Shown here: positions 1 to 64,000 of the stretch, piece after piece
How positions within the stretch are numbered: the first letter of the stretch is position 1
Layout: every line of letters starts with the position of its first letter
Source of the DNA: Rivularia sp. PCC 7116
GTDB lineage: Bacteria; Cyanobacteriota; Cyanobacteriia; Cyanobacteriales; Nostocaceae
DNA: 64,000 nucleotides
Assembly (NCBI RefSeq): GCF_000316665.1
Contig: NC_019678.1
Coordinates: 3,162,001 to 3,226,000, forward strand
Reading direction: 5' to 3'
Program-made: the position numbers and the translations under genes
Notes under the pieces: model-generated
Told to the model about the DNA's origin: nothing
Seen by the model: only the letters and a program-made list of their open reading frames with translations
Databases searched by the model: none

Positions 1-2
1 TC

Positions 3-692
3 GACGTTGTTTTCTGCATTTTGGTATTCTTTATTTTGGCATCTTTACAATTTACTCGCCAACAATCCATTAACATCGATTTACCCCAAGCTAACACTGC
101 GACATCTAGCGTACAGCCGCAGACAGAACGAGAAATTTTACCCGTAACTATTGATGCAGTCGGTCAAATTTATGTAGAAAAAAATCCGGTACAGCCACAG
201 CAATTAGGAGGTATTTTAAAGAACTACCTAGCAGAAAATCCGAAAGGAACTTTAGTGCTATATGCTTCGCGATCGGCTACTTACAATGATGTAATTGAAA
301 TCTTAGATCTGCTGCGACAAGTGGGTGGTGACAGGGTATCTTTAGCAATTATACCTGGCTCTGAAGAACAGCCTGCAAATCCATTGCAGCCAATCCCCAC
401 TTTACCTATCAATCCTGGCGCTACACCTGGTGGAGCATTGCCATTCCCAAATACTTCACCGCTTTCTCCTAATTTACCCCAAAATAATCCTAACCTTAAC
501 TTACCCCCCGGCAGTACTCAACTACCTATTCCTACTATTCCCAATCAACCCCAAACCGGGCAAGGAACTCCTCCTAGAATTCCTAGCGGAAATACTAGAA
601 CAGTTCCTCCCGCATCCGCACCCACGACGGCACCAGCACCTCAAACAACTGTTGCACCAGCTGCGCCTAGCGGCACTAATCCTAGTCCTTAA
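3..692 (+). CDS. ExbD/TolR-type biopolymer transport protein, 5' truncated by window edge
   Basis: ExbD/TolR proteins work with ExbB/TolQ proton channels to energise outer-membrane transport. The frame is open to the window edge and begins in the typical first membrane segment (DVVFCILVFFILAS), so the N-terminal cytoplasmic residues and start codon lie outside the window. The periplasmic ExbD domain follows: a PVTIDAVGQIYVEK strand and the segment around GTLVLYASRSATYNDVIEIL, ending near residue 125. After that comes an odd tail of roughly 100 residues rich in Pro, Asn, Gln and Thr, much longer than the usual ExbD of about 140 residues. The tail may span periplasm or peptidoglycan, which is inference. 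An exbB gene would be expected just upstream. A palindromic element follows the stop codon. Family call is good; substrate unknown. Confidence 0.8.
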   Translation, partial: DVVFCILVFFILASLQFTRQQSINIDLPQANTATSSVQPQTEREILPVTIDAVGQIYVEKNPVQPQQLGGILKNYLAENPKGTLVLYASRSATYNDVIEILDLLRQVGGDRVSLAIIPGSEEQPANPLQPIPTLPINPGATPGGALPFPNTSPLSPNLPQNNPNLNLPPGSTQLPIPTIPNQPQTGQGTPPRIPSGNTRTVPPASAPTTAPAPQTTVAPAAPSGTNPSP

Positions 693-704
693 GGAGATCC
701 AAGA

Positions 705-801
705 AATAAAATGTCCCAACCGTTTTACAAATATTCCGGTCAAAACCTAGATATACTGGGGTGTCGCCTGAAAGGCGACACTGACGGTGGGACATTTTAT
801 T
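705..801. repeat. MITE-like palindromic element, about 97 bp
   Basis: Near-identical terminal inverted repeats face each other: ATAAAATGTCCCAACCGT at 705-722 and ACGGTGGGACATTTTAT at 784-800. Inside is a perfect 9-bp hairpin (GTGTCGCCT/AGGCGACAC, 761-781). No coding capacity. It lies directly behind the exbD stop, so the transcript could fold into a long hairpin and act as a terminator. Confidence 0.6.
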
Positions 802-1161
802 ATCTGTAAGTGCCTTAGTAAAACAAATCGGTTTCTTACTATTAGCTCCTAACTCGCCATTGGTGAAACAGTTACGGTGACAAAGCAGTGTCCTTGGGGA
901 GCTACTCTCGTGCGTAGTTGCATCAACAGCGCGCACGGGCAGGGAGTTTCTGCCTCAGTTCCTATAACTGTACTTGTTCCTCCTGAAGAACTACTTGCCA
1001 CTCCTAGCTTTTAACTTCCTTTAACCCGATTGTAGTCAATCCTTCTATCTAGCGGAAACTCCCAAACGCTATAATAATCATCAATCTCCCATGTCCGATT
1101 TTCTGTTTGAAAACCGAATATTTGCTAGCTTCTTTCCATTGATTTTATAGGAGTTGTTCAA
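802..1161. other. Intergenic stretch without recognisable gene
   Basis: About 360 bases between the palindromic element and the holin-family gene. No convincing ORF or RNA gene is visible on either strand. The stretch at 840-1010 is less AT-rich than its surroundings and looks like decayed repeat sequence. TAGGAG at about 1149 is the ribosome binding site for the next gene. Confidence 0.4.
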
Positions 1162-1527
1162 ATGAATATCGCGACACTTTTGATTGCCTGGTTAATAACA
1201 GCCATTAGCTTTTTAGTTATCAGCAAAATTCCATTGATAGGAGTTGAAGTTGATTCTTTAAAAAAGAGCTTCATTTCAGCCGCTGTTCTTGGTATTGTGA
1301 CTGTATTAGTTAAACCAATTTTAAAATTAATTTTTGCAATACCAAATCTTCTCACGCTAACTTTATTTCAAGGTATTTTTACCTTTATTATTTCCGTAAT
1401 TTGTTTCGGGATTGCAGCTTTTTTAGTACAAGGATTCCGCTTACGTTACGGAATTTGGAGCGCAATAATGGGAGCGCTAACACTCTCAGTTGTTAGCAGC
1501 TTAATTTACTCTGTTTTACCTCTTTAA
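1162..1527 (+). CDS. Phage-holin-family (PF04020-like) small membrane protein
   Basis: A 121-residue, almost entirely hydrophobic protein with about four membrane segments (roughly residues 5-22, 36-58, 63-88 and 95-118). Gly and Pro placement, for example IPLIGVEVDSLKKSF and VKPILKLIF, is typical of the holin_4_2 family (PF04020). Despite the family name these are ordinary chromosomal proteins in cyanobacteria with no proven lytic role, and no phage genes lie nearby. The start is ATG with a good Shine-Dalgarno (TAGGAG) 8 bases upstream. It converges with thf1, leaving about 50 bases between the two stop codons. Function unknown. Confidence 0.7.
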   Translation: MNIATLLIAWLITAISFLVISKIPLIGVEVDSLKKSFISAAVLGIVTVLVKPILKLIFAIPNLLTLTLFQGIFTFIISVICFGIAAFLVQGFRLRYGIWSAIMGALTLSVVSSLIYSVLPL

Positions 1528-1580
1528 GCTCTAAAGTTAGGAGTAATAAACCTCGATTTATCTCCTAACTTATTTATGAG

Positions 1581-2282
1581 TCATTCTTGGCTCGGAGGGG
1601 AAACTTTAGTCTCAGATTTCTGAGCGCGTTGCTCGCGTCTTTTACGATCTGCTGCAATCATATCTGCCATTACTATGGCAGCTTGTGCCATTTTGTCTAA
1701 GTTAGAGCGGTATAAATCTAAATCTTTGCTCAACTTGTCTTCCGATAAATTCAAGCCTGCTGCGATAGTTTTCAAAGCTTCATTGCGGAGTTTTTCGTCT
1801 TTAACCATTTCTGGATCTGACGATTCCAATAAAGTATATAAACCAATTGCAAATAAACGACTGTATTTAAACGAAGAATTGTTCGCGATACCTTCTAATA
1901 ATCCTTGTAATTCAGAATCATTAGCTAAGCGTCGCTGACTTAAATCGCTAACTAAATCTTTTCCCGTTGTGCTTTTAGCTAAATCTTCCAACCTTTTAGC
2001 ATCATGTCTGTATTTTTGTGGATCTTCTTCCACAGACTTAATCAAAGCATTATAAATCGATTCTTTGTCTTCCTCGGGGTTGTAACCCTGCATAAATCGG
2101 TCGAAAGTAGTTACTACACCCAAAGCATAAATCGGGTCATACTTAAAATCGGCATTTACACCGAGTAGGTGCATTTCTACCATTAGCTCTTCTACCACCC
2201 GACGATAAATCGTGTTGATTGGACGGGTGTGAAGGCTGTAGAAAGTTCTTTTTGTTTCAGAAACAGTACGGACGTTATTCAC
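1581..2282 (-). CDS. thf1: Photosystem II biogenesis protein Thf1/Psb29
   Basis: Thf1 (Psb29/Psp29) is a thylakoid-associated protein needed for photosystem II biogenesis and repair; it works with FtsH proteases. The 233-residue sequence has the hallmark N-terminal segment [35 protein letters not shown] in two overlapping blocks, then the family's all-alpha body with [14 protein letters not shown] and a C-terminal coiled-coil-prone helix rich in Arg, Lys and Glu ([17 protein letters not shown]). Length matches cyanobacterial Thf1. The start is a GTG (RC of CAC at 2280-2282) immediately before NNVRTVSE. It stands alone on the minus strand, convergent with the holin-family gene. Confidence 0.93.
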
Positions 2283-2548
2283 GAAGAAATTTGTATGAAA
2301 TTTAAGGGCAATGTAAACTTATTCTCGCGCTTGTAGGCGACTTTGCCAAGTAATGGTTAATGAACGATTACGACGGAAGAAGAATGTATCCTCAATTGGC
2401 TAGAAGCAATTACACTTTTACAAATGGTTGTTTCAGGCTATAGCAAAAAATTTTACGGCCACGTTTTAAGTGTGGCGAATGTAATACAAACCCCTTTCAC
2501 TATATAATCAACTCATATTTATAATAGTTTAATCTTTAATTTGTATTT

Positions 2549-3142
2549 ATGAGTTCTTCGCCAAATTTAAACGTGTTAGCAAATTACTTAGCAGGTGAGT
2601 TTGAGAATAAAGAACAAGCAATGACAGAACCTGCCTGGTACGTTAATTTGCTGATGTGGCAAAGGACTGTGTCTTTATTTCAAGAAGACAGCCTAGCCTT
2701 ATTTGCCGAGCAAGCAAATATTCTTAATCTAGAACAGCCTTACCGTCAGCGCTTGCTAAGAATTACACCTATGAGCGGCGATGGATGCTTTAAAGTTCAA
2801 TATTATATGTTTAAAGACCCGACTGCATGGCGGGGCGCAGGTCGCGATGATACATTACTTAATGCTTTAACTCCCGACAAATTAGATTTACTTCCGGGAT
2901 GTGTTCTAATGATGAATACAGTTAACTTAGCCCAAAACCAATACAAATTTATTGCAAAACCGTTACCAGATACTCGTTGCAAATTTAATTATGCTGGCAA
3001 CACCATAGAAGTTTCATTAGGATTTGAAGCAACCCAAAAAGAATTTGTTAGTTATGACAAAGGAATAGATTCAGCAACCGGAAAAGCAACTTGGGGAGCA
3101 ATTATGGGTCCTTATCGCTACACCAAGCTGCAGCAGTTTTGA
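2549..3142 (+). CDS. CpcT/CpeT-family phycobiliprotein chromophore lyase
   Basis: CpcT/CpeT lyases attach phycocyanobilin (or phycoerythrobilin) to Cys residues of phycobiliprotein beta subunits during phycobilisome assembly. The 197-residue sequence shows the family plan: N-terminal LANYLAGEFENKEQAMTEPAW, YRQRLLRI near residue 65, a glycine-rich RGAGRDDTLLNAL segment, LLPGCVLMMN near residue 112, and a C-terminal WGAIMGPYRYTKLQQF. In the family this fold is a bilin-binding beta barrel. The gene stands alone behind about 265 bases of spacer. The family is clear; whether this paralogue serves phycocyanin, phycoerythrocyanin or another subunit cannot be told from sequence alone, so no gene symbol is given. 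Confidence 0.85.
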   Translation: MSSSPNLNVLANYLAGEFENKEQAMTEPAWYVNLLMWQRTVSLFQEDSLALFAEQANILNLEQPYRQRLLRITPMSGDGCFKVQYYMFKDPTAWRGAGRDDTLLNALTPDKLDLLPGCVLMMNTVNLAQNQYKFIAKPLPDTRCKFNYAGNTIEVSLGFEATQKEFVSYDKGIDSATGKATWGAIMGPYRYTKLQQF

Positions 3143-3154
3143 AAAAAAATTTTC

Positions 3155-3235
3155 AAAAATTTAGGAGTTAAGAGTTAAAAGTGAAAAATTACGATTTAGA
3201 GATTAAGAGTTAGGAATCAGGAGCTAAAAGCACAT
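3155..3235. repeat. Degenerate heptamer repeats (GAGTTAA type)
   Basis: Imperfect head-to-tail copies of AGGAGTTAAGAGTTAAAAG. This is the style of short tandemly repeated sequence common in heterocystous cyanobacteria. Confidence 0.5.
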
Positions 3236-3373
3236 TCATATTCTATATTTAAAACAAATGTGTTTATGACTGTTTATGGTCATTTTTATTGGCTAAAAAC
3301 AAATGAAGTTTAGTAACGTTCTGATATAACTGGTTTTTTTCAACTAAATTCACTCCTCACTCCTAATTTATTT

Positions 3374-3742
3374 TCAGCTAGCGATACTGCGAGGTACACC
3401 TTCTAAAGCTTCCTCTTCAGTTTCAAATATTTCAAATACCGTATCCATCATAGTTACTTCAAATACCAGTTTTGCTTCTGGATGTACGTTACAAATACGG
3501 AAACTACCCTTTACCTTGTCTGCATCTCGCATACCGGCAACCAAAGAAGTCAGACCGGAACTATCAATAAAGTTCACCTGTCCCAAATTTACAACCACAT
3601 GAGGGCTTAGTTTAGAGATACATTCTTGTAGCTTTAAACGAAACTGCCACGCCGTAGTAATGTCTAAACGACCAGTAGGTGATAAAACGATAACAGTATT
3701 TCCGTCCTGAGTTGTAAAACTTTTTTGTTCTATATGAATCAC
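3374..3742 (-). CDS. STAS-domain anti-sigma-factor antagonist
   Basis: STAS proteins of the SpoIIAA/RsbV type bind anti-sigma kinases in their unphosphorylated state and release a partner regulator. The sequence carries the diagnostic phosphorylation loop NFIDSSGLTSL with its Ser, a preceding SPTGRLDITTAWQFR segment, and a C-terminal FEIFETEEEAL helix. The GTG start at 3742 gives 122 residues beginning (M)IHIEQKSF and has a G-rich ribosome-binding segment just upstream; an in-frame TTG at 3766 would add eight residues. A cognate kinase (RsbW-like) or PP2C phosphatase is not adjacent, although a PP2C gene lies at 33.8 kb. Convergent partner and target are unknown. Confidence 0.88.
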   Translation of the reverse strand: MIHIEQKSFTTQDGNTVIVLSPTGRLDITTAWQFRLKLQECISKLSPHVVVNLGQVNFIDSSGLTSLVAGMRDADKVKGSFRICNVHPEAKLVFEVTMMDTVFEIFETEEEALEGVPRSIAS

Positions 3743-3972
3743 GAGTTTTCCCCTAGCACTCTTCAAACTGACTAATTAGATACGGCTATTTCTGCACAAT
3801 ATTGGTGAATCTGATAAGAATAATCTATAGCTACTTTAAAATTTACTTATATATATAATTAATAAATTCTTCAGTAACAAAAATTGTTAATGCCGTAGCT
3901 AGAGAATAACAAGCTACAGCCTTAAATGTCACCTAGCACAGATGGTATCTTTAGTAGTTTAACTCACATTAT

Positions 3973-5013
3973 TTAAGTATGTCTCTGATTCCAGTTGACC
4001 CAATCTTGAGGCTTGAGGAAGGTTTCGTACAATTCTGCCTCCGGGGAATTTGGTTCCGGCTTATACCCATATTGCCAGCGTACCAATGGTGGCAAGGACA
4101 TCAAAATAGACTCAGTACGTCCGTTAGTTTGTAAACCAAAAATCGTACCCCGGTCATAAACCAAGTTAAATTCTACATACCGACCCCGACGGTATAACTG
4201 AAAATCTCGCTGGCGATCGCCATATTCTATGGGATGTCTTTTTTTGACGATTGGTAAATAAGCGGGTAAAAATGCTTTGCCACATTCTTGTATAAAGGCA
4301 AATATTTCTTCCCAATCTCTTGAAGGTAATTCACCAATTTCATTACTGTATTTAGCTGCATCTTTATCAGCATGGGGACCGCGATACAAACTGCCTCTTC
4401 CATCTTGGTAATCGAAGAATAAACCTCCGACACCCCGAGTTTCTTGACGATGCTTGAGGTAAAAATATTCATCGCACCAGCGTTTGAACACTGGGTAATA
4501 CTCTTGGTGATGATTATCGCAAGCCTGCTTAAAAGTTTGATGAAAATGAGTCGCATCTTCAGCGAAAGGATAGTAAGGGGTCATGTCAGCACCGCCACCA
4601 AACCACCAAACCGGACCAGCTTCAAAGTAGCGATAATTCAAATGAACGGTGGGGACGTAAGGATTGCGGGGGTGCAACACCATAGAAGTACCCGTGGCAT
4701 AAAATTTATGCCCTGCGGCTTCCGGACGGTTAGACAAAATTGAAGGTGGTAAATTAGAACCCCAAACTTCAGAAAAATTGACGCCACCTTGTTCAAATAT
4801 TGCACCCTCACGTAAAACTCGCGAACGTCCTCCACCGCCTTCGGCGCGCTCCCAACTGTCTTCTTGAAAATTTCCAGTACCATCAAGGTCAGCTAAAGCT
4901 TGAGAAATTTCATCTTGTAGCTGCTTCATAAACTGGCTAACTCTAGCTTTAGCATCGGATGGCGGCAAAGATTGAGAAGAAGACGACTTGGGGGAGGTTG
5001 GCGATGTCAACAT
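3973..5013 (-). CDS. hemF: Oxygen-dependent coproporphyrinogen III oxidase
   Basis: HemF oxidatively decarboxylates coproporphyrinogen III to protoporphyrinogen IX in haem and chlorophyll synthesis, using O2. The 346-residue protein contains the family signatures: SVVL-type strand replaced here by [20 protein letters not shown] (catalytic His region), [30 protein letters not shown], and [20 protein letters not shown]. The Ser/Gln-rich N-terminal 20 residues are typical of cyanobacterial HemF. Start ATG at 5013. It is monocistronic, followed by an AT-rich spacer. An oxygen-independent HemN homologue would be expected elsewhere. Assignment is firm. Confidence 0.97.
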
Positions 5014-5653
5014 AAATTTGTAAACCTTGTAAGACGATTTTTACTTATATTATTTTGAACTGCTCGGCTTGTGAAATTCCCCAGTCAGTTCTACTCACAC
5101 GTAAAAACTTTGGGAATATAAATAATCCACGTAATTTTCCGGTAACGTGAATAAAGTTATTCTCCCTCAAATAGGTATAGGCTGATAACGCAGGTTAACT
5201 TTTTGCAACTTTTTAATGTGATTACCCCAATATTGAGACTGAATTCTGTAACAATATGCTGTAAGCGGCTGCACAATTGAAGGGTCATTACCTCTAAAAG
5301 ACATCGAATAATCAAGCAAATACTTACCTGTGTCTTCAAGGGGAAGGCGAGTTCGTCAATCAAGCTGAAGTTGAACTAATGCCGTTTAAAGCACAAATTG
5401 TTGTTATTAATTTTGCACAAAAGTACTGATGGGTGAATCTTGCCTTAAAAAATATTTACGTCATTTACGTCCATTTCAAGATCATCAAAATAGTTAATAG
5501 TTAAATTAATTCATTTAAAGTAGTTTGACTTTGTATGAAAATATTTGACAGGTAAAGATTTAAGAAAGCTCTATTCACAAAATTAACTAGAAACAGTTAA
5601 AGTTACCCAATTGAAAGGACTTAGCAAAGTGTGTAGCCAGGAGGATTAAGAGA
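5014..5653. other. Divergent intergenic region between hemF and an SRPBCC gene
   Basis: About 640 AT-rich bases that must contain the promoters of both divergent genes. Short open frames are present but none has codon structure or similarity I recognise. No RNA gene or repeat stands out. CAGGAGG at about 5638 is the ribosome binding site for the rightward gene. Confidence 0.4.
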
Positions 5654-6181
5654 ATGCAAGGTTGGTTCTCAAAATTTATCAACCGCAAGCGTCGTCGAGT
5701 TTGCGTTTCTCTAGTACGAAGTTATCGCGAAATTAGTTCTGCTTCTGTAGATGAAATATGGCATAAGGTAGTTGATTTGGCAGACGTTTCCTGGCACCCA
5801 TTATTTAAAAGTACTAACGTGCCTTATGGATTAGTACCCAAGCCAGGATTAATTTACAAAGCAGTAACCCGTCTTTCACCAATTCCAATCCGCATTTTTG
5901 TCGAACATGTCAATCCAAGGGAACTTCTAAGCGTGCGAATTCTAGCAATTCCCGGTGTAGAAGAACGAATTAGTTACAAGATAGAGTCCACAGTTTGTGG
6001 TAGTTGTTTGTCTTATTCGGTGACTTTACGCGGTTGGCTGTCTCCCCTAGTTTGGTCTTTTTCTCGCCCCTATGCTGACAGAGTGGCAAGGGCTTTAATC
6101 GAAGCAGTTGAAGAAGCCGCAATTAAAGCAGTATCTAGAAAAAGAAAATCAACTTTAGAGTCCGAATTGTTTGAATTTTAA
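5654..6181 (+). CDS. SRPBCC (START/polyketide-cyclase-like) family protein
   Basis: A 175-residue soluble protein. The pattern of ISSASVDEIWHKVVDLADVSWHPLF, then alternating beta strands (GLVPKPGLIYKAVTRL, IRIFVEHVNPRELLSVRIL) and a long C-terminal helix (YADRVARALIEAVEEAA) fits the helix-grip fold of the SRPBCC superfamily. Members bind hydrophobic ligands; no catalytic residues can be named. The N-terminus is rich in Arg/Lys (NRKRRRVCVS). The start is ATG with a strong AGGAGG Shine-Dalgarno. A heptamer-repeat spacer separates it from the Mrp gene downstream. Ligand and pathway unknown. Confidence 0.65.
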   Translation: MQGWFSKFINRKRRRVCVSLVRSYREISSASVDEIWHKVVDLADVSWHPLFKSTNVPYGLVPKPGLIYKAVTRLSPIPIRIFVEHVNPRELLSVRILAIPGVEERISYKIESTVCGSCLSYSVTLRGWLSPLVWSFSRPYADRVARALIEAVEEAAIKAVSRKRKSTLESELFEF

Positions 6182-6182
6182 A

Positions 6183-6290
6183 AAATTGGGAATTGGGAAT
6201 TAGGTATTGAGTTAAGAGTTAAGAGTTATTAGTTTTAATTTCTTCTTGTCTTTCCCATGCCCCATCCCCTATGCCCTATGCCCATAAAAG
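6183..6290. repeat. Heptamer repeats and C-rich ATGCCC repeats
   Basis: AATTGGG and GAGTTAA heptamers followed by CCCATGCCCC/CCTATGCCC units. Intergenic, non-coding, probably dispersed in this genome. Confidence 0.5.
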
Positions 6291-6342
6291 TAGATAATAT
6301 TTTTCTGTTAAAAATTGTTTCAGTATCAAGGGTGAAAGTGCT

Positions 6343-7413
6343 ATGCAAGATGTTCTTTGTGCAAGTTCGGTTTTAGATGTATTGCGACCGGTACAAGACC
6401 CGGAACTTCGTAAAAGTCTAGTAGAACTAAATATGATTCGTAACGTCAAAATCGAAGATGGGAAAGTTAGCTTTACTTTGGTTTTGACTACACCTGCTTG
6501 CCCTTTACGAGAATTTATTGTCGAAGATTGTCAAAAAGCTGTGAGACAGCTTCGGGGAGTTGCGGATGTATCAATAGAAGTTACGGCAGAAACACCCCAA
6601 CAGAAAAGCTTACCCGACCGTAATGGGGTACCTGGAATCAAAAATATTATTGCCGTTTCTAGCGGTAAAGGCGGTGTTGGTAAAAGTACTGTAGCCGTCA
6701 ATATCGCAGTAGCATTGGCTCAAACCGGAGCTAAAGTCGGTTTGCTAGATGCCGATATTTACGGACCTAACGACCCGACAATGTTAGGACTTGAAACCGC
6801 ACAAATTAACGTGCGTCAAGGTGAAAAAGGTGAGATATTAGAACCTGCTTTCAATCATGGTGTCAAATTAGTTTCAATGGGTTTTCTAATCGACCGAGAT
6901 CAACCCGTAATTTGGCGCGGACCAATGCTGAATGGAGTAATTCGTCAATTTTTATATCAAGTGGAATGGGGTGAACTAGACTACTTAATTGTAGATATGC
7001 CCCCAGGAACGGGTGATGCCCAGTTGACATTGACACAAGCAGTACCTATTGCTGGTGCTGTTATAGTAACTACTCCCCAGAACGTAGCTTTACTCGATTC
7101 GCGTAAAGGCTTGCGGATGTTTCAGCAGATGAAAGTACCAGTTTTGGGGATTATTGAAAATATGAGTTATTTTATACCTCCAGATATGCCAGAAAAACAG
7201 TATGATATTTTCGGTTCTGGTGGTGGTTTAAAAACAGCTACCGAACTAGGAATACCTCTGTTAGGGTGCGTACCGTTGGAAATATCTACAAGAGTTGGCG
7301 GAGATAAGGGAATTCCTATAGTTATAGCCGACCCAGAATCAGCATCGGCAATTGCTTTAAAAGAAATTTCTTTAGCGATCGCAGGAAAAGTATCAGTGGC
7401 TGCCCTTACATAA
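6343..7413 (+). CDS. mrp: Mrp/NBP35-family P-loop ATPase (Fe-S carrier)
   Basis: Mrp/ApbC proteins bind and transfer Fe-S clusters to apo-proteins using ATP. The 356-residue protein has an N-terminal MIP18/DUF59 domain (VLDVLRPVQDPELRKSL; TPACPLREF) of about 90 residues. Then comes the deviant Walker A motif SSGKGGVGKST at residues 107-117, the LLDADIYGPNDPTMLG switch, and VDMPPGTGDAQLT. The CxxC that carries the cluster in E. coli-type members, normally after ENMSYF, is absent here and reads IPPDMPEKQYDIFG. This form is seen in other cyanobacterial Mrp proteins as I recall them. It is followed about 100 bases later by rodA. Family certain; the cluster-carrying mechanism is uncertain. Confidence 0.93.
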   Translation: MQDVLCASSVLDVLRPVQDPELRKSLVELNMIRNVKIEDGKVSFTLVLTTPACPLREFIVEDCQKAVRQLRGVADVSIEVTAETPQQKSLPDRNGVPGIKNIIAVSSGKGGVGKSTVAVNIAVALAQTGAKVGLLDADIYGPNDPTMLGLETAQINVRQGEKGEILEPAFNHGVKLVSMGFLIDRDQPVIWRGPMLNGVIRQFLYQVEWGELDYLIVDMPPGTGDAQLTLTQAVPIAGAVIVTTPQNVALLDSRKGLRMFQQMKVPVLGIIENMSYFIPPDMPEKQYDIFGSGGGLKTATELGIPLLGCVPLEISTRVGGDKGIPIVIADPESASAIALKEISLAIAGKVSVAALT

Positions 7414-7516
7414 AAATTCTATGTGTTTCTGTCTGGGTAGCGGGCTGAGTACTGAGAATAAAGATAAAAAGACGCAATTATCAAGTTTTTATAAGCTCAG
7501 GTATCAACAAGACTAA

Positions 7517-8836
7517 ATGTTACTAAAAAAGTCACGCTACTCACGAAACAGAAATCGCTGGCAGAATTTATTTAAGCCCTGGCACCAAGTAGACTTACTG
7601 CTATTTTTGCTGCCCATTGCCGTCAGCATATTTGGCGGCTTTATGATTTTCAGTACGGAATTAAGCCAAGGAGAAACTAAGTGGTTGTCGCACTTCTCAA
7701 TGGCAAGTGTCGGTTTCTTAATAGCTTTGCTGATAGCCCGCAGTTGCTATGAAGTTCTTCGACAGTGGCACTGGGTTACTTTTGCTTTAACCAACGCCAG
7801 CCTGATTGCAGTAATGGCGATAGGTGTTAGTGCTAAAGGGGCGCAACGTTGGATTAGTATTGGTAGTTTCAATGTCCAACCATCAGAATTTGCGAAGATA
7901 GGAGCGATTATTACTTTAGCTGCACTGTTAAACAAGCGCACGGCTTCAACTCTTCCCAACTTTTTCCGGGCTTTGGCAGTAACGGCAGTTCCTTGGGGAT
8001 TAGTATTTTTGCAGCCAGATTTAGCAACATCATTGGTATTTGCCGCGATTGTATTAGCAATGCTTTATTGGGCAAATGCCAATCCAGGTTGGTTAATCCT
8101 ATTAGTTTCTCCAGTGGTAGCAGCGATTTTATTTAGCATACCTTGGCCTTGGACTGAACCATTAGTGCTTGCTAAAGGGATATTCCTTACACCTTTGGGG
8201 TTAATTTGGTCTCTGACTATGGCATTGATAGGCTGGCGTACTCTACCTGGGAAAAAATTCGGTTTGGGAGGTATTGGTGCGCTAAGTTTAAATCTGTTAG
8301 GTGGAGAATTGGGAATCTTTGCTTGGAACAACGTACTTAGAGAATACCAAAAAGGCAGAATCACCTCCTTTCTAAATCCAGAACAAGATCCCCTCGGTAC
8401 CGGCTATCACTTGATTCAGTCTCGTATCGCCATTGGTGCAGGTAAATGGTTTGGTTGGGGTCCGTTCAACGGTCCGATGACTCAGTTGAATTTCGTGCCC
8501 GAACAGCATACTGACTTTATTTTCTCAGCAGTTGGGGAAGAATTTGGTTTTATCGGTTGTTTGGTATTATTGCTGGTATTTTGTTTAATTTGTCAAAGGT
8601 TATTGCATGTTGCCCTAACAGCTAAAGATAATTTCGGCTCATTAATAGCAATTGGCGTTTTGGCAATGATTGTATTCCAGATGGCTGTTAATATTGGAAT
8701 GACCATAGGGTTAGCACCAGTAGCAGGAATACCTTTACCATTTATGAGTTACGGTAATTCAGCAATGCTATCCAACTTTATTGCTATAGGATTGGTTGAA
8801 TCAGTAGCGAACTTTCGCAATCTCAAGAAGTATTAA
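7517..8836 (+). CDS. rodA: RodA/FtsW-family peptidoglycan glycosyltransferase (SEDS)
   Basis: SEDS proteins polymerise lipid II with a partner class B PBP; RodA serves lateral wall growth. The 439-residue protein has about ten membrane segments and the SEDS landmarks GAQRWISIGSFNVQPSEFAKI, FLQPDLATSLVF, the periplasmic loop GYHLIQSRIAIGAGKWFGWG, EQHTDFIFSAVGEEFGF, and C-terminal IPLPFMSYGNSAML. Asp in the QPDLATS region corresponds to the catalytic acid of the family. The short soluble N-terminus and first helix resemble RodA more than FtsW. A Met start with a weak upstream ribosome site is used. It is in the same direction as mrp, and co-transcription is possible. Confidence 0.88.
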   Translation: MLLKKSRYSRNRNRWQNLFKPWHQVDLLLFLLPIAVSIFGGFMIFSTELSQGETKWLSHFSMASVGFLIALLIARSCYEVLRQWHWVTFALTNASLIAVMAIGVSAKGAQRWISIGSFNVQPSEFAKIGAIITLAALLNKRTASTLPNFFRALAVTAVPWGLVFLQPDLATSLVFAAIVLAMLYWANANPGWLILLVSPVVAAILFSIPWPWTEPLVLAKGIFLTPLGLIWSLTMALIGWRTLPGKKFGLGGIGALSLNLLGGELGIFAWNNVLREYQKGRITSFLNPEQDPLGTGYHLIQSRIAIGAGKWFGWGPFNGPMTQLNFVPEQHTDFIFSAVGEEFGFIGCLVLLLVFCLICQRLLHVALTAKDNFGSLIAIGVLAMIVFQMAVNIGMTIGLAPVAGIPLPFMSYGNSAMLSNFIAIGLVESVANFRNLKKY

Positions 8837-8979
8837 CCCAATAATTATCCATGTCAGCGAAGCCTGACACATTCGGGTCATACAATAACAAGGTATAAAC
8901 AATATTGTTATGGATTAACAACTGAGTCAAAGAGTTTAGATGTCTGTATCTAATCAATCAAGATTCCTTATTATCCGCA

Positions 8980-9062
8980 CCAAGCGGGAAGATAATTGAT
9001 AATTCACATCCGCCGGGTGAAAATTGATATTTAATAACTGATAATTGATAATTGATAACCCA
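8980..9062. repeat. GATAATT heptamer repeats upstream of ndhS
   Basis: Repeated TGATAATTGATAATT-type units flank a short GC-richer segment directly ahead of ndhS. They may form part of its 5' untranslated region. Confidence 0.45.
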
Positions 9063-9073
9063 AAAGAGCGAAA

Positions 9074-9274
9074 ATGATGATTTTGCCTGGAGCAACCGTT
9101 CGTGTAAAAAACCCCGCAGATACTTATTACCGCATGAGCGGACTTGTACAACGAGTAACCAACGGTAAAGTAGCTGTACTATTTGAAGGTGGTAATTGGG
9201 ATAAATTAATTACCTTCAGACTAAGTGAATTAGAGCCTGTAGACCCTACGGCAGGACGCAAAAAAGCCAAATAA
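9074..9274 (+). CDS. ndhS: NDH-1 photosynthetic complex subunit NdhS
   Basis: NdhS is a small SH3-like peripheral subunit of the cyanobacterial/chloroplast NDH-1 complex that helps form the ferredoxin docking site for cyclic electron flow. The 66-residue sequence reads [36 protein letters not shown] and [11 protein letters not shown], the conserved core of the family. Two adjacent ATGs are present (9074 and 9077); other members usually begin MILPG, so the second may be the true start. A lysine-rich C-terminus (AGRKKAK) follows. No operon partner. Confidence 0.88.
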
Positions 9275-9383
9275 ATTAGTTACAAGTCAAGAGTTATGAG
9301 TTTTGTATTATTTGTTATCATCTTTTAACTGATAATTCATAACTCCTAACTTACATCTTGTAGTTGATACAGATTATTTATTT

Positions 9384-10025
9384 ATGCGCCTTCCTTTACC
9401 GCAGTTTAGTAACAACAATCGTCACCCCAATCACTTTGCTGAAGTGATTGAAACTGCTACCTGTGATTTTTTAGCACAGTGTTTAGACCCGGAAGATTTA
9501 AGTTTTCCAGCAATGCCTCCTTTCGGAAGCTGGGTTTGTTCGGTAGACGAAGAATCAGGGAATAAAGTTTTTGCTGTTGTATATCATGCAACTACAATGC
9601 CTATAGATTCAGTACATAGGCCTGTGGCTTTAGGTTTATCCTTGCAAGATTTGCGCTCCGAACAACCCCAGATATTCGCCATGCTCAAAACGGAATTTCG
9701 GGCAGCCATTGTAGGATTTGAACAGGGGCAGAATAATAAAATATACCAGTATTTGCCTCCTCGTCCGCCGCAGATTCATCAAGCGGTTCATAGATGTGAT
9801 TCCGAGTCGGTATTAACATTTACCGAAAAATTTGATTTTTTACAAATACTGCTTTCAGTTGACGGTGCCCCTGTGGAAGCTTTGAGTGCAGCAGCAATTC
9901 GTGATGTATACAAGTTGCGTAAAGCTGACCGACAATGGTTAGTAGAAGCAGGGCGGTACTTAAGCGTGTTGCTTAAAGATGATTACGACCGTCTTCGATT
10001 TATTTTGAATCAAATACATCCTTAG
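9384..10025 (+). CDS. Conserved cyanobacterial protein, HAS-barrel-like
   Basis: A 213-residue soluble protein. Its N-terminal half (FAEVIETATCDFLAQCLDPE, PPFGSWVCSVDEESGNKVFAVVYHATTMPID, RPVALGL) resembles the HAS-barrel domain found at the N-terminus of HerA-type ATPases and F1 subunits, but no P-loop or ATPase domain follows. The C-terminal half is helical (VEALSAAAIRDVYKLRKADRQWL) and ends DYDRLRFILNQIHP. Such stand-alone proteins are widespread in cyanobacteria with no known function. The call is by pattern only and could be wrong at the domain level. Single-gene transcription unit between ndhS and the antiporter. Confidence 0.55.
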   Translation: MRLPLPQFSNNNRHPNHFAEVIETATCDFLAQCLDPEDLSFPAMPPFGSWVCSVDEESGNKVFAVVYHATTMPIDSVHRPVALGLSLQDLRSEQPQIFAMLKTEFRAAIVGFEQGQNNKIYQYLPPRPPQIHQAVHRCDSESVLTFTEKFDFLQILLSVDGAPVEALSAAAIRDVYKLRKADRQWLVEAGRYLSVLLKDDYDRLRFILNQIHP

Positions 10026-10198
10026 GTAGTTAATTTACAAACAGCTTTTAAGGTATTCTAAGTATAATTTTTATTTTTTTACCTCACTCGCGCTTGCACA
10101 TCTTTATTTAAAAAAGGTAGTTCAAAAAAATCTGTCAACTATAACTGCGATCGCTTTCTCAAGCAGCACGTTTTTGCTTTGTCCGCAATTAAAAAAAT

Positions 10199-12472
10199 AT
10201 GGTACTTTTAGAGCGAATTGCAGTCTTACCATACAGTCAAGTTTTCTCTATAAAAAATGGGGCAGGCTTCCCGTTCTGGGTATTTCAGACCCAGAACGGA
10301 GGAGTCCCTACATTTGAAAACGAGGGCTTGTTTAAAAGCCTGCCCCATTTTTTAGGAGTGGTCTCCGGTCAACTTATTGAAAAGGAACCAATTATTCCAT
10401 TCGTTATTTTATTGGTAGTTATTTTAGTCGTACCTATTATATTTGAACGACTGCGATTACCTGGATTAATCGGTTTAATTTTATCAGGAATATTAATAGG
10501 TCAGTCCGGTTGGAATTTATTCAAAATAGATAGTTCTATTTGGGATTTATTATCAACGATTGGCTTGGCTTATTTATTATTTATAGCAGGTTTAGAAGTT
10601 GATTTAGAACAATTAAATCGAAAAAGAAATCGCGCTTTAGGTTTTGGTAGCTTTGCATTCTGCGTTCCTTTAGTACTGGGAAGTTTGCTGGGAAAAATTT
10701 TTGGATTTGATTGGTTGAGTTCAATTTTAATTGGCTCGTTAATCTCTTCCTATACTCTGTTGGCTTATCCGATTATTAATCGTTTGGGATTAACCAATAA
10801 TGAAGCCGTGAGTGTAACAATTGGAGCCAGCATTTTTACAGATATTGCCACATTATTAATCTTAGCTGTATGCGTTTCCATACATTTACAGCAATTGAAT
10901 ATTTGGCAGACCATTGCACTATTAGGTTGGTTGGCTGTCTACTCAGTGGTAGTTTTAGTAGGTTTTGGCCGGATTGGCAAGGAATTTCTACGAAGAACCG
11001 GGGAAGATGAAGCAAACCAGTTTTTATTTGTAATTACAGCAGTTTTTTTAGCTGCTGGCATGGCTGAATTTATTGGTATAGAAGCAATTATTGCAGCCTT
11101 TTTTGCTGGATTAGCTGTCAATGAAGTTATTGGAGATGGAATTGTCAAACAAAAGATTGTCTTTGTAGGTAGCGTGCTATTTATTCCAATCTTCTTTGTT
11201 GACCTTGGTTTGAAGCTTAATTTACCAGCTTTTTTGCAAGATATAAACTTGGTTTGGTTGACTCTACTTCTGGTGTTGATTTTGATTGCGAGTAAATTAA
11301 TTGCAGCATTATTCGCAAAACTAATTTACCGCTACAATTGGCGTGAAGTCATCACCATGTGGTCTATAAGCCTACCCCAAGTAGGAGTGACTTCTTGTGT
11401 AACCTTTATTGCGTATCAAGCCGAATTATTTAACTTAGATATTTTAAATAGCGTCATAATTTTAATTCTGGTAACTTCTGGAATTGGACCAATAATTACT
11501 AGTCGGGCAGCACGAGGCTTGAATTCCTCATTATTAAAACAGCAACAAACATCTACATATGTTGCCGTTTCAGATAAAAAAGACAACCCTTTCAGTATCA
11601 TAGTACCGATTTACAACCCTCAGACCCAGCAACATTTAATGGAAATGGCTGCATTACTTGCTCATCAAGCTCGTGGCAGAATTATGCCTTTAGCAATAGC
11701 CACTGCAACAGCAAGTATGGATGCACCCCAGCTAGAAAATTCCTTACAAAGAAGCGAAAGACTTTTAAGTAAAGCCACAGCATTAAGTCGTATATTAGAT
11801 GTAGAAGCAGAACCATTATTACGAATTGATGATGCTTTTGCCCAAGGAATTAGTAGAGCTGCCAGAGAAAACAAGGCCAATTTGATTGTTATGGGTTGGG
11901 GTAAACGTACCGGATTAAAAGCGCGTTTATTCGGTAACGTAATTGATGGTGTTTTATGGGCATCTCACTGTCCCGTAGCCGTGACTCGTCTTGTAGAATC
12001 ACCCTCTAAAATACAGCGTATTTTAGTACCCGTAGAAAATTTGACAGCACCTATATTGCAGCCAGTACAGTTCGCTGCAATGCTGGGAGAATCCAATCAA
12101 GCCCAAGTTACCGTACTCAACGTGTGCGATCGCCGCACTAGTTCGAGTAAAATATCTCATCGCCGATCGCAACTTTCATTATTAGTATCCAAACTAGGTT
12201 TATCCAATCCACCTGAAGTTCAAATAATCGCTCACGAAAATGTTGCTCAGGCAATATTGCAGGCAGCCCGATTGTACGATTTAGTTGTGCTACCTTTTAT
12301 TCGCAATCGTACTATCCCCGGAGGATTAGCGATTAGTGATGTCACAACTCAGTTAGCTAGTCAATTAACTTGTTCCATTATCATGCTTGGAGAACCACCA
12401 CAGCGTACCAATAACGCCACTGTAAAAGCTGGTTTTTCCAGCAGTCAGCTACCGGTTACTAGTTTTCAGTGA
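10199..12472 (+). CDS. CPA2-family cation:proton antiporter with C-terminal universal stress domains
   Basis: The membrane part (about residues 60-450) is a KefB/NapA-type monovalent cation:H+ antiporter with about 12 segments: VPIIFERLRLPGLIGLILSG, GLAYLLFIAGLEVDLEQL, and a TDIATLL segment carrying the family's conserved Asp. The soluble C-terminal part (about residues 465-740) contains two tandem universal stress protein-like domains (FSIIVPIYNP...; ...IQRILVPVENLTA), suggesting nucleotide-sensitive gating, which is inference. The first 53 codons from the ATG at 10199 include a 102-bp palindromic repeat read in frame. An in-frame GTG at 10358, just after that repeat, gives a start closer to the conserved EPIIPFVILL region. 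Which start is used is open. Ion specificity unknown. Confidence 0.87.
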   Translation: MVLLERIAVLPYSQVFSIKNGAGFPFWVFQTQNGGVPTFENEGLFKSLPHFLGVVSGQLIEKEPIIPFVILLVVILVVPIIFERLRLPGLIGLILSGILIGQSGWNLFKIDSSIWDLLSTIGLAYLLFIAGLEVDLEQLNRKRNRALGFGSFAFCVPLVLGSLLGKIFGFDWLSSILIGSLISSYTLLAYPIINRLGLTNNEAVSVTIGASIFTDIATLLILAVCVSIHLQQLNIWQTIALLGWLAVYSVVVLVGFGRIGKEFLRRTGEDEANQFLFVITAVFLAAGMAEFIGIEAIIAAFFAGLAVNEVIGDGIVKQKIVFVGSVLFIPIFFVDLGLKLNLPAFLQDINLVWLTLLLVLILIASKLIAALFAKLIYRYNWREVITMWSISLPQVGVTSCVTFIAYQAELFNLDILNSVIILILVTSGIGPIITSRAARGLNSSLLKQQQTSTYVAVSDKKDNPFSIIVPIYNPQTQQHLMEMAALLAHQARGRIMPLAIATATASMDAPQLENSLQRSERLLSKATALSRILDVEAEPLLRIDDAFAQGISRAARENKANLIVMGWGKRTGLKARLFGNVIDGVLWASHCPVAVTRLVESPSKIQRILVPVENLTAPILQPVQFAAMLGESNQAQVTVLNVCDRRTSSSKISHRRSQLSLLVSKLGLSNPPEVQIIAHENVAQAILQAARLYDLVVLPFIRNRTIPGGLAISDVTTQLASQLTCSIIMLGEPPQRTNNATVKAGFSSSQLPVTSFQ
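10252..10353. repeat. Palindromic MITE-like element at the 5' end of the antiporter gene
   Basis: Perfect 18-bp terminal inverted repeats (AAAAAATGGGGCAGGCTT at 10252-10269; its complement at 10336-10353) enclose a second perfect 11-bp hairpin (10271-10281 with 10289-10299). The total of 102 bp equals 34 codons and stays open in the antiporter frame. The outer repeat, if transcribed, also resembles a terminator stem with a T-tract. Confidence 0.75.
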
Positions 12473-13141
12473 ACAGTTATCGACTAAGAGTTAAGTCGGT
12501 GGGTGGAATTTATAACTATGTGATTGCGAGTGGAACGGACTAAAGCGAAGCATGAGCGCGTTCACCGTAGGTGCGGCTCAGACGTAGATCGTCACAAGCA
12601 CTTCGAGAGTTTTACATTCCGTTACATAGTTTGGTTTATTCTAGCCTACCTACTTATCAGCTAACAGTAAAAAATTACTCCCTTCTCAGGTTTACGATTA
12701 CCTACTAAGTGGCTTTGGTTGAGCTGCGTTTACGCAAAGGTTGTCCTAGAGTCAGCCAATATCCTGCTGGGTAACTTCTTACGAAGATGTTGAGAAAACC
12801 TTTTCTCTAACGCCACTTGCCATGTTTAATGCTCTGCGCCCAATTACGATTTCTTAAATCTTCAACGTAAATGTACTCCCCTACAATAACTTTAACTTAT
12901 TAAATTTTTGATAAATTTTACGATTATACTTCACAGTCACTACACAATCTTTGTTATTTTTCTTATGGAATTGTTAAGCAAATGATTTCTATTTCAGGGG
13001 AAGATTGCATCGAATATAAATAGGTGAGTTCAAAAAAATTTTGAACTATCCGTAGTTCAACTCTATTTTTCTTGTCAAGCTGGGTATCCTAGAGACAAGC
13101 ACAACCGAATAACGTAAATATTTGTAATTAATTGGTCAACT
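12473..13141. other. Intergenic region with one degenerate palindromic element
   Basis: About 670 bases with no supported gene. 12498-12650 holds an imperfect inverted-repeat element. 12700-12800 is GC-richer than its surroundings and looks like another dispersed repeat. 12840-13141 is AT-rich and should carry the promoter of the UDP-sugar genes. No RNA gene is recognised. Confidence 0.4.
12498..12650. repeat. Imperfect inverted-repeat element, about 153 bp
   Basis: The left end GGTGGGTGGAATTTATAACT and the complement of the right end (GGTAGGCTAGAATAAACCAA) align with several mismatches, followed by ACTATGT on both sides. The interior is GC-richer and non-coding. It resembles a decayed MITE. 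Confidence 0.35.
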
Positions 13142-14104
13142 ATGAGAATATTGGTGACGGGCGGAGCTGGATTTATTGGTTCCCATCTAATTGATAGATT
13201 AATGAATGATGGGCATGAAGTTATTTGTTTAGATAATTTTTATACAGGACACAAGCGGAATATCCTTAAATGGATGAATCATCCGTACTTTGAACTGATT
13301 CGCCACGATATCACCGAACCAATTAGGTTAGAAGTCGCACAAATTTATCATTTAGCTTGTCCTGCTTCACCAGTACATTATCAATACAATCCCGTAAAAA
13401 CAGTTAAAACCAATGTAATGGGTACGCTGAATATGCTGGGTTTGGCTAAACGTGTCAAAGCAAGAATTTTACTCGCTTCTACTAGTGAAGTTTATGGCGA
13501 TCCAGAAGTTCATCCCCAACAGGAAGAATACAGAGGTAGCGTAAATCCCATCGGACTTCGTTCCTGCTATGACGAAGGTAAGCGGATTGCTGAAACGCTA
13601 ATGTTCGATTATCACAGGCAAAATGATGTTGATATTCGCGTTGCTCGTATTTTCAACACCTATGGTCCTCGGATGTTAGAAAATGATGGACGGGTAGTTA
13701 GCAATTTTGTGGTTCAAGCTTTAAAGGGTATACCCCTAACTGTCTATGGAGATGGCTCGCAGACCCGTAGTTTCTGTTACGTAGATAATCTGGTAGATGG
13801 ATTGATGCGTTTGATGAATGGAGACCATATTGGTCCGATTAACTTAGGTAATCCAGACGAATACACTATTCTGCAATTGGCGGAAACCGTGCAAAACATG
13901 GTTAATCCCGATGTCAAAATTAAATTTGAGCCACTACCCTCCGATGACCCCCGTCGCCGTCGCCCCGATATAACCAAAGCAAAGAGCTTGTTAAATTGGG
14001 AACCTACCATTCCTCTTCAAGAAGGGTTAAAACAGACTATAGAAGATTTCCGAGAGCGAGTGCAAAGTAATGAGAAGTTGGTTGTCAATAGTAGTGTCAA
14101 GTAA
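13142..14104 (+). CDS. UDP-glucuronate decarboxylase (UDP-xylose synthase), SDR family
   Basis: Extended short-chain dehydrogenase of 320 residues that converts UDP-glucuronate to UDP-xylose with bound NAD. The Rossmann motif [10 protein letters not shown] lies at residues 7-16. The catalytic pair Y143-x3-K147 sits in SCYDEGKR, and [10 protein letters not shown] precedes it. [28 protein letters not shown] and [10 protein letters not shown] are typical of UXS rather than of UDP-glucose 4-epimerase. The next gene, about 110 bases downstream on the same strand, is UDP-glucose dehydrogenase, which makes its substrate. The two therefore form a UDP-glucose to UDP-xylose route feeding cell-wall or exopolysaccharide synthesis. 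Confidence 0.92.
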
Positions 14105-14212
14105 GAATAAATACTTTTTGCTGAAAACTTTTGATTCTAGACTATAGACTCTTCGGATATTGACTACTAAAAATTTGTTAGACAACTCCAAAAAAGTGAG
14201 GAATTAAATAAA

Positions 14213-15598
14213 ATGCGAGTTTGCGTAATCGGTACAGGTTATGTTGGTTTGGTAACTGGTGCTTGCTTGGCTCATGTTGGACATGATGTAATTTGTATAG
14301 ATAATAACGAAGAAAAAGTTAAATTGATGAAGTCAGGGCAATCGCCAATTTTTGAGCCAGGGCTTTCGGAAATTATGCAAAATGCCATTAAAAATGGAAA
14401 AATTCAGTTTTCCAGTGATTTGGCAGCAGGAGTTGCTCACGGAGAAATTTTATTTATTGCCGTAGGAACTCCACCTTTGCCAACAGGTGAAAGCGATACC
14501 CGTTATGTAGAAGCAGTGGCAAAAGGTATCGGTAGTCATTTAAATGGCGGTTATAAGGTAATCGTAAATAAATCCACAGTACCCATTGGTTCTGGAGATT
14601 GGGTACGAATGATTGTCCTCGATGGAATTGCCGAACGTCAAAAAGAATTAGTACCTGCAGGTGGAGCTTCCAGTGATGACAAATTACCTACTGGAGATTT
14701 TGATGTAGTTAGCAACCCTGAGTTTTTGCGCGAGGGTTCGGCAATTTACGATACTTTCAATCCCGACCGGATTGTTTTGGGAGGTAACTCTCAAAAAGCT
14801 CTTTCGATGATGAAAGAACTATACACTCCGATTGTAGAGCGTCAGTACGCTGAAGATAAATCTTTACCCCCAGTACCCGTACTAACAACAGATTTGTCTT
14901 CTGCTGAGATGGTCAAATATGCTGCAAACGCTTTCCTAGCAACCAAAATTAGCTTTATTAACGAAGTTGCTAACATTTGCGATCGCGTTGGTGCTGATGT
15001 GACTCAAGTTGCTAAGGGTATCGGTTTGGATTCCCGTATCGGTAACAAGTTCCTCAATGCTGGAATTGGTTGGGGTGGTTCTTGTTTCCCCAAAGATGTA
15101 TCCGCATTGGTTCACACTGCTGATGACTACGGTTACGAAGCACAATTACTCAAAGCAACAATTAGCGTTAACGAACGTCAGCGCTTGATTGCAATGGAAA
15201 AACTCCAGCAAGCTTTGAAGATTCTCAAAGGTAAGACTGTAGGTTTACTCGGTTTAACCTTTAAGCCAGATACCGATGATATGCGCGATGCTCCAGCGTT
15301 GAATTTAATCGAGCAATTGAATCGATTGGGAGCAAAAGTAAAAGCATACGACCCAATTATTTCACAATCTGGTATGCGTCATGGTCTTTCTGGAGTACAG
15401 GTAGAAACCGATGCAGAAAGATTAGCTGACGGTTGTGATGCTTTGGTAGTTGTTACTGAATGGGAACAGTTCAACAGCCTAGATTTTGCAAAAATGGCTA
15501 AATTAATGAACCACCCCGTTATTATCGACGGTCGTAACTTCCTCGATCCTGAAGCAACTATTAGAGCGGGATTCCAATATATTGGTGTTGGTCGCTAA
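14213..15598 (+). CDS. ugd: UDP-glucose 6-dehydrogenase
   Basis: Oxidises UDP-glucose to UDP-glucuronate in two NAD-dependent steps. The 461-residue protein starts with the NAD-binding motif VCVIGTGYVGLVTG and has VGTPPLPTGESDTRYV. The conserved STVPIGSGDWVR segment follows, then the catalytic Cys at residue 291 in GWGGSCFPKD, and C-terminal GLTFKPDTDDMRDAPAL and VVVTEWEQF. It lies about 110 bases behind the UDP-glucuronate decarboxylase gene in the same direction, and a strong hairpin terminator follows. A GDP-mannose dehydrogenase is the only real alternative; overall length and the neighbour favour UDP-glucose. Confidence 0.95.
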   Translation: MRVCVIGTGYVGLVTGACLAHVGHDVICIDNNEEKVKLMKSGQSPIFEPGLSEIMQNAIKNGKIQFSSDLAAGVAHGEILFIAVGTPPLPTGESDTRYVEAVAKGIGSHLNGGYKVIVNKSTVPIGSGDWVRMIVLDGIAERQKELVPAGGASSDDKLPTGDFDVVSNPEFLREGSAIYDTFNPDRIVLGGNSQKALSMMKELYTPIVERQYAEDKSLPPVPVLTTDLSSAEMVKYAANAFLATKISFINEVANICDRVGADVTQVAKGIGLDSRIGNKFLNAGIGWGGSCFPKDVSALVHTADDYGYEAQLLKATISVNERQRLIAMEKLQQALKILKGKTVGLLGLTFKPDTDDMRDAPALNLIEQLNRLGAKVKAYDPIISQSGMRHGLSGVQVETDAERLADGCDALVVVTEWEQFNSLDFAKMAKLMNHPVIIDGRNFLDPEATIRAGFQYIGVGR

Positions 15599-15685
15599 AA
15601 TCTTGCTAAGTTAATCTACAGATTTTAGATTTTAGCTAAAACTCTTTTTTGATTAATTCTAAAATCTAGTTTATTTACAGCATTA

Positions 15686-15721
15686 TAGAGACGTAGCATT
15701 GCTACGTCTCTACATTTTTTT
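15686..15721 (+). terminator. Rho-independent-type terminator after ugd
   Basis: Perfect 13-bp stem TAGAGACGTAGCA / TGCTACGTCTCTA with a one-base loop, followed within two bases by a T-tract. Similar GAGACG hairpins occur elsewhere in the window (about 60100), so it may be a dispersed repeat that also serves as terminator. Confidence 0.7.
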
Positions 15722-15728
15722 ATTTATT

Positions 15729-15852
15729 AGGAATGGCCGCATCTGGCACATTTTTCTGTAGGGTGCTGTGACATTTAGATTAATTTTCAACGTAGTATAA
15801 GACTTGTAATGTCACGCACCATCCGAGTCTTGTGACAATTGCGGCCATTCCT
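15729..15852. repeat. MITE-like element with AGGAATGGCCGCA ends, 124 bp
   Basis: Perfect 13-bp terminal inverted repeats (AGGAATGGCCGCA at 15729 and its complement ending at 15852). Imperfect pairing continues inward through TGACATT and AATGTCA. Non-coding; sits between the convergent ugd and APC permease genes. Confidence 0.6.
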
Positions 15853-15863
15853 GTTTATTTTTC

Positions 15864-17174
15864 CTAACTTTTTAACTTTGCGACTGCGTGCCAAATTAAT
15901 CCTGCAACAATTAGTGCTAAACCAACTTGCCAAATAAAGGGTTCAACCCAAAAAGCTAAAAACATACAGGCTGATAAACCAAGCAGCGAAAGCCATTTAG
16001 GATAGAGTCTGTCTTCTGTAGGTAAAGAGAACGCGGCTAAATTAGTCACAGAATAATAAATTAAGACTGTAAAAGCACTGAAAGACCAAGTAGTCTTAAC
16101 ATTGCCAATTAAAACTAAAACAGAAATTATCGCGCTGACTGCAATTACAGCAGGTGTTGGAGTTGTACCCGATTGATTCAATCTTGCAAAAAGACTTGGC
16201 ATATCTCGTCTCCTTCCCATCGCTAACAATACGCGAGATAAACCCAAAATCAAATTCAGCAATACTCCCAACATCGCAAAAATTGCACCAATTGCTAAAA
16301 TTTGCGCTCCTCCCGGAATACCAAAGCTACGTACTGCGACTTCTAAAGGTGCAGCTTGTCCTCTCAAAGCCGATTCACCAAGATTTTCTGCTCCTATCCC
16401 GGCTACAGCAATCGTGGCTACTCCCACGTAAATAAGCATCGTAACTATCATCGTGACGATAATAGCTTTAGGAATAGTTTTACGTGGTTCCTTTGCTTCC
16501 TCTCCTAGAGTCGCAATTCTCCCGTAACCCGTATAAGCAACGAACATTAAAGCACTGGCTTGAAGTACATCAGCGAAAGAATCCTGAAAAAAAGGTGTTA
16601 GATTTTCATTGCCTGCCGCGATCGCTGTAGGAATTCCGCCCAGGATAAAGAAAAGTAGACTAAAAATAGAAACAGATACAATTACAATGTTTACGCGATT
16701 AGAACGGCGAATACCATTTAAAACAACAGCCGTAATGACAAATACCGCAGCCAAAGCCAAAGGTATAAGTAAACCGCGTCCTGTCAAACCCATTGCATTC
16801 AAAAAGTAGCCAGCAAAACCCAAAGCAGCAGTAGCAGCAGAAGCAGATTTAGCCAGCAAAAACATCCATCCAGCGGTAAATCCTAGCCAAGAATTTAGAT
16901 ATTTATAGCCATATTCATAAGAACCACCACTCACGGGATGATTTGCAGCAAGCTGAGCGCTATTGAGTCCATTGCAAGTAGCAACCAATGCACCAATAAT
17001 TACAGCTAAAATCACCGCATTCCCAGCAATCCCAGCAGCAATACCAATACTGACAAAAACCCCAGTACCGATAATCGAACCAAGCCCCATCACAGTTGCA
17101 CCTACAACCCCCAATTCTCGTCGCAATTGCGGCGATGATGTTTTGAGCGACACAACACCTCTCCCTAACAACAC
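15864..17174 (-). CDS. APC-superfamily amino acid permease
   Basis: A 436-residue polytopic protein with about 12 membrane segments. The first carries the APC consensus GSIIGTGVFVSIGIAAG, and segment 2-3 reads HPVSGGSYEYGYKYLNSWLG. FVAYTGYGRIATLGEEAKEPRKTIPKAI is the conserved cytoplasmic loop of cationic or neutral amino acid transporters in this superfamily. Substrate cannot be assigned. The ORF begins with GTG at 17174; a second GTG at 17153 would begin (M)SLKTSSPQLRREL and is equally plausible. It converges on ugd across a hairpin and a MITE-like element. Confidence 0.85.
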   Translation of the reverse strand: MLLGRGVVSLKTSSPQLRRELGVVGATVMGLGSIIGTGVFVSIGIAAGIAGNAVILAVIIGALVATCNGLNSAQLAANHPVSGGSYEYGYKYLNSWLGFTAGWMFLLAKSASAATAALGFAGYFLNAMGLTGRGLLIPLALAAVFVITAVVLNGIRRSNRVNIVIVSVSIFSLLFFILGGIPTAIAAGNENLTPFFQDSFADVLQASALMFVAYTGYGRIATLGEEAKEPRKTIPKAIIVTMIVTMLIYVGVATIAVAGIGAENLGESALRGQAAPLEVAVRSFGIPGGAQILAIGAIFAMLGVLLNLILGLSRVLLAMGRRRDMPSLFARLNQSGTTPTPAVIAVSAIISVLVLIGNVKTTWSFSAFTVLIYYSVTNLAAFSLPTEDRLYPKWLSLLGLSACMFLAFWVEPFIWQVGLALIVAGLIWHAVAKLKS

Positions 17175-17510
17175 TCTTGGACTTGATTGTACAGTTCAAG
17201 GCTTGCTTTACATAGGCTTTTGATTACTTAATTGGTAATTGGGGATTGGTAATTGGCAATTGGGAATAGTAAGGAGTTAGGAGTTAAAAATAATTGTTTC
17301 TACCCCATCTTCCCCACGCCATTTGCTCCACTTCCCCCTCTCTCCTTGTCTCCCTATCTCCCAAACATAATTACCCCCCTGCAATCTACCAGAAGACTGG
17401 TTGACGACAGAGGGGTATTAACTCTGGTGACATTTATCTAAATTTCCTATAGTTACTCAGGTGATGAACAATTATCAAATTTGGGTTGATAACTGTTCGT
17501 TGCTCATTGA
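17175..17510. other. Repeat-bearing intergenic region
   Basis: About 335 bases. 17228-17290 consists of ATTGGTA and GAGTTAG heptamers, followed at 17300-17370 by pyrimidine-rich sequence (CTTCCCC, CTCTCCTTG). The promoter of the permease gene should lie at its left end. No gene recognised. Confidence 0.4.
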
Positions 17511-18302
17511 CTAAGTACGTGGTATGCGCTCAATTTCAGCATATCCGCTAAAAATTAACTTTTGACCTTCTGTCTCTAAACGGTTTAACCGCAGTTTTAC
17601 TCCATCAAGGTCAAAACGGTCTAAATCGACCATATTATCTAAAATTTCTGCTAATGCAGTACATAAAGTTTCTGAAGTTTCTCTTTGCTCTTCTGGTACC
17701 GACTCCAAGTCAATTTCAGGATCTCTGAAGGAAACTTTGCGTCTTCTTTCAATTCCTACTTTTACAGTCATATATAACGGCACCAATTCGCCATTATTTA
17801 AGTCAGCTTTAGCGAAAATCTTTAACCGATTATCTGGCAGTAATTCTACCTCAACATCAGTAAAAGAAACGGGTTCGCCGTCAGACAACGCTGTCAATGT
17901 TGGTTCGGTAAGGTTTATCAAACGCTTTTTCACTAATTCAGCACTAAAAGCTTGATTAATACCAACTTGAGTCAACACAACTTGAGCAATCGCTTGAGTG
18001 GGTTGTTTTAAACGCAATTTACCGCTTAGTACCGAACTGAAGTCAATAGACACCGCATCGGTTTCAAAGGACATTTCTTCAACGAAGAAATCTTTGCGAA
18101 TTACTAAACTACGACCACTCATTTTGAAGCTGTCAATACTGCCCTGTAAAAGCTTACTGGAGGGATAGCAGCGGACAAAGACTTCTACCGACTCGCTTTT
18201 AGTAAACAAGTGGCGAATCGTTTGGCTCGCAACAGTATTGAGCATCTGCTCGCCCCAGTCGCTGCCTTTGGAATCTTTAAAACCAGTAAGTCCGCCAAAC
18301 AT
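17511..18302 (-). CDS. DUF2993 (LmeA-like) protein
   Basis: A 263-residue protein with the beta-rich repetitive layout of DUF2993 proteins: VFVRCYPSSKLLQGSIDSF, GRSLVIRKDFFVEEMSFETD, LRLKQPTQAIAQVVLTQVGI and EPVSFTDVEVELLPDNRLKI. The family is common in cyanobacteria and actinobacteria, where LmeA affects cell-envelope lipoglycans; its role in cyanobacteria is unknown. There is no clear signal peptide at this ATG. The C-terminal segment FDLDGVKLRLNRLETEGQKLIFSGYAEIERIPRT closes the domain. It is transcribed alone, with a gene-poor 0.9 kb region upstream. Confidence 0.75.
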   Translation of the reverse strand: MFGGLTGFKDSKGSDWGEQMLNTVASQTIRHLFTKSESVEVFVRCYPSSKLLQGSIDSFKMSGRSLVIRKDFFVEEMSFETDAVSIDFSSVLSGKLRLKQPTQAIAQVVLTQVGINQAFSAELVKKRLINLTEPTLTALSDGEPVSFTDVEVELLPDNRLKIFAKADLNNGELVPLYMTVKVGIERRRKVSFRDPEIDLESVPEEQRETSETLCTALAEILDNMVDLDRFDLDGVKLRLNRLETEGQKLIFSGYAEIERIPRT

Positions 18303-19248
18303 TTTGAGTACAGGTTACTAGAAGTTCTTTGTCTTTTTGTAACAAATTGTGAACTTCTCAGCAACCTCCTGGAGATTAAATATGCTGATGATGAAACACA
18401 AAATGATTAATAACACTAAGTTGATAATTAGCTCAAAAGCTTGATATCACTGGATTTGAAGTTATTTTTCCTATAAGAAAAAATAATTATATAAATAACA
18501 AATGTTATTACCAGCTTACAAATCCACATTAAGCAAAAATTGAAGTAAACTTCAGCCTTTCTAAATTTTTGGTTCGCGAGAAAGGGCTTGAAGGTAAAGT
18601 CGCTACAAATGTTTTCTCTTAATTACACAATTTAGTACACAGAATAACGATTTCAAAATGATTTTGGTTATTTGTTTAAATAGATAGGGTAGAAAAAAAT
18701 GATGATTTATGCATTCACATTTATCTATTTAGACAGTTAATTATGTATAAAAAAATCAAGTTACTCATTCTCATCACTTTAGATTTTTAATCAAAGTGTT
18801 GAATTTTTAACATCCTAATCAGTATTCTAGATTACTCATTTTGTATAATTTGACTTACATATTTCCTCTTACTCCGGTGATTGAAGTCAGTTTTGGATAT
18901 CAACAGACTTACTGAGTATAGCTCTCATATGCAACTATTTTTAATCTATTTTTTGACTTAAACTTATTTAAAATTTCTGGATTCATTGAGATTTATTCGA
19001 TAATTTTCTAAAAAAAATAAATTAATTTACTTTAAGTTTAGCAAAAATATTTTTCATTCACTTTATGCTTATGTTCCTAAAAAGAGTTTTTATCTGATTC
19101 CTAATTGGTATGGGTAGGATTACTCGCAATGTTGGGTTACGACACGATTATTTTAGTTACTGGTTACAAATCAAATTCCTTAATCGTGTCTAACCCAACC
19201 TACCAATTACCAATTACCAATTACCAATCACCAATTACCCATTACCAA
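18303..19248. other. Long AT-rich intergenic region with an inverted-repeat element
   Basis: About 945 bases. Most of it is strongly AT-rich with no supported ORF. 19131-19199 is a palindromic element, and 19200-19262 are ATTACCA heptamers that run into the cinA stop. The upstream end holds the promoter for the DUF2993 gene. No RNA gene recognised. Confidence 0.4.
19131..19199. repeat. Inverted-repeat element (GTTGGGTTA ends), 69 bp
   Basis: GTTGGGTTACGACACGATTA at the left and the complement of TAATCGTGTCTAACCCAAC at the right pair with a single-base bulge. The type (TGTTGGGTT...AACCCAACCTAC) is a frequent dispersed sequence in Nostocales genomes as I recall them. Confidence 0.6.
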
Positions 19249-19262
19249 TTACCCATTACCAA
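19200..19262. repeat. ATTACCA heptamer tandem repeats
   Basis: Nine or so head-to-tail degenerate units ATTACCA/CCATTACC directly downstream of cinA (minus strand), overlapping its stop codon region. Confidence 0.65.
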
Positions 19263-20502
19263 CTATTAACTTCCTCCGCAAACTGTCCAAAGCATTACAA
19301 GCGCTGAAATGACGAATCAAACTTCTACCACGAACGGGATTAAATCGAAATTCAAAACTTTCAACTTCATTTTCTCCTGCTAAACCCACGTAAACCAAAC
19401 CCACTGGCTTAGTTTCCGAACCTCCACCAGGTCCCGCAATACCTGTAATACTCAATCCCCAAGTTGTACCAAGCTGCTTTCTCACACCCACAGCCATTTG
19501 TTCGGCTACTATCGAACTTACAGCACCATGTTTATCTAAATCTTCTGAATTAACTCCCAACATCCCAGCTTTCACCGAATTGTCATAGGAAATTACACCA
19601 CCCCAAAAATAATCGGAACTCCCGGAAATATCAGTTAACATTCCTCCCAAAGTTCCACCAGTACAAGATTCTGCTACCGAAAGCGTTTCCCCTGACTTAC
19701 GCAATAATTCACCAACTACCGAAGCTAAAGTGTCATCATCAGCACCGAAATAATCCAAGCCAGCTATTTCTTGAATTTGCTTTGCAACAGGTTCTATCAA
19801 ACTTTCTGCTTCCGCTTCCGAACTTGCTTTTGCAGAAACTCTTAATTTTACCTGCCCTTTACTCGCATAAGGAGCCACCGTAGGATTAGGTAAGTTCAAC
19901 AAAGCAGAAACTTTTTCAGCCATAGCAGATTCGGGGACGTTCCAAAACCGCAGCATTCGACTATAAATAATTTGCTTTCCCCAACCTTGACTTTTGAGGT
20001 ATGGAACAGCAGTTTCTTCCCACATCCGATGCATTTCTGAAGGTACACCAGGGAAAGTAAAAATTGTTAAATTAGAGCGCGGTTGCCAAATTATACCCGG
20101 AGCCGTACCCGTAGGATTTGGTAAAATTTCCGCTCCTTCAGGTATTAAAGCTTGCTTGCGATTGCTCGCGCTCATGGTACGATTTCTTGTTTTATATTTT
20201 TTAGTAATATCTTCGATAACTTCAGGACGCTCTATTAAGCGAGAACCAAAAAAATCAGCAATGGTTTCGCAGGTCAAATCATCTGGAGTTGGCCCCAAAC
20301 CACCAGTAAAAATAAGAATAGATGCTCTTTGACTAGCAATCTCAATAACCTGCTTGATTCTATCAACATTATCTCCAACAACAGTTTGATAGAAATGTGG
20401 AATACCTAATTGAGCTAATTGCTGAGCTAAGTATTGAGCATTACTATTGAGAATATCTCCCAGTAGCATTTCCGTACCGATACAAATAATTTCTGCACTC
20501 AT
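19249..20502 (-). CDS. cinA: CinA-like protein (MoCF domain plus NMN deamidase domain)
   Basis: The N-terminal domain (IICIGTEMLLGDILNSNAQY; FTGGLGPTPDDLTCETIA) is the molybdopterin-binding-like COG1058 domain with pyrophosphatase activity in characterised members. The C-terminal CinA domain (VAESCTGGTLGGMLTDISGS; GLSITGIAGPGGG) carries the Ser and fold of nicotinamide mononucleotide deamidases. Together they recycle pyridine nucleotide; the family is also linked to competence. The start is taken at the ATG at 20502 (MSAEIICIG), because the longer frame upstream would translate intergenic heptamer repeats. 417 residues, normal for the family. Possibly follows mutL, but a repeat-filled gap of about 270 bases separates them. 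Confidence 0.93.
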   Translation of the reverse strand: MSAEIICIGTEMLLGDILNSNAQYLAQQLAQLGIPHFYQTVVGDNVDRIKQVIEIASQRASILIFTGGLGPTPDDLTCETIADFFGSRLIERPEVIEDITKKYKTRNRTMSASNRKQALIPEGAEILPNPTGTAPGIIWQPRSNLTIFTFPGVPSEMHRMWEETAVPYLKSQGWGKQIIYSRMLRFWNVPESAMAEKVSALLNLPNPTVAPYASKGQVKLRVSAKASSEAEAESLIEPVAKQIQEIAGLDYFGADDDTLASVVGELLRKSGETLSVAESCTGGTLGGMLTDISGSSDYFWGGVISYDNSVKAGMLGVNSEDLDKHGAVSSIVAEQMAVGVRKQLGTTWGLSITGIAGPGGGSETKPVGLVYVGLAGENEVESFEFRFNPVRGRSLIRHFSACNALDSLRRKLIVGNG

Positions 20503-20509
20503 AGAATTT

Positions 20510-20770
20510 GGAAATTGGGCATTGGGCATTGGGCATTGGGTATTGGTAATTGGTAATTGGTACATCCTAACTTTTAAATCCTAATCCAAAATCCCTTTAC
20601 AAAATCATCCGTCGTTAAAATCTAAAATCCAAAATTCTTAAACTGCTAACTCATTATCCCATGCCCAATGCCCCCTTCGGGTTGCGCCACTTGCTACAAG
20701 TCGGGGAACCTGCCCAACGCAGTGGCTTACCATGCCCCATGCCCAATTACCAATTACCCATTACCAATTG
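20510..20770. repeat. Repeat-filled spacer between mutL and cinA
   Basis: ATTGGGC/ATTGGTA heptamers (20510-20564), then CCCATGCCCAATG units. A GC-richer insert at 20670-20735 contains an imperfect inverted repeat (GCCACTTGC...GCAGTGGC-like ends), followed by more ATTACCA heptamers up to the mutL stop. Confidence 0.5.
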
Positions 20771-22531
20771 TTAAATTCCGTGGGATTTTCCGATTACCCA
20801 ATTACGACGGAAGAACCGAGCTAAAGATGTTTCTTCTAAAGATAAATAAATTGGTCTTCCGTGGGGACAGGTGCGGGGATTGCGGGTGCGCTGCCATTCA
20901 TCTAAAAGTTGCTGCATTTGGGGGACGCTCAAGACTGTACCGTTACGAATTGCGCTGCGACAAGCTACGGCTACTTGGGCGGTTTTTAAGTCTCCTCCTT
21001 TACTAAGTTCTAATATGGCTTCGGCACAGTCTTCGCGCTGCTGTAAGAGTGCGGGTACTTGACGAATTGCCCAAAGTTCTTCTCCGAAAGGTTCTATTTC
21101 TAAGCTAATTCGCTGTAACTGTTCTATTTGCTCTGGGGATAGTTGATAGAGAATTATGGGGGGTTCGCACTGTACTAGCTGCCAATGTTCGCAAATTTGT
21201 TCGTATAAAACTCGTTCGTGAGCTATGTGTTGTTCTATTAACCACATTCCTGTGGGATGTTCGGCTACTATGTAGGTTTTGTTGATTTGAGCAACTGCTT
21301 TTAAAGGAATGGAAATGGAAAGAGGAGAATTTTGCCCTTGCGTTAAAGTTTGCGATTTGAATTGAGTATTATTAGTTTGATTGAAATTACCAATCTCTTC
21401 AAGGATGTTTTCTGGCGAATTTCTCTGGTTGAAGTTATAACCGCTTTTAGCTTCTGCGGCTTTGATGAGTTTACTTACTCGCGTTACCTGCAAAGATTCC
21501 TTAATGCTCGAACAATTAATGCTAAATGCTTTTTCAATCGATTGAGCAATTTGTTCTTGCCAATAATCCAATTGGTTGAGATAGATTTCTGTTTTTGCGG
21601 GGTTGCGATTCCAGTTAATCTGATTCGGGGAAACAGATAAGTGTAGAAAACAAACTGGATAGCGATCGCGCGGTAATGTTTTGTGAAATGCTCCGAGGAC
21701 TGTTTGTTCTAGTTCCGAGCATTTAACCATACGTCCGTTTACCGCTATTCTTACCCAGTCGGGACGATGACGATGGCATCTATCTGGTAATCCGATGACT
21801 AATGATAAAGAAGAATTAACACGATCTAATTCAACTTTTAAGTCTTGCAAATCTGATGGATGAACTCTTCGCAGAAATTGAGACAGAGTTTCCTTAATAT
21901 TGCCACTAGGATAAATAGCAAACCATTCGCGTTCATTTTGCCAAATTTGCCAGGTTACGTGGGGATGACACAAAGCAGTTTGCTGAATTACTGCTTGCAC
22001 TGCTTTCATTTGTACGGCGATTGAAGGTAAACCTTGACGGCGGTTGTGACAATTACCGAATAAATTAGAAATTACAGCTACCGTTCCCGGCGCGATCGCA
22101 GCTGCTTCCAGAACTAAGGGTTCTCCCTTGTCGCCGTATACAATCCGCCAACCGTTAGAGCCTATTTTTCCTTCGGGATGATTCGATCCACGACTGATAA
22201 TTTCTAAATCGGCTAAGGTTGTCAAACTGTGGAGTGCTTCACCACGAAAACCCAAACTATTAATTTTCCACAAATCTTTAGTCAAGCGAATCTTACTAGT
22301 GCTGTGGGCGCTTGCTGCTTGCTGCAAGTCTTCTAAACTCATTCCACAACCGTTATCCGCTACACGTACCCGCCACTGTTGGGGGTACACAGAAACTACA
22401 ATCCTTGTCGCACCTGCATCTAAGGAATTTTCTATCAATTCCCGTACCACCGAAGCAAAAGAATCAATTACCTCTCCGGCTGCAATCAGATGTACGACTT
22501 CTGAAGGTAGAGCTTGGATAGTAGATGCCAT
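20771..22531 (-). CDS. mutL: DNA mismatch repair protein MutL
   Basis: MutL couples mismatch recognition by MutS to strand removal. The GHKL ATPase motifs are intact: VRELIENSLDAGATRI, RVADNGCGMSL and SLGFRGEALHSL. The C-terminal dimerisation domain contains EQHIAHERVLYE, a variant of the DQHA(x)2E(x)4E metal-binding endonuclease motif with Glu for the first Asp, and the CPHGRP motif near the end. The protein therefore looks like a nicking-type MutL. The start is put at the second ATG (22531, MASTIQALP), as in relatives; an ATG nine bases upstream is possible. 586 residues. Confidence 0.95.
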   Translation of the reverse strand: MASTIQALPSEVVHLIAAGEVIDSFASVVRELIENSLDAGATRIVVSVYPQQWRVRVADNGCGMSLEDLQQAASAHSTSKIRLTKDLWKINSLGFRGEALHSLTTLADLEIISRGSNHPEGKIGSNGWRIVYGDKGEPLVLEAAAIAPGTVAVISNLFGNCHNRRQGLPSIAVQMKAVQAVIQQTALCHPHVTWQIWQNEREWFAIYPSGNIKETLSQFLRRVHPSDLQDLKVELDRVNSSLSLVIGLPDRCHRHRPDWVRIAVNGRMVKCSELEQTVLGAFHKTLPRDRYPVCFLHLSVSPNQINWNRNPAKTEIYLNQLDYWQEQIAQSIEKAFSINCSSIKESLQVTRVSKLIKAAEAKSGYNFNQRNSPENILEEIGNFNQTNNTQFKSQTLTQGQNSPLSISIPLKAVAQINKTYIVAEHPTGMWLIEQHIAHERVLYEQICEHWQLVQCEPPIILYQLSPEQIEQLQRISLEIEPFGEELWAIRQVPALLQQREDCAEAILELSKGGDLKTAQVAVACRSAIRNGTVLSVPQMQQLLDEWQRTRNPRTCPHGRPIYLSLEETSLARFFRRNWVIGKSHGI

Positions 22532-23256
22532 AACGTACACTGTTGGCGAGGATACAAATTACTCTACCGCACAACCATGTTTTATTGTAGTTGTTAATAG
22601 AAATTCATGATTCTAAATGGTTCGCAATGATTTTATTTATACTGAGAGAAAATTATTAATTATGTTTTATATTTAACTATTCATTGCCTATTTATCTACT
22701 ATTTTCATCGTATTACAAGCCTTAAGCCTTAAAAATACAAATATAAATTACTTTCATTTATCGTATTTATACATAGTAATAATGTATTTAATTTTAGATA
22801 TTTCAATTGATGAATGAAACGATTATTAAACAAAATCAAGAATCAACTATCGTAAATTACTGCTGTCTAAATGAAACATTAGCTTCACACTCAGAACAAT
22901 CGCAGCCCTGGCTTTAGTTCTAGTTTTAAAAAAGATTTAAATAGATGCTTTATTGATTTACACCAATTCTGTATGAGGCTGCGCTGAATCACTAATTTCC
23001 TTACGGACAAGCTCCGCTAACAGCCTAGAAGGCTGGGGCTAAACCTACAAAGCCAAACTGCGTTGGCTACATTCGGCACATCTTTATAAAGAAATTATTA
23101 GAATACTGGCTTGTTTATCAAGTTGGAAATATTCAGATTGATTTTCTAGCTTGTCGGTATCATTACGAGTAGAAATCGAGTTGCTTCAATTCACCTTTAC
23201 TAAAAATACTAAAAAATAAAAATTCACTCGCTGCAACAAAAATCACTTTTCAACAA
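22532..23256. other. Gene-free spacer with a dispersed-repeat block
   Basis: About 725 bases between two minus-strand genes. 22600-22900 is AT-rich and should hold the mutL promoter. 22970-23095 is GC-richer, with a short hairpin (AGCCTAGAAGGCT) and sequence resembling other intergenic repeats here. No supported ORF or RNA gene. Confidence 0.4.
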
Positions 23257-24303
23257 TTATCTATTAACCATTACAGTTTTTTGCGATTTAGGATGGAGTA
23301 AACCATTTAACAACTGTGCCGGACGTTCGCCTCCGTATGGCCAAGCAAAAGCATGACGAAAAGCCGCATCCTGACAAGCCTGTAGCATTTCAAAGCCGAT
23401 AATATCGTAGGTTAAAAGATTTTCGTACTCAAATGGTAAACGCACGTTATGCAACCCGGCGTTATCAGTGCAAATAGCAATATCAACTCCTGCATCAAAA
23501 CAACGCTCGAACACCAACTTTAATTGTCGGATATCTTGCAAGGTGCCTGTCTTAATGTAAGTTGTCGGACAGATTTCCAAACATTGCCCTCTTCTTGCCA
23601 CATCTTTAAGTAAATCTGGATGTTGCAACGGAATCTGGATACCGTGTCCAATTCGCATTAAATAGGGTAATAAATCGGGATGACACCCATCTTTGGTTTC
23701 ATAAACATGCCCGGTAGTATTTAAACCAACAGATAAAGCATATTCGTAAAGCTTTGTCCATTCATCCATACGTTCGGCATAACCGCTGTCTCCGCCTGCT
23801 ACGTCTACAGCACATACATACTGTCTATTTTGAGCAGCTAAATCTACAATCGCTTTATTCACTTCATATGGAAGACGCGAGTGCATACACAAAATTTGAC
23901 TGGCAACAATCGGATATTCAGTAACATTGCTAGCTTTGCCTACAACGTTGACAATCTCCGCCATCTTGTCAATTCTCTGTGATTGACTTAAATCTTCAGG
24001 AGTTCGCAGGTAAGGAGTGTAGCGCAGTTCTAAATAAGCTAAATTTTCAAAAATGTACGCACCGCGCACCAAACGATAAATAAAATAGGGCAAAGTTTCT
24101 ACAGTTTGCACGCTTTCAACTAAAGTATGTAACTCTAGATACTCTTCTAAGGTATTGCGCGGCTTAGTGTAAAACTCTTCAAATTCTTGATAATTCTGAA
24201 AGTCTTTGACTAACTCGTTGGAATGACGCTCGAAATATCCCCATAAAATCCGGGGTACAACCGAACCGCCCAAATGTCTATGCAATTCAGCGTATAAAGC
24301 CAT
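23257..24303 (-). CDS. Adenosine-deaminase-family metal-dependent hydrolase
   Basis: A 348-residue TIM-barrel amidohydrolase of the adenosine/AMP deaminase family. The metal ligand pair H-x-H is in YAELHRHLGGSV. The third His region reads TTGHVYETKD, and the C-terminal acidic motif is ICTDNAGLHN. In classical adenosine deaminases the proton-donor Glu sits in HAGE and the Asp pair in TDDP; here both motifs are altered (HVYE, TDNA). The substrate may therefore not be adenosine. It is conserved in cyanobacteria under the name adenosine deaminase. The ATG at 24303 is unambiguous. Located about 90 bases downstream of the hybrid kinase gene on the same strand. Confidence 0.78.
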   Translation of the reverse strand: MALYAELHRHLGGSVVPRILWGYFERHSNELVKDFQNYQEFEEFYTKPRNTLEEYLELHTLVESVQTVETLPYFIYRLVRGAYIFENLAYLELRYTPYLRTPEDLSQSQRIDKMAEIVNVVGKASNVTEYPIVASQILCMHSRLPYEVNKAIVDLAAQNRQYVCAVDVAGGDSGYAERMDEWTKLYEYALSVGLNTTGHVYETKDGCHPDLLPYLMRIGHGIQIPLQHPDLLKDVARRGQCLEICPTTYIKTGTLQDIRQLKLVFERCFDAGVDIAICTDNAGLHNVRLPFEYENLLTYDIIGFEMLQACQDAAFRHAFAWPYGGERPAQLLNGLLHPKSQKTVMVNR

Positions 24304-24390
24304 AATTGATATTTCATACTAAAAATTTTATTAATATTAACAAAAACAAATAGAAAAAAAATATATACTCAATAAATTTTTGTGTGAAGT

Positions 24391-26904
24391 CTATCTAAAT
24401 TCCCTGTTAACCTTAGCTATAGTATGCAGCAACTCCTTAGCAGTACAGGGTTTTGACATAAATGCTTTGACGTTAAGATTTAATTGAGAATCTGTATTGT
24501 AATTCATGACTAAGCCGCTGATGGCAACAATTTTTACCTGGCTGTTGATTTTTTTTAACATCCTGATAGTAGTTTCACCATCCATTTCAGGCATCATCAT
24601 ATCCAATAAAATTAAATTTATGTTTTGTTGATATTGAGCATAAATTTCAATAGCCTCGATTCCATTCGATGCTGTTAGTACGCGGTAATGATATGCTTCC
24701 AAAGATGATTTAGTAATTTTACGAATAGCTGGTTCATCATCAACGACTAAAATTACTTCACCATTGCCATTCAAGTCTTCTGGCTCATCGCAACAGGAAA
24801 CGTTTGTTTCGTGGCTGGGTTGAACGGGTAAATAAATTTTAACGATAGTACCTTTATTTAATTCGCTGTAAATATTTACGAAACCACCGTGATTTTTAAC
24901 GATACCCAAAGCAGTAGAAAGACCTAATCCAGTACCTTTTCCTACTTCTTTGGTAGTGAAAAATGGTTCAAAAATACGTTCCTGAATTTCTGGATGCATA
25001 CCTACTCCCGTATCGGCTACGGTAATGACGATATAAGCACCAATTTTGGCATAGATATTTGTTTGGGCATAATATTCATCAATCAATATATTAGCGGCAG
25101 AAATTTCTAGTTTTCCCCCGTTTTGCATGGCATCGCGGGCATTAACCACTAAGTTCATTAATACCTGATGTAGTTGAGTGGTATCTCCACAAACATAATT
25201 CAGGTTTGAAGGTATATTTAAATTTAATTTAATTGATTTTGGAAATGTTTCTCTAATAATTTGCTCTATTTCTGTAATCAAATATTTTACTTGAATAAGA
25301 GTACGTTTACCTTCAATTCCTCTAGCAAATGACAATAATTGTTTAATTAAACTAGCACCGCGCTGAGTATTATTTTCTAAAGTCTTGAGCAATCGTAAAT
25401 GCTGAGGATCGTATAATTTTCTTTCTAATAATTGCACCGACATTAATATAGGTGCTAAGACATTGTTGAGATCGTGAGCAATTCCGCCTGCTAAAGTGCC
25501 GATACTTTCTAAACGCTGGCTTCTTAAAAGTTGAGTTTCAAGTTGTCTTTTTTTAGTAATTTCTGTATTTTCCGCCAAAATAGATTTTGGTTGTCCTTTA
25601 TCATCTCGCAATAAAGTCCAACGGCTTTTGACAATTATGTCTTTACCTTCTTTGGTTACTTGATATAACTCTCCCTGCCATTTTCCAGAATTAATCACGG
25701 TTAATAATGCATCATCTTCTACTGAAGAGTGTTCTTTGTGTAGCAATTCGGATGATTTTTTACCATAAACTTCAGATGCCTGCCAACCGTAAATATTTTC
25801 AGCACCTTTATTCCAATATAAAATTCGATTTTGAATATCTTTGACTAAAATTGCGTTTGAGACTACATCTAACAGCGCTGCTTGTTGTTGAAGCTTTTGT
25901 TCTGAAGCTTTACGTTGGGTAATATCGCGAGTGATTGCTAAATGCAAAAAACCGTTATTGTTTTCAGTTGGTAATGGTACTGCATAAGTTTCCATCCAGC
26001 GACGAGTACCTTTAAAACCAATAGTTTCAAATTCTAAAGTTTCTTTATTACCTTGGCACACACTTTCATGCATTAATCTATATGCTTTTTGATACTCTGG
26101 CGTAACTGCTGTATATACTGATTTACCAATTAGAATATCAGCATCTTCAACCTCCATCATTTTTATCCCAGAGGTGTTGATTTCCAAAAGAGTACCGTCT
26201 TCATGTATAAGTTTTATAGATTCTGGCCCCGCGTCTATTATTGCTCTCAAGCGATTTTCACTTTGTCGTAAAGCAATTTCTGTTTTTTTTAGTCTGACTA
26301 TATAATCTTTGAGTAGGTAGTAAAGTTGTGTTAGCAATCCCAAATTGATTAAACCAGCAATTAAAAATGCTGCAACTGCTTTCTTAAAGTTAAACTGTGA
26401 TTTTAGTTTTTGCTCCAACAGCAGTTCTTTTTCTCTGTCTTCGATAGCTTGAATCTGCTTATCTATATAATTATCTAAAGCAAATTTATCTGTCGAATTT
26501 ATCGGATTTTCTCGATTTGTGTCTATTTCTTCGCCAAATATATTTAGTTGATAGCTAATTTTTTTATCTAGCAATAATACTTGTTTTTTTTGCTGATTAT
26601 TTGTAGCAGTTAATTTTTTTAATTTTTGAATATTTATATCAATCTGTTTTCGCAAGTAAAGATAGGTTTTCAAAAAATCTGTATTAGTTGATATTAAATA
26701 ATTATAGCGTGCTGTTCGAGCCTCCTTAAATCCTGAAAGCGTTCTTTCAAGCCGAATAATAATTTCGGTTGAATTACTCACACTTTTTTGGTTTAAATAT
26801 AGCTTACTAGTATTTCCATATGAAATCACCGCATTGGCAAATACTATAAAAAGCGCCAACAAAAACAATATTCTTACTTTTTTAAGGCTAAATGATTTCA
26901 TCAT
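24391..26904 (-). CDS. Hybrid sensor histidine kinase (CHASE3-like, PAS-PAS-HisKA-HATPase-REC)
   Basis: An 837-residue membrane sensor. Membrane segments lie at about residues 10-27 and 175-198 and enclose a helical periplasmic sensor of CHASE3 type (RTLSGFKEARTARYNYLIST). Two PAS domains follow (about 215-335 and 340-455; IDAGPESIKLIHEDGTLLEI; AILVKDIQNRILYWNKGAENIYGW). The HisKA box GGIAHDLNNVLAPI has the phospho-accepting His at 477. HATPase motifs VNARDAMQNGG, DTGVGMHPEIQERIFEPFFTT and GKGTGLGLSTALGIV are complete. A C-terminal receiver has the acceptor Asp at 768 (LILLDMMMPEMDG). Signal and output are unknown. It lies upstream of the deaminase-like gene on the same strand. Confidence 0.92.
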   Translation of the reverse strand: MMKSFSLKKVRILFLLALFIVFANAVISYGNTSKLYLNQKSVSNSTEIIIRLERTLSGFKEARTARYNYLISTNTDFLKTYLYLRKQIDINIQKLKKLTATNNQQKKQVLLLDKKISYQLNIFGEEIDTNRENPINSTDKFALDNYIDKQIQAIEDREKELLLEQKLKSQFNFKKAVAAFLIAGLINLGLLTQLYYLLKDYIVRLKKTEIALRQSENRLRAIIDAGPESIKLIHEDGTLLEINTSGIKMMEVEDADILIGKSVYTAVTPEYQKAYRLMHESVCQGNKETLEFETIGFKGTRRWMETYAVPLPTENNNGFLHLAITRDITQRKASEQKLQQQAALLDVVSNAILVKDIQNRILYWNKGAENIYGWQASEVYGKKSSELLHKEHSSVEDDALLTVINSGKWQGELYQVTKEGKDIIVKSRWTLLRDDKGQPKSILAENTEITKKRQLETQLLRSQRLESIGTLAGGIAHDLNNVLAPILMSVQLLERKLYDPQHLRLLKTLENNTQRGASLIKQLLSFARGIEGKRTLIQVKYLITEIEQIIRETFPKSIKLNLNIPSNLNYVCGDTTQLHQVLMNLVVNARDAMQNGGKLEISAANILIDEYYAQTNIYAKIGAYIVITVADTGVGMHPEIQERIFEPFFTTKEVGKGTGLGLSTALGIVKNHGGFVNIYSELNKGTIVKIYLPVQPSHETNVSCCDEPEDLNGNGEVILVVDDEPAIRKITKSSLEAYHYRVLTASNGIEAIEIYAQYQQNINLILLDMMMPEMDGETTIRMLKKINSQVKIVAISGLVMNYNTDSQLNLNVKAFMSKPCTAKELLHTIAKVNREFR

Positions 26905-28942
<2,038 letters not shown>

Positions 28943-29042
28943 GGTACAATGTTTTCTTTGTCTGTATATTTTTTAGAGGTGCAGCTTAAAAGACTGCCCA
29001 GCTTCAACTGTAAACTGACCCGTAATTAATTAAAACAAAACT

Positions 29043-29660
29043 ATGGAAATGACGGTCGAATGTAAAAAACGACCAGAAGGAAGCAAAACAAAGGCTTTGC
29101 GTCGTTCTGGAGAAATTCCTGCCAATTTATATGGTCATCAAGGCACCGAATCAATTTCTTTGGTAGTTGAGACGAAAACAGTCGAACGCTTGCTCAGAAA
29201 AGCTTCGGTTAACAATACCTTAATTGATTTGAAAGTTGCCGATATTCCTTGGGAGGGACAAACCTTATTACGAGAAGTTCAAGCCCATCCAGCTACAGGA
29301 AAGCCTTATCATCTCAGCTTTTTTGCTGTTGCAGGTCACGGTAAAATGACCGTAGAAGTACCTTTCAACTATGTTGGAGACTCAGTTGGGGTAAAACAAG
29401 AAGGCGGTATATTAGATACTGTAATTACTCAAATGCAGCTAAACTGTCTGCCAGAGAATATTCCAGATTCGATTGATATTGATGTTAGTAACTTGCATGT
29501 TGGAGACAGTTTACACGTTAATCAAATTGTGTTGCCTAAAGGCGTAACATTAACAGCAGAATCAGAAGAACTTGTTGTTAGCGTTTTACCTCCTCAAGTC
29601 AGTGCAGCTACAGAAGATGAAGGTGAAAGTGAAGCAGAAGGCGAGCCTGCAACTACTTAA
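29043..29660 (+). CDS. rplY: 50S ribosomal protein L25/Ctc
   Basis: L25 of the Ctc type binds 5S rRNA in the large subunit. The 205-residue protein has the N-terminal RNA-binding domain ([23 protein letters not shown]) and the C-terminal TL5-like beta domain ([43 protein letters not shown]). It ends in an acidic tail rich in Glu. The start is the ATG at 29043; a second ATG two codons later (MTVECKKR) is an alternative. It lies 100 bases downstream of purA and is followed by a good terminator. Confidence 0.95.
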
Positions 29661-29683
29661 GCAGTAATTTATTACATTAAGAT

Positions 29684-29710
29684 ACCAGGGGTTGAACTCC
29701 TGGTTTTTTT
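29684..29710 (+). terminator. Rho-independent terminator after rplY
   Basis: Stem ACCAGGGG / CTCCTGGT (8 bp, one G-T pair), loop TTGAA, then seven T residues. It probably ends the purA-rplY transcript. Confidence 0.8.
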
Positions 29711-29757
29711 GTATATATAAATAAGTTAAAGTTGTAGGCTTATAAGCCAAATTAAAA

Positions 29758-31302
29758 ATGAGTAGGGTTTCTATTCAGGCAGTAATTGAACAGATGATGC
29801 ATCCAGGGCTTTATCCCCATGCAGTCTCTGAGCCAATACAGTTGATTCAAACTCACTGTTCTTATGTACTATTAACAGGTGATTACGCTTATAAACTGAA
29901 GAAGCCGGTAAATTTAGATTTCTTGGATTATTCTACGTTAGAGGGGCGCAAGTATTTTTGTGAAGAAGAATTAAGATTAAATCAAAAAGCAGCAGGCGAA
30001 ATTTATTTAGAAGTTGTTGCGATTACCTTTTCGGATAATAAGTATCAGTTTGGAGAAACGGGCGAAACTGTAGAGTATGCATTAAAAATGCGCCAGTTTC
30101 CTCAAGAAACGCTGTTTAGTGAAATGTTTGAGTCTGGGAAACTTGAAGAACAACATGTAGCAGAATTGGGAAAAGTAGTAGCCCAGTATCATCAAGGCGC
30201 TGCAACCAGCGACTATATCAGTTCTTTTGGAGAAGTATCTCAAGTGCGAGCCGCATTTGATGAAAATTACGAGCAAACAAAAAAATATATTGGTGTAGCT
30301 CAAACTCAGCAACAGCTTGATGAAACAAAATATTATACAGACAAGTTTTTTCGCGAACGCGCGGAGTTGTTTGAAAGTCGGATTGTCAACAAATCCATAC
30401 GAGAATGTCACGGTGATTTGCACTTGAGAAATATTTGTTTGTGGCATTCGCAAATCATGCTATTCGACTGTATTGAATTTAACGAGGCATTTCGTTATGT
30501 CGATGTTATTTATGATGTAGCATTCGTAATTATGGATTTAGAAGCGCGAAACCGCAAAGATTTAAGCAATATTTTTTTAAATAATTATATAGAACAAACA
30601 GGAGACTATAAAGGCGTGCAATTATTGCCTTTATACACCAGCCGACAAGCTTATGTGAGAGCAAAAGTAACTTCATTTTTACTTGACGATCCAGATGTAC
30701 CCCCCTGTGCAAAACAGCAAGCAAGTTCAACTGCTGCTAGTTACTACAAGCAAGCTTGGGAATATACCAAACCAACTCAAGGACAATTAATTTTAATGTC
30801 TGGTTTATCAGGTTCTGGTAAAAGTACTACAGCCCGGTACTTAGCTCAAAAAATTGCAGCCGTTCATTTGCGTTCGGATGCAGTTCGGAAGCATTTAGCA
30901 GGAATTCCCTTATTGCAAAAGGGAGGTGATGAATTATATACAGCACAAATGACTCAAAAAACTTATTCCAAGCTTATGGAATTAGGAATTATGTTAGCTC
31001 GTTTGGGTTTTGCAGTCATTTTGGATGCAAAATACGATAAGCAACAATTAAGAGGTAAGGTAATTGAAAAAGCAAATCAAAACCAAATACCCTGGAAAAT
31101 TGTTTACTGTACTGCACCAATGTCGGTGTTGCAAGAACGTATTCTCAAGCGTAAGGGTGATGTAGCAGATTCTACTGCCGATTTGCTACCATCACAAATG
31201 GAAGCAGCGGAACCATTTACCGACTTTGAAAAGTTATATCTTAAAATTTTAGATACAACTCAATCGCGAGATGCACAATTAAAGCAAGTAATTAGCCAAT
31301 AG
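29758..31302 (+). CDS. Fused aminoglycoside-phosphotransferase-like and AAA kinase protein
   Basis: A 514-residue two-domain protein. Residues 1-335 are an APH/choline-kinase-like fold with the catalytic loop CHGDLHLRNICLW (His at 218) and the metal-binding FDCIEFN. Residues 340-514 are a P-loop kinase (GLSGSGKSTTA, Lys 355; then a VILDAKYDKQQLRGK strand) of the zeta-toxin/gluconate-kinase-like class. This fusion is found widely in bacteria and is annotated as bifunctional APH/ATP-binding protein, but its substrate is unknown and antibiotic resistance should not be inferred. ATG start at 29758. A small membrane protein gene follows after 7 bases, so they are probably co-transcribed. Confidence 0.83.
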   Translation: MSRVSIQAVIEQMMHPGLYPHAVSEPIQLIQTHCSYVLLTGDYAYKLKKPVNLDFLDYSTLEGRKYFCEEELRLNQKAAGEIYLEVVAITFSDNKYQFGETGETVEYALKMRQFPQETLFSEMFESGKLEEQHVAELGKVVAQYHQGAATSDYISSFGEVSQVRAAFDENYEQTKKYIGVAQTQQQLDETKYYTDKFFRERAELFESRIVNKSIRECHGDLHLRNICLWHSQIMLFDCIEFNEAFRYVDVIYDVAFVIMDLEARNRKDLSNIFLNNYIEQTGDYKGVQLLPLYTSRQAYVRAKVTSFLLDDPDVPPCAKQQASSTAASYYKQAWEYTKPTQGQLILMSGLSGSGKSTTARYLAQKIAAVHLRSDAVRKHLAGIPLLQKGGDELYTAQMTQKTYSKLMELGIMLARLGFAVILDAKYDKQQLRGKVIEKANQNQIPWKIVYCTAPMSVLQERILKRKGDVADSTADLLPSQMEAAEPFTDFEKLYLKILDTTQSRDAQLKQVISQ

Positions 31303-31309
31303 CCGAATT

Positions 31310-31825
31310 ATGGCAAAAAAAAGTTTTGGTAATATTTTACCTGTCTCTCAAATCTTTATCTCTCAACTAATATTTGGAACGTTTTTGGCATTTATATTTT
31401 TCCTCTCTTCTGGAAGAGTGGAACTGAGTGTCTTCCTAGGAGTATTAGGTGGGTTAGGATTAGGTTTATTTACAACATCCACCAGAAGCGGTCCCCATCC
31501 CGAAACTGTAGCATCTTCCGATGGTGTAGATGCTGGGCTTAAATACTGGTTATTTTTCTTACTCAGCTTTTTACTTTTAGGCTACGAAGCACCCATAAGT
31601 ATTTTGCTTGGCGGATTAGCTGGTTTAAGCGGAGGCTTTATTTTTGCTTGGTGGGGAAGCAAGGAACCAACTGTTACTAAAGTATCAAGTCAGATTCAGC
31701 GAGATACAGATACTGAAGACGAGTTAGTTTCTCCTTCTCAGAGAATTAATTCGCAGCGATCTAGAAGACCTACCCGCCGTTACCGTCGAAATCGTGGAAT
31801 CAATATTAAGTTTTGGGAAAAGTAA
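31310..31825 (+). CDS. Hypothetical four-segment membrane protein
   Basis: 171 residues with hydrophobic stretches at about 12-35, 38-55, 78-97 and 100-115. A polar, Arg-rich cytoplasmic tail follows (QRSRRPTRRYRRNRG) that could bind nucleic acid or phospholipid. No family recognised. The very short gap to the APH/AAA fusion gene upstream suggests a shared function or at least shared transcription. ATG start. Confidence 0.6.
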   Translation: MAKKSFGNILPVSQIFISQLIFGTFLAFIFFLSSGRVELSVFLGVLGGLGLGLFTTSTRSGPHPETVASSDGVDAGLKYWLFFLLSFLLLGYEAPISILLGGLAGLSGGFIFAWWGSKEPTVTKVSSQIQRDTDTEDELVSPSQRINSQRSRRPTRRYRRNRGINIKFWEK

Positions 31826-32110
31826 CCGCAAGTTGGTTGTTAACAGTTAAGGGTTAGAAGTTAATCATTAAGAAGTAAAAGCAGTATTGCGAGCAGTTAT
31901 TCATTCAAAACTTGTATCTTGCTCTGCTTGTCAAAAACTGTTTGTTTGTAAAAGCTAGGTTATAAATTCAAAATTGACTTTGTGACAAACCAATTTTGAA
32001 GCTTTTTTGCTTCAAATAGCAGCAAGCAACTCATAATTATTATTTCTTGATTTTTAACTTCTAAATCCTAACTTATAACTTCTAACTAACTACTCATAAC
32101 TTACAGATTC

Positions 32111-32902
32111 ATGTTCTTATATCTTTCTAAACTATTACCCTTATTTTTCTATCCCCTTGGGTTTGCTTGTATTTGTAGTTTTTTAGCGTTTCTATTGATT
32201 TGGAAACGACCGCGCACGGCAGCGTTTTTTATTGCATTAGCATTATTTGTATTGCTTTTTAGCTCTAATGCTTGGGTTTCCCGGTTTCTAGTACGTTCTC
32301 TAGAATGGCAAAATATTCCATTGGCAGAAATTCCCCCAGCAGAAGCAATTGTAGTTTTGGGTGGTGCGACTAAATCTGCTTACGAACCGCGAACAAATGT
32401 AGACTTAAGCGAAGCTGGGGATCGCGTTCTTTATGCGGCTCAACTTTACCGGCAAGAAAAAGCGCCTTTAATTATTGTTAGTGGTGGTCGTATAGATTGG
32501 CGGGGTGGTGGTACACCAGAATCAGAAGATATTGCCAAATTACTTGTATTTATGGGGGTTAAACAGCAAGATATTTTACAAGATCCCGATTCACTTAATA
32601 CTTATCAAAACGCTGTAAATGTTAAAAAGATTCTTTTAGAGCGTAATATAGACCGGGTAATATTAGTAACATCAGCGATGCACATGCCGCGTTCCTTAGC
32701 AATTTTCAAACATCAAGAGATTGAGGCTATTCCCGCGCCTACCGATTTTTTAATTGCTGAAGGTGAAATTAAAGAATTAGCTAGCACTCCTAAAGGAGCA
32801 ATTTTAAATATTTTGCCAGACAGCAAAAATCTCGATAATTTTACTATTGCTTTGAAAGAATATATTGGTATGGTTATATATCGTTTGCGAGGTTGGGTTT
32901 GA
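32111..32902 (+). CDS. YdcF/ElyC (DUF218) family envelope protein
   Basis: DUF218 proteins such as ElyC and SanA are membrane-anchored and affect envelope and peptidoglycan integrity. The 263-residue protein has two N-terminal membrane segments (about 8-30 and 35-52), then the DUF218 domain. The domain shows AIVVLGGATKSAYEP, AGDRVLYAAQLYRQEKAPLIIVSGG, NTYQNAVNVKKILLERNI, VTSAMHMPRSLAIFKHQEI and IPAPTDFL. It looks complete. The upstream spacer of about 285 bases includes an inverted repeat with a T-rich loop at about 31994. ATG start. Confidence 0.88.
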   Translation: MFLYLSKLLPLFFYPLGFACICSFLAFLLIWKRPRTAAFFIALALFVLLFSSNAWVSRFLVRSLEWQNIPLAEIPPAEAIVVLGGATKSAYEPRTNVDLSEAGDRVLYAAQLYRQEKAPLIIVSGGRIDWRGGGTPESEDIAKLLVFMGVKQQDILQDPDSLNTYQNAVNVKKILLERNIDRVILVTSAMHMPRSLAIFKHQEIEAIPAPTDFLIAEGEIKELASTPKGAILNILPDSKNLDNFTIALKEYIGMVIYRLRGWV

Positions 32903-32904
32903 TT

Positions 32905-32975
32905 AAGTTAACAGTGAACAGTTAACAGTTACCAGTGGGTTAATAGTAACCACTTAGCAGCAAGCAGTTATCTAA
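32905..32975. repeat. ACAGTTA heptamer repeats
   Basis: AACAGTGAACAGTTAACAGTTACCAGT-like degenerate heptamers (shown in part) behind the ydcF-like gene. Confidence 0.5.
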
Positions 32976-33005
32976 CAATTAGGCTAACAATTAAGTTTTA
33001 TAAAT

Positions 33006-33230
33006 ATGTCTCAAGAATTACAAAGAATAGTTCCATCTGGTTCATATCAAATAGAAGAAACTATTGCTGTTAATGAAACTACACATAAATTCTACCGAGA
33101 AGTTGAAGTGCGCTCGGAATTTAGTCGTTATTGTCAATGGTATTATGATACGGCTAAAAGTAATCGTGAAGAACTGAAAAAAATGCGCGGCGAACTGAAC
33201 ATATTTCATTGGTTTCGCCGCAGAAGCTAA
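33006..33230 (+). CDS. Small conserved hypothetical protein
   Basis: 74 residues, soluble and charged, with a helical C-terminal half (YYDTAKSNREELKKMRGEL) ending FHWFRRRS. It converges with ftrV with only seven bases between the stop codons, which supports its being a real gene. Aromatic residues near the end could mediate protein contacts. No family recognised. Confidence 0.6.
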   Translation: MSQELQRIVPSGSYQIEETIAVNETTHKFYREVEVRSEFSRYCQWYYDTAKSNREELKKMRGELNIFHWFRRRS

Positions 33231-33237
33231 ATTTGGG

Positions 33238-33507
33238 TTATGAGATTTTTTCTAGCTCTGTAGTACGTAAGTGAGCTTTAAACTTTTTAGTAAACTGCAC
33301 TTGAATGGGTAGGTTTGCACTAACCGGTCTTCCTTGCCATTCGGTAGCAATATTAAATACTTCCCCTTCTAAGCCTTTGATATCAAAAGCCTCACCGCGA
33401 TGTTCGGGGTGATGATAAATTACTACAGATTCAACTACACGCACGCGATCGCCAACATTCATATCACTATTTGCATCTAATTTTTGGTTTTCCACAACTG
33501 TCGTCAC
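33238..33507 (-). CDS. ftrV: Ferredoxin-thioredoxin reductase, variable chain
   Basis: FtrV pairs with the catalytic Fe-S chain FtrC to reduce thioredoxin from photosynthetic ferredoxin. The sequence MNVGDRVRVVESVVIYHHPE, then EWQGRPVSANLPIQVQFTKKF and KAHLRTTELE, is the SH3-like variable chain. The ORF begins at a GTG (33507) with AGGGA about 8 bases upstream, giving 89 residues. The ATG at 33462 gives the 74-residue form beginning MNVGDR, which is the usual length in cyanobacteria. Both starts are possible. The catalytic ftrC gene is not in the window. Confidence 0.9.
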   Translation of the reverse strand: MTTVVENQKLDANSDMNVGDRVRVVESVVIYHHPEHRGEAFDIKGLEGEVFNIATEWQGRPVSANLPIQVQFTKKFKAHLRTTELEKIS

Positions 33508-33774
33508 GGCTATCCCTCAATGAATTTGTTTTTTATCAAAATATAGACTGCTTGCCACCTTAAATTTTGTTTTAGCTTTAGTTTTAGCTTTATAAATGCG
33601 GTATAGAAGCCCAATACAAAACTCTTCTCACATGAAAGCAAGAGTTTCCATCTCTATATCTTCACTCCAAAAGTTTACTTTGGTCAACTAGTACAAAGGT
33701 GAAAGGTTAATAGTTGGGAGTAGCAGTTAGTAAGTAGTGAAGAACCTTTCGTCTTCTCGCCACTCCCTGTCTCT

Positions 33775-35706
33775 TCAATAAGGAGGACAAACTCCCTGCA
33801 CTTGCTCGGGAAGTTGCTTACAGGTTGTATTAAATGATTTAGGCTGAATTAGCCACCATGCAAGCAATCCTAATGCTGTACCTGCGATTAATAGCAGTAA
33901 TACTATGAATAGTAATACTAATGGATTGCGCGATCGCTTTTTCTCTACGGGTGCCGAATCATTGACTGCAACGGGTTCATCATCGGAAAGTCTTAAGTCT
34001 AATAGCGCTTGGGAACTTTCTGCTAATTCTTGTTCTTTTTGTTCTTCTTCTGGCAATACTTCTATATCAGATGCTTTAGGACTTACTATTGCTAAATAAT
34101 CTGGAATAACGCGACAATGAGTAATTACTATCGAAATATTGTCATGTCCGTTTTTTTGATTGGCTAATTTAATCCAGGAATCAGCAGCTTCTTGGGGGGA
34201 AACTTCACCCGTTAATACCGGTAAAGCATAATCGCGCCAGTAATGTTCGACTAAATTGTTATCGCTTAAACCGTCGGAACACAATAGCAATATTCCATCT
34301 TCTTCTAAAATAAATCGTCTGACTTGGGGGTGAAGAAATTCACCTTCTTTGGTACCCAAAGCTTGAGTTAGGGCAGTAGCATCGGGACGTTGTAATGCCT
34401 TACGATACAGGCTACGTCCGTGAAGTACTTCTCGCTTGGCAACATCATCATCAACCGTGAGTAACTGACAATAGTTGCGAGTAATCCAATAAGCCCGACT
34501 ATCTCCAACGCTTGCTAAATAAAGTTCGCAGGCATTTTCCGAACGCCAATTAGCCGTAGTAGTTACACTTTGCGGTATCTGTACCGACATTACCAGCGTT
34601 GTAGCCATCCGCTCTCTTTTTTCACGTCTTTGCTGGTTATTAGCGTTACAGATTAAATTGTTTACCACTCGCAAGCTGGCTTCAATTTGCTGTTTTAATA
34701 AATCTGGGGATACGATTTCCGATTGCTGTGCGACTTCAGCAAGTAAAGCCTTAATTTGCAACTTCGCTGACTGTACGGCTAATGCGGAAGCAACTTCACC
34801 ACCTTCATGTCCGCCGATACCATCACATACAAGAGATACTTTGGGTAATAAAGAGTCTTCTTTAGCATCTTGAATTGCCGGAAAACAATTATCTTCGTTT
34901 CTGGTTAATTGTTCTCCTTTATCTGTAATTCCAAATACTTTCAAAGTTAAAGGTAATTCTGCTGCTGCTGATAGCAATATTTGGTTAAGTTTGGCTTCAA
35001 TAGCTTCAAAATCAACCACACCGCTACACATCTGCTTGACAAGTTTTTTTAATGGGCTGTTAACTTTTGTGTGAGAAATAGCCACAATTGGTTGCCAACA
35101 TTCTCCTAACAACTGTAAAGATGAGAGTACGGTGGGATTTTCGATAAGTTCGACTAAACGCACGCACCAGCCCTGTACGCGCAAATTTTCTGGAACTAAT
35201 AAACTACCCGCAACCCCCAAGTCAGATAAAGGTTTCCATAATTCTAGAATTTGCCACAACCAGTAAACTTGTCTGACAGCAGTTGCATGTTCCCATATAT
35301 CGGTAATTGCCGGATGCAGGCTGCCTTTCTCGTTAATAGGTGCATTTTCTAGCAATAGGATTTGATCTTCACTGTCTTGAGGCAAGCGTGTAAAACCGTA
35401 GACATGAGGAACATGCAACTGATATTGATGTAAACGTAAATAGGGCAGAACATCTATCGGTAATTTTTCTTGTGTTTCAGGTACAACTATGGGTTGAGTA
35501 TCCAGCCAAATTTGAGGTGAAATGACTTCATAGCGAGAAGCAATCTTTTCTCCTGGCTCCAAATTATATTTTTTAGAATCTACTGCCCAAACATATCTGT
35601 AAACCAAAGGTGTAAAACAATTGGCGCAAAGGCGATTGCCTACAGTATTAATAGGATCGGTACAGTGGGGATTCGTACAATAAACTATCCTTTGAGTAGA
35701 AATCAT
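33775..35706 (-). CDS. PP2C-type Ser/Thr phosphatase with zinc ribbon and C-terminal membrane anchor
   Basis: A 643-residue protein in three parts. The N-terminus has a zinc-ribbon-like pattern (CTNPHC...CANC, residues about 9-33) followed by a degenerate, helical region to about residue 250. The PP2C domain (about 260-505) has the metal-binding motifs VCDGIGGHEGGEVAS, ASVGDSRAYWI, LLLCSDGLSDN and GHDNISIVI, so it should be active. A Glu-rich linker leads to a single C-terminal membrane segment (LVLLFIVLLLLIAGTALGLL) and a short outer tail with two Cys. The middle region may be a vestigial kinase-like or FHA-like domain; I cannot tell which. Target unknown. Confidence 0.88.
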   Translation of the reverse strand: MISTQRIVYCTNPHCTDPINTVGNRLCANCFTPLVYRYVWAVDSKKYNLEPGEKIASRYEVISPQIWLDTQPIVVPETQEKLPIDVLPYLRLHQYQLHVPHVYGFTRLPQDSEDQILLLENAPINEKGSLHPAITDIWEHATAVRQVYWLWQILELWKPLSDLGVAGSLLVPENLRVQGWCVRLVELIENPTVLSSLQLLGECWQPIVAISHTKVNSPLKKLVKQMCSGVVDFEAIEAKLNQILLSAAAELPLTLKVFGITDKGEQLTRNEDNCFPAIQDAKEDSLLPKVSLVCDGIGGHEGGEVASALAVQSAKLQIKALLAEVAQQSEIVSPDLLKQQIEASLRVVNNLICNANNQQRREKRERMATTLVMSVQIPQSVTTTANWRSENACELYLASVGDSRAYWITRNYCQLLTVDDDVAKREVLHGRSLYRKALQRPDATALTQALGTKEGEFLHPQVRRFILEEDGILLLCSDGLSDNNLVEHYWRDYALPVLTGEVSPQEAADSWIKLANQKNGHDNISIVITHCRVIPDYLAIVSPKASDIEVLPEEEQKEQELAESSQALLDLRLSDDEPVAVNDSAPVEKKRSRNPLVLLFIVLLLLIAGTALGLLAWWLIQPKSFNTTCKQLPEQVQGVCPPY

Positions 35707-36060
35707 CAGGTATAAATTCCATCAATTAAAATTAACACGTAAATTTAAGTGACATTTAGCAGCCAAAAAATTTTAGCTTCGACTAGACTAAGTGAGTATA
35801 CTTTTTACTAAAAGTTTTTTATTAGAAGTAATCAAAATTTACCGTAAAAAGAGCAACTTTAAATTTTTTAGCTTTCAGAAAATTTTATCCACGCAAGTGT
35901 ATTTAAATTTAGTACCGCGAAGCTTAATTAAATCTTGACTTTTGAAGTAATTAGAAAGCTTGCAGTTATAAATAATTACCTTTCATACTTGATAGTTGAG
36001 CCTTCTTTGTACTAGTCACTGCGAATCAATTTATCCTGAATGTAGATTTTAGGATGTTAT
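35707..36060. other. Divergent AT-rich intergenic region
   Basis: About 350 bases between the PP2C gene and nfeD-like gene, which diverge. Promoters for both are expected, but no convincing boxes, repeats or RNA genes were seen. Confidence 0.35.
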
Positions 36061-36495
36061 ATGCCCTTTACGACTTTAATTTGGCTGATAGCGGGAGCGT
36101 GTTTCTGTTTGTCGGAATTGTTTATTCCCACTGCTTTTGTCGCTTTTATGATGGGCATTAGCGCCTTTATAGTCGCGCTATTGTCTTTAACATTGGGAAT
36201 ACCTTTATGGCTGCAAGCATTTAGCTGGTTGCTACTTTCGGCATCATTAATATTGCTTACCCGTAAATATATTTCACCACCACGACGCAAATCAAAAATT
36301 CGGGATGCAGTTTCGGCGGAAACGATTACGGAAATACCAGCTGGTAGAACGGGACGAGTTTTATACGAAGGCAATTCTTGGCGAGCGCGGTGTGACGACG
36401 AACACGCTTTTATCGCTCCCTATCAAAGAGTTTACGTAGTTAGACGCGAAGGTACAACTTTGATTGTCATGCCCGAAAATATCTTGCATTCTTAG
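36061..36495 (+). CDS. NfeD-family membrane protein
   Basis: A 144-residue NfeD protein of the short type. Two to three membrane segments (about 3-22, 26-46 and 48-68) are followed by a soluble OB-fold domain (ETITEIPAGRTGRVLYEGNSWRARCDDE in two blocks; ending RREGTTLIVMPENI). Short NfeD proteins partner with SPFH/stomatin proteins, and exactly such a gene follows about 110 bases downstream on the same strand. It lacks the ClpP-like protease domain of long NfeD. ATG start. Confidence 0.85.
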   Translation: MPFTTLIWLIAGACFCLSELFIPTAFVAFMMGISAFIVALLSLTLGIPLWLQAFSWLLLSASLILLTRKYISPPRRKSKIRDAVSAETITEIPAGRTGRVLYEGNSWRARCDDEHAFIAPYQRVYVVRREGTTLIVMPENILHS

Positions 36496-36608
36496 TTCTC
36501 GTTAATTCAAGTATTTGATGTTGGTGTTTGATTTTCATGTTTGAGGTTGTTGTTTAATTTTCATGTTTGAAAAATATTCAAGAAAAACTAGGAGAAAATA
36601 AAAAGACA

Positions 36609-37580
36609 ATGGAACAATTATTTTTACTAATATCATTAGCTTTAGGTGGTTCTGCTTTAGCTGGCTCCGTGAAAATTATTAATCAAGGAAACGAAGCATT
36701 AGTCGAAAGATTGGGGAGCTACAACAATAAGTTAGAACCCGGACTTAACTTTATGATTCCTTTCTTTGATAGAGTTGTTTTCCGCGAAACTAATCGAGAG
36801 AAAGTTATTGATATTCCTCCCCAAAAATGTATTACCCGCGATAACGTAGCCATTGAAGTTGACGCTGTAGTTTATTGGCGCATTGTTGATATGGAGAAAG
36901 CTTACTACAAAGTAGAAAATCTCCAAGCAGCAATGGTGAATTTGGTATTGACTCAAATTCGTTCGGAAATGGGACAATTAGAACTCGACCAAACTTTTAC
37001 TGCTCGTACCGAAGTTAATGAAACTTTATTACGGGATTTGGACATTGCCACAGATCCTTGGGGTGTAAAAGTCACCCGTGTAGAATTGCGCGATATTATT
37101 CCTTCCAAAGCAGTACAAGACTCAATGGAATTACAAATGTCCGCAGAAAGAAAAAAACGGGCAGCAATTTTGACATCAGAAGGTGAAAGAGAATCAGCGG
37201 TAAATAGTTCCAGGGGTAGAGCAGAAGCGCAAGTTTTGGAAGCAGAAGCCAACCAAAAAGCCGTAATTTTACAGGCAGAAGCACAAAAAGAAGCTACCGT
37301 ACTTAAAGCGCAAGCAGAACGCGAGCAGCAAATACTCAAAGCTCATGCGATTGCTCAATCATCAGACATTCTCGCTCAAAAAATGAAAGATAATCCTAAA
37401 GCCCAGCAAGCATTAGAAGTATTGTTAGCTTTGGGTTACTTAGAGATGGGAGCATCAATCGGACAAAGCGAAAGCGCCAAAGTCATGTTTATGGACCCCC
37501 GGACAATTCCCGGAACTTTAGAAGGTATACGTTCTATCGTCTCTGAAGCCCAGGTTGATGGGGTGAATGGTAATGGGTAG
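36609..37580 (+). CDS. SPFH/stomatin-like (paraslipin) protein
   Basis: A 323-residue membrane-anchored SPFH protein. It has an N-terminal membrane segment ([16 protein letters not shown]), the band-7 domain ([65 protein letters not shown]) and a long Ala/Glu/Lys-rich coiled coil (about 195-265; [19 protein letters not shown]). Such proteins form large ring or cage oligomers on membranes and act with NfeD in quality control, matching the gene before it. The ATG at 36609 is chosen; a TTG at 36567 would add 14 unsupported residues. Confidence 0.9.
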
Positions 37581-37594
37581 TGGGTAAATTGGGA

Positions 37595-37700
37595 GAGGGG
37601 GAAGAGGGGGAAAGGAGACAAGGGGACAAGAAGATAATTATTAACTCCTAACTCCTAACTCCTAACCCCTAACCACTAACTCCTAACCACTAACCACTAA
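37595..37700. repeat. Purine-rich tract and CTAACTC heptamers
   Basis: A GGGAGAGGGGGAAGAGG-type tract followed by about nine degenerate TAACTCC/TAACCAC units that run into the stop region of the Fur-family gene. Confidence 0.6.
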
Positions 37701-37703
37701 CAT

Positions 37704-38093
37704 TTAACAAGCTTCCGCCTGACATTTATCGCACAAACCGAAAAATTCTAAGGTGTGGTAGAAGATTTTAAAATTTTGGTTGGTTTCTAGTTCGGTTTCT
37801 AGTTGATGAACCGGACATTGTTCGATAGGAATTGACCTACCGCACTGCAAGCAAGTTAAATGATGTTTGTCTTGCTGCACTAAGTTATACAGCGCTTCAC
37901 CATTAGTTAAAGTTCTTACCTGAACTAATCCTTCGAGTTTTAAAGCTTCCAACGAACGATAAACTGTTGCTAAACCCATACTTTGATTGCTATTACGCAG
38001 TTCTATGTATAGATTTTGGGCGGAAATGCCTTGTTTGATGGATTTGAGCAAGTTTAAAATCCGCTCTTGGCTGCGGGTGCGTATGGGTTTCAT
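37704..38093 (-). CDS. zur: Fur-family metalloregulator, Zur-like (FurB type)
   Basis: Fur-family repressor of 129 residues with the winged-helix recognition helix in SMGLATVYRSLEALKLEGLV, a His-rich regulatory site (QQDKHHLTCLQCG), and two CxxC pairs (CLQC and CDKC) forming the structural zinc site. The sequence matches the cyanobacterial FurB branch, shown in Anabaena to be the zinc regulator Zur, better than FurA or the PerR-like FurC. This subgroup call is from memory of the family and less certain than the family itself. It diverges from purS across about 150 bases. Confidence 0.8.
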   Translation of the reverse strand: MKPIRTRSQERILNLLKSIKQGISAQNLYIELRNSNQSMGLATVYRSLEALKLEGLVQVRTLTNGEALYNLVQQDKHHLTCLQCGRSIPIEQCPVHQLETELETNQNFKIFYHTLEFFGLCDKCQAEAC

Positions 38094-38241
38094 AAAATAT
38101 AACTATTTAAAATAACAGCAACGCTGGAAATTCTATTACTACGTCTACTTTTAATTTACTTGAATGAGAAGGAGAATATCATTTCCCTTTAGTCACCTCA
38201 GAAAGATATAGTATACCCAGAGCAGCATTGGGTGAGATTAA

Positions 38242-38520
38242 GTGCCAATTAAGTACAAAGCTAAAATTTTTGTAACTCTTCGTCCTTCTGTTTTAGATCC
38301 TGCTGGTGTAGCAGTACAATCCGGGTTGAAGCAGATGGAATACAACAATGTCGAACAAGTAAGAATTGGAAAATATATCGAATTGACGATTACCGCTGAT
38401 TCCGAGAATTCAGCCCGTCAAGACTTAGACAAAATATGCGACCAAATGTTAGCAAATCCCGTGATTGAAAACTATCGCTTCGAGTTAACTGAAGTGGAAT
38501 CTGTTATTGGGGCAGTTTGA
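38242..38520 (+). CDS. purS: Phosphoribosylformylglycinamidine synthase subunit PurS
   Basis: PurS bridges PurQ and PurL in the FGAM synthase complex of purine synthesis. The 92-residue protein has the signatures AKIFVTLRPSVLDPAGVAVQ, VEQVRIGKYIELTI and the C-terminal CDQMLANPVIENYRFEL. The start codon is GTG at 38242, with GGGTGAG about 8 bases upstream. purQ follows on the same strand, but the gap of 176 bases is unusually large and filled with repeats. Confidence 0.94.
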   Translation: MPIKYKAKIFVTLRPSVLDPAGVAVQSGLKQMEYNNVEQVRIGKYIELTITADSENSARQDLDKICDQMLANPVIENYRFELTEVESVIGAV

Positions 38521-38690
38521 ACAGTGAACAGCGAACAGTGAACAGTGAGCAGTCAGAAATTGGGTATTGGGCATAGGGCATGGGACATTGGTAATTGGAT
38601 TTCTTCCTCTCCCCCTCCCCTCTCTTCCCCCTCTTCCCCCTCTTCCCCCTCTCCCTCTATACCTTTAACCTTTGACCTTTAACCTTTAAC
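38521..38690. repeat. Heptamer and pyrimidine-rich repeats between purS and purQ
   Basis: AACAGTGAACAGCGAACAG-type heptamers (38521-38555), ATTGGGC units, a pyrimidine tract of repeated TCTTCCCCC (38608-38660) and TTTAACC heptamers (38663-38690). All is transcribed if the pair remains an operon. Confidence 0.65.
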
Positions 38691-38696
38691 CTGATA

Positions 38697-39371
38697 ATGA
38701 AATTCGGCGTTGTTGTTTTCCCCGGTTCTAATTGCGATCGCGATGTTGCTTACGTGACGCGAGATATTCTTGAGCAGCCAACTCGTATGGTTTGGCATCA
38801 AGATACCGATCTTTCCGATATTGATGTGGTGATTCTTCCCGGTGGTTTTAGCTATGGGGATTATCTACGTTGCGGTGCTATTGCTCGCTTTTCCCCGGTA
38901 ATGTCTTCTGTTATCGAACATGCACGGCAGGGTAAATTTGTCTTGGGTATCTGTAATGGTTTTCAGGTATTAACTGAGTCGGGACTGCTACCTGGCGCTT
39001 TAATTAGAAATCGAGATTTGCATTTTATCTGCGACAGAATTCCTTTAAAGGTTGAGCGAAACGATTTACCTTGGACGCAAGGTTATCAAAGCTGCGAACA
39101 AATAATTTTACCCGTGGCTCATGGTGAAGGGAAGTTTTACGCTGATGATAAGACTTTAAAAGAATTAGAAGATAATAATCAAGTTGTATTCCGCTACGAG
39201 GGTGAAAATCCTAACGGTTCGTTAAAAGATATTGCGGGTATTTGCAATCGTGACGGTAATGTGTTGGGAATGATGCCGCATCCGGAGAGAGCTTCCGATC
39301 AAATGTTAGGAAATACTGATGGGTTGAAGTTGTTTGAAGGGTTGTTGGAAAAGATTTTAACTACGGTTTAA
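38697..39371 (+). CDS. purQ: Phosphoribosylformylglycinamidine synthase subunit PurQ
   Basis: PurQ is the glutaminase subunit that supplies ammonia to PurL. The 224-residue protein is a class I glutamine amidotransferase with nucleophile Cys 86 in [10 protein letters not shown] and His 195 and Glu 197 in MPHPERA. The N-terminal [18 protein letters not shown] and [12 protein letters not shown] are diagnostic. It follows purS in the same direction. A short hairpin lies just after the stop. Assignment firm. Confidence 0.96.
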
Positions 39372-39388
39372 GTTTAGATCGGATAGTT

Positions 39389-39412
39389 AGACGTTGCATT
39401 GCAGCGTCTTTA
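39389..39412 (+). terminator. Hairpin after purQ
   Basis: AGACGTTGCA / TGCAGCGTCT stem of 10 bp with one-base loop and a weak T-rich tail (TTTATATT). Probably terminates the pur transcript and marks the edge of the accessory block. Confidence 0.5.
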
Positions 39413-39569
39413 TATTACGATGAAATCAGATGTTAATTTCATTCATGGTAATAGTTATATAAGTTTATGGTATCAGTAATATTAATTTATTATTTCTAAT
39501 TTGATAGGGCAATATTAGTAAATTAATCTCATATTTTTATAGATTCCTTAGATCGTAAACATATTTTTA

Positions 39570-42500
39570 ATGAGCAAGTCAGTTGTAATTAACCTGGGAA
39601 ATGGTGATTTACACAGAGGATGCGAACAAGTGACGGCTCAATTATGGGTTCAAGGTCATCCTCTTCCAGAACAATTTGTCGGCTCTTTGCCACCAGCACC
39701 ACATTTGGTGGAAATGTATAAACGTTGGCAATTTATGTATCAGAGTTTTTACGATTGCCTAAATTTACGTTCGCTATCTTTTGAAGATGATCAAATAGAA
39801 ATCGATGAAAATGATGTAACTAATATCTCCGATGTTAGCTTTGAAGATTTATCCAAGCATTTACGATTGAGTATTAATAACTGGCTCAAATCTGAAGAGT
39901 TTTTGAATATTGAATATAAATTACGTTCTGCATTAAGTCCTTCAGAAGAAATCCAGGTAGTTATTCAAACTAGCGATTTATGGCTGCGACGCATACCTTG
40001 GTGTTGGTGGGATTTTCTCTATGATTATCCTAAAGCCGAAATAGCTCTTTTTAGACCGGAGTATAGAAGAACTAATGTCTTTTCCCAGTCGAGATTGATT
40101 AAAAATCAAGTCAGAATCTTGGCTGTTATTGGTAACAGTATTGGTATTGATTTAGAAGCAGAAAAAACGTTTCTGCAAAACTTACAAGATTCAGAAGTCA
40201 AGTTTCTTGTTCAACCATCACGTCAAGAATTAAACAGATATCTTTGGGACTCACTTGGTTGGGATTTGCTGTTTTTTGCAGGTCATAGCTTAACTGAGAA
40301 GGAAAAAGGAAGAATTTATATTAATGAAAATAAAACAAATAACAGTTTAACCCTCGAACAGTTAGAAGAAGCTCTCAAAGCAGCAATTGAAAATGGTTTG
40401 AAATTAGCAATATTTAATTCCTGCGACGGTTTGGGACTAGCTTCGGTGCTGGAAAAGTTAAATATTCCCACCATAATTTTGATGCGGGAGCCAGTACCAA
40501 ATCTGGTCGCACAACTTTTTTTTAAGTTTTTCTTAGAATTTTTTGCCGAAGAGAAAAATTCTTTATACATATCATTGCAGAAAGCACGCAGGCAGTTACA
40601 AGGAATTGAACATAAGTTCCCCGGTGCTTCGTGTTTACCTTTGATTTTCCAAAACCCAGCTATAGAACCACCTAATTGGATAACTTTGGGGGGGATACCA
40701 CCTTGTCCTTATCGGGGATTATTTGCTTTCAGAGAAGAAGATGCAGACCTGTTTTTTGGACGAGAGCAGTTTAGTTACGATTTATTAAAAGCTGTAAAAA
40801 GCAAAACATTTGTCGCTGTAGTTGGTGCGAGCGGAACCGGTAAGTCCAGTGTGGTATTTGCTGGTTTGATTCCTCGGTTGCGACAAGATGATAGTACCGA
40901 TTGGTTGACTATTTCTTTTCGTCCGGGTAACAAACCCTTTGAAGCATTAGCAATTGCTTTATTACCTTTGTGTTTATCAATTGATTTTTTACAACATAAT
41001 ACAACTACGCCGGAACATGACCGTCATTTGCTCCAGCAAGAACTAACTGCCCGACTAGAATACGAAAGTCAAGCATTGCAAAAAATCGTTGAAGAATTTG
41101 CAAAGCAAAATCCTAATAATCGTTTATTATTAATAGCGGATCAGTTTGAAGAACTCTACACCCTTTGTCCCGAGTCAGAAATCCAGCTTTTTTTAGATGT
41201 ATTATTAGCTGCGGTTAGTTTAGCTCCAGCTTTTACCTTAGTTATTACCTTCAGAGCCGATTTTTACGGTCATGCTTTATCTTACCGTCCATTTAGCGAC
41301 GCTTTGCAGGGAGCCGTGCTTAATCTCGCCCCGATGAATCAAGCAGAATTGCACTCAGCAATTGAAAAACCTGCAACAAAAATGAAAGTCAAGCTTGAGT
41401 ATGGGTTACCAAATAGATTAATCGATGATGTATGGGGTGAATTAGGAAATTTACCGCTGCTAGAATTTGCTTTAACTCAGTTATGGCAAAGACATCACAA
41501 CGGTCAACTCATACACGAAGCTTATACTGAAATTGGTTGCGTCGAAGGTGCTTTGGCTGAATATGGAGAACAAATATATGCTCGACTTTCCCAAGAAGAT
41601 AGAGAAAGAGCGAGACGGATATTTATTCAGTTAGTGCATTTGTCAGAAGGTACTCAAGCTACTCGCAGATTAGCAACTCGCTCTGAGGTGAATAATTGGG
41701 ATTTGGTGACTCATTTAGCATCTGCTCGTTTGTTAGTCACAAATCGTAATGATTCCACTTCCCAAGAAACCGTAGAAATTGTTCATGAAGCTTTGATTAG
41801 AAGTTGGGGACGTTTAGAACACTGGATACAGATTGATAGTGAATTTCGACGCTGGCAAGAACAGCTTAGAGCTGCAATATATCAATGGGAGAAAAGCGGT
41901 GAAGATAAAGGTGCTTTGTTGCGGGGTGTACCTTTAGCAATAGCCAAAGATTGGCAGCAAAAACGCTCCGAAGAACTTAGTGTTAAAGAAAAAGATTTTA
42001 TTCAACGTTCCCAATTACTTTGCGATCGCGAAATCGAAAATCAAAATCGCAGACGACGATTAACCATTATAGGACTGAGTTTCGGTTTGATTTTAGCCTT
42101 GTTTTTAGCTGGGTTTGCTCGATTTCAATGGCAGAATTCTTTAATCAATGAAATCAAAGCTGTTAGCGCTCATTCTCAAGGATTAATTAACTCAAATCAA
42201 AGTTTAGATGCGCTTACAGAAGCAATTAAGGCAAGGCAAAAACTTAAAAAGGTAGTTTGGGCAGATGCAAATATCCAGAAGATGGTTGATTCAACACTAA
42301 GAAAAGCAGTAAACAGTGCAGTTGAATACAACCGCTTGTCAGGACATCAAACTAATGTTTGGAGAGTGACTTTTAGCCCTGATGGAAATAAAATTGCTTC
42401 GGCTTCTTTTAACGGAACAGTCAAACTCTGGGATAAAAATGGTAAATTGCTTCAGACTTTTAAAGCACATAATTCTAGTATTAATAATGTAGCTTTTAGT

Positions 42501-44216
42501 CCTAATAGTGAGATAATTGCCTCCGCTTCTACCGATACAACAGTTAAACTCTGGGATACAAGTGGTAAACTGCTTCAGATTCTAAAAGGGCATACTAGTG
42601 GGGTGAACGGAGTAGCTTTTAGTCCTAACGGTAAGATAATTGCCTCTGCTTCTACTGACAAAACAGTCAAACTTTGGATTAAAGACGGTACATTACTTCG
42701 GACTCTAAAAGGACATAAAAATAAGGTGAACGGAGTAGCTTTTAGTCCTGACGGTACAATAATTGCCTCGGCTTCTATTGACAAAACAGTCAAACTCTGG
42801 AACACAGACGGTACCATCATTAATACCTTAAAAGGACATACTGCTAATGTGAATGAAGTACTATTTAGTCCTGACGGTACAATAATTGCCTCGGCTTCTT
42901 CGGATGGCACCGTCAAGCTCTGGAGTACCAAGAATGGGAGTTTGTTAAAGAGTTTTGAACTTCATGACGATATTGTTTCCTCTATCAGTTTTAGCTCTGA
43001 CGGTAAGATCCTCGCCTCAGCGTCTTTTGATAAGACTATCAAACTCTGGAGTGTCAAGGGTGGCACTTTAATTCAAACTATCAAAAATCATAAAGAAAGA
43101 TTTACGACCGTTAGCTTTAGTCCTCTTAGCGATGCATCCCCCCAGGGTATTGGCAGAACAATCGCTGCGACTTCTATGAGCAAAGATATCCAACTTTTTA
43201 AATTAGACCATTATTTGCAAATCATATTCACTAGTGATAATGAAGTAAGGAGAGTCGCTTACAGCCCGGATGGTATGATGATTGCTTCTGCTAGTGGTAA
43301 GAACATTAAACTCTGGGAACCAGATGGAACCTTATTAAAAAATCTTACGGGTCATAGCGATTTAGTTACTGGAATGGCTTTTAGCCCCATTAGCAAAGCG
43401 TCTCAAGGGAATATTGGTCATAGAATTGCTTCTAGTTCAGCCGATAATATTATTAAAATTTGGCGGACGGATGGCACTTTGTTGCATACTCTTAAAGGTC
43501 ATAAATCTGAGGTTTGGGGCATAGCTTTTAGTCCCGACGGTAAGAAAATTGTCTCTGGAAGTTGGGACAAAACACTCAAAATCTGGAAAATTGAGGATAC
43601 AAACAAACCTATCCTGTTAAAAACCATTACAGGACATAGCGATCGAGTTTGGGCAGTAGCTTTTAGCCCTGATGGTAAGATAATTGCTTCGGCTTCTTTT
43701 GATAGCACCATCAAACTTTGGAAACTAGATGGTACCTTGCTGCATACTTTAAAAGGTCATAATGGATATGTTAGGGCAGTAGCTTTTAGCCCTGATGGAA
43801 AAACAATCGCCTCAGTTTCTGAAGATAGAACCGTAAAATTATGGAAAACGGATGGTACTTTGGTTCAAACTTTCAAGGGTCATGAAGATGAAGTTTGGGC
43901 AGTAGCCTTTAGCCCTGACGGTAAGAAAATTGCTTCTGCTTCTGAAGATAATACTATCAAAATTTGGCAACTAGATGGCACTTTGTTGCGTACTCTCGAT
44001 AGTCATAAAGGTTATGTTATGGGAGTAGCTTTTAGCCCTGACGGTAAGAAAATTGTTTCGGCTAGTGAAGATAAAACCGTAATTGTGTGGAATTTAGAAC
44101 GTATTTTAAGTGATAATTACTTAGTTCACGGTTGTAATTGGGTGCGCGATTATTTGACAAATAATCCTGATGTTAGTGAGAGTGAGAAAGGTATTTGTGA
44201 TGGGGTTGGGGATTGA
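39570..44216 (+). CDS. CHAT protease - STAND NTPase - WD40 repeat protein (NLR-like)
   Basis: A 1548-residue multidomain protein. Residues about 170-370 form a caspase-like CHAT domain with a His/Cys dyad: H239 in FFAGHS and C285 in FNSCDGLG. Residues about 385-800 are a STAND NTPase with Walker A GASGTGKSS (K425) and Walker B RLLLIADQFEELY. A likely membrane segment follows at about 833-853 (IGLSFGLILALFLAGFARF). Fourteen WD40 repeats (about 920-1510) would make two seven-bladed propellers. The plan of effector, NTPase switch and sensor repeats is that of animal and plant NLRs. In bacteria such proteins are associated with phage defence or programmed death. Ligand and protease substrate unknown. 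Not in an operon. Confidence 0.88.
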   Translation: MSKSVVINLGNGDLHRGCEQVTAQLWVQGHPLPEQFVGSLPPAPHLVEMYKRWQFMYQSFYDCLNLRSLSFEDDQIEIDENDVTNISDVSFEDLSKHLRLSINNWLKSEEFLNIEYKLRSALSPSEEIQVVIQTSDLWLRRIPWCWWDFLYDYPKAEIALFRPEYRRTNVFSQSRLIKNQVRILAVIGNSIGIDLEAEKTFLQNLQDSEVKFLVQPSRQELNRYLWDSLGWDLLFFAGHSLTEKEKGRIYINENKTNNSLTLEQLEEALKAAIENGLKLAIFNSCDGLGLASVLEKLNIPTIILMREPVPNLVAQLFFKFFLEFFAEEKNSLYISLQKARRQLQGIEHKFPGASCLPLIFQNPAIEPPNWITLGGIPPCPYRGLFAFREEDADLFFGREQFSYDLLKAVKSKTFVAVVGASGTGKSSVVFAGLIPRLRQDDSTDWLTISFRPGNKPFEALAIALLPLCLSIDFLQHNTTTPEHDRHLLQQELTARLEYESQALQKIVEEFAKQNPNNRLLLIADQFEELYTLCPESEIQLFLDVLLAAVSLAPAFTLVITFRADFYGHALSYRPFSDALQGAVLNLAPMNQAELHSAIEKPATKMKVKLEYGLPNRLIDDVWGELGNLPLLEFALTQLWQRHHNGQLIHEAYTEIGCVEGALAEYGEQIYARLSQEDRERARRIFIQLVHLSEGTQATRRLATRSEVNNWDLVTHLASARLLVTNRNDSTSQETVEIVHEALIRSWGRLEHWIQIDSEFRRWQEQLRAAIYQWEKSGEDKGALLRGVPLAIAKDWQQKRSEELSVKEKDFIQRSQLLCDREIENQNRRRRLTIIGLSFGLILALFLAGFARFQWQNSLINEIKAVSAHSQGLINSNQSLDALTEAIKARQKLKKVVWADANIQKMVDSTLRKAVNSAVEYNRLSGHQTNVWRVTFSPDGNKIASASFNGTVKLWDKNGKLLQTFKAHNSSINNVAFSPNSEIIASASTDTTVKLWDTSGKLLQILKGHTSGVNGVAFSPNGKIIASASTDKTVKLWIKDGTLLRTLKGHKNKVNGVAFSPDGTIIASASIDKTVKLWNTDGTIINTLKGHTANVNEVLFSPDGTIIASASSDGTVKLWSTKNGSLLKSFELHDDIVSSISFSSDGKILASASFDKTIKLWSVKGGTLIQTIKNHKERFTTVSFSPLSDASPQGIGRTIAATSMSKDIQLFKLDHYLQIIFTSDNEVRRVAYSPDGMMIASASGKNIKLWEPDGTLLKNLTGHSDLVTGMAFSPISKASQGNIGHRIASSSADNIIKIWRTDGTLLHTLKGHKSEVWGIAFSPDGKKIVSGSWDKTLKIWKIEDTNKPILLKTITGHSDRVWAVAFSPDGKIIASASFDSTIKLWKLDGTLLHTLKGHNGYVRAVAFSPDGKTIASVSEDRTVKLWKTDGTLVQTFKGHEDEVWAVAFSPDGKKIASASEDNTIKIWQLDGTLLRTLDSHKGYVMGVAFSPDGKKIVSASEDKTVIVWNLERILSDNYLVHGCNWVRDYLTNNPDVSESEKGICDGVGD

Positions 44217-44321
44217 GTAATGAGTAATGAGTAATAAGTAATTGCAATGTCTCTACATAATTGGTTTTAAATCAAATACGAATCCAGGTTAAATATTTTT
44301 AACCGATAGGGTTTTTGGATT

Positions 44322-44597
44322 TTATAAATTTGCACCATTTGGTAATTTAAAACCAGTTGAAGAATCAAAAGCTTTACCTAAATTATTTTTACGAGTCCAA
44401 CCTTGGAGTTGATATGCAATTTCAATATTGCGGTTTCCGGTTTCTCCGACCGTTGGTGACATTATTAATAATTCCCCTGATGCAGTGCGTTCAAATTTCC
44501 ATTCTTGATTTTTTTGACATAGTTGCCAAAATTGTTCGTCGGTTAAGTCGATTGTTAGTCATAGGGTTGATTCGGTATTGATTAGTGAAGTGTTCAT
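44322..44597 (-). pseudogene. Remnant of a Uma2-family (DUF820) endonuclease gene
   Basis: Reading the minus strand from an ATG at 44597 gives 12 residues, a TGA, then LTDEQFWQLCQKNQEWKFER, SGELLIMSPTVGETGNRN and FDSSTGFKLPNGAN before a TAA. This is the first third of a Uma2 protein (normally about 190 residues). The part carrying the PD-(D/E)xK active site is gone. Both an internal stop and a 3' truncation make a working product unlikely. Its stop-proximal end runs into AT-rich spacer next to the NLR-like gene, which may mark an old deletion junction. An intact Uma2 gene lies 4.5 kb away at 49118. Confidence 0.75.
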
Positions 44598-44619
44598 GTT
44601 AAGATACTCATTTTTCGGG

Positions 44620-45258
44620 TTATTTAGGAAAAGCATGACCTCGATAAATTTGTTTAGAATTTCTGGAGATACTAATCCAATTAAGACCTTGTAAGCGGTT
44701 TGTTAAGTTAGAAATTGTAACCCCAAGTTCATCCTTTATTGCGTACAAATGTTTCCATTTAGTTAAATCCCGCCCTCTTGATACTTCTTCCAATTTAAAT
44801 TTAGGCATAAGTAAACAACTAGCAAAATATTGAGCTTGCCATTCAATTCCTTTTTGAGCAGTAACACTACGACATAAAAATGGTTCTATAGTCATTATTA
44901 TTTCAGAACTCATTCTTTCTTTGAATACAGCAAGAGCATCATGCTCGATGTGAAGCAGCCAGTGACCTATTTCATGAGCAATTGTAGATTGTCCAAAACC
45001 ACCTTCTAATCCTGGAATTTGGTCGTTGATAATAATTTCTTTTTGAAATGGAAAAATCATTGCTGCAATATACCCTTGATCATCAAAAGGTATAGTTTCC
45101 CAAACAATTCCTATATCTAAATAATCAGCAATTGCTTCAGCAAGACAACTTCCTTTTAGGGGACGTTTTCTTGTTGCTTGCACCCTATTTAATATATTTA
45201 ATGCCAGTTGCTCTATTTCTTGCTTAGATATAAAACGATATGGCTTGATGACATTCAA
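44620..45258 (-). CDS. ImmA/IrrE-family metallopeptidase
   Basis: Zinc peptidases of this family (M78) cleave or inactivate a cognate XRE repressor after a stress or DNA-damage signal, as with ImmA-ImmR of ICEBs1 and IrrE-DdrO in Deinococcus. The 212-residue protein has the HExxH motif in STIAHEIGHWLLHIEHDA near residue 95, and a family-typical WQAQYFASCLLMP downstream segment supplying further residues. The start appears to be a TTG at 45258, only two bases after the repressor's stop codon, so the pair is translationally coupled. Partner and operon strongly suggest control of the divergent Argonaute operon, which is inference. Confidence 0.85.
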   Translation of the reverse strand: MNVIKPYRFISKQEIEQLALNILNRVQATRKRPLKGSCLAEAIADYLDIGIVWETIPFDDQGYIAAMIFPFQKEIIINDQIPGLEGGFGQSTIAHEIGHWLLHIEHDALAVFKERMSSEIIMTIEPFLCRSVTAQKGIEWQAQYFASCLLMPKFKLEEVSRGRDLTKWKHLYAIKDELGVTISNLTNRLQGLNWISISRNSKQIYRGHAFPK

Positions 45259-45260
45259 CT

Positions 45261-45623
45261 CTATTTCTCCTCATCATCTTGAGTCGTTTCTCTCAATAAT
45301 TCCCTTGCAAATTTGGGTTCATCACGCATTCTGCGAAGTAAAGCAGGCATTTGTTTATACTTTCTTACAAGCTCTTCAAAGACTTCGGCATCTTCGGGGG
45401 TTATTCTTCCTGCAAGTCGTCTGAGTTTATCTTTTTGTTCTGCTAAATCCAGTTTTTCTGCTAATAAATCAATAACTTCCTCGCTAGGAGGATAACCCGC
45501 ATGGTCATTCTCTAATTTAGACAAGTACGTATAGTTAACCCCTACCAATTTAGCTAGCTCGCGTTGACTGTACTCTTTCTGTTTGCGAGCTTGCCGAATG
45601 AGTTTACCAAAGCTTTCTTTCAC
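45261..45623 (-). CDS. XRE-family helix-turn-helix repressor paired with ImmA-like protease
   Basis: 120 residues. The N-terminal HTH_3 domain reads IRQARKQKEYSQRELAKLVG then VNYTYLSKLEN, with the recognition helix in VNYTYLSKLE. The C-terminal half is charged (KLDLAEQKDKLRRLAGRI; VRKYKQMPALLRRMRDEPK) and could be the protease-sensitive or dimerising part. The start is GTG at 45623 with GGAAGAG as ribosome site. It sits 143 bases from, and divergent to, the start of the small protein-nuclease-Argonaute operon, the classic position of a repressor controlling both directions. Confidence 0.87.
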   Translation of the reverse strand: MKESFGKLIRQARKQKEYSQRELAKLVGVNYTYLSKLENDHAGYPPSEEVIDLLAEKLDLAEQKDKLRRLAGRITPEDAEVFEELVRKYKQMPALLRRMRDEPKFARELLRETTQDDEEK

Positions 45624-45699
45624 GGTTCTCTTCCTTTAAGTCTAAGAATCATACTCTACCTTTTCTCAATGGTTCATATCTGTAAAATTTTCAATTATG

Positions 45700-45716
45700 T
45701 TGACTAAATTGGTCAA
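45700..45716. promoter_or_regulatory. Candidate operator between the XRE gene and the Argonaute operon
   Basis: A 17-bp near-palindrome TTGACTAAATTGGTCAA (14 of 17 positions symmetric) sits in the divergent spacer, just upstream of a TATAGT (45735-45740) that could be the -10 box of the rightward operon. It is a natural binding site candidate for the adjacent HTH protein. Confidence 0.45.
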
Positions 45717-45766
45717 GTTGTGCAATAACTACACTATAGTACATAAGCTCGTTAATCTCTAGTCAA

Positions 45767-45991
45767 ATGAATAAAAAACAACAAATAAACTCAAATCAGC
45801 TATCTTTTTCTATCGGTAGACCTTTAGCAGTTCTTTTAGAAGAGGTACAGAATTCAAGTGGCGATACAAATTTGAAACAAGCTGCGGAGCAGATGTTAGA
45901 AGCTTTGCATACTTTTGAAATTGCTAATAAACCAGGTGTATCTAAATCAGCTATAACCAGTCAAGCGATTTACGAAATTCTCACAAAATGA
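45767..45991 (+). CDS. Small unknown protein, first gene of the Argonaute operon
   Basis: 74 residues, predicted mostly helical: LSFSIGRPLAVLLEEVQ, LKQAAEQMLEALHTFEIA and KSAITSQAIYEILTK. No family recognised, no metal-binding or membrane motifs. The size, helical make-up and position could fit a small DNA-binding, antitoxin-like or adaptor protein. It is separated by 19 bases from the Cas4-like nuclease gene and sits directly behind the divergent promoter. The ATG at 45767 is the only reasonable start. Codon use is like that of its neighbours. Confidence 0.6.
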   Translation: MNKKQQINSNQLSFSIGRPLAVLLEEVQNSSGDTNLKQAAEQMLEALHTFEIANKPGVSKSAITSQAIYEILTK

Positions 45992-46010
45992 ATAAAATTA
46001 AGAGTTTTTT

Positions 46011-46826
46011 ATGAAAAAAGTTTGGAATTTTGCAAGCTACAATCTGTTGTCTTTGTACTCTCCACCAGTAGGACTCGAACATCTTCATTGTGATATGAAA
46101 AGAGGTTTTGCTAAAGCGAGAAAAAAGGAAACAGAAGTAGCAGCACTTTTGGAAAAAGATAATACGGCTCAGACTATAGGTTTGCTGGCACAAAAAGCGG
46201 TTTACGAAATTCATCAAGATTCTTCAATTTTTTCTCAAAAAGATGGTCTGAGTCGAATAGTTAGCATTTTGCACTTAAGTAAAGAATCCGATTTAGTTCG
46301 AGAAAGGGTAACTCAAATAATTAAAAATTATCTTGAAAATCCGATTCTTCTACACAAAAAAATAATCAAGCTCAGTAGAGGTGATGAGGGTTTTCCCGAA
46401 CCAATTTTAATTCAGCAGGGTAATTATTTATTTAATTTATATGCAGCAATCGACTGCATTTTCTTAGAAGAAGATAATAGTCTACATATTTTGGATTTCA
46501 AAACTGGTAAGTCCGACTTTGACCGCAGACAAGCTTATATTTATTTGTTAGCTGCTAGCTATATTTACCCAGAAAATAAAGCTGTTGCTTCGTTTTATAA
46601 CTTGGAAACCTGCAAGCAATCAGAAAGAATTACAGCTACACCTGAAACGTTAGAATCTTTTCAAATTACGATGTCTAGGACAGCAAAACAGCATCAAAAA
46701 GATTTACGACGTTACCGTCAAAAAACTGGTGATTTTCGAGATATATTTCCCCAAAATCCCGGTATAAGCTGTCGATTTTGTCCTTTTAATTCAATTTGTG
46801 AATTTACTATTGAGGGTGCTATATGA
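46011..46826 (+). CDS. Cas4-like PD-(D/E)xK nuclease with four-Cys Fe-S motif
   Basis: A 271-residue RecB/Cas4-type nuclease. The catalytic core is D148 (AAIDCIF), D162-F-K164 (ILDFKTGK) and the QxxxY motif Q174-Y178 (RRQAYIY). Four cysteines match the Cas4/AddB iron-sulfur arrangement: C27 near the N-terminus and C254, C257, C263 at the C-terminus ([13 protein letters not shown]). There are no cas1, cas2 or CRISPR repeats in the window, so it is not part of a CRISPR adaptation locus here. Its stop overlaps the Argonaute start by four bases (ATGA), showing translational coupling. Likely job: processing ends or making or trimming DNA for Argonaute guides; this is inference. Confidence 0.85.
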
Positions 46827-49072
46827 AAGGTGCTATGGTTCAACCACGTCCGCAATCTGCTTTAGAAACAAAGTTTTTAAGCGAAATATTACCTTTAATA
46901 ATTTTAAAAGATTTAACATTGAATTTTATCTGTTTTCGACTTTCTCCGGAAGTAGAGCGAGAAATTGGCAACCGTTTAAGTTGGCGTTTTTGTCACAAGT
47001 TTCCAGATGTTATTGTTATCTGGTACAAAAAGCTTTTTTGGGCTTTAGCTAAACCAAATCAAGTAATGCCAAGCCAGAAAGAATGGCGAGAAGCATTAAC
47101 AGAAATATGTGAAGAATTGAGAAAAGATATCGGCGATTGCGATTATTCTATTCAATGGGTACGTCAGCCGCAGTTAAAAGCTTCTATATTAGCTCAGTTA
47201 GCGGTTAGAATAATAAAAATTACTCGTCCTTTTTCATCAAAAATAGCTTTATCAGAAAAACAGGTAGAAGTAAAACGCGAAGCCAATTTTTGGGCTGAAA
47301 CTATAGAAATAAACAACCAGCTTTTCTCAGCTTTAACAATAACTGTTAAGAGTAATTTTAGTTATAAAGGTAATTTAGCGGAATTTTTTGAAAATCATCC
47401 TTTTAGACAAGATCCACAAAAGCTTTTAATCGGTTTAAAGGTTCGGGATATAGAACACAATAGCCTTGCTACAATTACCGGAATTATTGGTAATATTAGC
47501 GAACATAGAGAAAGATTAAAAGAAGATGCAACTGGTGCAATTAGCAAGCAAGCATTAGAAGAAGCACCCGACGATCAACCAGTAGTTACCGTGCAATTTG
47601 GTAAGAAGAATAAACAATTTCGCTATGCGATGGCAGCTTTACGTCCTTGTGTAACTGCTGAAACTACTAATAAATTTGAAGTAGATTATGGAAAATTACT
47701 TAAAGCAACTAAGGTAGCTTGTAGAGAAAGAAAAGAACTTTTAGGGGCTTACAAGAAAGAAGCAAATATAGTTTTAACTAATTATGGATTAAAATTAGGA
47801 CAAAGTATAAATAGTTCTAGCTATTCACAATTATTTTGGCAACCATTATTAAAGCTTTCAGAAACTAAACTATTATTTGGTAACAATAGAATTGGTATTC
47901 AACAACGTATATTGACAGGACTTTCTCAAGGTGGAGTTTATTCCCGTCATGAGGATTACAAAGATCCATCAGATAAAATTAATATAGCTGCTTTAAAAAT
48001 AGGTAATTTTCAGGTTTCATTTTCTTTTTTAGATGAAGTTGACAAACGTTTAAAACGATATGGTTTTGGAAGTATACGAGCAAAAGAAAATATAAAATCA
48101 ATCTCTTCAGAAAGTTTTACTAGTATCGAGAGTAGAGTCAATATTGAGGAAGCTATAGATGATTTGATGGAAAGACATCCTGATATAGTTTTAGTCTTTT
48201 TGCCTACTAGTGATAGAAGTACTGACGATACAGGTGATAGTCTTTATTCTTTGGTTTACTCGCGTTTGCTAAGACGAGGAATCGCTAGCCAAGTAATTTA
48301 TGAAGATACTTTAAAAAAAGTTCAAGTTAATAATATTCTCAATCAAGTTATTCCTGGAATATTAGCTAAGTTAGGTAACTTACCTTATGTGTTAGCTGAA
48401 CCATTAAAAATAGCAGATTTTTTTATTGGCTTAGATATTTCTAGAGGTTCCAAAAAGAAAACTGCTGGAACTATGAATGCCTGTGCGAGTTTAAGACTTT
48501 ATAAAGAAAACGGGGAATTCAACGGCTATAAATTGGAAGATGCTTTAATAGAAGGTGAAGAAATTCCCCGAAGAGTTTTAGAAAAATTTCTTCCACGAGC
48601 AAAATTAAAAGGAAAGACTGTTTTAATCTATCGAGACGGACGTTTTTGCGGTCAAGAAGCTATACATTTAAAAGAATGGGCAGAAGTTATAAATTCTAAA
48701 TTTGTTTTAGTGGAATGTTATAAATCAGGAATACCTCGGCTTTATAACTGGAATGGACAAGTTATTAAAGCACCTACAAAAGGTTTAGCACTTCGTGTCT
48801 CTTCTCGTGAAGTGATTTTAGTAACCACAGAATTAAAATCGGAAAATATGGGTTTACCTCTCCCATTGCGTTTAAGAATTCATGAAGCAGGTCATCAAGT
48901 ATCAATTGAAGATTTAGTCGATACTACACTCAAACTTACATTACTTCATTATGGCTCCCTTAGAGAACCACGTTTACCAGTACCGCTTTACGGCTCCGAT
49001 GTTATGGCTTACCGACGCTTACAAGGTATTTATCCAGGTGCGTTAGATGGCGATCGCCAATTCTGGCTCTAA
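46823..49072 (+). CDS. ago: Long prokaryotic Argonaute with apparently intact catalytic tetrad
   Basis: A 749-residue protein with N, L1, PAZ-like (about 160-290), MID (about 430-530) and PIWI (about 530-745) regions. Catalytic residues of the RNase H-like PIWI fold are visible: D538 in GLDISRG, a glutamate finger in EGEEIP (577-580), D605 in IYRDGRF and D726 in [10 protein letters not shown], aligning with the His of the YYAH motif in human Ago2. The MID pocket has Q490 and K516 at the expected spacing, but the usual Lys four residues after the first aromatic is Tyr (Y475/Y479). Related cyanobacterial Argonautes use DNA guides against DNA. The ATG overlaps the nuclease stop. Confidence 0.92.
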
Positions 49073-49117
49073 CACCCCCAACCGCTAAACTAAAACAAAA
49101 TCCTCTCACCTCCCCCC

Positions 49118-49825
49118 ATGCTTTCCACCGCTCCCGAATACCAAATTACCTGGGAAAAACTCCCCGAAGACTTTGTTCTAGATAACAAACCCGTGGATAA
49201 TATCAATCAACCGTTGCTTGCTGCTGCATTAACCGAAAGTTTAGAAATTGCCGGGAAATTACCAGATAATTCTCTCACTTCCAGCAACTACGGAATCTGC
49301 GCGACGGTAAATCAAAAAATGGTAGTAAAAGCCCCCGATTGGGCTTATATCCCAAAAATAACCGTATCTCGACAAGAAATAAAACGCAGCTACACCCCGC
49401 AACTTCAAGGAGATATTCCAGTTATTGTTATGGAATTTCTTTCCGATACTGAAGGCGGAGAGTATTCAATTAAACCTACTTATCCTCCGGGTAAATGGTT
49501 CTTTTACGAGCAAGTTTTAGAAGTTCCTAACTATATAATTTTTGAACCAGATAGCGGTGAAATAGAAGTCTATCAATTAGATGATTTAAAACGGTATCAT
49601 CTGCAAAAAGCTGATGCTAATAACCGTTTCTGGATTGCTCAAATGCAGCTATTTCTAGGAGTATGGGAAGGTACTAGAGAAAATCGCACCGGTTATTGGC
49701 TGCGATGGTGGGATGAAAATCAAAATATTTTATTATGGGGTTCGGAAAAAGCAAATCTGGAAAGTCAAAGAGCAGAACGTTTAGCAGCACAACTCAGAGC
49801 AGCAGGCATTGAACCAGAAATTTAA
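49118..49825 (+). CDS. Uma2-family (DUF820) PD-(D/E)xK endonuclease
   Basis: Uma2 proteins are small restriction-endonuclease-fold proteins abundant in cyanobacteria, with no clear physiological role. The 235-residue sequence shows KAPDWAYIPKI (conserved Asp), PVIVMEFLSDTEGGEYSIK (Glu) and PGKWFFYEQVLEVPNYIIFEPDSGEIEVY in separate blocks; the WLRWWDENQ region and a Leu/Arg-rich terminal helix (ERLAAQLRAAG) are typical of the longer Uma2 subtype. The Lys of the ExK motif is not clear by eye. It begins 45 bases after ago on the same strand and may be co-transcribed, but Uma2 genes are so common that this could be chance. Confidence 0.85.
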   Translation: MLSTAPEYQITWEKLPEDFVLDNKPVDNINQPLLAAALTESLEIAGKLPDNSLTSSNYGICATVNQKMVVKAPDWAYIPKITVSRQEIKRSYTPQLQGDIPVIVMEFLSDTEGGEYSIKPTYPPGKWFFYEQVLEVPNYIIFEPDSGEIEVYQLDDLKRYHLQKADANNRFWIAQMQLFLGVWEGTRENRTGYWLRWWDENQNILLWGSEKANLESQRAERLAAQLRAAGIEPEI

Positions 49826-50020
49826 AAAATACCAGCAATTCTAATACGATATAAAAATGTACCGAATTTAGCCAGCGCAGGTTAACTTTGTATTGCTAGC
49901 TTCACTCTTCTAGAGTCACAGCTATTATGCCAATTTTTATATCACTAATAAATTTTCTCATTGTTTAACGTCAAGTCTTCCGTCTTAATATGATGAGGTT
50001 GGCAAAAATCCAAAGTATTT

Positions 50021-51406
50021 ATGACTTCATCGCAGAAAAAAGACACTTTCCATAAGTGGCGTTTAACACCTGGTTATCTCAGAGAAAAAGGCTCGGATTT
50101 ACAATCAATGCTGATTTTACTCGGACGTTTTCTCACAGATAGGAGTTCAAAAGATCCTTTACCAGAAAAATCATTATTTTCTGAAGATGGAAAGTTTGAA
50201 TGGGGAGATACATCACCTTTAGAAAAAGTCATTAATTCTCCAGGAGATTGGGAATTTTTACTTCAGCATCCTCAGATATCTCGCAACTGTATTTTTATTG
50301 TTGAACCTTGGAAGCACGTTGGTTTTAACAGTTTATATGAAGAAGTCAGAGCATCTAAAAATGTCGCTTTCATTGCTCAAAAATTAGCTGATTGTGATTC
50401 AATTTTATTCCCAGCTTGGGATGTAGGAACCCTCGATTTAAACTCGGTAGTTCCTATTCTGTCTTCCAGTATGGCAGTGATACTAGAAGGTGGTAATGCT
50501 TCGGCTCACGATTCCTCTCAATGGAATGATTGTGACTGTTCTAGGGAAGAGATGTTGGCTTTGGTTGAGAAACTTCTCTTATCCCGCTCTCCTCAAAGCG
50601 CTCCCGTTATTATGATTTGTGTTAGCCATCAATTAGCAGCAGAATGTCACGTTCGTTTATTAAAACGTGCGGTTCAAGAAATACTTAATACAGATGCTTT
50701 AGCTCGCGATGTTGAAGGGGAAGCCTTAATTTCTTTGAAGTCAGTAGTAGAAAAAATTCAGTCACTAGGTAAAAATCTTAAAATTGAAAAGCGAGATGGT
50801 AGAATCGTCGCTGAAGGCTGGGATGATGCCAATTTTGCAGTAGTTCTTAACGAAGACAAAGAAATCGGCGATCGCCACTTATTACCTTACCGAACCCCAA
50901 ATGCTAAAAACTCAATAATTCCCATTGAACTGCTCGAAGCTCATAAAATTATGGCTTACGAACATGAAGGAGTAATTGACAAAATGATTTTAGAACATGG
51001 ACGTGATGTTGCGATTTCCATGTTTCACTACGACGAAGTTAACGAAGAAGCGATTCTTTTCGCAAACTGGGCTTATATTTCGCTGCACAATGCCATCATT
51101 CCCCATCGACATATCATAGCTGGCAGCAGTCTTTCTTGGCTGTTGCAATTACCTTACTCAGTCGAGATTTTAGCCTCAACAGAAGCAGAAGGAAAAATAT
51201 TAACTGAATGCTCTTGTACCTGCATCAACTATAAAGATTTTGAAACCAAAAAAATGCGTCGCTCTTTTACCTGTCAGTTTCATCCAGAGTTACTCAGCGA
51301 TTTACGAGAAATTGGTAAACGTCCCGAACCATCTTACACGGAACTAAAGCAAAGCGACGGCACTCGATTATTAGTACAACTACTTTACGAATCAATACAA
51401 GAGTGA
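50021..51406 (+). CDS. Orphan protein with class I glutamine-amidotransferase-like triad
   Basis: A 461-residue soluble protein. PVIMICVSHQLAAE places a nucleophile-like C200 in the elbow sequence Cys-x-x-His-Gln (glutaminases usually have C-x-G-x), and FTCQFHPELL supplies H421 and E423. ILEGGNASAHD before the Cys resembles the oxyanion-hole strand. The 220-residue gap between Cys and His is more than twice the usual, so a large insertion (about 270-390) interrupts the fold. No synthetase domain is present. Function unknown; ammonia donor, peptidase of the same fold or amidase are possibilities. ATG start; its 3' end runs into inverted heptamer repeats shared with psaD. Confidence 0.65.
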   Translation: MTSSQKKDTFHKWRLTPGYLREKGSDLQSMLILLGRFLTDRSSKDPLPEKSLFSEDGKFEWGDTSPLEKVINSPGDWEFLLQHPQISRNCIFIVEPWKHVGFNSLYEEVRASKNVAFIAQKLADCDSILFPAWDVGTLDLNSVVPILSSSMAVILEGGNASAHDSSQWNDCDCSREEMLALVEKLLLSRSPQSAPVIMICVSHQLAAECHVRLLKRAVQEILNTDALARDVEGEALISLKSVVEKIQSLGKNLKIEKRDGRIVAEGWDDANFAVVLNEDKEIGDRHLLPYRTPNAKNSIIPIELLEAHKIMAYEHEGVIDKMILEHGRDVAISMFHYDEVNEEAILFANWAYISLHNAIIPHRHIIAGSSLSWLLQLPYSVEILASTEAEGKILTECSCTCINYKDFETKKMRRSFTCQFHPELLSDLREIGKRPEPSYTELKQSDGTRLLVQLLYESIQE

Positions 51407-51620
51407 ACAGTTAACAGTTAACAGTTATCAGTGAACAGTTATCAGTTATCAATTATTACTTCTGAGTTAAACATAATAGTACAGGGAAAGACATACAGTT
51501 TAAAAGCCCCAACCGACAATCTATTTCCCATATTTTTTGTTCAATTCCCGAAAAACAGATTAACTGCTAACTTTTCGCTGTTTACTGTTCGCTGTTCGCT
51601 GTTCACTGTTCGCTGTTTTA
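51405..51620. repeat. Opposed AACAGTT and CTGTTCA heptamer clusters between convergent genes
   Basis: Left cluster (51409-51452): degenerate GTGAACAG/GTTAACAG units. Right cluster (51578-51617): complementary CTGTTCGCTGTTCAC units. RNA from either strand could fold into a long imperfect stem between the two stop codons and serve as a two-way terminator. Confidence 0.6.
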
Positions 51621-51621
51621 A

Positions 51622-52050
51622 CTACGAATTAGGAGCGTCATAAGGTGCGACACCGCTAAACTTAAGTTTTGCAGCACTGGGATTATCGCCGATTTTACGA
51701 GCGTTGAAACGCACTTTTTCGCGACCTTCGTTAACCTTCTCGGGGAAGACACCATCAGCCGGATGTAAGTACTGAGTTTCGCCACTAGGATAAATCCGGT
51801 AAATTTTATAATCAGTGATTTTCATTTTCCGGAATTGAGCGCCTAAAGCAATGCCGTACTCTTTACGAGCAATTTCCAGCATGTTTTCGCCTTCAAGCAT
51901 TGTTGCAGCGCCACCAGTAGGCATTTCAAAAACCTGTTGTTTGGGGCTAGTCCAAGTAATCGCGTATTTTTCTTCTTCTACTGCTTTCTTGAGCAAGCCG
52001 CCGGTGCTGCCACCAAATAACGGGGTTTGTCCAGAGAGTGTTCCTGCCAT
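51622..52050 (-). CDS. psaD: Photosystem I reaction center subunit II
   Basis: PsaD is the stromal-side extrinsic subunit of photosystem I that docks ferredoxin and stabilises PsaC. The 142-residue protein reads [56 protein letters not shown] and [13 protein letters not shown]. The start is the ATG at 52050 (MAGTLSGQ), preceded by a GAGAG ribosome-like site; a longer frame from 52101 only adds leader sequence. A few usually basic positions in the region after the MEG core differ (FRKMKITDY), but all landmarks are present. It is the housekeeping marker at the right edge of the accessory block. Confidence 0.96.
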
Positions 52051-52137
52051 AAATATTCTCTCAACGTTTTTACGGCATCCTAACACTGCAAGCGGTGTCA
52101 TATTGCGATTACGTTAGGAACTTTAACAAAAATTGAG

Positions 52138-52256
52138 CATGGGCATTGGGTATTGGGTATTGGGCATGGGGCATTGGGCATTGTGAATAACTATTTATTC
52201 TTCCCCTCTCTCCCTCTCTCCCTCTCTCCCTCTCTCCCTCTCTACCTCTCCCTCTA
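52138..52256. repeat. ATTGGGC heptamers and CTCCCTCT microsatellite
   Basis: GGGCATTGGGTATT units (52140-52185) followed by about six copies of CTCTCCCT (52203-52252), lying between psaD and the 3' end of the histidine kinase gene. Confidence 0.7.
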
Positions 52257-54263
52257 CTACTTCCTCACCGCCGCAAACAATCTTTCCTCCTGACTTCCTT
52301 CAATACTCGGTACGGTAAAGTGAAATTTAGAGCCTTTATCTTTACCAGATGATTCTGCCCAGATTTGTCCTCCCCAGCCTATGACTATCTGACGACAAAT
52401 TGCTAATCCTAAACCCGTTCCACCCGTGGTGCGCCTTAAGGCTCCTTCTTCTTGATAGAAACGGTCAAAAACAATTTCTAAACGATTCGGTTCTATTCCT
52501 CGTCCGGTGTCGGCTACTGTAACTTCAACCATTTGATTTTCGTTACGAATCGCTTTAATAGTAATTTCTCCCTCGGGTGGGGTAAATTTACAAGCGTTAT
52601 CCATTAATTTGGCTAACACTTCGACTAACCAATCACCATCTGCTCTAACCAAAGGCAAATTTTCTGATATTTCTGCCGATACTTTAGGCAAGCTTTCTAT
52701 ATTGGTACGAGCGTTGATTCTACTGATTGCTAAATCTACACATTCTTGCAAAGTCAAAGTCTCTGGATGCCATTCGATTCGACCGCTTTCTAAATTGGAA
52801 AGAGTAAGAAAATCTTGAATTAACTTCCGCATTCTTTCTGAGTCAGAAAGTGCTGTACTCAACATCACTTCGCGCAGTTCCAAAGGCATATCTGGTTCGG
52901 TAGCAAGGCTTTCTAAGCACACTTGAATTGTGGAAAGCGGAGTACGTAGTTCGTGCCCGGTAATAGCGATCAAATTGCTACGAGTGCGGTCTAATGCTTC
53001 TAATTGCTGGTTAAAATCTTCTAAATTGGCATAGGCTTCAGCTTGAATCAAAGCGGCTCCCACAGAGATAGCTATGGCTTTGACCAAATCTTGTTCCCCT
53101 GCTTGCCATTCGTGGGGTTTATCGCCACAATACTGCAATTCTATAATGCCTAACATTCGCCCTTGGAACCATACGGGTTCCATTAACCAAGAACGAATCG
53201 AAAAACTTTTGACAAAATCAGCAACTTCTGGAGAATTAGCTACCCGAGAATCTTCAAGAGTATCGGTAACACAAACACCTTCACCGGTTTCTACTACTTC
53301 CTGAAATATTGGATTTTTTTGTAACTCTCTAGTTTTTCCTAAAAGTGATAAAACTCCCGAGCTTCGGAATTCGTGTTCGATTACGGCATTCGTGTCTGCC
53401 CTTTGAGCGCGATAGATTAAACATCGGCTAGCTGCCAAATTTTGTCCTAACTCCTGTACGGCAACTTCCAATACTTCTCGCGGATTTAGCGATCGCCGAA
53501 TTGCGGTACTAATTGAATTGACTAAACGTTCTTTTCGTGCTTGTGCGGCAATCGAGCGATAGGCTTTATGTAATTTATATTGGCTGGCTTGTAAATAGGT
53601 AACTAAGCGCTGCACGAATGGATTGGTGTCGATGTCGCAAGCATATTCGCTCTTTTCATCAATTACCTTCTGACTATAATTTTCTCCAATACCAAAGCGT
53701 TGCCGTGCCTGCTCAATTTTCTCGGCTAATTCCGGACGATAAATAAGTATTTTATCTAATAACAAATCGGCAGCTTTTAAGCTTACACCTCTTTCAGCCG
53801 TCCAAATCCCCTCAAATCTCCTTGCTGTGTCCATATCAAGACTTGGAGTTTCTGGGGACATTTCTCTTTTAAGTATGGAAGCAGGATATTCTCGGCAAAC
53901 TAAGCAAGTCGCATAATTAAAAGCAATAACTACCAAATGCCATTCTTGAGAAAGAGCATCTTGTGGCTCAAAAGCTACTTTTTCATAATATTCTGAACTG
54001 CTACTAAAACCAGTTTCTGGTGCAGATAAAACGTATACTTGATTGCTGATTTGCGCCAGTCGTTGATAGCGATGAGCTTCTTGACGGTAAAACCTTTCTC
54101 TTTGAAAATTGGCAATTACTAAAGGCTGCTCCATTGTGGCAGCCAAAACCTGGTCTTCCATCGCGTGGGAGAGCGCTGTTAATGAAGCTTTGAAGTATAT
54201 TTGGGGCCGCAGGTACGTTAGTGCCTGTAGCAAATCACTCAGCACGGAAGTCGAAATGCTCAT
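52257..54263 (-). CDS. DICT-GAF sensor histidine kinase
   Basis: A 668-residue soluble kinase. The N-terminal DICT domain (about 1-150; LSDLLQALTYLRPQIYFKAS, LVIANFQRERFYRQEAHRYQ) is a sensory module often linked to light signalling in cyanobacteria. A helical linker follows, then a GAF domain (about 245-410; ASRCLIYRAQRADTN, WFQGRMLGIIELQYCG) that lacks the Cys-His pair of bilin-binding GAFs. HisKA has its phospho-accepting His at 437 in TGHELRTPLS. HATPase motifs LMDNACKFTPPEG, VTVADTGRGIEPN and TGGTGLGLAICRQI are intact. The start is taken at the ATG at 54263 (MSISTSVL); the longer frame adds 13 doubtful residues. No response regulator is adjacent. Confidence 0.9.
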   Translation of the reverse strand: MSISTSVLSDLLQALTYLRPQIYFKASLTALSHAMEDQVLAATMEQPLVIANFQRERFYRQEAHRYQRLAQISNQVYVLSAPETGFSSSSEYYEKVAFEPQDALSQEWHLVVIAFNYATCLVCREYPASILKREMSPETPSLDMDTARRFEGIWTAERGVSLKAADLLLDKILIYRPELAEKIEQARQRFGIGENYSQKVIDEKSEYACDIDTNPFVQRLVTYLQASQYKLHKAYRSIAAQARKERLVNSISTAIRRSLNPREVLEVAVQELGQNLAASRCLIYRAQRADTNAVIEHEFRSSGVLSLLGKTRELQKNPIFQEVVETGEGVCVTDTLEDSRVANSPEVADFVKSFSIRSWLMEPVWFQGRMLGIIELQYCGDKPHEWQAGEQDLVKAIAISVGAALIQAEAYANLEDFNQQLEALDRTRSNLIAITGHELRTPLSTIQVCLESLATEPDMPLELREVMLSTALSDSERMRKLIQDFLTLSNLESGRIEWHPETLTLQECVDLAISRINARTNIESLPKVSAEISENLPLVRADGDWLVEVLAKLMDNACKFTPPEGEITIKAIRNENQMVEVTVADTGRGIEPNRLEIVFDRFYQEEGALRRTTGGTGLGLAICRQIVIGWGGQIWAESSGKDKGSKFHFTVPSIEGSQEERLFAAVRK

Positions 54264-55814
54264 GAATGTCGTTAAGGAGCCACAATCTGGATTTAAATCC
54301 ACGTCACAGCTGCATTTTACAAACTACAACGGAGTATCAGATTGAGCATAATGTTGCAATTTGTAAACAATATTAAATAGGTTTAAAGAGCCGTGCAAAT
54401 AATCACGGTTCTCAAGTCACAGCTAGCCGCAACCTTTGGGCAACCTTCTCAGATTGCTAATGAAAACATTCTACCTTGCTGTTTGCGGATATTTCGATAA
54501 AACAAGTTGCTTTATCGACTAAAAATTTCGTTTATCTAAAATATGTCGTTAAAAAACTTCAATATTGCTATGTTTGAGACGAAGGTCGCTAAGTGCGAAG
54601 TCAAGCATTCATGCAAAGGGCGTGTTTCATTGCCAAAGTTACGATTGCTTAATATTTTGTTACATAATTCGGTTTCTTTGTGTCTACCGATTAAATGATT
54701 AAGCTGCTGCAATTGTTTTAAATAAGGTGATAAAAGCTCAATATATAAATAGACTCTATCTATCAACATCAGCATCATAAATAGCAAAGCTTATTAGTTT
54801 ATCTTGGATCAGATATTTTATATTTATCTTCTGCAATTACCGATACTTTTTTAATTTTTGCTTATATTGGGATATTACTTTTTTCTGGTTTAAAACAATG
54901 TATCGCCAAACTCTTCCGATTACTAAAAGAATTCATCTGATTGTCTATTAAGATAGCTATAGATATAATCAAATGTTTGTTTGATACATATTATGCGTGC
55001 ATATAATTATACTAATTGATATTTTTAAACGAAATTAAGTATTGGGGCAATATACCTAACCGGCAATTAACAGTGATTTTAGTAAAAGTGGTTATTAAAA
55101 GTATCTTTAAAATATCTTTTTTGAAGACTATATTCGTCTATCCGAACAGATATTTGCTACTTGTCAAGCTTTATATATTTTGAAAAGGCTTATTAATATT
55201 AAGTATTTTGTCAATTTCGCAATTGTTTTGGCTTATTACCAAAAATGCTATTGCCAACATAACCTGATTATTTATTCAGTTTAAACGACTGCTATCTGTA
55301 TAATTTTTATCTGAATATGTTATTTGATTTGTAAAGCTATATGGCATCATTCTAGCTTGTATATAGTCAATAAAAACTATATTTGAGTTGCAGCGAATAT
55401 TGATGATACATAAACTGATTAAGTATATTGCATCATATTGATGTTTAATGTAATATTGCTTTGTCTATATTTCAAGCACTGCGGAACAATCTTGAAGTAA
55501 TCCTCAAAATCTACGGTTATTTCATTGTCAATTCAATCAAGAGTGGAATACTCTGATGAAATAATTACTATTGTGAAATATTCGGCAATATTGACAAATA
55601 ATAATTTAATATTGAAAAGTGTTTGATTATTATTGCCGTTTGAATTCACAGTTAGACTCCAACCTTGCTTGTGAAATAAATGCAGCAGCTATTTAGGTTA
55701 GGCAAGGGACAGCACACTTATTCAGTCTGAATAAAGTTATGGTTTTCTATCATTTTGAAAACAATAATCCGGCTTGAGTCTAATATGCTTTATTTCCCAC
55801 TAAGTAGGTGAAAC
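54264..55814. other. 1.55 kb gene-poor region
   Basis: No protein gene is supported on either strand. The first 150 bases are moderately GC-rich and should hold the promoter of the DICT kinase gene. A hairpin (AGAGCCGTG / CACGGTTCT, 54387-54413) is the only clear secondary structure. The rest (about 54500-55780) is strongly AT-rich with many stops. An unrecognised small RNA or long leader for the following glycosyltransferase gene is possible. Confidence 0.4.
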
Positions 55815-56858
55815 ATGAGAATTGCTCAAATTTCTCCTTTATGGGAGCGCGTTCCTCCCTACCGCTACGGCGGAATAGAACTGATTGTTAAACTTCTTAC
55901 TGATGAATTGGTTCGGCGCGGTCATCAAGTAACTTTGTTCGCTTCTGGAGACTCAGTTACTCCTTCAAAGTTGCACTCAGTTCACGATCGCGCCTTACGT
56001 CTAGACTCTTCAATTCAAGAGCCAGACATTTATCATCAAATGATTCTCGCTGATGTATATCAAAAGGCATATGCCGATTTTGATATTATTCATTCACACA
56101 TAGGCTATGCATCTTTGCCCTACAGCAGTTTCGTCAAAACGCCTACCGTGCATACGCTTCATGGTGCATTTTGTTCCGATACGATCAAGATACATCGGCG
56201 TTTTTACGAACAGCCTTTAATTAGTATTTCAGAAGCGCAGCGAGAACCTTGTTTGGATTTGAATTATGTTCGTACTGTTTACAACGGTATTGATACATCT
56301 GTGTATCCCTTCTACAGCACACCCGCACAACCTGCTTATTTAGCTTTTATAGGTAGAATTTCGCCACAAAAAGGAGCAGCAGAAGCTATACAAATTGCTC
56401 GTGCTAATAATTTACCCTTGAAAATGGCTGGAAAAGTTGACGTGGTGGATGCTGATTATTATCGCGAACAAGTCGAACCATTGATTGATGGCGAACAAAT
56501 TCAATATCTTGGAGAAATTTCCCACGAAGGCAAAGTAAAGCTGTTGGGTGAAGCAATAGCAACTTTATTTCCTATCAATTGGAGAGAGCCTTTTGGTTTA
56601 GTAATGATTGAGTCTATGGCTACTGGTACCCCCGTTGTTGCAATAAATTTGGGTTCCGTACCAGAAGTTGTTGCGGATGGAAAAACAGGTTTTGTTTGCG
56701 ATGACACAGACAAAATGATTGAGATGGTACCAAAAGCTACAAAATTAGACCGCCAAACTTGCCGCGAATACATCGTTAGTCGATTCAGTGTTGAATCTAT
56801 GACTGATGAGTATGAAAGAGCTTATTCTATGGTTTTGAATTCTAAGCAATCAGTGTAA
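55815..56858 (+). CDS. Family 4 glycosyltransferase
   Basis: A 347-residue GT-B enzyme. The N-terminal domain begins MRIAQISPLWERVPP and YGGIELIVKLLTDELVRRGHQ, typical of GT4. The donor-binding domain contains AFIGRISPQKGAAEAIQIA, NWREPFGLVMIESMATGTPVVA and the E-x7-E motif region EPFGLVMIE. Such enzymes transfer a nucleotide-activated sugar to polysaccharide or lipid; the acceptor is unknown. It lies about 0.9 kb before an amylo-alpha-1,6-glucosidase-type gene on the same strand, a pair I recall as common in cyanobacteria. ATG start with AGGTG ribosome site. Confidence 0.87.
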   Translation: MRIAQISPLWERVPPYRYGGIELIVKLLTDELVRRGHQVTLFASGDSVTPSKLHSVHDRALRLDSSIQEPDIYHQMILADVYQKAYADFDIIHSHIGYASLPYSSFVKTPTVHTLHGAFCSDTIKIHRRFYEQPLISISEAQREPCLDLNYVRTVYNGIDTSVYPFYSTPAQPAYLAFIGRISPQKGAAEAIQIARANNLPLKMAGKVDVVDADYYREQVEPLIDGEQIQYLGEISHEGKVKLLGEAIATLFPINWREPFGLVMIESMATGTPVVAINLGSVPEVVADGKTGFVCDDTDKMIEMVPKATKLDRQTCREYIVSRFSVESMTDEYERAYSMVLNSKQSV

Positions 56859-57773
56859 ACTACCAATTAATGAGATTTCAGGATTAATTTCGTCCACTTT
56901 CTACCATTGACAGCTTCGACAACATTAAATAGTACATGATATTACTATTGTAGTCTGCCCGTAGGTAGACTTTTTTATTGTAAGATATCTAATTTACCTG
57001 ACGATATTATTAGGATAAAGCACTTCTTGAAGATGATGAAAGCTGTCTCCTAATTCTACCTAACTAGATGAATTAAAATATCAAAGTGTAAAAAAGTCTT
57101 AACTTAGGTGGGTCTTGAAGTCCTGTTGGTATACTTTATTTTTTATAACTTCCTTATATTCAACTCCTAGACAAAATATCGAATCAGCTGATAGCTTAAG
57201 TAATATTAGATTACATAATATTCAACAAATACTAAAATACATTAAAAATCAATTATTGATAATTTGAAATTAAGTTAACAATTTATGGTATAAGTAAAAA
57301 AATGTATTGTTTTTTCTCTGCTCAAGATAAAGAACAATGTTTATAACTATGTTTATATTTGCTTTCCGTATATTTAAATAAATATAGATAAGAATTATAT
57401 AATCTATTTAAATAGTTTACGGTAATAGTTAGTAGATAAAGATTATAAAGGCTGTTCCCATCACTGTCAGTGTAGGTAATGGTCAAGATACTTAGTGTAT
57501 AAGACTTTTAGGCAGAAACGCTAAAAGAACTAGGTACAAATAAATTATAAATATTAGTTGATTTTGTTTAATCGAGGATTGCTATTTAGGATACTTTTTT
57601 AAAGGTACAGATTCATAAAGATTTAATATATTAGCCTTTTTGTGTCCCCTAACTTGTCTGAATGCGATTAATGCTTTTGCTTGATGGCTCAAATCAGTTT
57701 TGAACAGCGTCTTTTTTCCTGCTGACGCATTCTTAACAAAGAAAATATACACCTGTACACGGAATTTTTGCTA
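56859..57773. other. Gene-free AT-rich spacer
   Basis: About 915 bases. Apart from the terminator at 56952-56976 it is AT-rich and lacks supported ORFs. It should contain the promoter of the amylo-alpha-1,6-glucosidase-type gene. No RNA gene recognised. Confidence 0.4.
56952..56976 (+). terminator. Rho-independent terminator after the glycosyltransferase gene
   Basis: AGTCTGCC / GGTAGACT stem with one G-T pair, loop CGTA, and six T residues. Confidence 0.75.
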
Positions 57774-60056
57774 ATGACACCGGATACCTTAATGACACCG
57801 GAAAAAATTACACTAGACGGAAAAACTTTTGTTCCTGCCGACCAAATTCCCATACCAGAGTGGCCTTGTGTTTTAAGCGAAAGGCCACAAGCATCTTTAA
57901 CTATAAAAGATGATGATTTGTTTTTGGTAACAGATACTTTGGGTAATATTGCTGGTTGTTCGCTCAATGATATCAACCCTAGTATGGGTTTATTTTGCTG
58001 CGATACGCGATTTCTAAGCCGATTAGATTTTCAAATTGAAGGGCGATCGCCAATTTTGCTTAGTAGTACCGCGGATAAAGGGTTTTCACTTTCGGTGTTA
58101 TGTACGAATCCCAGAATTGAAGATCGTCTTCAAGCAGATACGGTCGGAATTCGTAGGGAACTAGTACTTAATGGTGCCTTATTTGAAGAGATAGAAATAT
58201 CTAACTACAGTACGACTACTGTCAGCTTTGAAATAAGTATTAGCTTCGATGCAGATTATGTCGATTTATTTGAAGTCCGTGGTTTTAGTAGGGATGAACG
58301 CGGTAGACTTTTGCGTTTAGTAGAGCCTAAATCGGAAGAAACTGTCAATAGCGAGGCAGCAATAGCAAAAGGTGAAGATTCGGAAGCTAAGGAAGAAGCC
58401 CTAACCCTTGCTTATCAAGGTTTAGATAATATGATCATGGAATCGCGCATCCATTTTCAGCATCGTCAACCTGATTATTTTAAAGGTTATACAGCCGTTT
58501 GGCAGTTGGAGCTAGGCAGTCACGAAACCCAAAAGCTGGGTTATCGGATTAATATGTTTACCAATAATAAGCCTAGCTCCACAGTTAGCGCTCCTGTAAC
58601 TTTGGTTCAGGCTAGATCTGCTGAGATGATGGAGGAGCAGGATTGGGTACAAAAGATTACTCAAATTCGCTCGGACAAAGGTACTTTTGATCGAGTTATC
58701 GAGCGAAGCGAACAAGACATGTATTTGTTGCGGCAGTCTTTTGGTAAGTCGATGACTGTTTCTGCTGGAGTACCTTGGTTTTCGACTTTGTTTGGCAGAG
58801 ATTCATTGATTACTGCTTACCAAACGTTAATGCTCAATCCAGAAATAGCCAAGGAGACTTTAGGTTTACTTGCTCGCTATCAAGGCAAAGTCGAAGATGA
58901 TTGGCGCGAAGAAGAACCAGGAAAAATTCTTCATGAATTGCGCTTTGGAGAATTAGCTCGTACTCAAGAAATTCCCCATACGCCTTACTACGGTACGGTT
59001 GATGCTACTCCTTTATGGTTAATGCTATATGCCGAGTACTATGCCTGGACTCACGATGGTGAAACTTTAGAGCAACTTTGGCCAAATGCTTTAGCTGCAA
59101 TGGATTGGATCGACCGTAATTTAAAAGAAACGGGCTACCTCAGCTATATTCGGAAATCTAAGCGTGGTTTGCTTAACCAAGGTTGGAAAGATTCTGGAGA
59201 CTGTATTGTAGATCGTAAAGGTGAATTAGCTAACGGTCCGATTACTCTTTGTGAAGTTCAAGCATATGTTTATTCAGCTAAAATGCGCCTTGCTGAAATT
59301 GCTCGGATGAAGAAGCGGCTTGATTTAGCAGATCGTTGGCAGGAAGACGCTAAAAATTTGAAAGCTCGTTTTAATAAAGATTTTTGGATTGAAGACCAAG
59401 ATTTCTGTGCTTTGTCTTTAGATGGTGAAGGCTCTCAAGTAGACAGCATTACCTCTAACCCAGGTCACTGCTTGCAGTTGGGTATTTTTACTCCTGAAAA
59501 TGCTTATAGTGTGGCGGAAAGATTGCGGGCACCCGACATGTTTAATGGTTGGGGTATTCGTACTTTGAGCAGTTTGTCTCCAGCTTACAATCCGATGGGC
59601 TACCATGTAGGTTCAGTATGGCCTCATGATAATGCAATTATCGCAATGGGATTGCGCTCTCTTGGTTTAGTCGATCAAGCTTTGGAAATTTTCCAGGGTT
59701 TATTTGATATGACTTCTATGCAGCCTTATCAACGTCCACCAGAACTATTTTGCGGCTACGAGCGTAATGGTGATGAGGCTCCTGTTAGATATCCTGTTGC
59801 TTGTACTCCTCAAGCCTGGGCTACTGGTTCTATTTTTCAGCTATTGCAAATGATGGTTAATTTAGTTCCCGATGCGCCTAATAATTGTCTAAGAATTATC
59901 GATCCAGCGCTACCCGAATCTATCAATAGTCTTTCTCTTCATAACTTACGAGTTGGTCCGACAATTCTTGATTTAGAATTTGAGCGTTCTGGCAGTACCA
60001 CTGCCTGTCGCGTTGCTAAGAAGCGTGGAAACCTCCGCGTTGTTATCGAAGCATAA
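57774..60056 (+). CDS. Amylo-alpha-1,6-glucosidase / glycogen-debranching-type protein
   Basis: A 760-residue protein with an N-terminal GDE_N_bis domain (about 30-300; FLVTDTLGNIAGCSLND, MGLFCCDTRFLSRLDFQIEG) and a C-terminal (alpha/alpha)6 barrel of the trehalase/glucoamylase type (about 320-740). Signatures are GVPWFSTLFGRDSLI, LLNQGWKDSGDCIVD with a probable catalytic acid, and GYHVGSVWPHDNAIIAMGL. It may debranch glycogen or act on another alpha-glucan or trehalose-like sugar. Related proteins are found next to GT4 genes, as here. Start set at ATG 57774; TTG 57768 is the alternative. It is convergent with the DUF2973 gene. Confidence 0.88.
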   Translation: MTPDTLMTPEKITLDGKTFVPADQIPIPEWPCVLSERPQASLTIKDDDLFLVTDTLGNIAGCSLNDINPSMGLFCCDTRFLSRLDFQIEGRSPILLSSTADKGFSLSVLCTNPRIEDRLQADTVGIRRELVLNGALFEEIEISNYSTTTVSFEISISFDADYVDLFEVRGFSRDERGRLLRLVEPKSEETVNSEAAIAKGEDSEAKEEALTLAYQGLDNMIMESRIHFQHRQPDYFKGYTAVWQLELGSHETQKLGYRINMFTNNKPSSTVSAPVTLVQARSAEMMEEQDWVQKITQIRSDKGTFDRVIERSEQDMYLLRQSFGKSMTVSAGVPWFSTLFGRDSLITAYQTLMLNPEIAKETLGLLARYQGKVEDDWREEEPGKILHELRFGELARTQEIPHTPYYGTVDATPLWLMLYAEYYAWTHDGETLEQLWPNALAAMDWIDRNLKETGYLSYIRKSKRGLLNQGWKDSGDCIVDRKGELANGPITLCEVQAYVYSAKMRLAEIARMKKRLDLADRWQEDAKNLKARFNKDFWIEDQDFCALSLDGEGSQVDSITSNPGHCLQLGIFTPENAYSVAERLRAPDMFNGWGIRTLSSLSPAYNPMGYHVGSVWPHDNAIIAMGLRSLGLVDQALEIFQGLFDMTSMQPYQRPPELFCGYERNGDEAPVRYPVACTPQAWATGSIFQLLQMMVNLVPDAPNNCLRIIDPALPESINSLSLHNLRVGPTILDLEFERSGSTTACRVAKKRGNLRVVIEA

Positions 60057-60099
60057 ATCTATGGGGAAGAATTGCTGAATTCAGCCATAAATTGGAAAT

Positions 60100-60165
60100 G
60101 TAGAGACGCTATTCAATATTCGCGTGCTTATTTGATGCACGGTAATAGTTCAAAGCGTCTCTACA
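60100..60165. repeat. Palindromic GAGACGCT element between convergent genes
   Basis: TGTAGAGACGCT and its complement AGCGTCTCTACA bound 66 bases with a small inner hairpin (GTGC...GCAC). Flanking sequence (GGAAAT / ATTTCC) is also partly symmetric. It may act as a two-way terminator. Confidence 0.55.
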
Positions 60166-60200
60166 CAAATTTCCGATTTGCCCGCAACAAATCATAATCT

Positions 60201-60545
60201 TTAGATTTCCTCTGACTCTCCTTTACTTCCGGGGGATGATTCATAAAGAGCATCAAGCTGTTGGCGAGCATCCTCAACATTAATAGAGCGCATTACCAAT
60301 AAAGGTTCTTTAACAATATTGCCGGAATTATCTAATAATTCTGGATGAGGTACGAAATTCCTTCTTGAAGAAAGCGAATAATTACCTTGATTTCCTCGAA
60401 CGCTGACTCGATCCAGTCTCCCAAATCGCGCTGGATAGTTTCCTTGTCTATCAAAACTAAACATGATTAGATTCCGGATCAAATTCGCAACAGCAATAAA
60501 AGCAAGAATAGTAAAAGCGACAATGTAAAGTAGTTGTAATAGCAT
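60201..60545 (-). CDS. DUF2973-family small membrane protein
   Basis: A 114-residue protein with an N-terminal membrane segment (MLLQLLYIVAFTILAFIAVA) running into NLIRNLIM, then a polar region with PHPELLDNSGNIVKEPLLVMRSI and VEDARQQLDALYESSPG. This layout matches DUF2973 proteins, which are restricted to cyanobacteria and of unknown function. The ATG at 60545 is chosen because AAGGA lies at the correct distance; an upstream start would add eight charged residues before the helix. Single gene, with a long AT-rich upstream region. Confidence 0.75.
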   Translation of the reverse strand: MLLQLLYIVAFTILAFIAVANLIRNLIMFSFDRQGNYPARFGRLDRVSVRGNQGNYSLSSRRNFVPHPELLDNSGNIVKEPLLVMRSINVEDARQQLDALYESSPGSKGESEEI

Positions 60546-61387
60546 TTTCTTTTCCTTTAGGAGCAGCAAGTTTTAAACATTCATTTCAATTAGTCAGAGC
60601 AGGCATTTTTCGCGAGTCGCTTAACTACGTAAATTACTCTCACGTCTTCATATGCCCATAGAAGATCGAGCAAAGCAGACTATACAAAATCAAATCTTCT
60701 GTAGCATTAATTACATTTTCTCTCAAAGGTCATTAATTTTAAAGAACTTTAGAAAAAATATTCATTACTTTATAATTTCCTTGCTGACCTGAAACATCCT
60801 ATTTAGAGTGGAATCGCATTGTAACATTACAATATAACAGCAACTAATTTAAAATTCCCACCTGGTATAAAAGCAACTCTAAATAATATGTTGTCTGCTT
60901 TCACTTCATCCGCAGCAAACTAATTAGGTCAACAAATAGGATCGCTGTTGCTTATCCGAAGACAACTGCGATTTTGTTTCTGACGAGTTTTGTAAAGGAA
61001 CCTTACCAATACTCGAAATCTTTCAGCAATCGGTGCAAGATTGTGTTAGATAACTTTGGCTCCAGCAAATTCGAGTCTCGCATAAATGAGAAGAAAAATC
61101 CGAATTTTATTACTAATATTAACGTTCTTTAATATTCTTAACATTTAAAGGAGTATGTTTTTTCAATTAGAACCTTAAAAAAATCTGTAATTCTGATTAC
61201 ACTTTGATTATATATATTGATTTTCTAATTTGTACATAACCAAAAGACTGAATATGTAGATATAGCTTGTCAATAGAGAAGACTATGTAAATTGTATTGA
61301 CGAAATCTTAGGAAAGAGTTATACAGTCTACCGCAAGGTCGTTAATATAGATGCAGTTCCATAATATATAGAGTAAATAGTTCGCCA
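60546..61387. other. Divergent AT-rich region upstream of thrS
   Basis: About 840 bases carrying promoters for thrS and the DUF2973 gene. No supported ORF. A tRNA-like or T-box leader could not be recognised, and T-boxes are not expected in cyanobacteria. 60890-61085 is somewhat GC-richer and may be transcribed leader. Confidence 0.4.
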
Positions 61388-63235
61388 ATGGTTAAACAGC
61401 CGATATCGCCCCCGGAGTCTCTTAATCAATCTGAAGAACCGGCAAAAATTAATTTACCGCGTACCAGCGAGTCTGAGGATTTAAAAAAGATTCGTCATAC
61501 GACTTCTCACATCATGGCAATGGCGGTACAAAAGCTGTTTCCCAAGGCGCAAGTCACCATTGGTCCGTGGATTGAAAACGGTTTTTACTACGATTTTGAA
61601 AATTCAGAACCTTTTACCGAGAAGGATTTGAAAGCCATTTACAAGCAGATGGTGAAAATAATTAATCGTAAATTACCCGTTAGAAGAGAAGAAGTAAGTC
61701 GGGAGGAAGCCGAACGTAGAATCAAAGAAATTAACGAACCTTATAAATTAGAAATTCTAGAAGATATTAAAGAAGAACCGATTACTATCTACCACTTAGG
61801 GGATGAATGGTGGGATTTATGTGCTGGTCCTCATTTAGAAAATACTGGAGAATTAACGCCCAAAGCGATTGAATTAGAAAGTGTCGCTGGTGCTTATTGG
61901 CGCGGAGATGAAAATAAAGCACAGTTACAGCGTATTTATGGTACCGCTTGGGAAAATCCAGAGCAGCTAGCAGAGTATAAGCGACGTAAAGAAGAAGCAA
62001 TGCGTCGCGACCATCGTAAATTAGGTAAAGAGTTAGGTTTATTTGTATTTTCCGATTTAGTTGGCCCAGGTTTACCCCTGTGGACTCCCAAAGGTACTTT
62101 ATTAAGAAGTCTATTAGAAGATTTTCTTAAACAAGAACAGTTAAAGCGGGGTTATTTACCTGTAGTAACTCCTCATATTGCCAAAGTTGATTTATTTAAA
62201 AAATCCGGACACTGGCAGAAATACAAAGAAGATATGTTCCCCCTGATGGCAGAAGATCAGGAAGCTGCCAAATTAGAAGACGGTTTTGTAATGAAGCCGA
62301 TGAACTGTCCGTTTCACATTCAAATATACGACAACGAACTGCGTTCCTATCGAGAATTACCAATACGTTTAGCTGAATTCGGTACAGTTTACCGCTACGA
62401 ACAATCTGGAGAATTAGGGGGATTAACAAGAGTAAGAGGTTTTACTGTAGATGATTCTCACTTATTCGTAACTCCCGAACAATTAGACGAAGAATTTCTC
62501 AACGTTGTAGATTTGATTTTGTCAGTTTTTAATAAATTGCAACTAAAGAATTTTAGAGCCAGATTCAGTTTCCGCGACCCAGAAAACAAAGAAAAATATA
62601 TTGGTTCAGATGAAGCTTGGGAAAAAGCTCAAGGTGCGATTCGTAGGGCTGTTGAAAAGCTAGGAATGGAGCATTTTGAAGGAATAGGTGAAGCTGCTTT
62701 TTACGGCCCAAAATTAGACTTTATTTTTCAAGATGCGCTGCAAAGAGAATGGCAGTTGGGAACTGTACAAGTTGACTATAATTTACCCGAACGCTTCAAA
62801 CTAGAATACGTTGCTGAAGATGGTTCTCGTCAACGTCCAATAATGATTCACCGTGCGCCCTTCGGTTCTTTAGAAAGATTAATTGGTATTTTAATCGAAG
62901 AATATGCAGGTGATTTTCCTTTATGGTTAGCACCAGTACAAGCAAGATTATTACCAGTTACAGAAGTCCAATTAGATTTCGCTAAAGAAGTCGCAGCCAA
63001 AATGATTTCGTTAGGTATTCGTGCCGAAGTTGATACTAGTGGCGATAGACTTGGTAAACTAATACGTAATGCCGAAAAACAGAAAATTCCCGTAATGGCT
63101 GTAGTGGGACAAAAAGAAGTAGAATCCAATTCTTTAAGTATTCGTACCCGTGCTTCCGGGGATTTAGGAACTATGTCCGTATCCGAAGTACTGGACAATA
63201 TGAAGAATGCTATTACCAATTACAGCAACTTTTAG
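61388..63235 (+). CDS. thrS: Threonyl-tRNA synthetase (without TGS domain)
   Basis: Class II synthetase of 615 residues that charges tRNA-Thr. The N-terminal TGS domain of E. coli ThrS is missing. After about 35 residues the editing domain starts with HTTSHIMAMAV (HxxxH) and later has LCAGPHLENTGEL. Catalytic motifs: MKPMNCPFHIQIY with the zinc-binding Cys, YRYEQSGELGGLTRVRGFTV, and GTVQVDYNLPERF. The anticodon-binding domain ends the protein (LAPVQARLLPVTEVQ). The lack of TGS is usual in cyanobacterial ThrS as I know it. ATG start at 61388. A hairpin follows the stop. Confidence 0.96.
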   Translation: MVKQPISPPESLNQSEEPAKINLPRTSESEDLKKIRHTTSHIMAMAVQKLFPKAQVTIGPWIENGFYYDFENSEPFTEKDLKAIYKQMVKIINRKLPVRREEVSREEAERRIKEINEPYKLEILEDIKEEPITIYHLGDEWWDLCAGPHLENTGELTPKAIELESVAGAYWRGDENKAQLQRIYGTAWENPEQLAEYKRRKEEAMRRDHRKLGKELGLFVFSDLVGPGLPLWTPKGTLLRSLLEDFLKQEQLKRGYLPVVTPHIAKVDLFKKSGHWQKYKEDMFPLMAEDQEAAKLEDGFVMKPMNCPFHIQIYDNELRSYRELPIRLAEFGTVYRYEQSGELGGLTRVRGFTVDDSHLFVTPEQLDEEFLNVVDLILSVFNKLQLKNFRARFSFRDPENKEKYIGSDEAWEKAQGAIRRAVEKLGMEHFEGIGEAAFYGPKLDFIFQDALQREWQLGTVQVDYNLPERFKLEYVAEDGSRQRPIMIHRAPFGSLERLIGILIEEYAGDFPLWLAPVQARLLPVTEVQLDFAKEVAAKMISLGIRAEVDTSGDRLGKLIRNAEKQKIPVMAVVGQKEVESNSLSIRTRASGDLGTMSVSEVLDNMKNAITNYSNF

Positions 63236-63245
63236 GAGACAATAG

Positions 63246-63265
63246 AAGTGGGCTAATGCCCACTT
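63246..63265 (+). terminator. Hairpin after thrS
   Basis: Perfect AAGTGGGC / GCCCACTT stem with loop TAAT, but without a strong T-tract; it may weaken read-through into the toxin-antitoxin genes. Confidence 0.45.
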
Positions 63266-63305
63266 GCTATTACCGAATTTATATAAATACCCAAAAAATA
63301 ACATT

Positions 63306-63494
63306 ATGAGTACTCCAAAAGAAAGCATCCAATCTATTTTGAAACAGTTACCGGATGATTGTTCAGTTGAAGATATTCAATATCATTTGTATGTCAGCGA
63401 AAAAGTGCGACGTAGCATAGAAGTAGCCGATACTAGAGGAACAAGGACACACAATGAGGCCAAAGAACGTTTAAGCAAATGGCTTATCAAGTAG
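63306..63494 (+). CDS. Antitoxin of a ParE/RelE-type pair
   Basis: 62 residues, acidic and helical: MSTPKESIQSILKQLPDDCS, VEDIQYHLYVSEKVRRSIEV and a basic tail (THNEAKERLSKWLIK). The layout fits small antitoxins of the type found before RelE/ParE toxins in cyanobacteria. The ATG at 63306 is preferred over an upstream start that would add 14 residues. It overlaps the toxin gene by 16 bases, as is usual for such modules. The antitoxin family itself was not identified. Confidence 0.75.
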   Translation: MSTPKESIQSILKQLPDDCSVEDIQYHLYVSEKVRRSIEVADTRGTRTHNEAKERLSKWLIK

Positions 63495-63778
63495 TATGGT
63501 CACCTAAAGCTTTAGATGATGTAGAAGCAATTGCTGTATATATCTCTCGCGATTCTGCTTCCTATGCTGCTGCGGTAATTAAGAAAATACTTGATGTGAC
63601 TCGTAGTTTGGATCGCTGTCCTACTTCTGGTGAAGTTGTACCAGAATTTGATGATGATAGCATCAGACAACAGTTTGCCTACATGTATCGAATTATCTAC
63701 CGTATCAAGGACAAGACAGTTACTATTGCCACGGTAACTTACAAAAAGAAACTGCTGGAGGAATTTGGCGAAGAGTAA
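63479..63778 (+). CDS. ParE/RelE-family toxin
   Basis: 99 residues with the family layout: an N-terminal strand VVWSPKALDDVEAIAVYIS, a helix pair AAAVIKKILDVTRSLDRCP, then SGEVVPEFDDDSIRQQFAYMYRIIYRI and a C-terminal strand KTVTIATVTYKKKLL. ParE members poison gyrase and RelE members cleave ribosome-bound mRNA. The helix-rich body and the RQ...YRIIYRI strand fit ParE somewhat better. It overlaps its antitoxin gene and a good terminator follows. Confidence 0.85.
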   Translation: MAYQVVWSPKALDDVEAIAVYISRDSASYAAAVIKKILDVTRSLDRCPTSGEVVPEFDDDSIRQQFAYMYRIIYRIKDKTVTIATVTYKKKLLEEFGEE

Positions 63779-63815
63779 TACATCTTTCTAAAGAACCACT
63801 TTAATCTAAGTAAAA

Positions 63816-63846
63816 ACTCGGCTTAATTCTATAGCCGGGTTTTTTC
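63816..63846 (+). terminator. Rho-independent terminator of the toxin-antitoxin operon
   Basis: ACTCGGCT / AGCCGGGT stem (8 bp with one T-G pair), nine-base loop and seven T residues. Confidence 0.75.
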
Positions 63847-63949
63847 TATTGGAAGGGTTAGTTGTTAGTTATTGTGGTTAATTTTTTGTCGGGTGTGTGA
63901 CGCGGCTAATAAACTATCTACTAACCACTAACAAATAACCAAAATAAAT

Positions 63950-63972
63950 GGGGGTGATGATGCATCACCCCC
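63950..63972. terminator. Palindromic hairpin near the window end
   Basis: GGGGGTGAT / ATCACCCCC perfect 9-bp stem with a five-base loop. It may be the terminator of a gene beyond the window or a dispersed repeat. The preceding 100 bases carry CTAACCA heptamers. Confidence 0.45.
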
Positions 63973-64000
63973 ACCAAATATTTCTATAACGATTTAATAG

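Follow-up and report, generated by a model that had tools for sequence, protein, structure and literature searches.

We focused our attention on a locus of Rivularia sp. PCC 7116 in which the genes of a Cas4-like nuclease and of an Argonaute are read away from a repressor/metallopeptidase gene pair. Coordinates refer to the window, that is, the whole stretch of 64,000 nucleotides that was analyzed, where the following features were assigned:

44620-45258, minus strand: ImmA/IrrE-type (M78) metallopeptidase gene, CapP-like, TTG start; proposed repressor-inactivating protease
45261-45623, minus strand: XRE/HTH repressor gene, CapH-like, subtype A, GTG start
45699-45717, no strand: putative operator GTTGACTAAATTGGTCAAG, GTTG-N11-CAAC type with one mismatch; conserved palindrome in the spacer between the XRE gene and the 74-residue gene
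45700-45728, plus strand: possible promoter of the Cas4-Argonaute operon, TTGACT, 17 nt, CAATAA; seen by eye, weak
45767-45991, plus strand: gene of a 74-residue accessory protein, optional operon member, without recognised family
46011-46826, plus strand: Cas4-like PD-(D/E)XK nuclease gene, Argonaute partner (PADLOC and PDB matches)
46823-49072, plus strand: gene of a full-length catalytic long-A Argonaute (PADLOC and PDB matches, tetrad)
49118-49825: Uma2-family gene directly 3' of ago, outside the module

The nuclease gene and ago have an ATGA in common (46823-46826), and the divergent spacer between the XRE gene and the 74-residue reading frame spans 143 bp (45624-45766); overlap and spacer are as an earlier note on this DNA had described them. 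In the interval given there for the module, 45261-49825, the ImmA gene was omitted and the Uma2 gene wrongly included. The latter was rejected as part of the module, since it adjoins ago only in the window and in a close Rivularia relative (L001). The psaD gene is found 2.5 kb past ago.

The nuclease carries a PDDEXK_1 domain (Pfam), matches the PADLOC profile Aga_Cas4-like_Nuc at 1.9e-139, and finds solved relatives in the PDB entries 9iab (3.2e-120, 404 bits) and 9iac (8.8e-91). Residues D148, D162 and K164, together with cysteines C27, C254, C257 and C263, are conserved in 66/66 alignment rows, and the four cysteines, which follow the Cas4-type Fe-S pattern, probably bind a cluster. The Argonaute has a Piwi domain (Pfam), matches PADLOC pAgo_II at E = 0 and PDB 9iad with 1107 bits, and its catalytic tetrad is intact (D538, E579, D605, D726). 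Across 65 Argonaute rows, D538 and E579 are each present in 65 and D605 in 64, and the fourth position holds D in 55, H in 6 and a gap in 4. Cas4 lies upstream in 62/66 Argonaute loci of the same order. With a co-directional Cas4-like gene directly upstream of ago, the locus belongs to class II Aga in PADLOC, a type of nuclease-Argonaute pairing with solved relatives (9iab, 9iac and 9iad). The analysis supports the operon of these two genes that the earlier note had claimed, the pairing itself being already known. DNA-guided targeting of invading DNA may be carried over from the relatives. A phage-borne nuclease was also considered and rejected, with no match among 50,697 phage records, and a single-sequence search of the genome contigs returned one close relative only.

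We regard the 74-residue protein as an optional accessory. It has no Pfam, PADLOC or NCBIfam match and occurs in 17/388 genomes, in 13 of those in the Argonaute slot (window genome included), which rules it out as a core part and does not bear out the suggestion that it is a co-required component. Its profile matched, at best (4.2e-8), a designed PPR protein in the PDB, with no single stretch passing, and these matches were dismissed because of repeat/helix composition; a structure prediction from two sequences (mean pLDDT 69) was too poor for use.

We then compared gene order around Argonaute. Within the order, 100 genomes had an Argonaute match, and the analysis took in 66 loci of nearly full length, which came from 64 of these genomes. 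Left out were matches that were split or fragmentary, of which some had E values under 1e-100 (e.g., G085, G180, G102, G120, G226, G355), most of the distant matches, and a 3.7-kb contig (L029). Beyond the order, a match was returned by 36 genomes, of which 20 contributed one locus each; G572, G549 and G618 were left out, as were the weaker matches and second ones (e.g., G520:C242). The divergent XRE-ImmA pair stands beside 50/66 loci of the order (16/66 are without it), so that its association with Argonaute goes beyond chance. Outside the order, it is found at 7/14 Cas4-Argonaute loci, the other 7/14 being without it, and at 0/6 distant Argonaute loci lacking Cas4. The earlier note had asked for this comparison and had counted a consistent lack of the pair against its model; the pair recurs with nuclease-ago instead. 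ImmA homologues are present in 182/388 genomes, many of them away from Argonaute, where the same XRE-ImmA family also occurs, and in Nostoc sp. CENA543 the module sits on a mobilizable plasmid. Both observations would suit an unrelated passenger, or a toxin-antitoxin-like cassette, which merely shares defence islands with Argonaute. However, the divergent orientation is maintained within the order and beyond it, the pair is found at 0/10 of the fetched Argonaute loci without upstream Cas4 (in and outside the order), and the operator described below is conserved and matched to the repressor subtype, which makes such a passenger highly improbable.

As to family identity, ImmA matches Peptidase_M78 (PF06114, 1.9e-7) and PADLOC capP (9.8e-17), a profile matched by 35/35 aligned members. 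Its HExxH motif occupies residues 95-99; across 35 sequences H95, E96 and G98 never vary, and H99 hardly does. The NCBIfam spr1629 repressor/antitoxin match is weak (28.9 bits vs a cut-off of 335), and a structure prediction from two sequences (mean pLDDT 39) was too poor for use. XRE matches HTH_3 (9e-13) and PADLOC capH (5.3e-10, second to HTH_VI at 4.2e-11), and in a profile search CapH (7t5u, 2.6e-4) was one of 21 HTH chains matched, not the best. By sequence, ImmA thus resembles CapP and XRE resembles CapH. In L039, L040 and L047 the XRE and ImmA matches fall within one open frame, a point for the model given below; in L051 and L053, a point against it, the ImmA frame is broken by a stop, yet both were counted as pair-bearing. 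Homology to CapP and PprI suggests that ssDNA or DNA damage may be the trigger of ImmA, the earlier note having proposed DNA damage or phage DNA. Several inputs drive M78 controllers of mobile elements (ImmR/ImmA), and the profile match of ImmA to CapP spans the peptidase core (positions 88-182 of 215); both points would favor a different signal, e.g., a plasmid or phage protein or a peptide, or an ImmA that only aids XRE turnover, with the control itself still real. Against this, the best solved relative of ImmA in the profile search is CapP (7t5t, 6.1e-6), which is reported as ssDNA-activated in the accessible text of two papers (PMC13373217, PMC10904395), and we consider another signal rather unlikely.

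The spacers have a consensus palindrome in common, GTTGAC-N7-GTCAAC, located at 45699-45717 in the window and, in the scan of its own genome, at G000:C1:3207699-3207717; it lies where control of the defence operon would be exerted and is taken as a putative operator. An unbiased dyad search recovered GTTGA-N9-TCAAC in 25/33 dereplicated spacers, the best of 100 shuffled sets giving 10. Within two mismatches, the operator is present in the first 160 bp of 39/52 spacers (window and L001 included), as compared to a mean of 0.19 and a maximum of 2 in 200 shuffles, and in 0/12 upstream regions of Cas4-Argonaute loci without XRE. Its spacing follows the repressor: with exact half-sites, N11 occurs in 33/45 subtype A spacers (nine other spacings, 0-3) and N10 in 5/7 of subtype B (N11 in 0). 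Only exact half-sites discriminate well, because other spacings reach 1-14 of 45 in subtype A when one half-site mismatch is allowed. Two subtype A loci, L039 and L047, are without an N11 site; in the subtype/operator Fisher table, L047 was omitted (no call) and L039 counted as discordant on a one-mismatch site. In the held-out loci, the repressor subtype predicted the operator spacing (N11 or N10) in 7/7 (Fisher p 0.029), the subtypes having been set after viewing the first locus set and the held-out XREs assigned by eye under the same rule. Operator and class counts ignore kinship, and the Argonaute tree, which omits three rows with a short extracted Argonaute (L001, L051, L063), holds only one starred independent contrast (three in all), all concordant. 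An N10-type site was also seen at 17/18 stand-alone pairs, a count made without shuffle control. A genome-wide XRE regulon was rejected, as the 11 sites within one mismatch are no enrichment over the 15 of the reversed control, and XRE control therefore looks local.

The -35 of the possible operon-side promoter falls within the operator. This promoter is taken as weak because the consensus scan did not pick up TTGACT-17-CAATAA, whereas the same scan recovered a minus-strand TTGACC-18-GAAAAT overlapping the operator (2 sites found, shuffle mean 0.9). Such an outcome would be expected if palindrome-bound XRE controlled only itself and ImmA, with Cas4-Argonaute made constitutively. However, in L066-type spacers a single operator covers, by eye, the -35 regions of the two divergently oriented promoters, TTGACT-18-TATAAT in one direction and TTGACT-18-TAGAGT in the opposite one, and a second operator copy lies on the operon side, which renders purely self-directed regulation improbable.

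What the sequences show is the order and the families of the genes, their catalytic residues, a conserved putative operator, and a repressor subtype that goes with the operator spacing, in the held-out loci too; from this we infer that XRE binds DNA, represses transcription and is proteolysed. Altogether, we favor, with a probability of about three in four, an anti-invader module under a CapH/CapP-type switch, where XRE represses the Cas4-nuclease-Argonaute operon and ImmA relieves this repression. An XRE dimer would sit on the palindromic operator in the 143-bp spacer and repress the operon along with the XRE-ImmA genes themselves; once activated, the ImmA protease would cleave or inactivate XRE, and derepression would lead to nuclease and Argonaute being produced together for an attack on invading DNA. 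The divergent repressor/metalloprotease control put forward in the earlier note gains support in that the pair recurs, is CapH/CapP-like, and comes with a palindrome spaced according to the subtype of the repressor. More tentatively, switch and weapon may share ssDNA as a ligand: ssDNA of a replicating or damaged invader would activate ImmA, XRE would be destroyed and nuclease and Argonaute induced, and cutting would yield more ssDNA and guide precursors in a self-feeding response lasting until the invader is gone, with controllers of one subtype possibly swapped for those of another at Argonaute loci, together with their matching operator.

Cyanobacterial Argonautes with Cas4-family nucleases are reportedly the subject of a 2025 Molecular Cell paper. 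The solved cyanobacterial long-A Argonaute and Cas4-family nuclease (9iab, 9iac, 9iad) correspond to this locus in both proteins and in their order. Cas4-related nucleases next to pAgo were reported in 2009 (PMC2743648) and again in 2018 (PMC6299218). According to the accessible text of the latter, 19% of long-A operons hold proteins with DNA-binding domains, the XRE-ImmA pair not being named, and the accessible parts of both papers describe neither a repressor/protease pair nor an operator, whereas the locus has both, the operator being putative. The Synechococcus elongatus SeAgo is likewise a cyanobacterial long-A Argonaute, and loss of ago or of a Cas4-like gene each favored transfer or maintenance of an RSF1010 plasmid; unlike here, the two genes are not described as neighbors in the accessible text of that work, which does not mention XRE either (PMC10653904). 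ImmR/ImmA of ICEBs1 and PprI/DdrO of Deinococcus also combine an XRE repressor with an M78 metalloprotease; at the locus studied here, a Pfam scan of nine ORFs (39570-52101) gave no integrase or conjugation gene. PprI senses ssDNA (PMC10904395), and ssDNA-stimulated protease cleavage of the repressor has been published for CapP and PprI (PMC13373217, PMC10904395, accessible text). The CapH/CapP controller of CBASS and other systems is likewise an HTH repressor plus an M78 protease adjoining a defence operon. The accessible text of PMC13373217 assigns CapW/BrxR and CapH+CapP regulators, taken together, to operons of BREX, Pycsar, CBASS, DISARM and Bub, and its main text never mentions Argonaute. 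CapH/CapP-like control of Argonaute is not described in the accessible text of the literature matches listed, mostly non-subscription papers. Unlike in the known CapH/CapP-controlled systems, the pair at this locus is divergent from an Argonaute operon and has its own palindrome. The new part is the control of the Cas4-Argonaute operon, i.e., the divergent XRE-ImmA pair and the predicted operator, and many more cyanobacteria share this arrangement, the matching DNA switch included. Little is known on when and how prokaryotic Argonautes become active. A protease-controlled switch defined by an operator, acting on an Argonaute operon that is widespread in cyanobacteria, would point to induced rather than always-on systems; the analysis names a candidate DNA site and two proteins behind such a switch and, if true, CapH/CapP-like control extends to Argonaute.

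We focused our attention on the divergent arrangement around the Argonaute gene of Rivularia sp. PCC 7116, whose 8.73 Mb genome comprises three contigs. Open reading frames and sequence matched the gene positions, the ATGA overlap between nuclease and ago, and the 143-bp spacer described in an earlier note; the module interval proposed there, 45261-49825, nevertheless leaves the ImmA gene outside and takes a Uma2 gene in, as follows.

44620-45258, minus strand, ImmA gene
45261-45623, minus strand, XRE gene
45624-45766, divergent spacer of 143 bp
45699-45717, putative operator in the divergent spacer
Between spacer and nuclease gene, plus strand, 74-residue open reading frame
46011-46826, plus strand, Cas4-like nuclease gene (cas4)
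46823-49072, plus strand, Argonaute gene (ago)
49118-49825, Uma2 gene

To the left of ImmA, the window encodes a 1548-aa nSTAND1 and WD40-repeat protein (39570-44216), possibly belonging to a defence island. The nearest named relative of the Argonaute, at 91% identity, belongs to a Rivularia MAG.

Ago matches were found in 100 of the 388 genomes of the order, and 66 near full-length loci were fetched. With the window and L001 (a close Rivularia relative) not counted, Cas4 lies upstream of ago in 62 of these and a divergent XRE-ImmA pair, a conserved control pair, is present in 50; in two of the 50, L051 and L053, the ImmA frame is interrupted by a stop. The pair was absent from all four order loci lacking an upstream Cas4. 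Moreover, a class-level search of 388 genomes yielded 20 loci from outside the order, where the pair accompanies 7 of 14 Cas4-Ago loci and none of six distant Cas4-less Argonautes. XRE and an ImmA-like match share a single open frame in three loci (L039, L040 and L047). Decay of the pair is suggested in four pair-less loci (L058, L064, L080 and L081), since short, weak XRE or ImmA matches (E 2e-4 to 7e-3) persist near the expected place.

Several further arrangements were observed. In genomes G350 and G380 (loci L115 and L116), ago is reduced to a 3' remnant adjoining the ImmA gene, and neither XRE nor cas4 has a match in the vicinity; both loci are relics with a similar deletion outcome, the rest of the module being missing. 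In Nostoc sp. CENA543, the module sits on a 44-kb mobilizable plasmid (L129, NZ_CP023282.1). Upstream of the pair-less Cas4-Ago loci L139, L140, L141 and L144, the opposite strand encodes an HTH protein of 490 aa, possibly a different type of controller in fused form, and a second small gene is present as well; an HExxH motif occurs in the HTH protein in L139 and L144. In L138 and L147, a thymidylate-kinase-like gene (judged by eye) and a MazG-domain gene immediately precede cas4-ago.

Reading of the spacers revealed a palindrome, GTTGAC-N7-GTCAAC, present with at most two mismatches within the first 160 bp of 39 of 52 spacers (window and L001 counted), as against a mean of 0.19 and a maximum of 2 in 200 dinucleotide shuffles. 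It was found in none of 12 Cas4-Ago loci without XRE (at most two mismatches, 300 bp before cas4). Because the pattern was derived from the same spacers, 33 dereplicated spacers were searched without bias for all 5-base dyads (gaps 3-12, one mismatch at most). The top dyad, GTTGA-N9-TCAAC, corresponds to the palindrome already read, and 25 of the 33 spacers contain it, while the best dyad of each of 100 shuffled sets reached 5 to 10 spacers. In spacers of the L066 type, a single site, read by eye, covers the -35 elements of the two divergent promoters; the window holds a possible promoter reading TTGACT-17-CAATAA, missed by a consensus scan. Genome-wide, Rivularia sp. PCC 7116 has 11 operator sites (at most one mismatch) versus 15 for a reversed control pattern, and one further M78 match; the operator therefore seems local to its Argonaute locus.

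Two subtypes of XRE were distinguished: A, to which the window's protein belongs, and B, in which four residues are missing after GRIP. With subtype A, 33 of 45 spacers have exact GTTG/CAAC half-sites at N11 (nine other scanned spacings, 0-3); with subtype B, 5 of 7 have them at N10 and none at N11. Allowing one mismatch, the counts rise to 43/45 and 7/7, respectively, other spacings in subtype A then giving 1-14 of 45. Subtype and spacing are associated (Fisher p 7e-8, relatedness ignored), the Ago tree contains three A/B changes, and the independent contrasts on it (one starred, three in all) are every one concordant. As the contrasts are few and the Fisher test is blind to relatedness, this covariation, judged by phylogeny alone, is suggestive. 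Held-out loci from outside the order add weight: the operator is present in 7/7 pair-bearing Cas4-Ago loci, with spacing fitting subtype in all seven (p 0.029), namely three B with N10 (one with one mismatch) and four A with exact N11.

The fetched stand-alone XRE-ImmA pairs are of subtype B, and an N10-type site lies upstream of 17 of 18, a count made without a shuffle control. Ten of the 18 (L098, L099, L102, L104, L105, L107-L110 and L112) precede two long, charged proteins, with N10-type palindromes between pair and charged-protein genes except in L108; the arrangement has the appearance of a second cyanobacterial system under XRE-ImmA control. L100, L101 and L103 have stand-alone pairs before another conserved gene set, two proteins of which, from L101, gave no matches in a Pfam search.

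The 74-residue protein proved to be an optional part, found in 17 of 388 genomes and in the slot before cas4 in 13. A weaker relative (37-39% identical) is located elsewhere in four genomes, adjoining a NACHT ATPase in three (L130, L132 and L133) and lying near the beginning of a contig in the fourth; the protein probably has an accessory role in defence operons. The same slot, from XRE to cas4, holds an MMADHC-like protein in eight fetched loci (L032, L042, L044, L046, L056, L059, L060 and L062; PF10229, 1.5e-17, Pfam run on L042 alone). This family is common in the order (160/388 genomes), and a B12-pathway family within an Argonaute operon is unexpected.

Overall, we give roughly three chances in four to a model in which XRE would keep down both its own gene pair and the nuclease-Argonaute operon via the palindrome, and activated ImmA would take XRE away. 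That single-stranded DNA might be the signal is a less probable proposition. What the sequence comparisons establish is the gene order, the protein families, the catalytic residues, the operator and the covariation, while binding of DNA by XRE, repression, proteolysis and the ssDNA trigger are inferred from them and from homology.

The effector pair itself is of an already known kind. A 2025 paper reportedly describes Cas4-family nucleases accompanying Argonautes in cyanobacteria. In the window, the nuclease matches PADLOC Aga_Cas4-like_Nuc (1.9e-139), its D148, D162, K164 and four cysteines being conserved in 66/66 aligned rows, and the Argonaute matches pAgo_II (E = 0) and retains D538, E579, D605 and D726. 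Structures exist for close relatives of the Argonaute (9iad) and of the nuclease (9iab and 9iac). Adjoining Cas4-related nucleases were noted for pAgo genes in 2009 (PMC2743648) and 2018 (PMC6299218), and both ago and a Cas4-like gene limit the RSF1010 plasmid in S. elongatus (PMC10653904). In the literature searched, whose coverage leaves out many subscription papers, we found no description of Cas4-Argonaute united with a CapH/CapP-type switch, together with a defined operator and indications that controllers have been exchanged at Argonaute loci; each half by itself is already known.

As for the controller, ImmA matches PADLOC capP (9.8e-17), as do 35/35 aligned ImmA members, and XRE matches capH (5.3e-10), ranked second behind HTH_VI. 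A profile of the 35 ImmA proteins retrieved CapP (7t5t, 6.1e-6) and otherwise a fusion construct (0.0087), while the XRE profile retrieved 21 HTH chains including CapH (7t5u, 2.6e-4); SinR, among others, scored better. In these comparisons the pair looks like a CapH/CapP counterpart. According to PMC13373217, whose main text makes no mention of Argonaute, the operons regulated by CapW/BrxR and CapH+CapP, taken jointly, are those of BREX, Pycsar, CBASS, DISARM and Bub, and ssDNA binding activates CapP, upon which it cleaves CapH, a logic shared with PprI/DdrO (PMC10904395).
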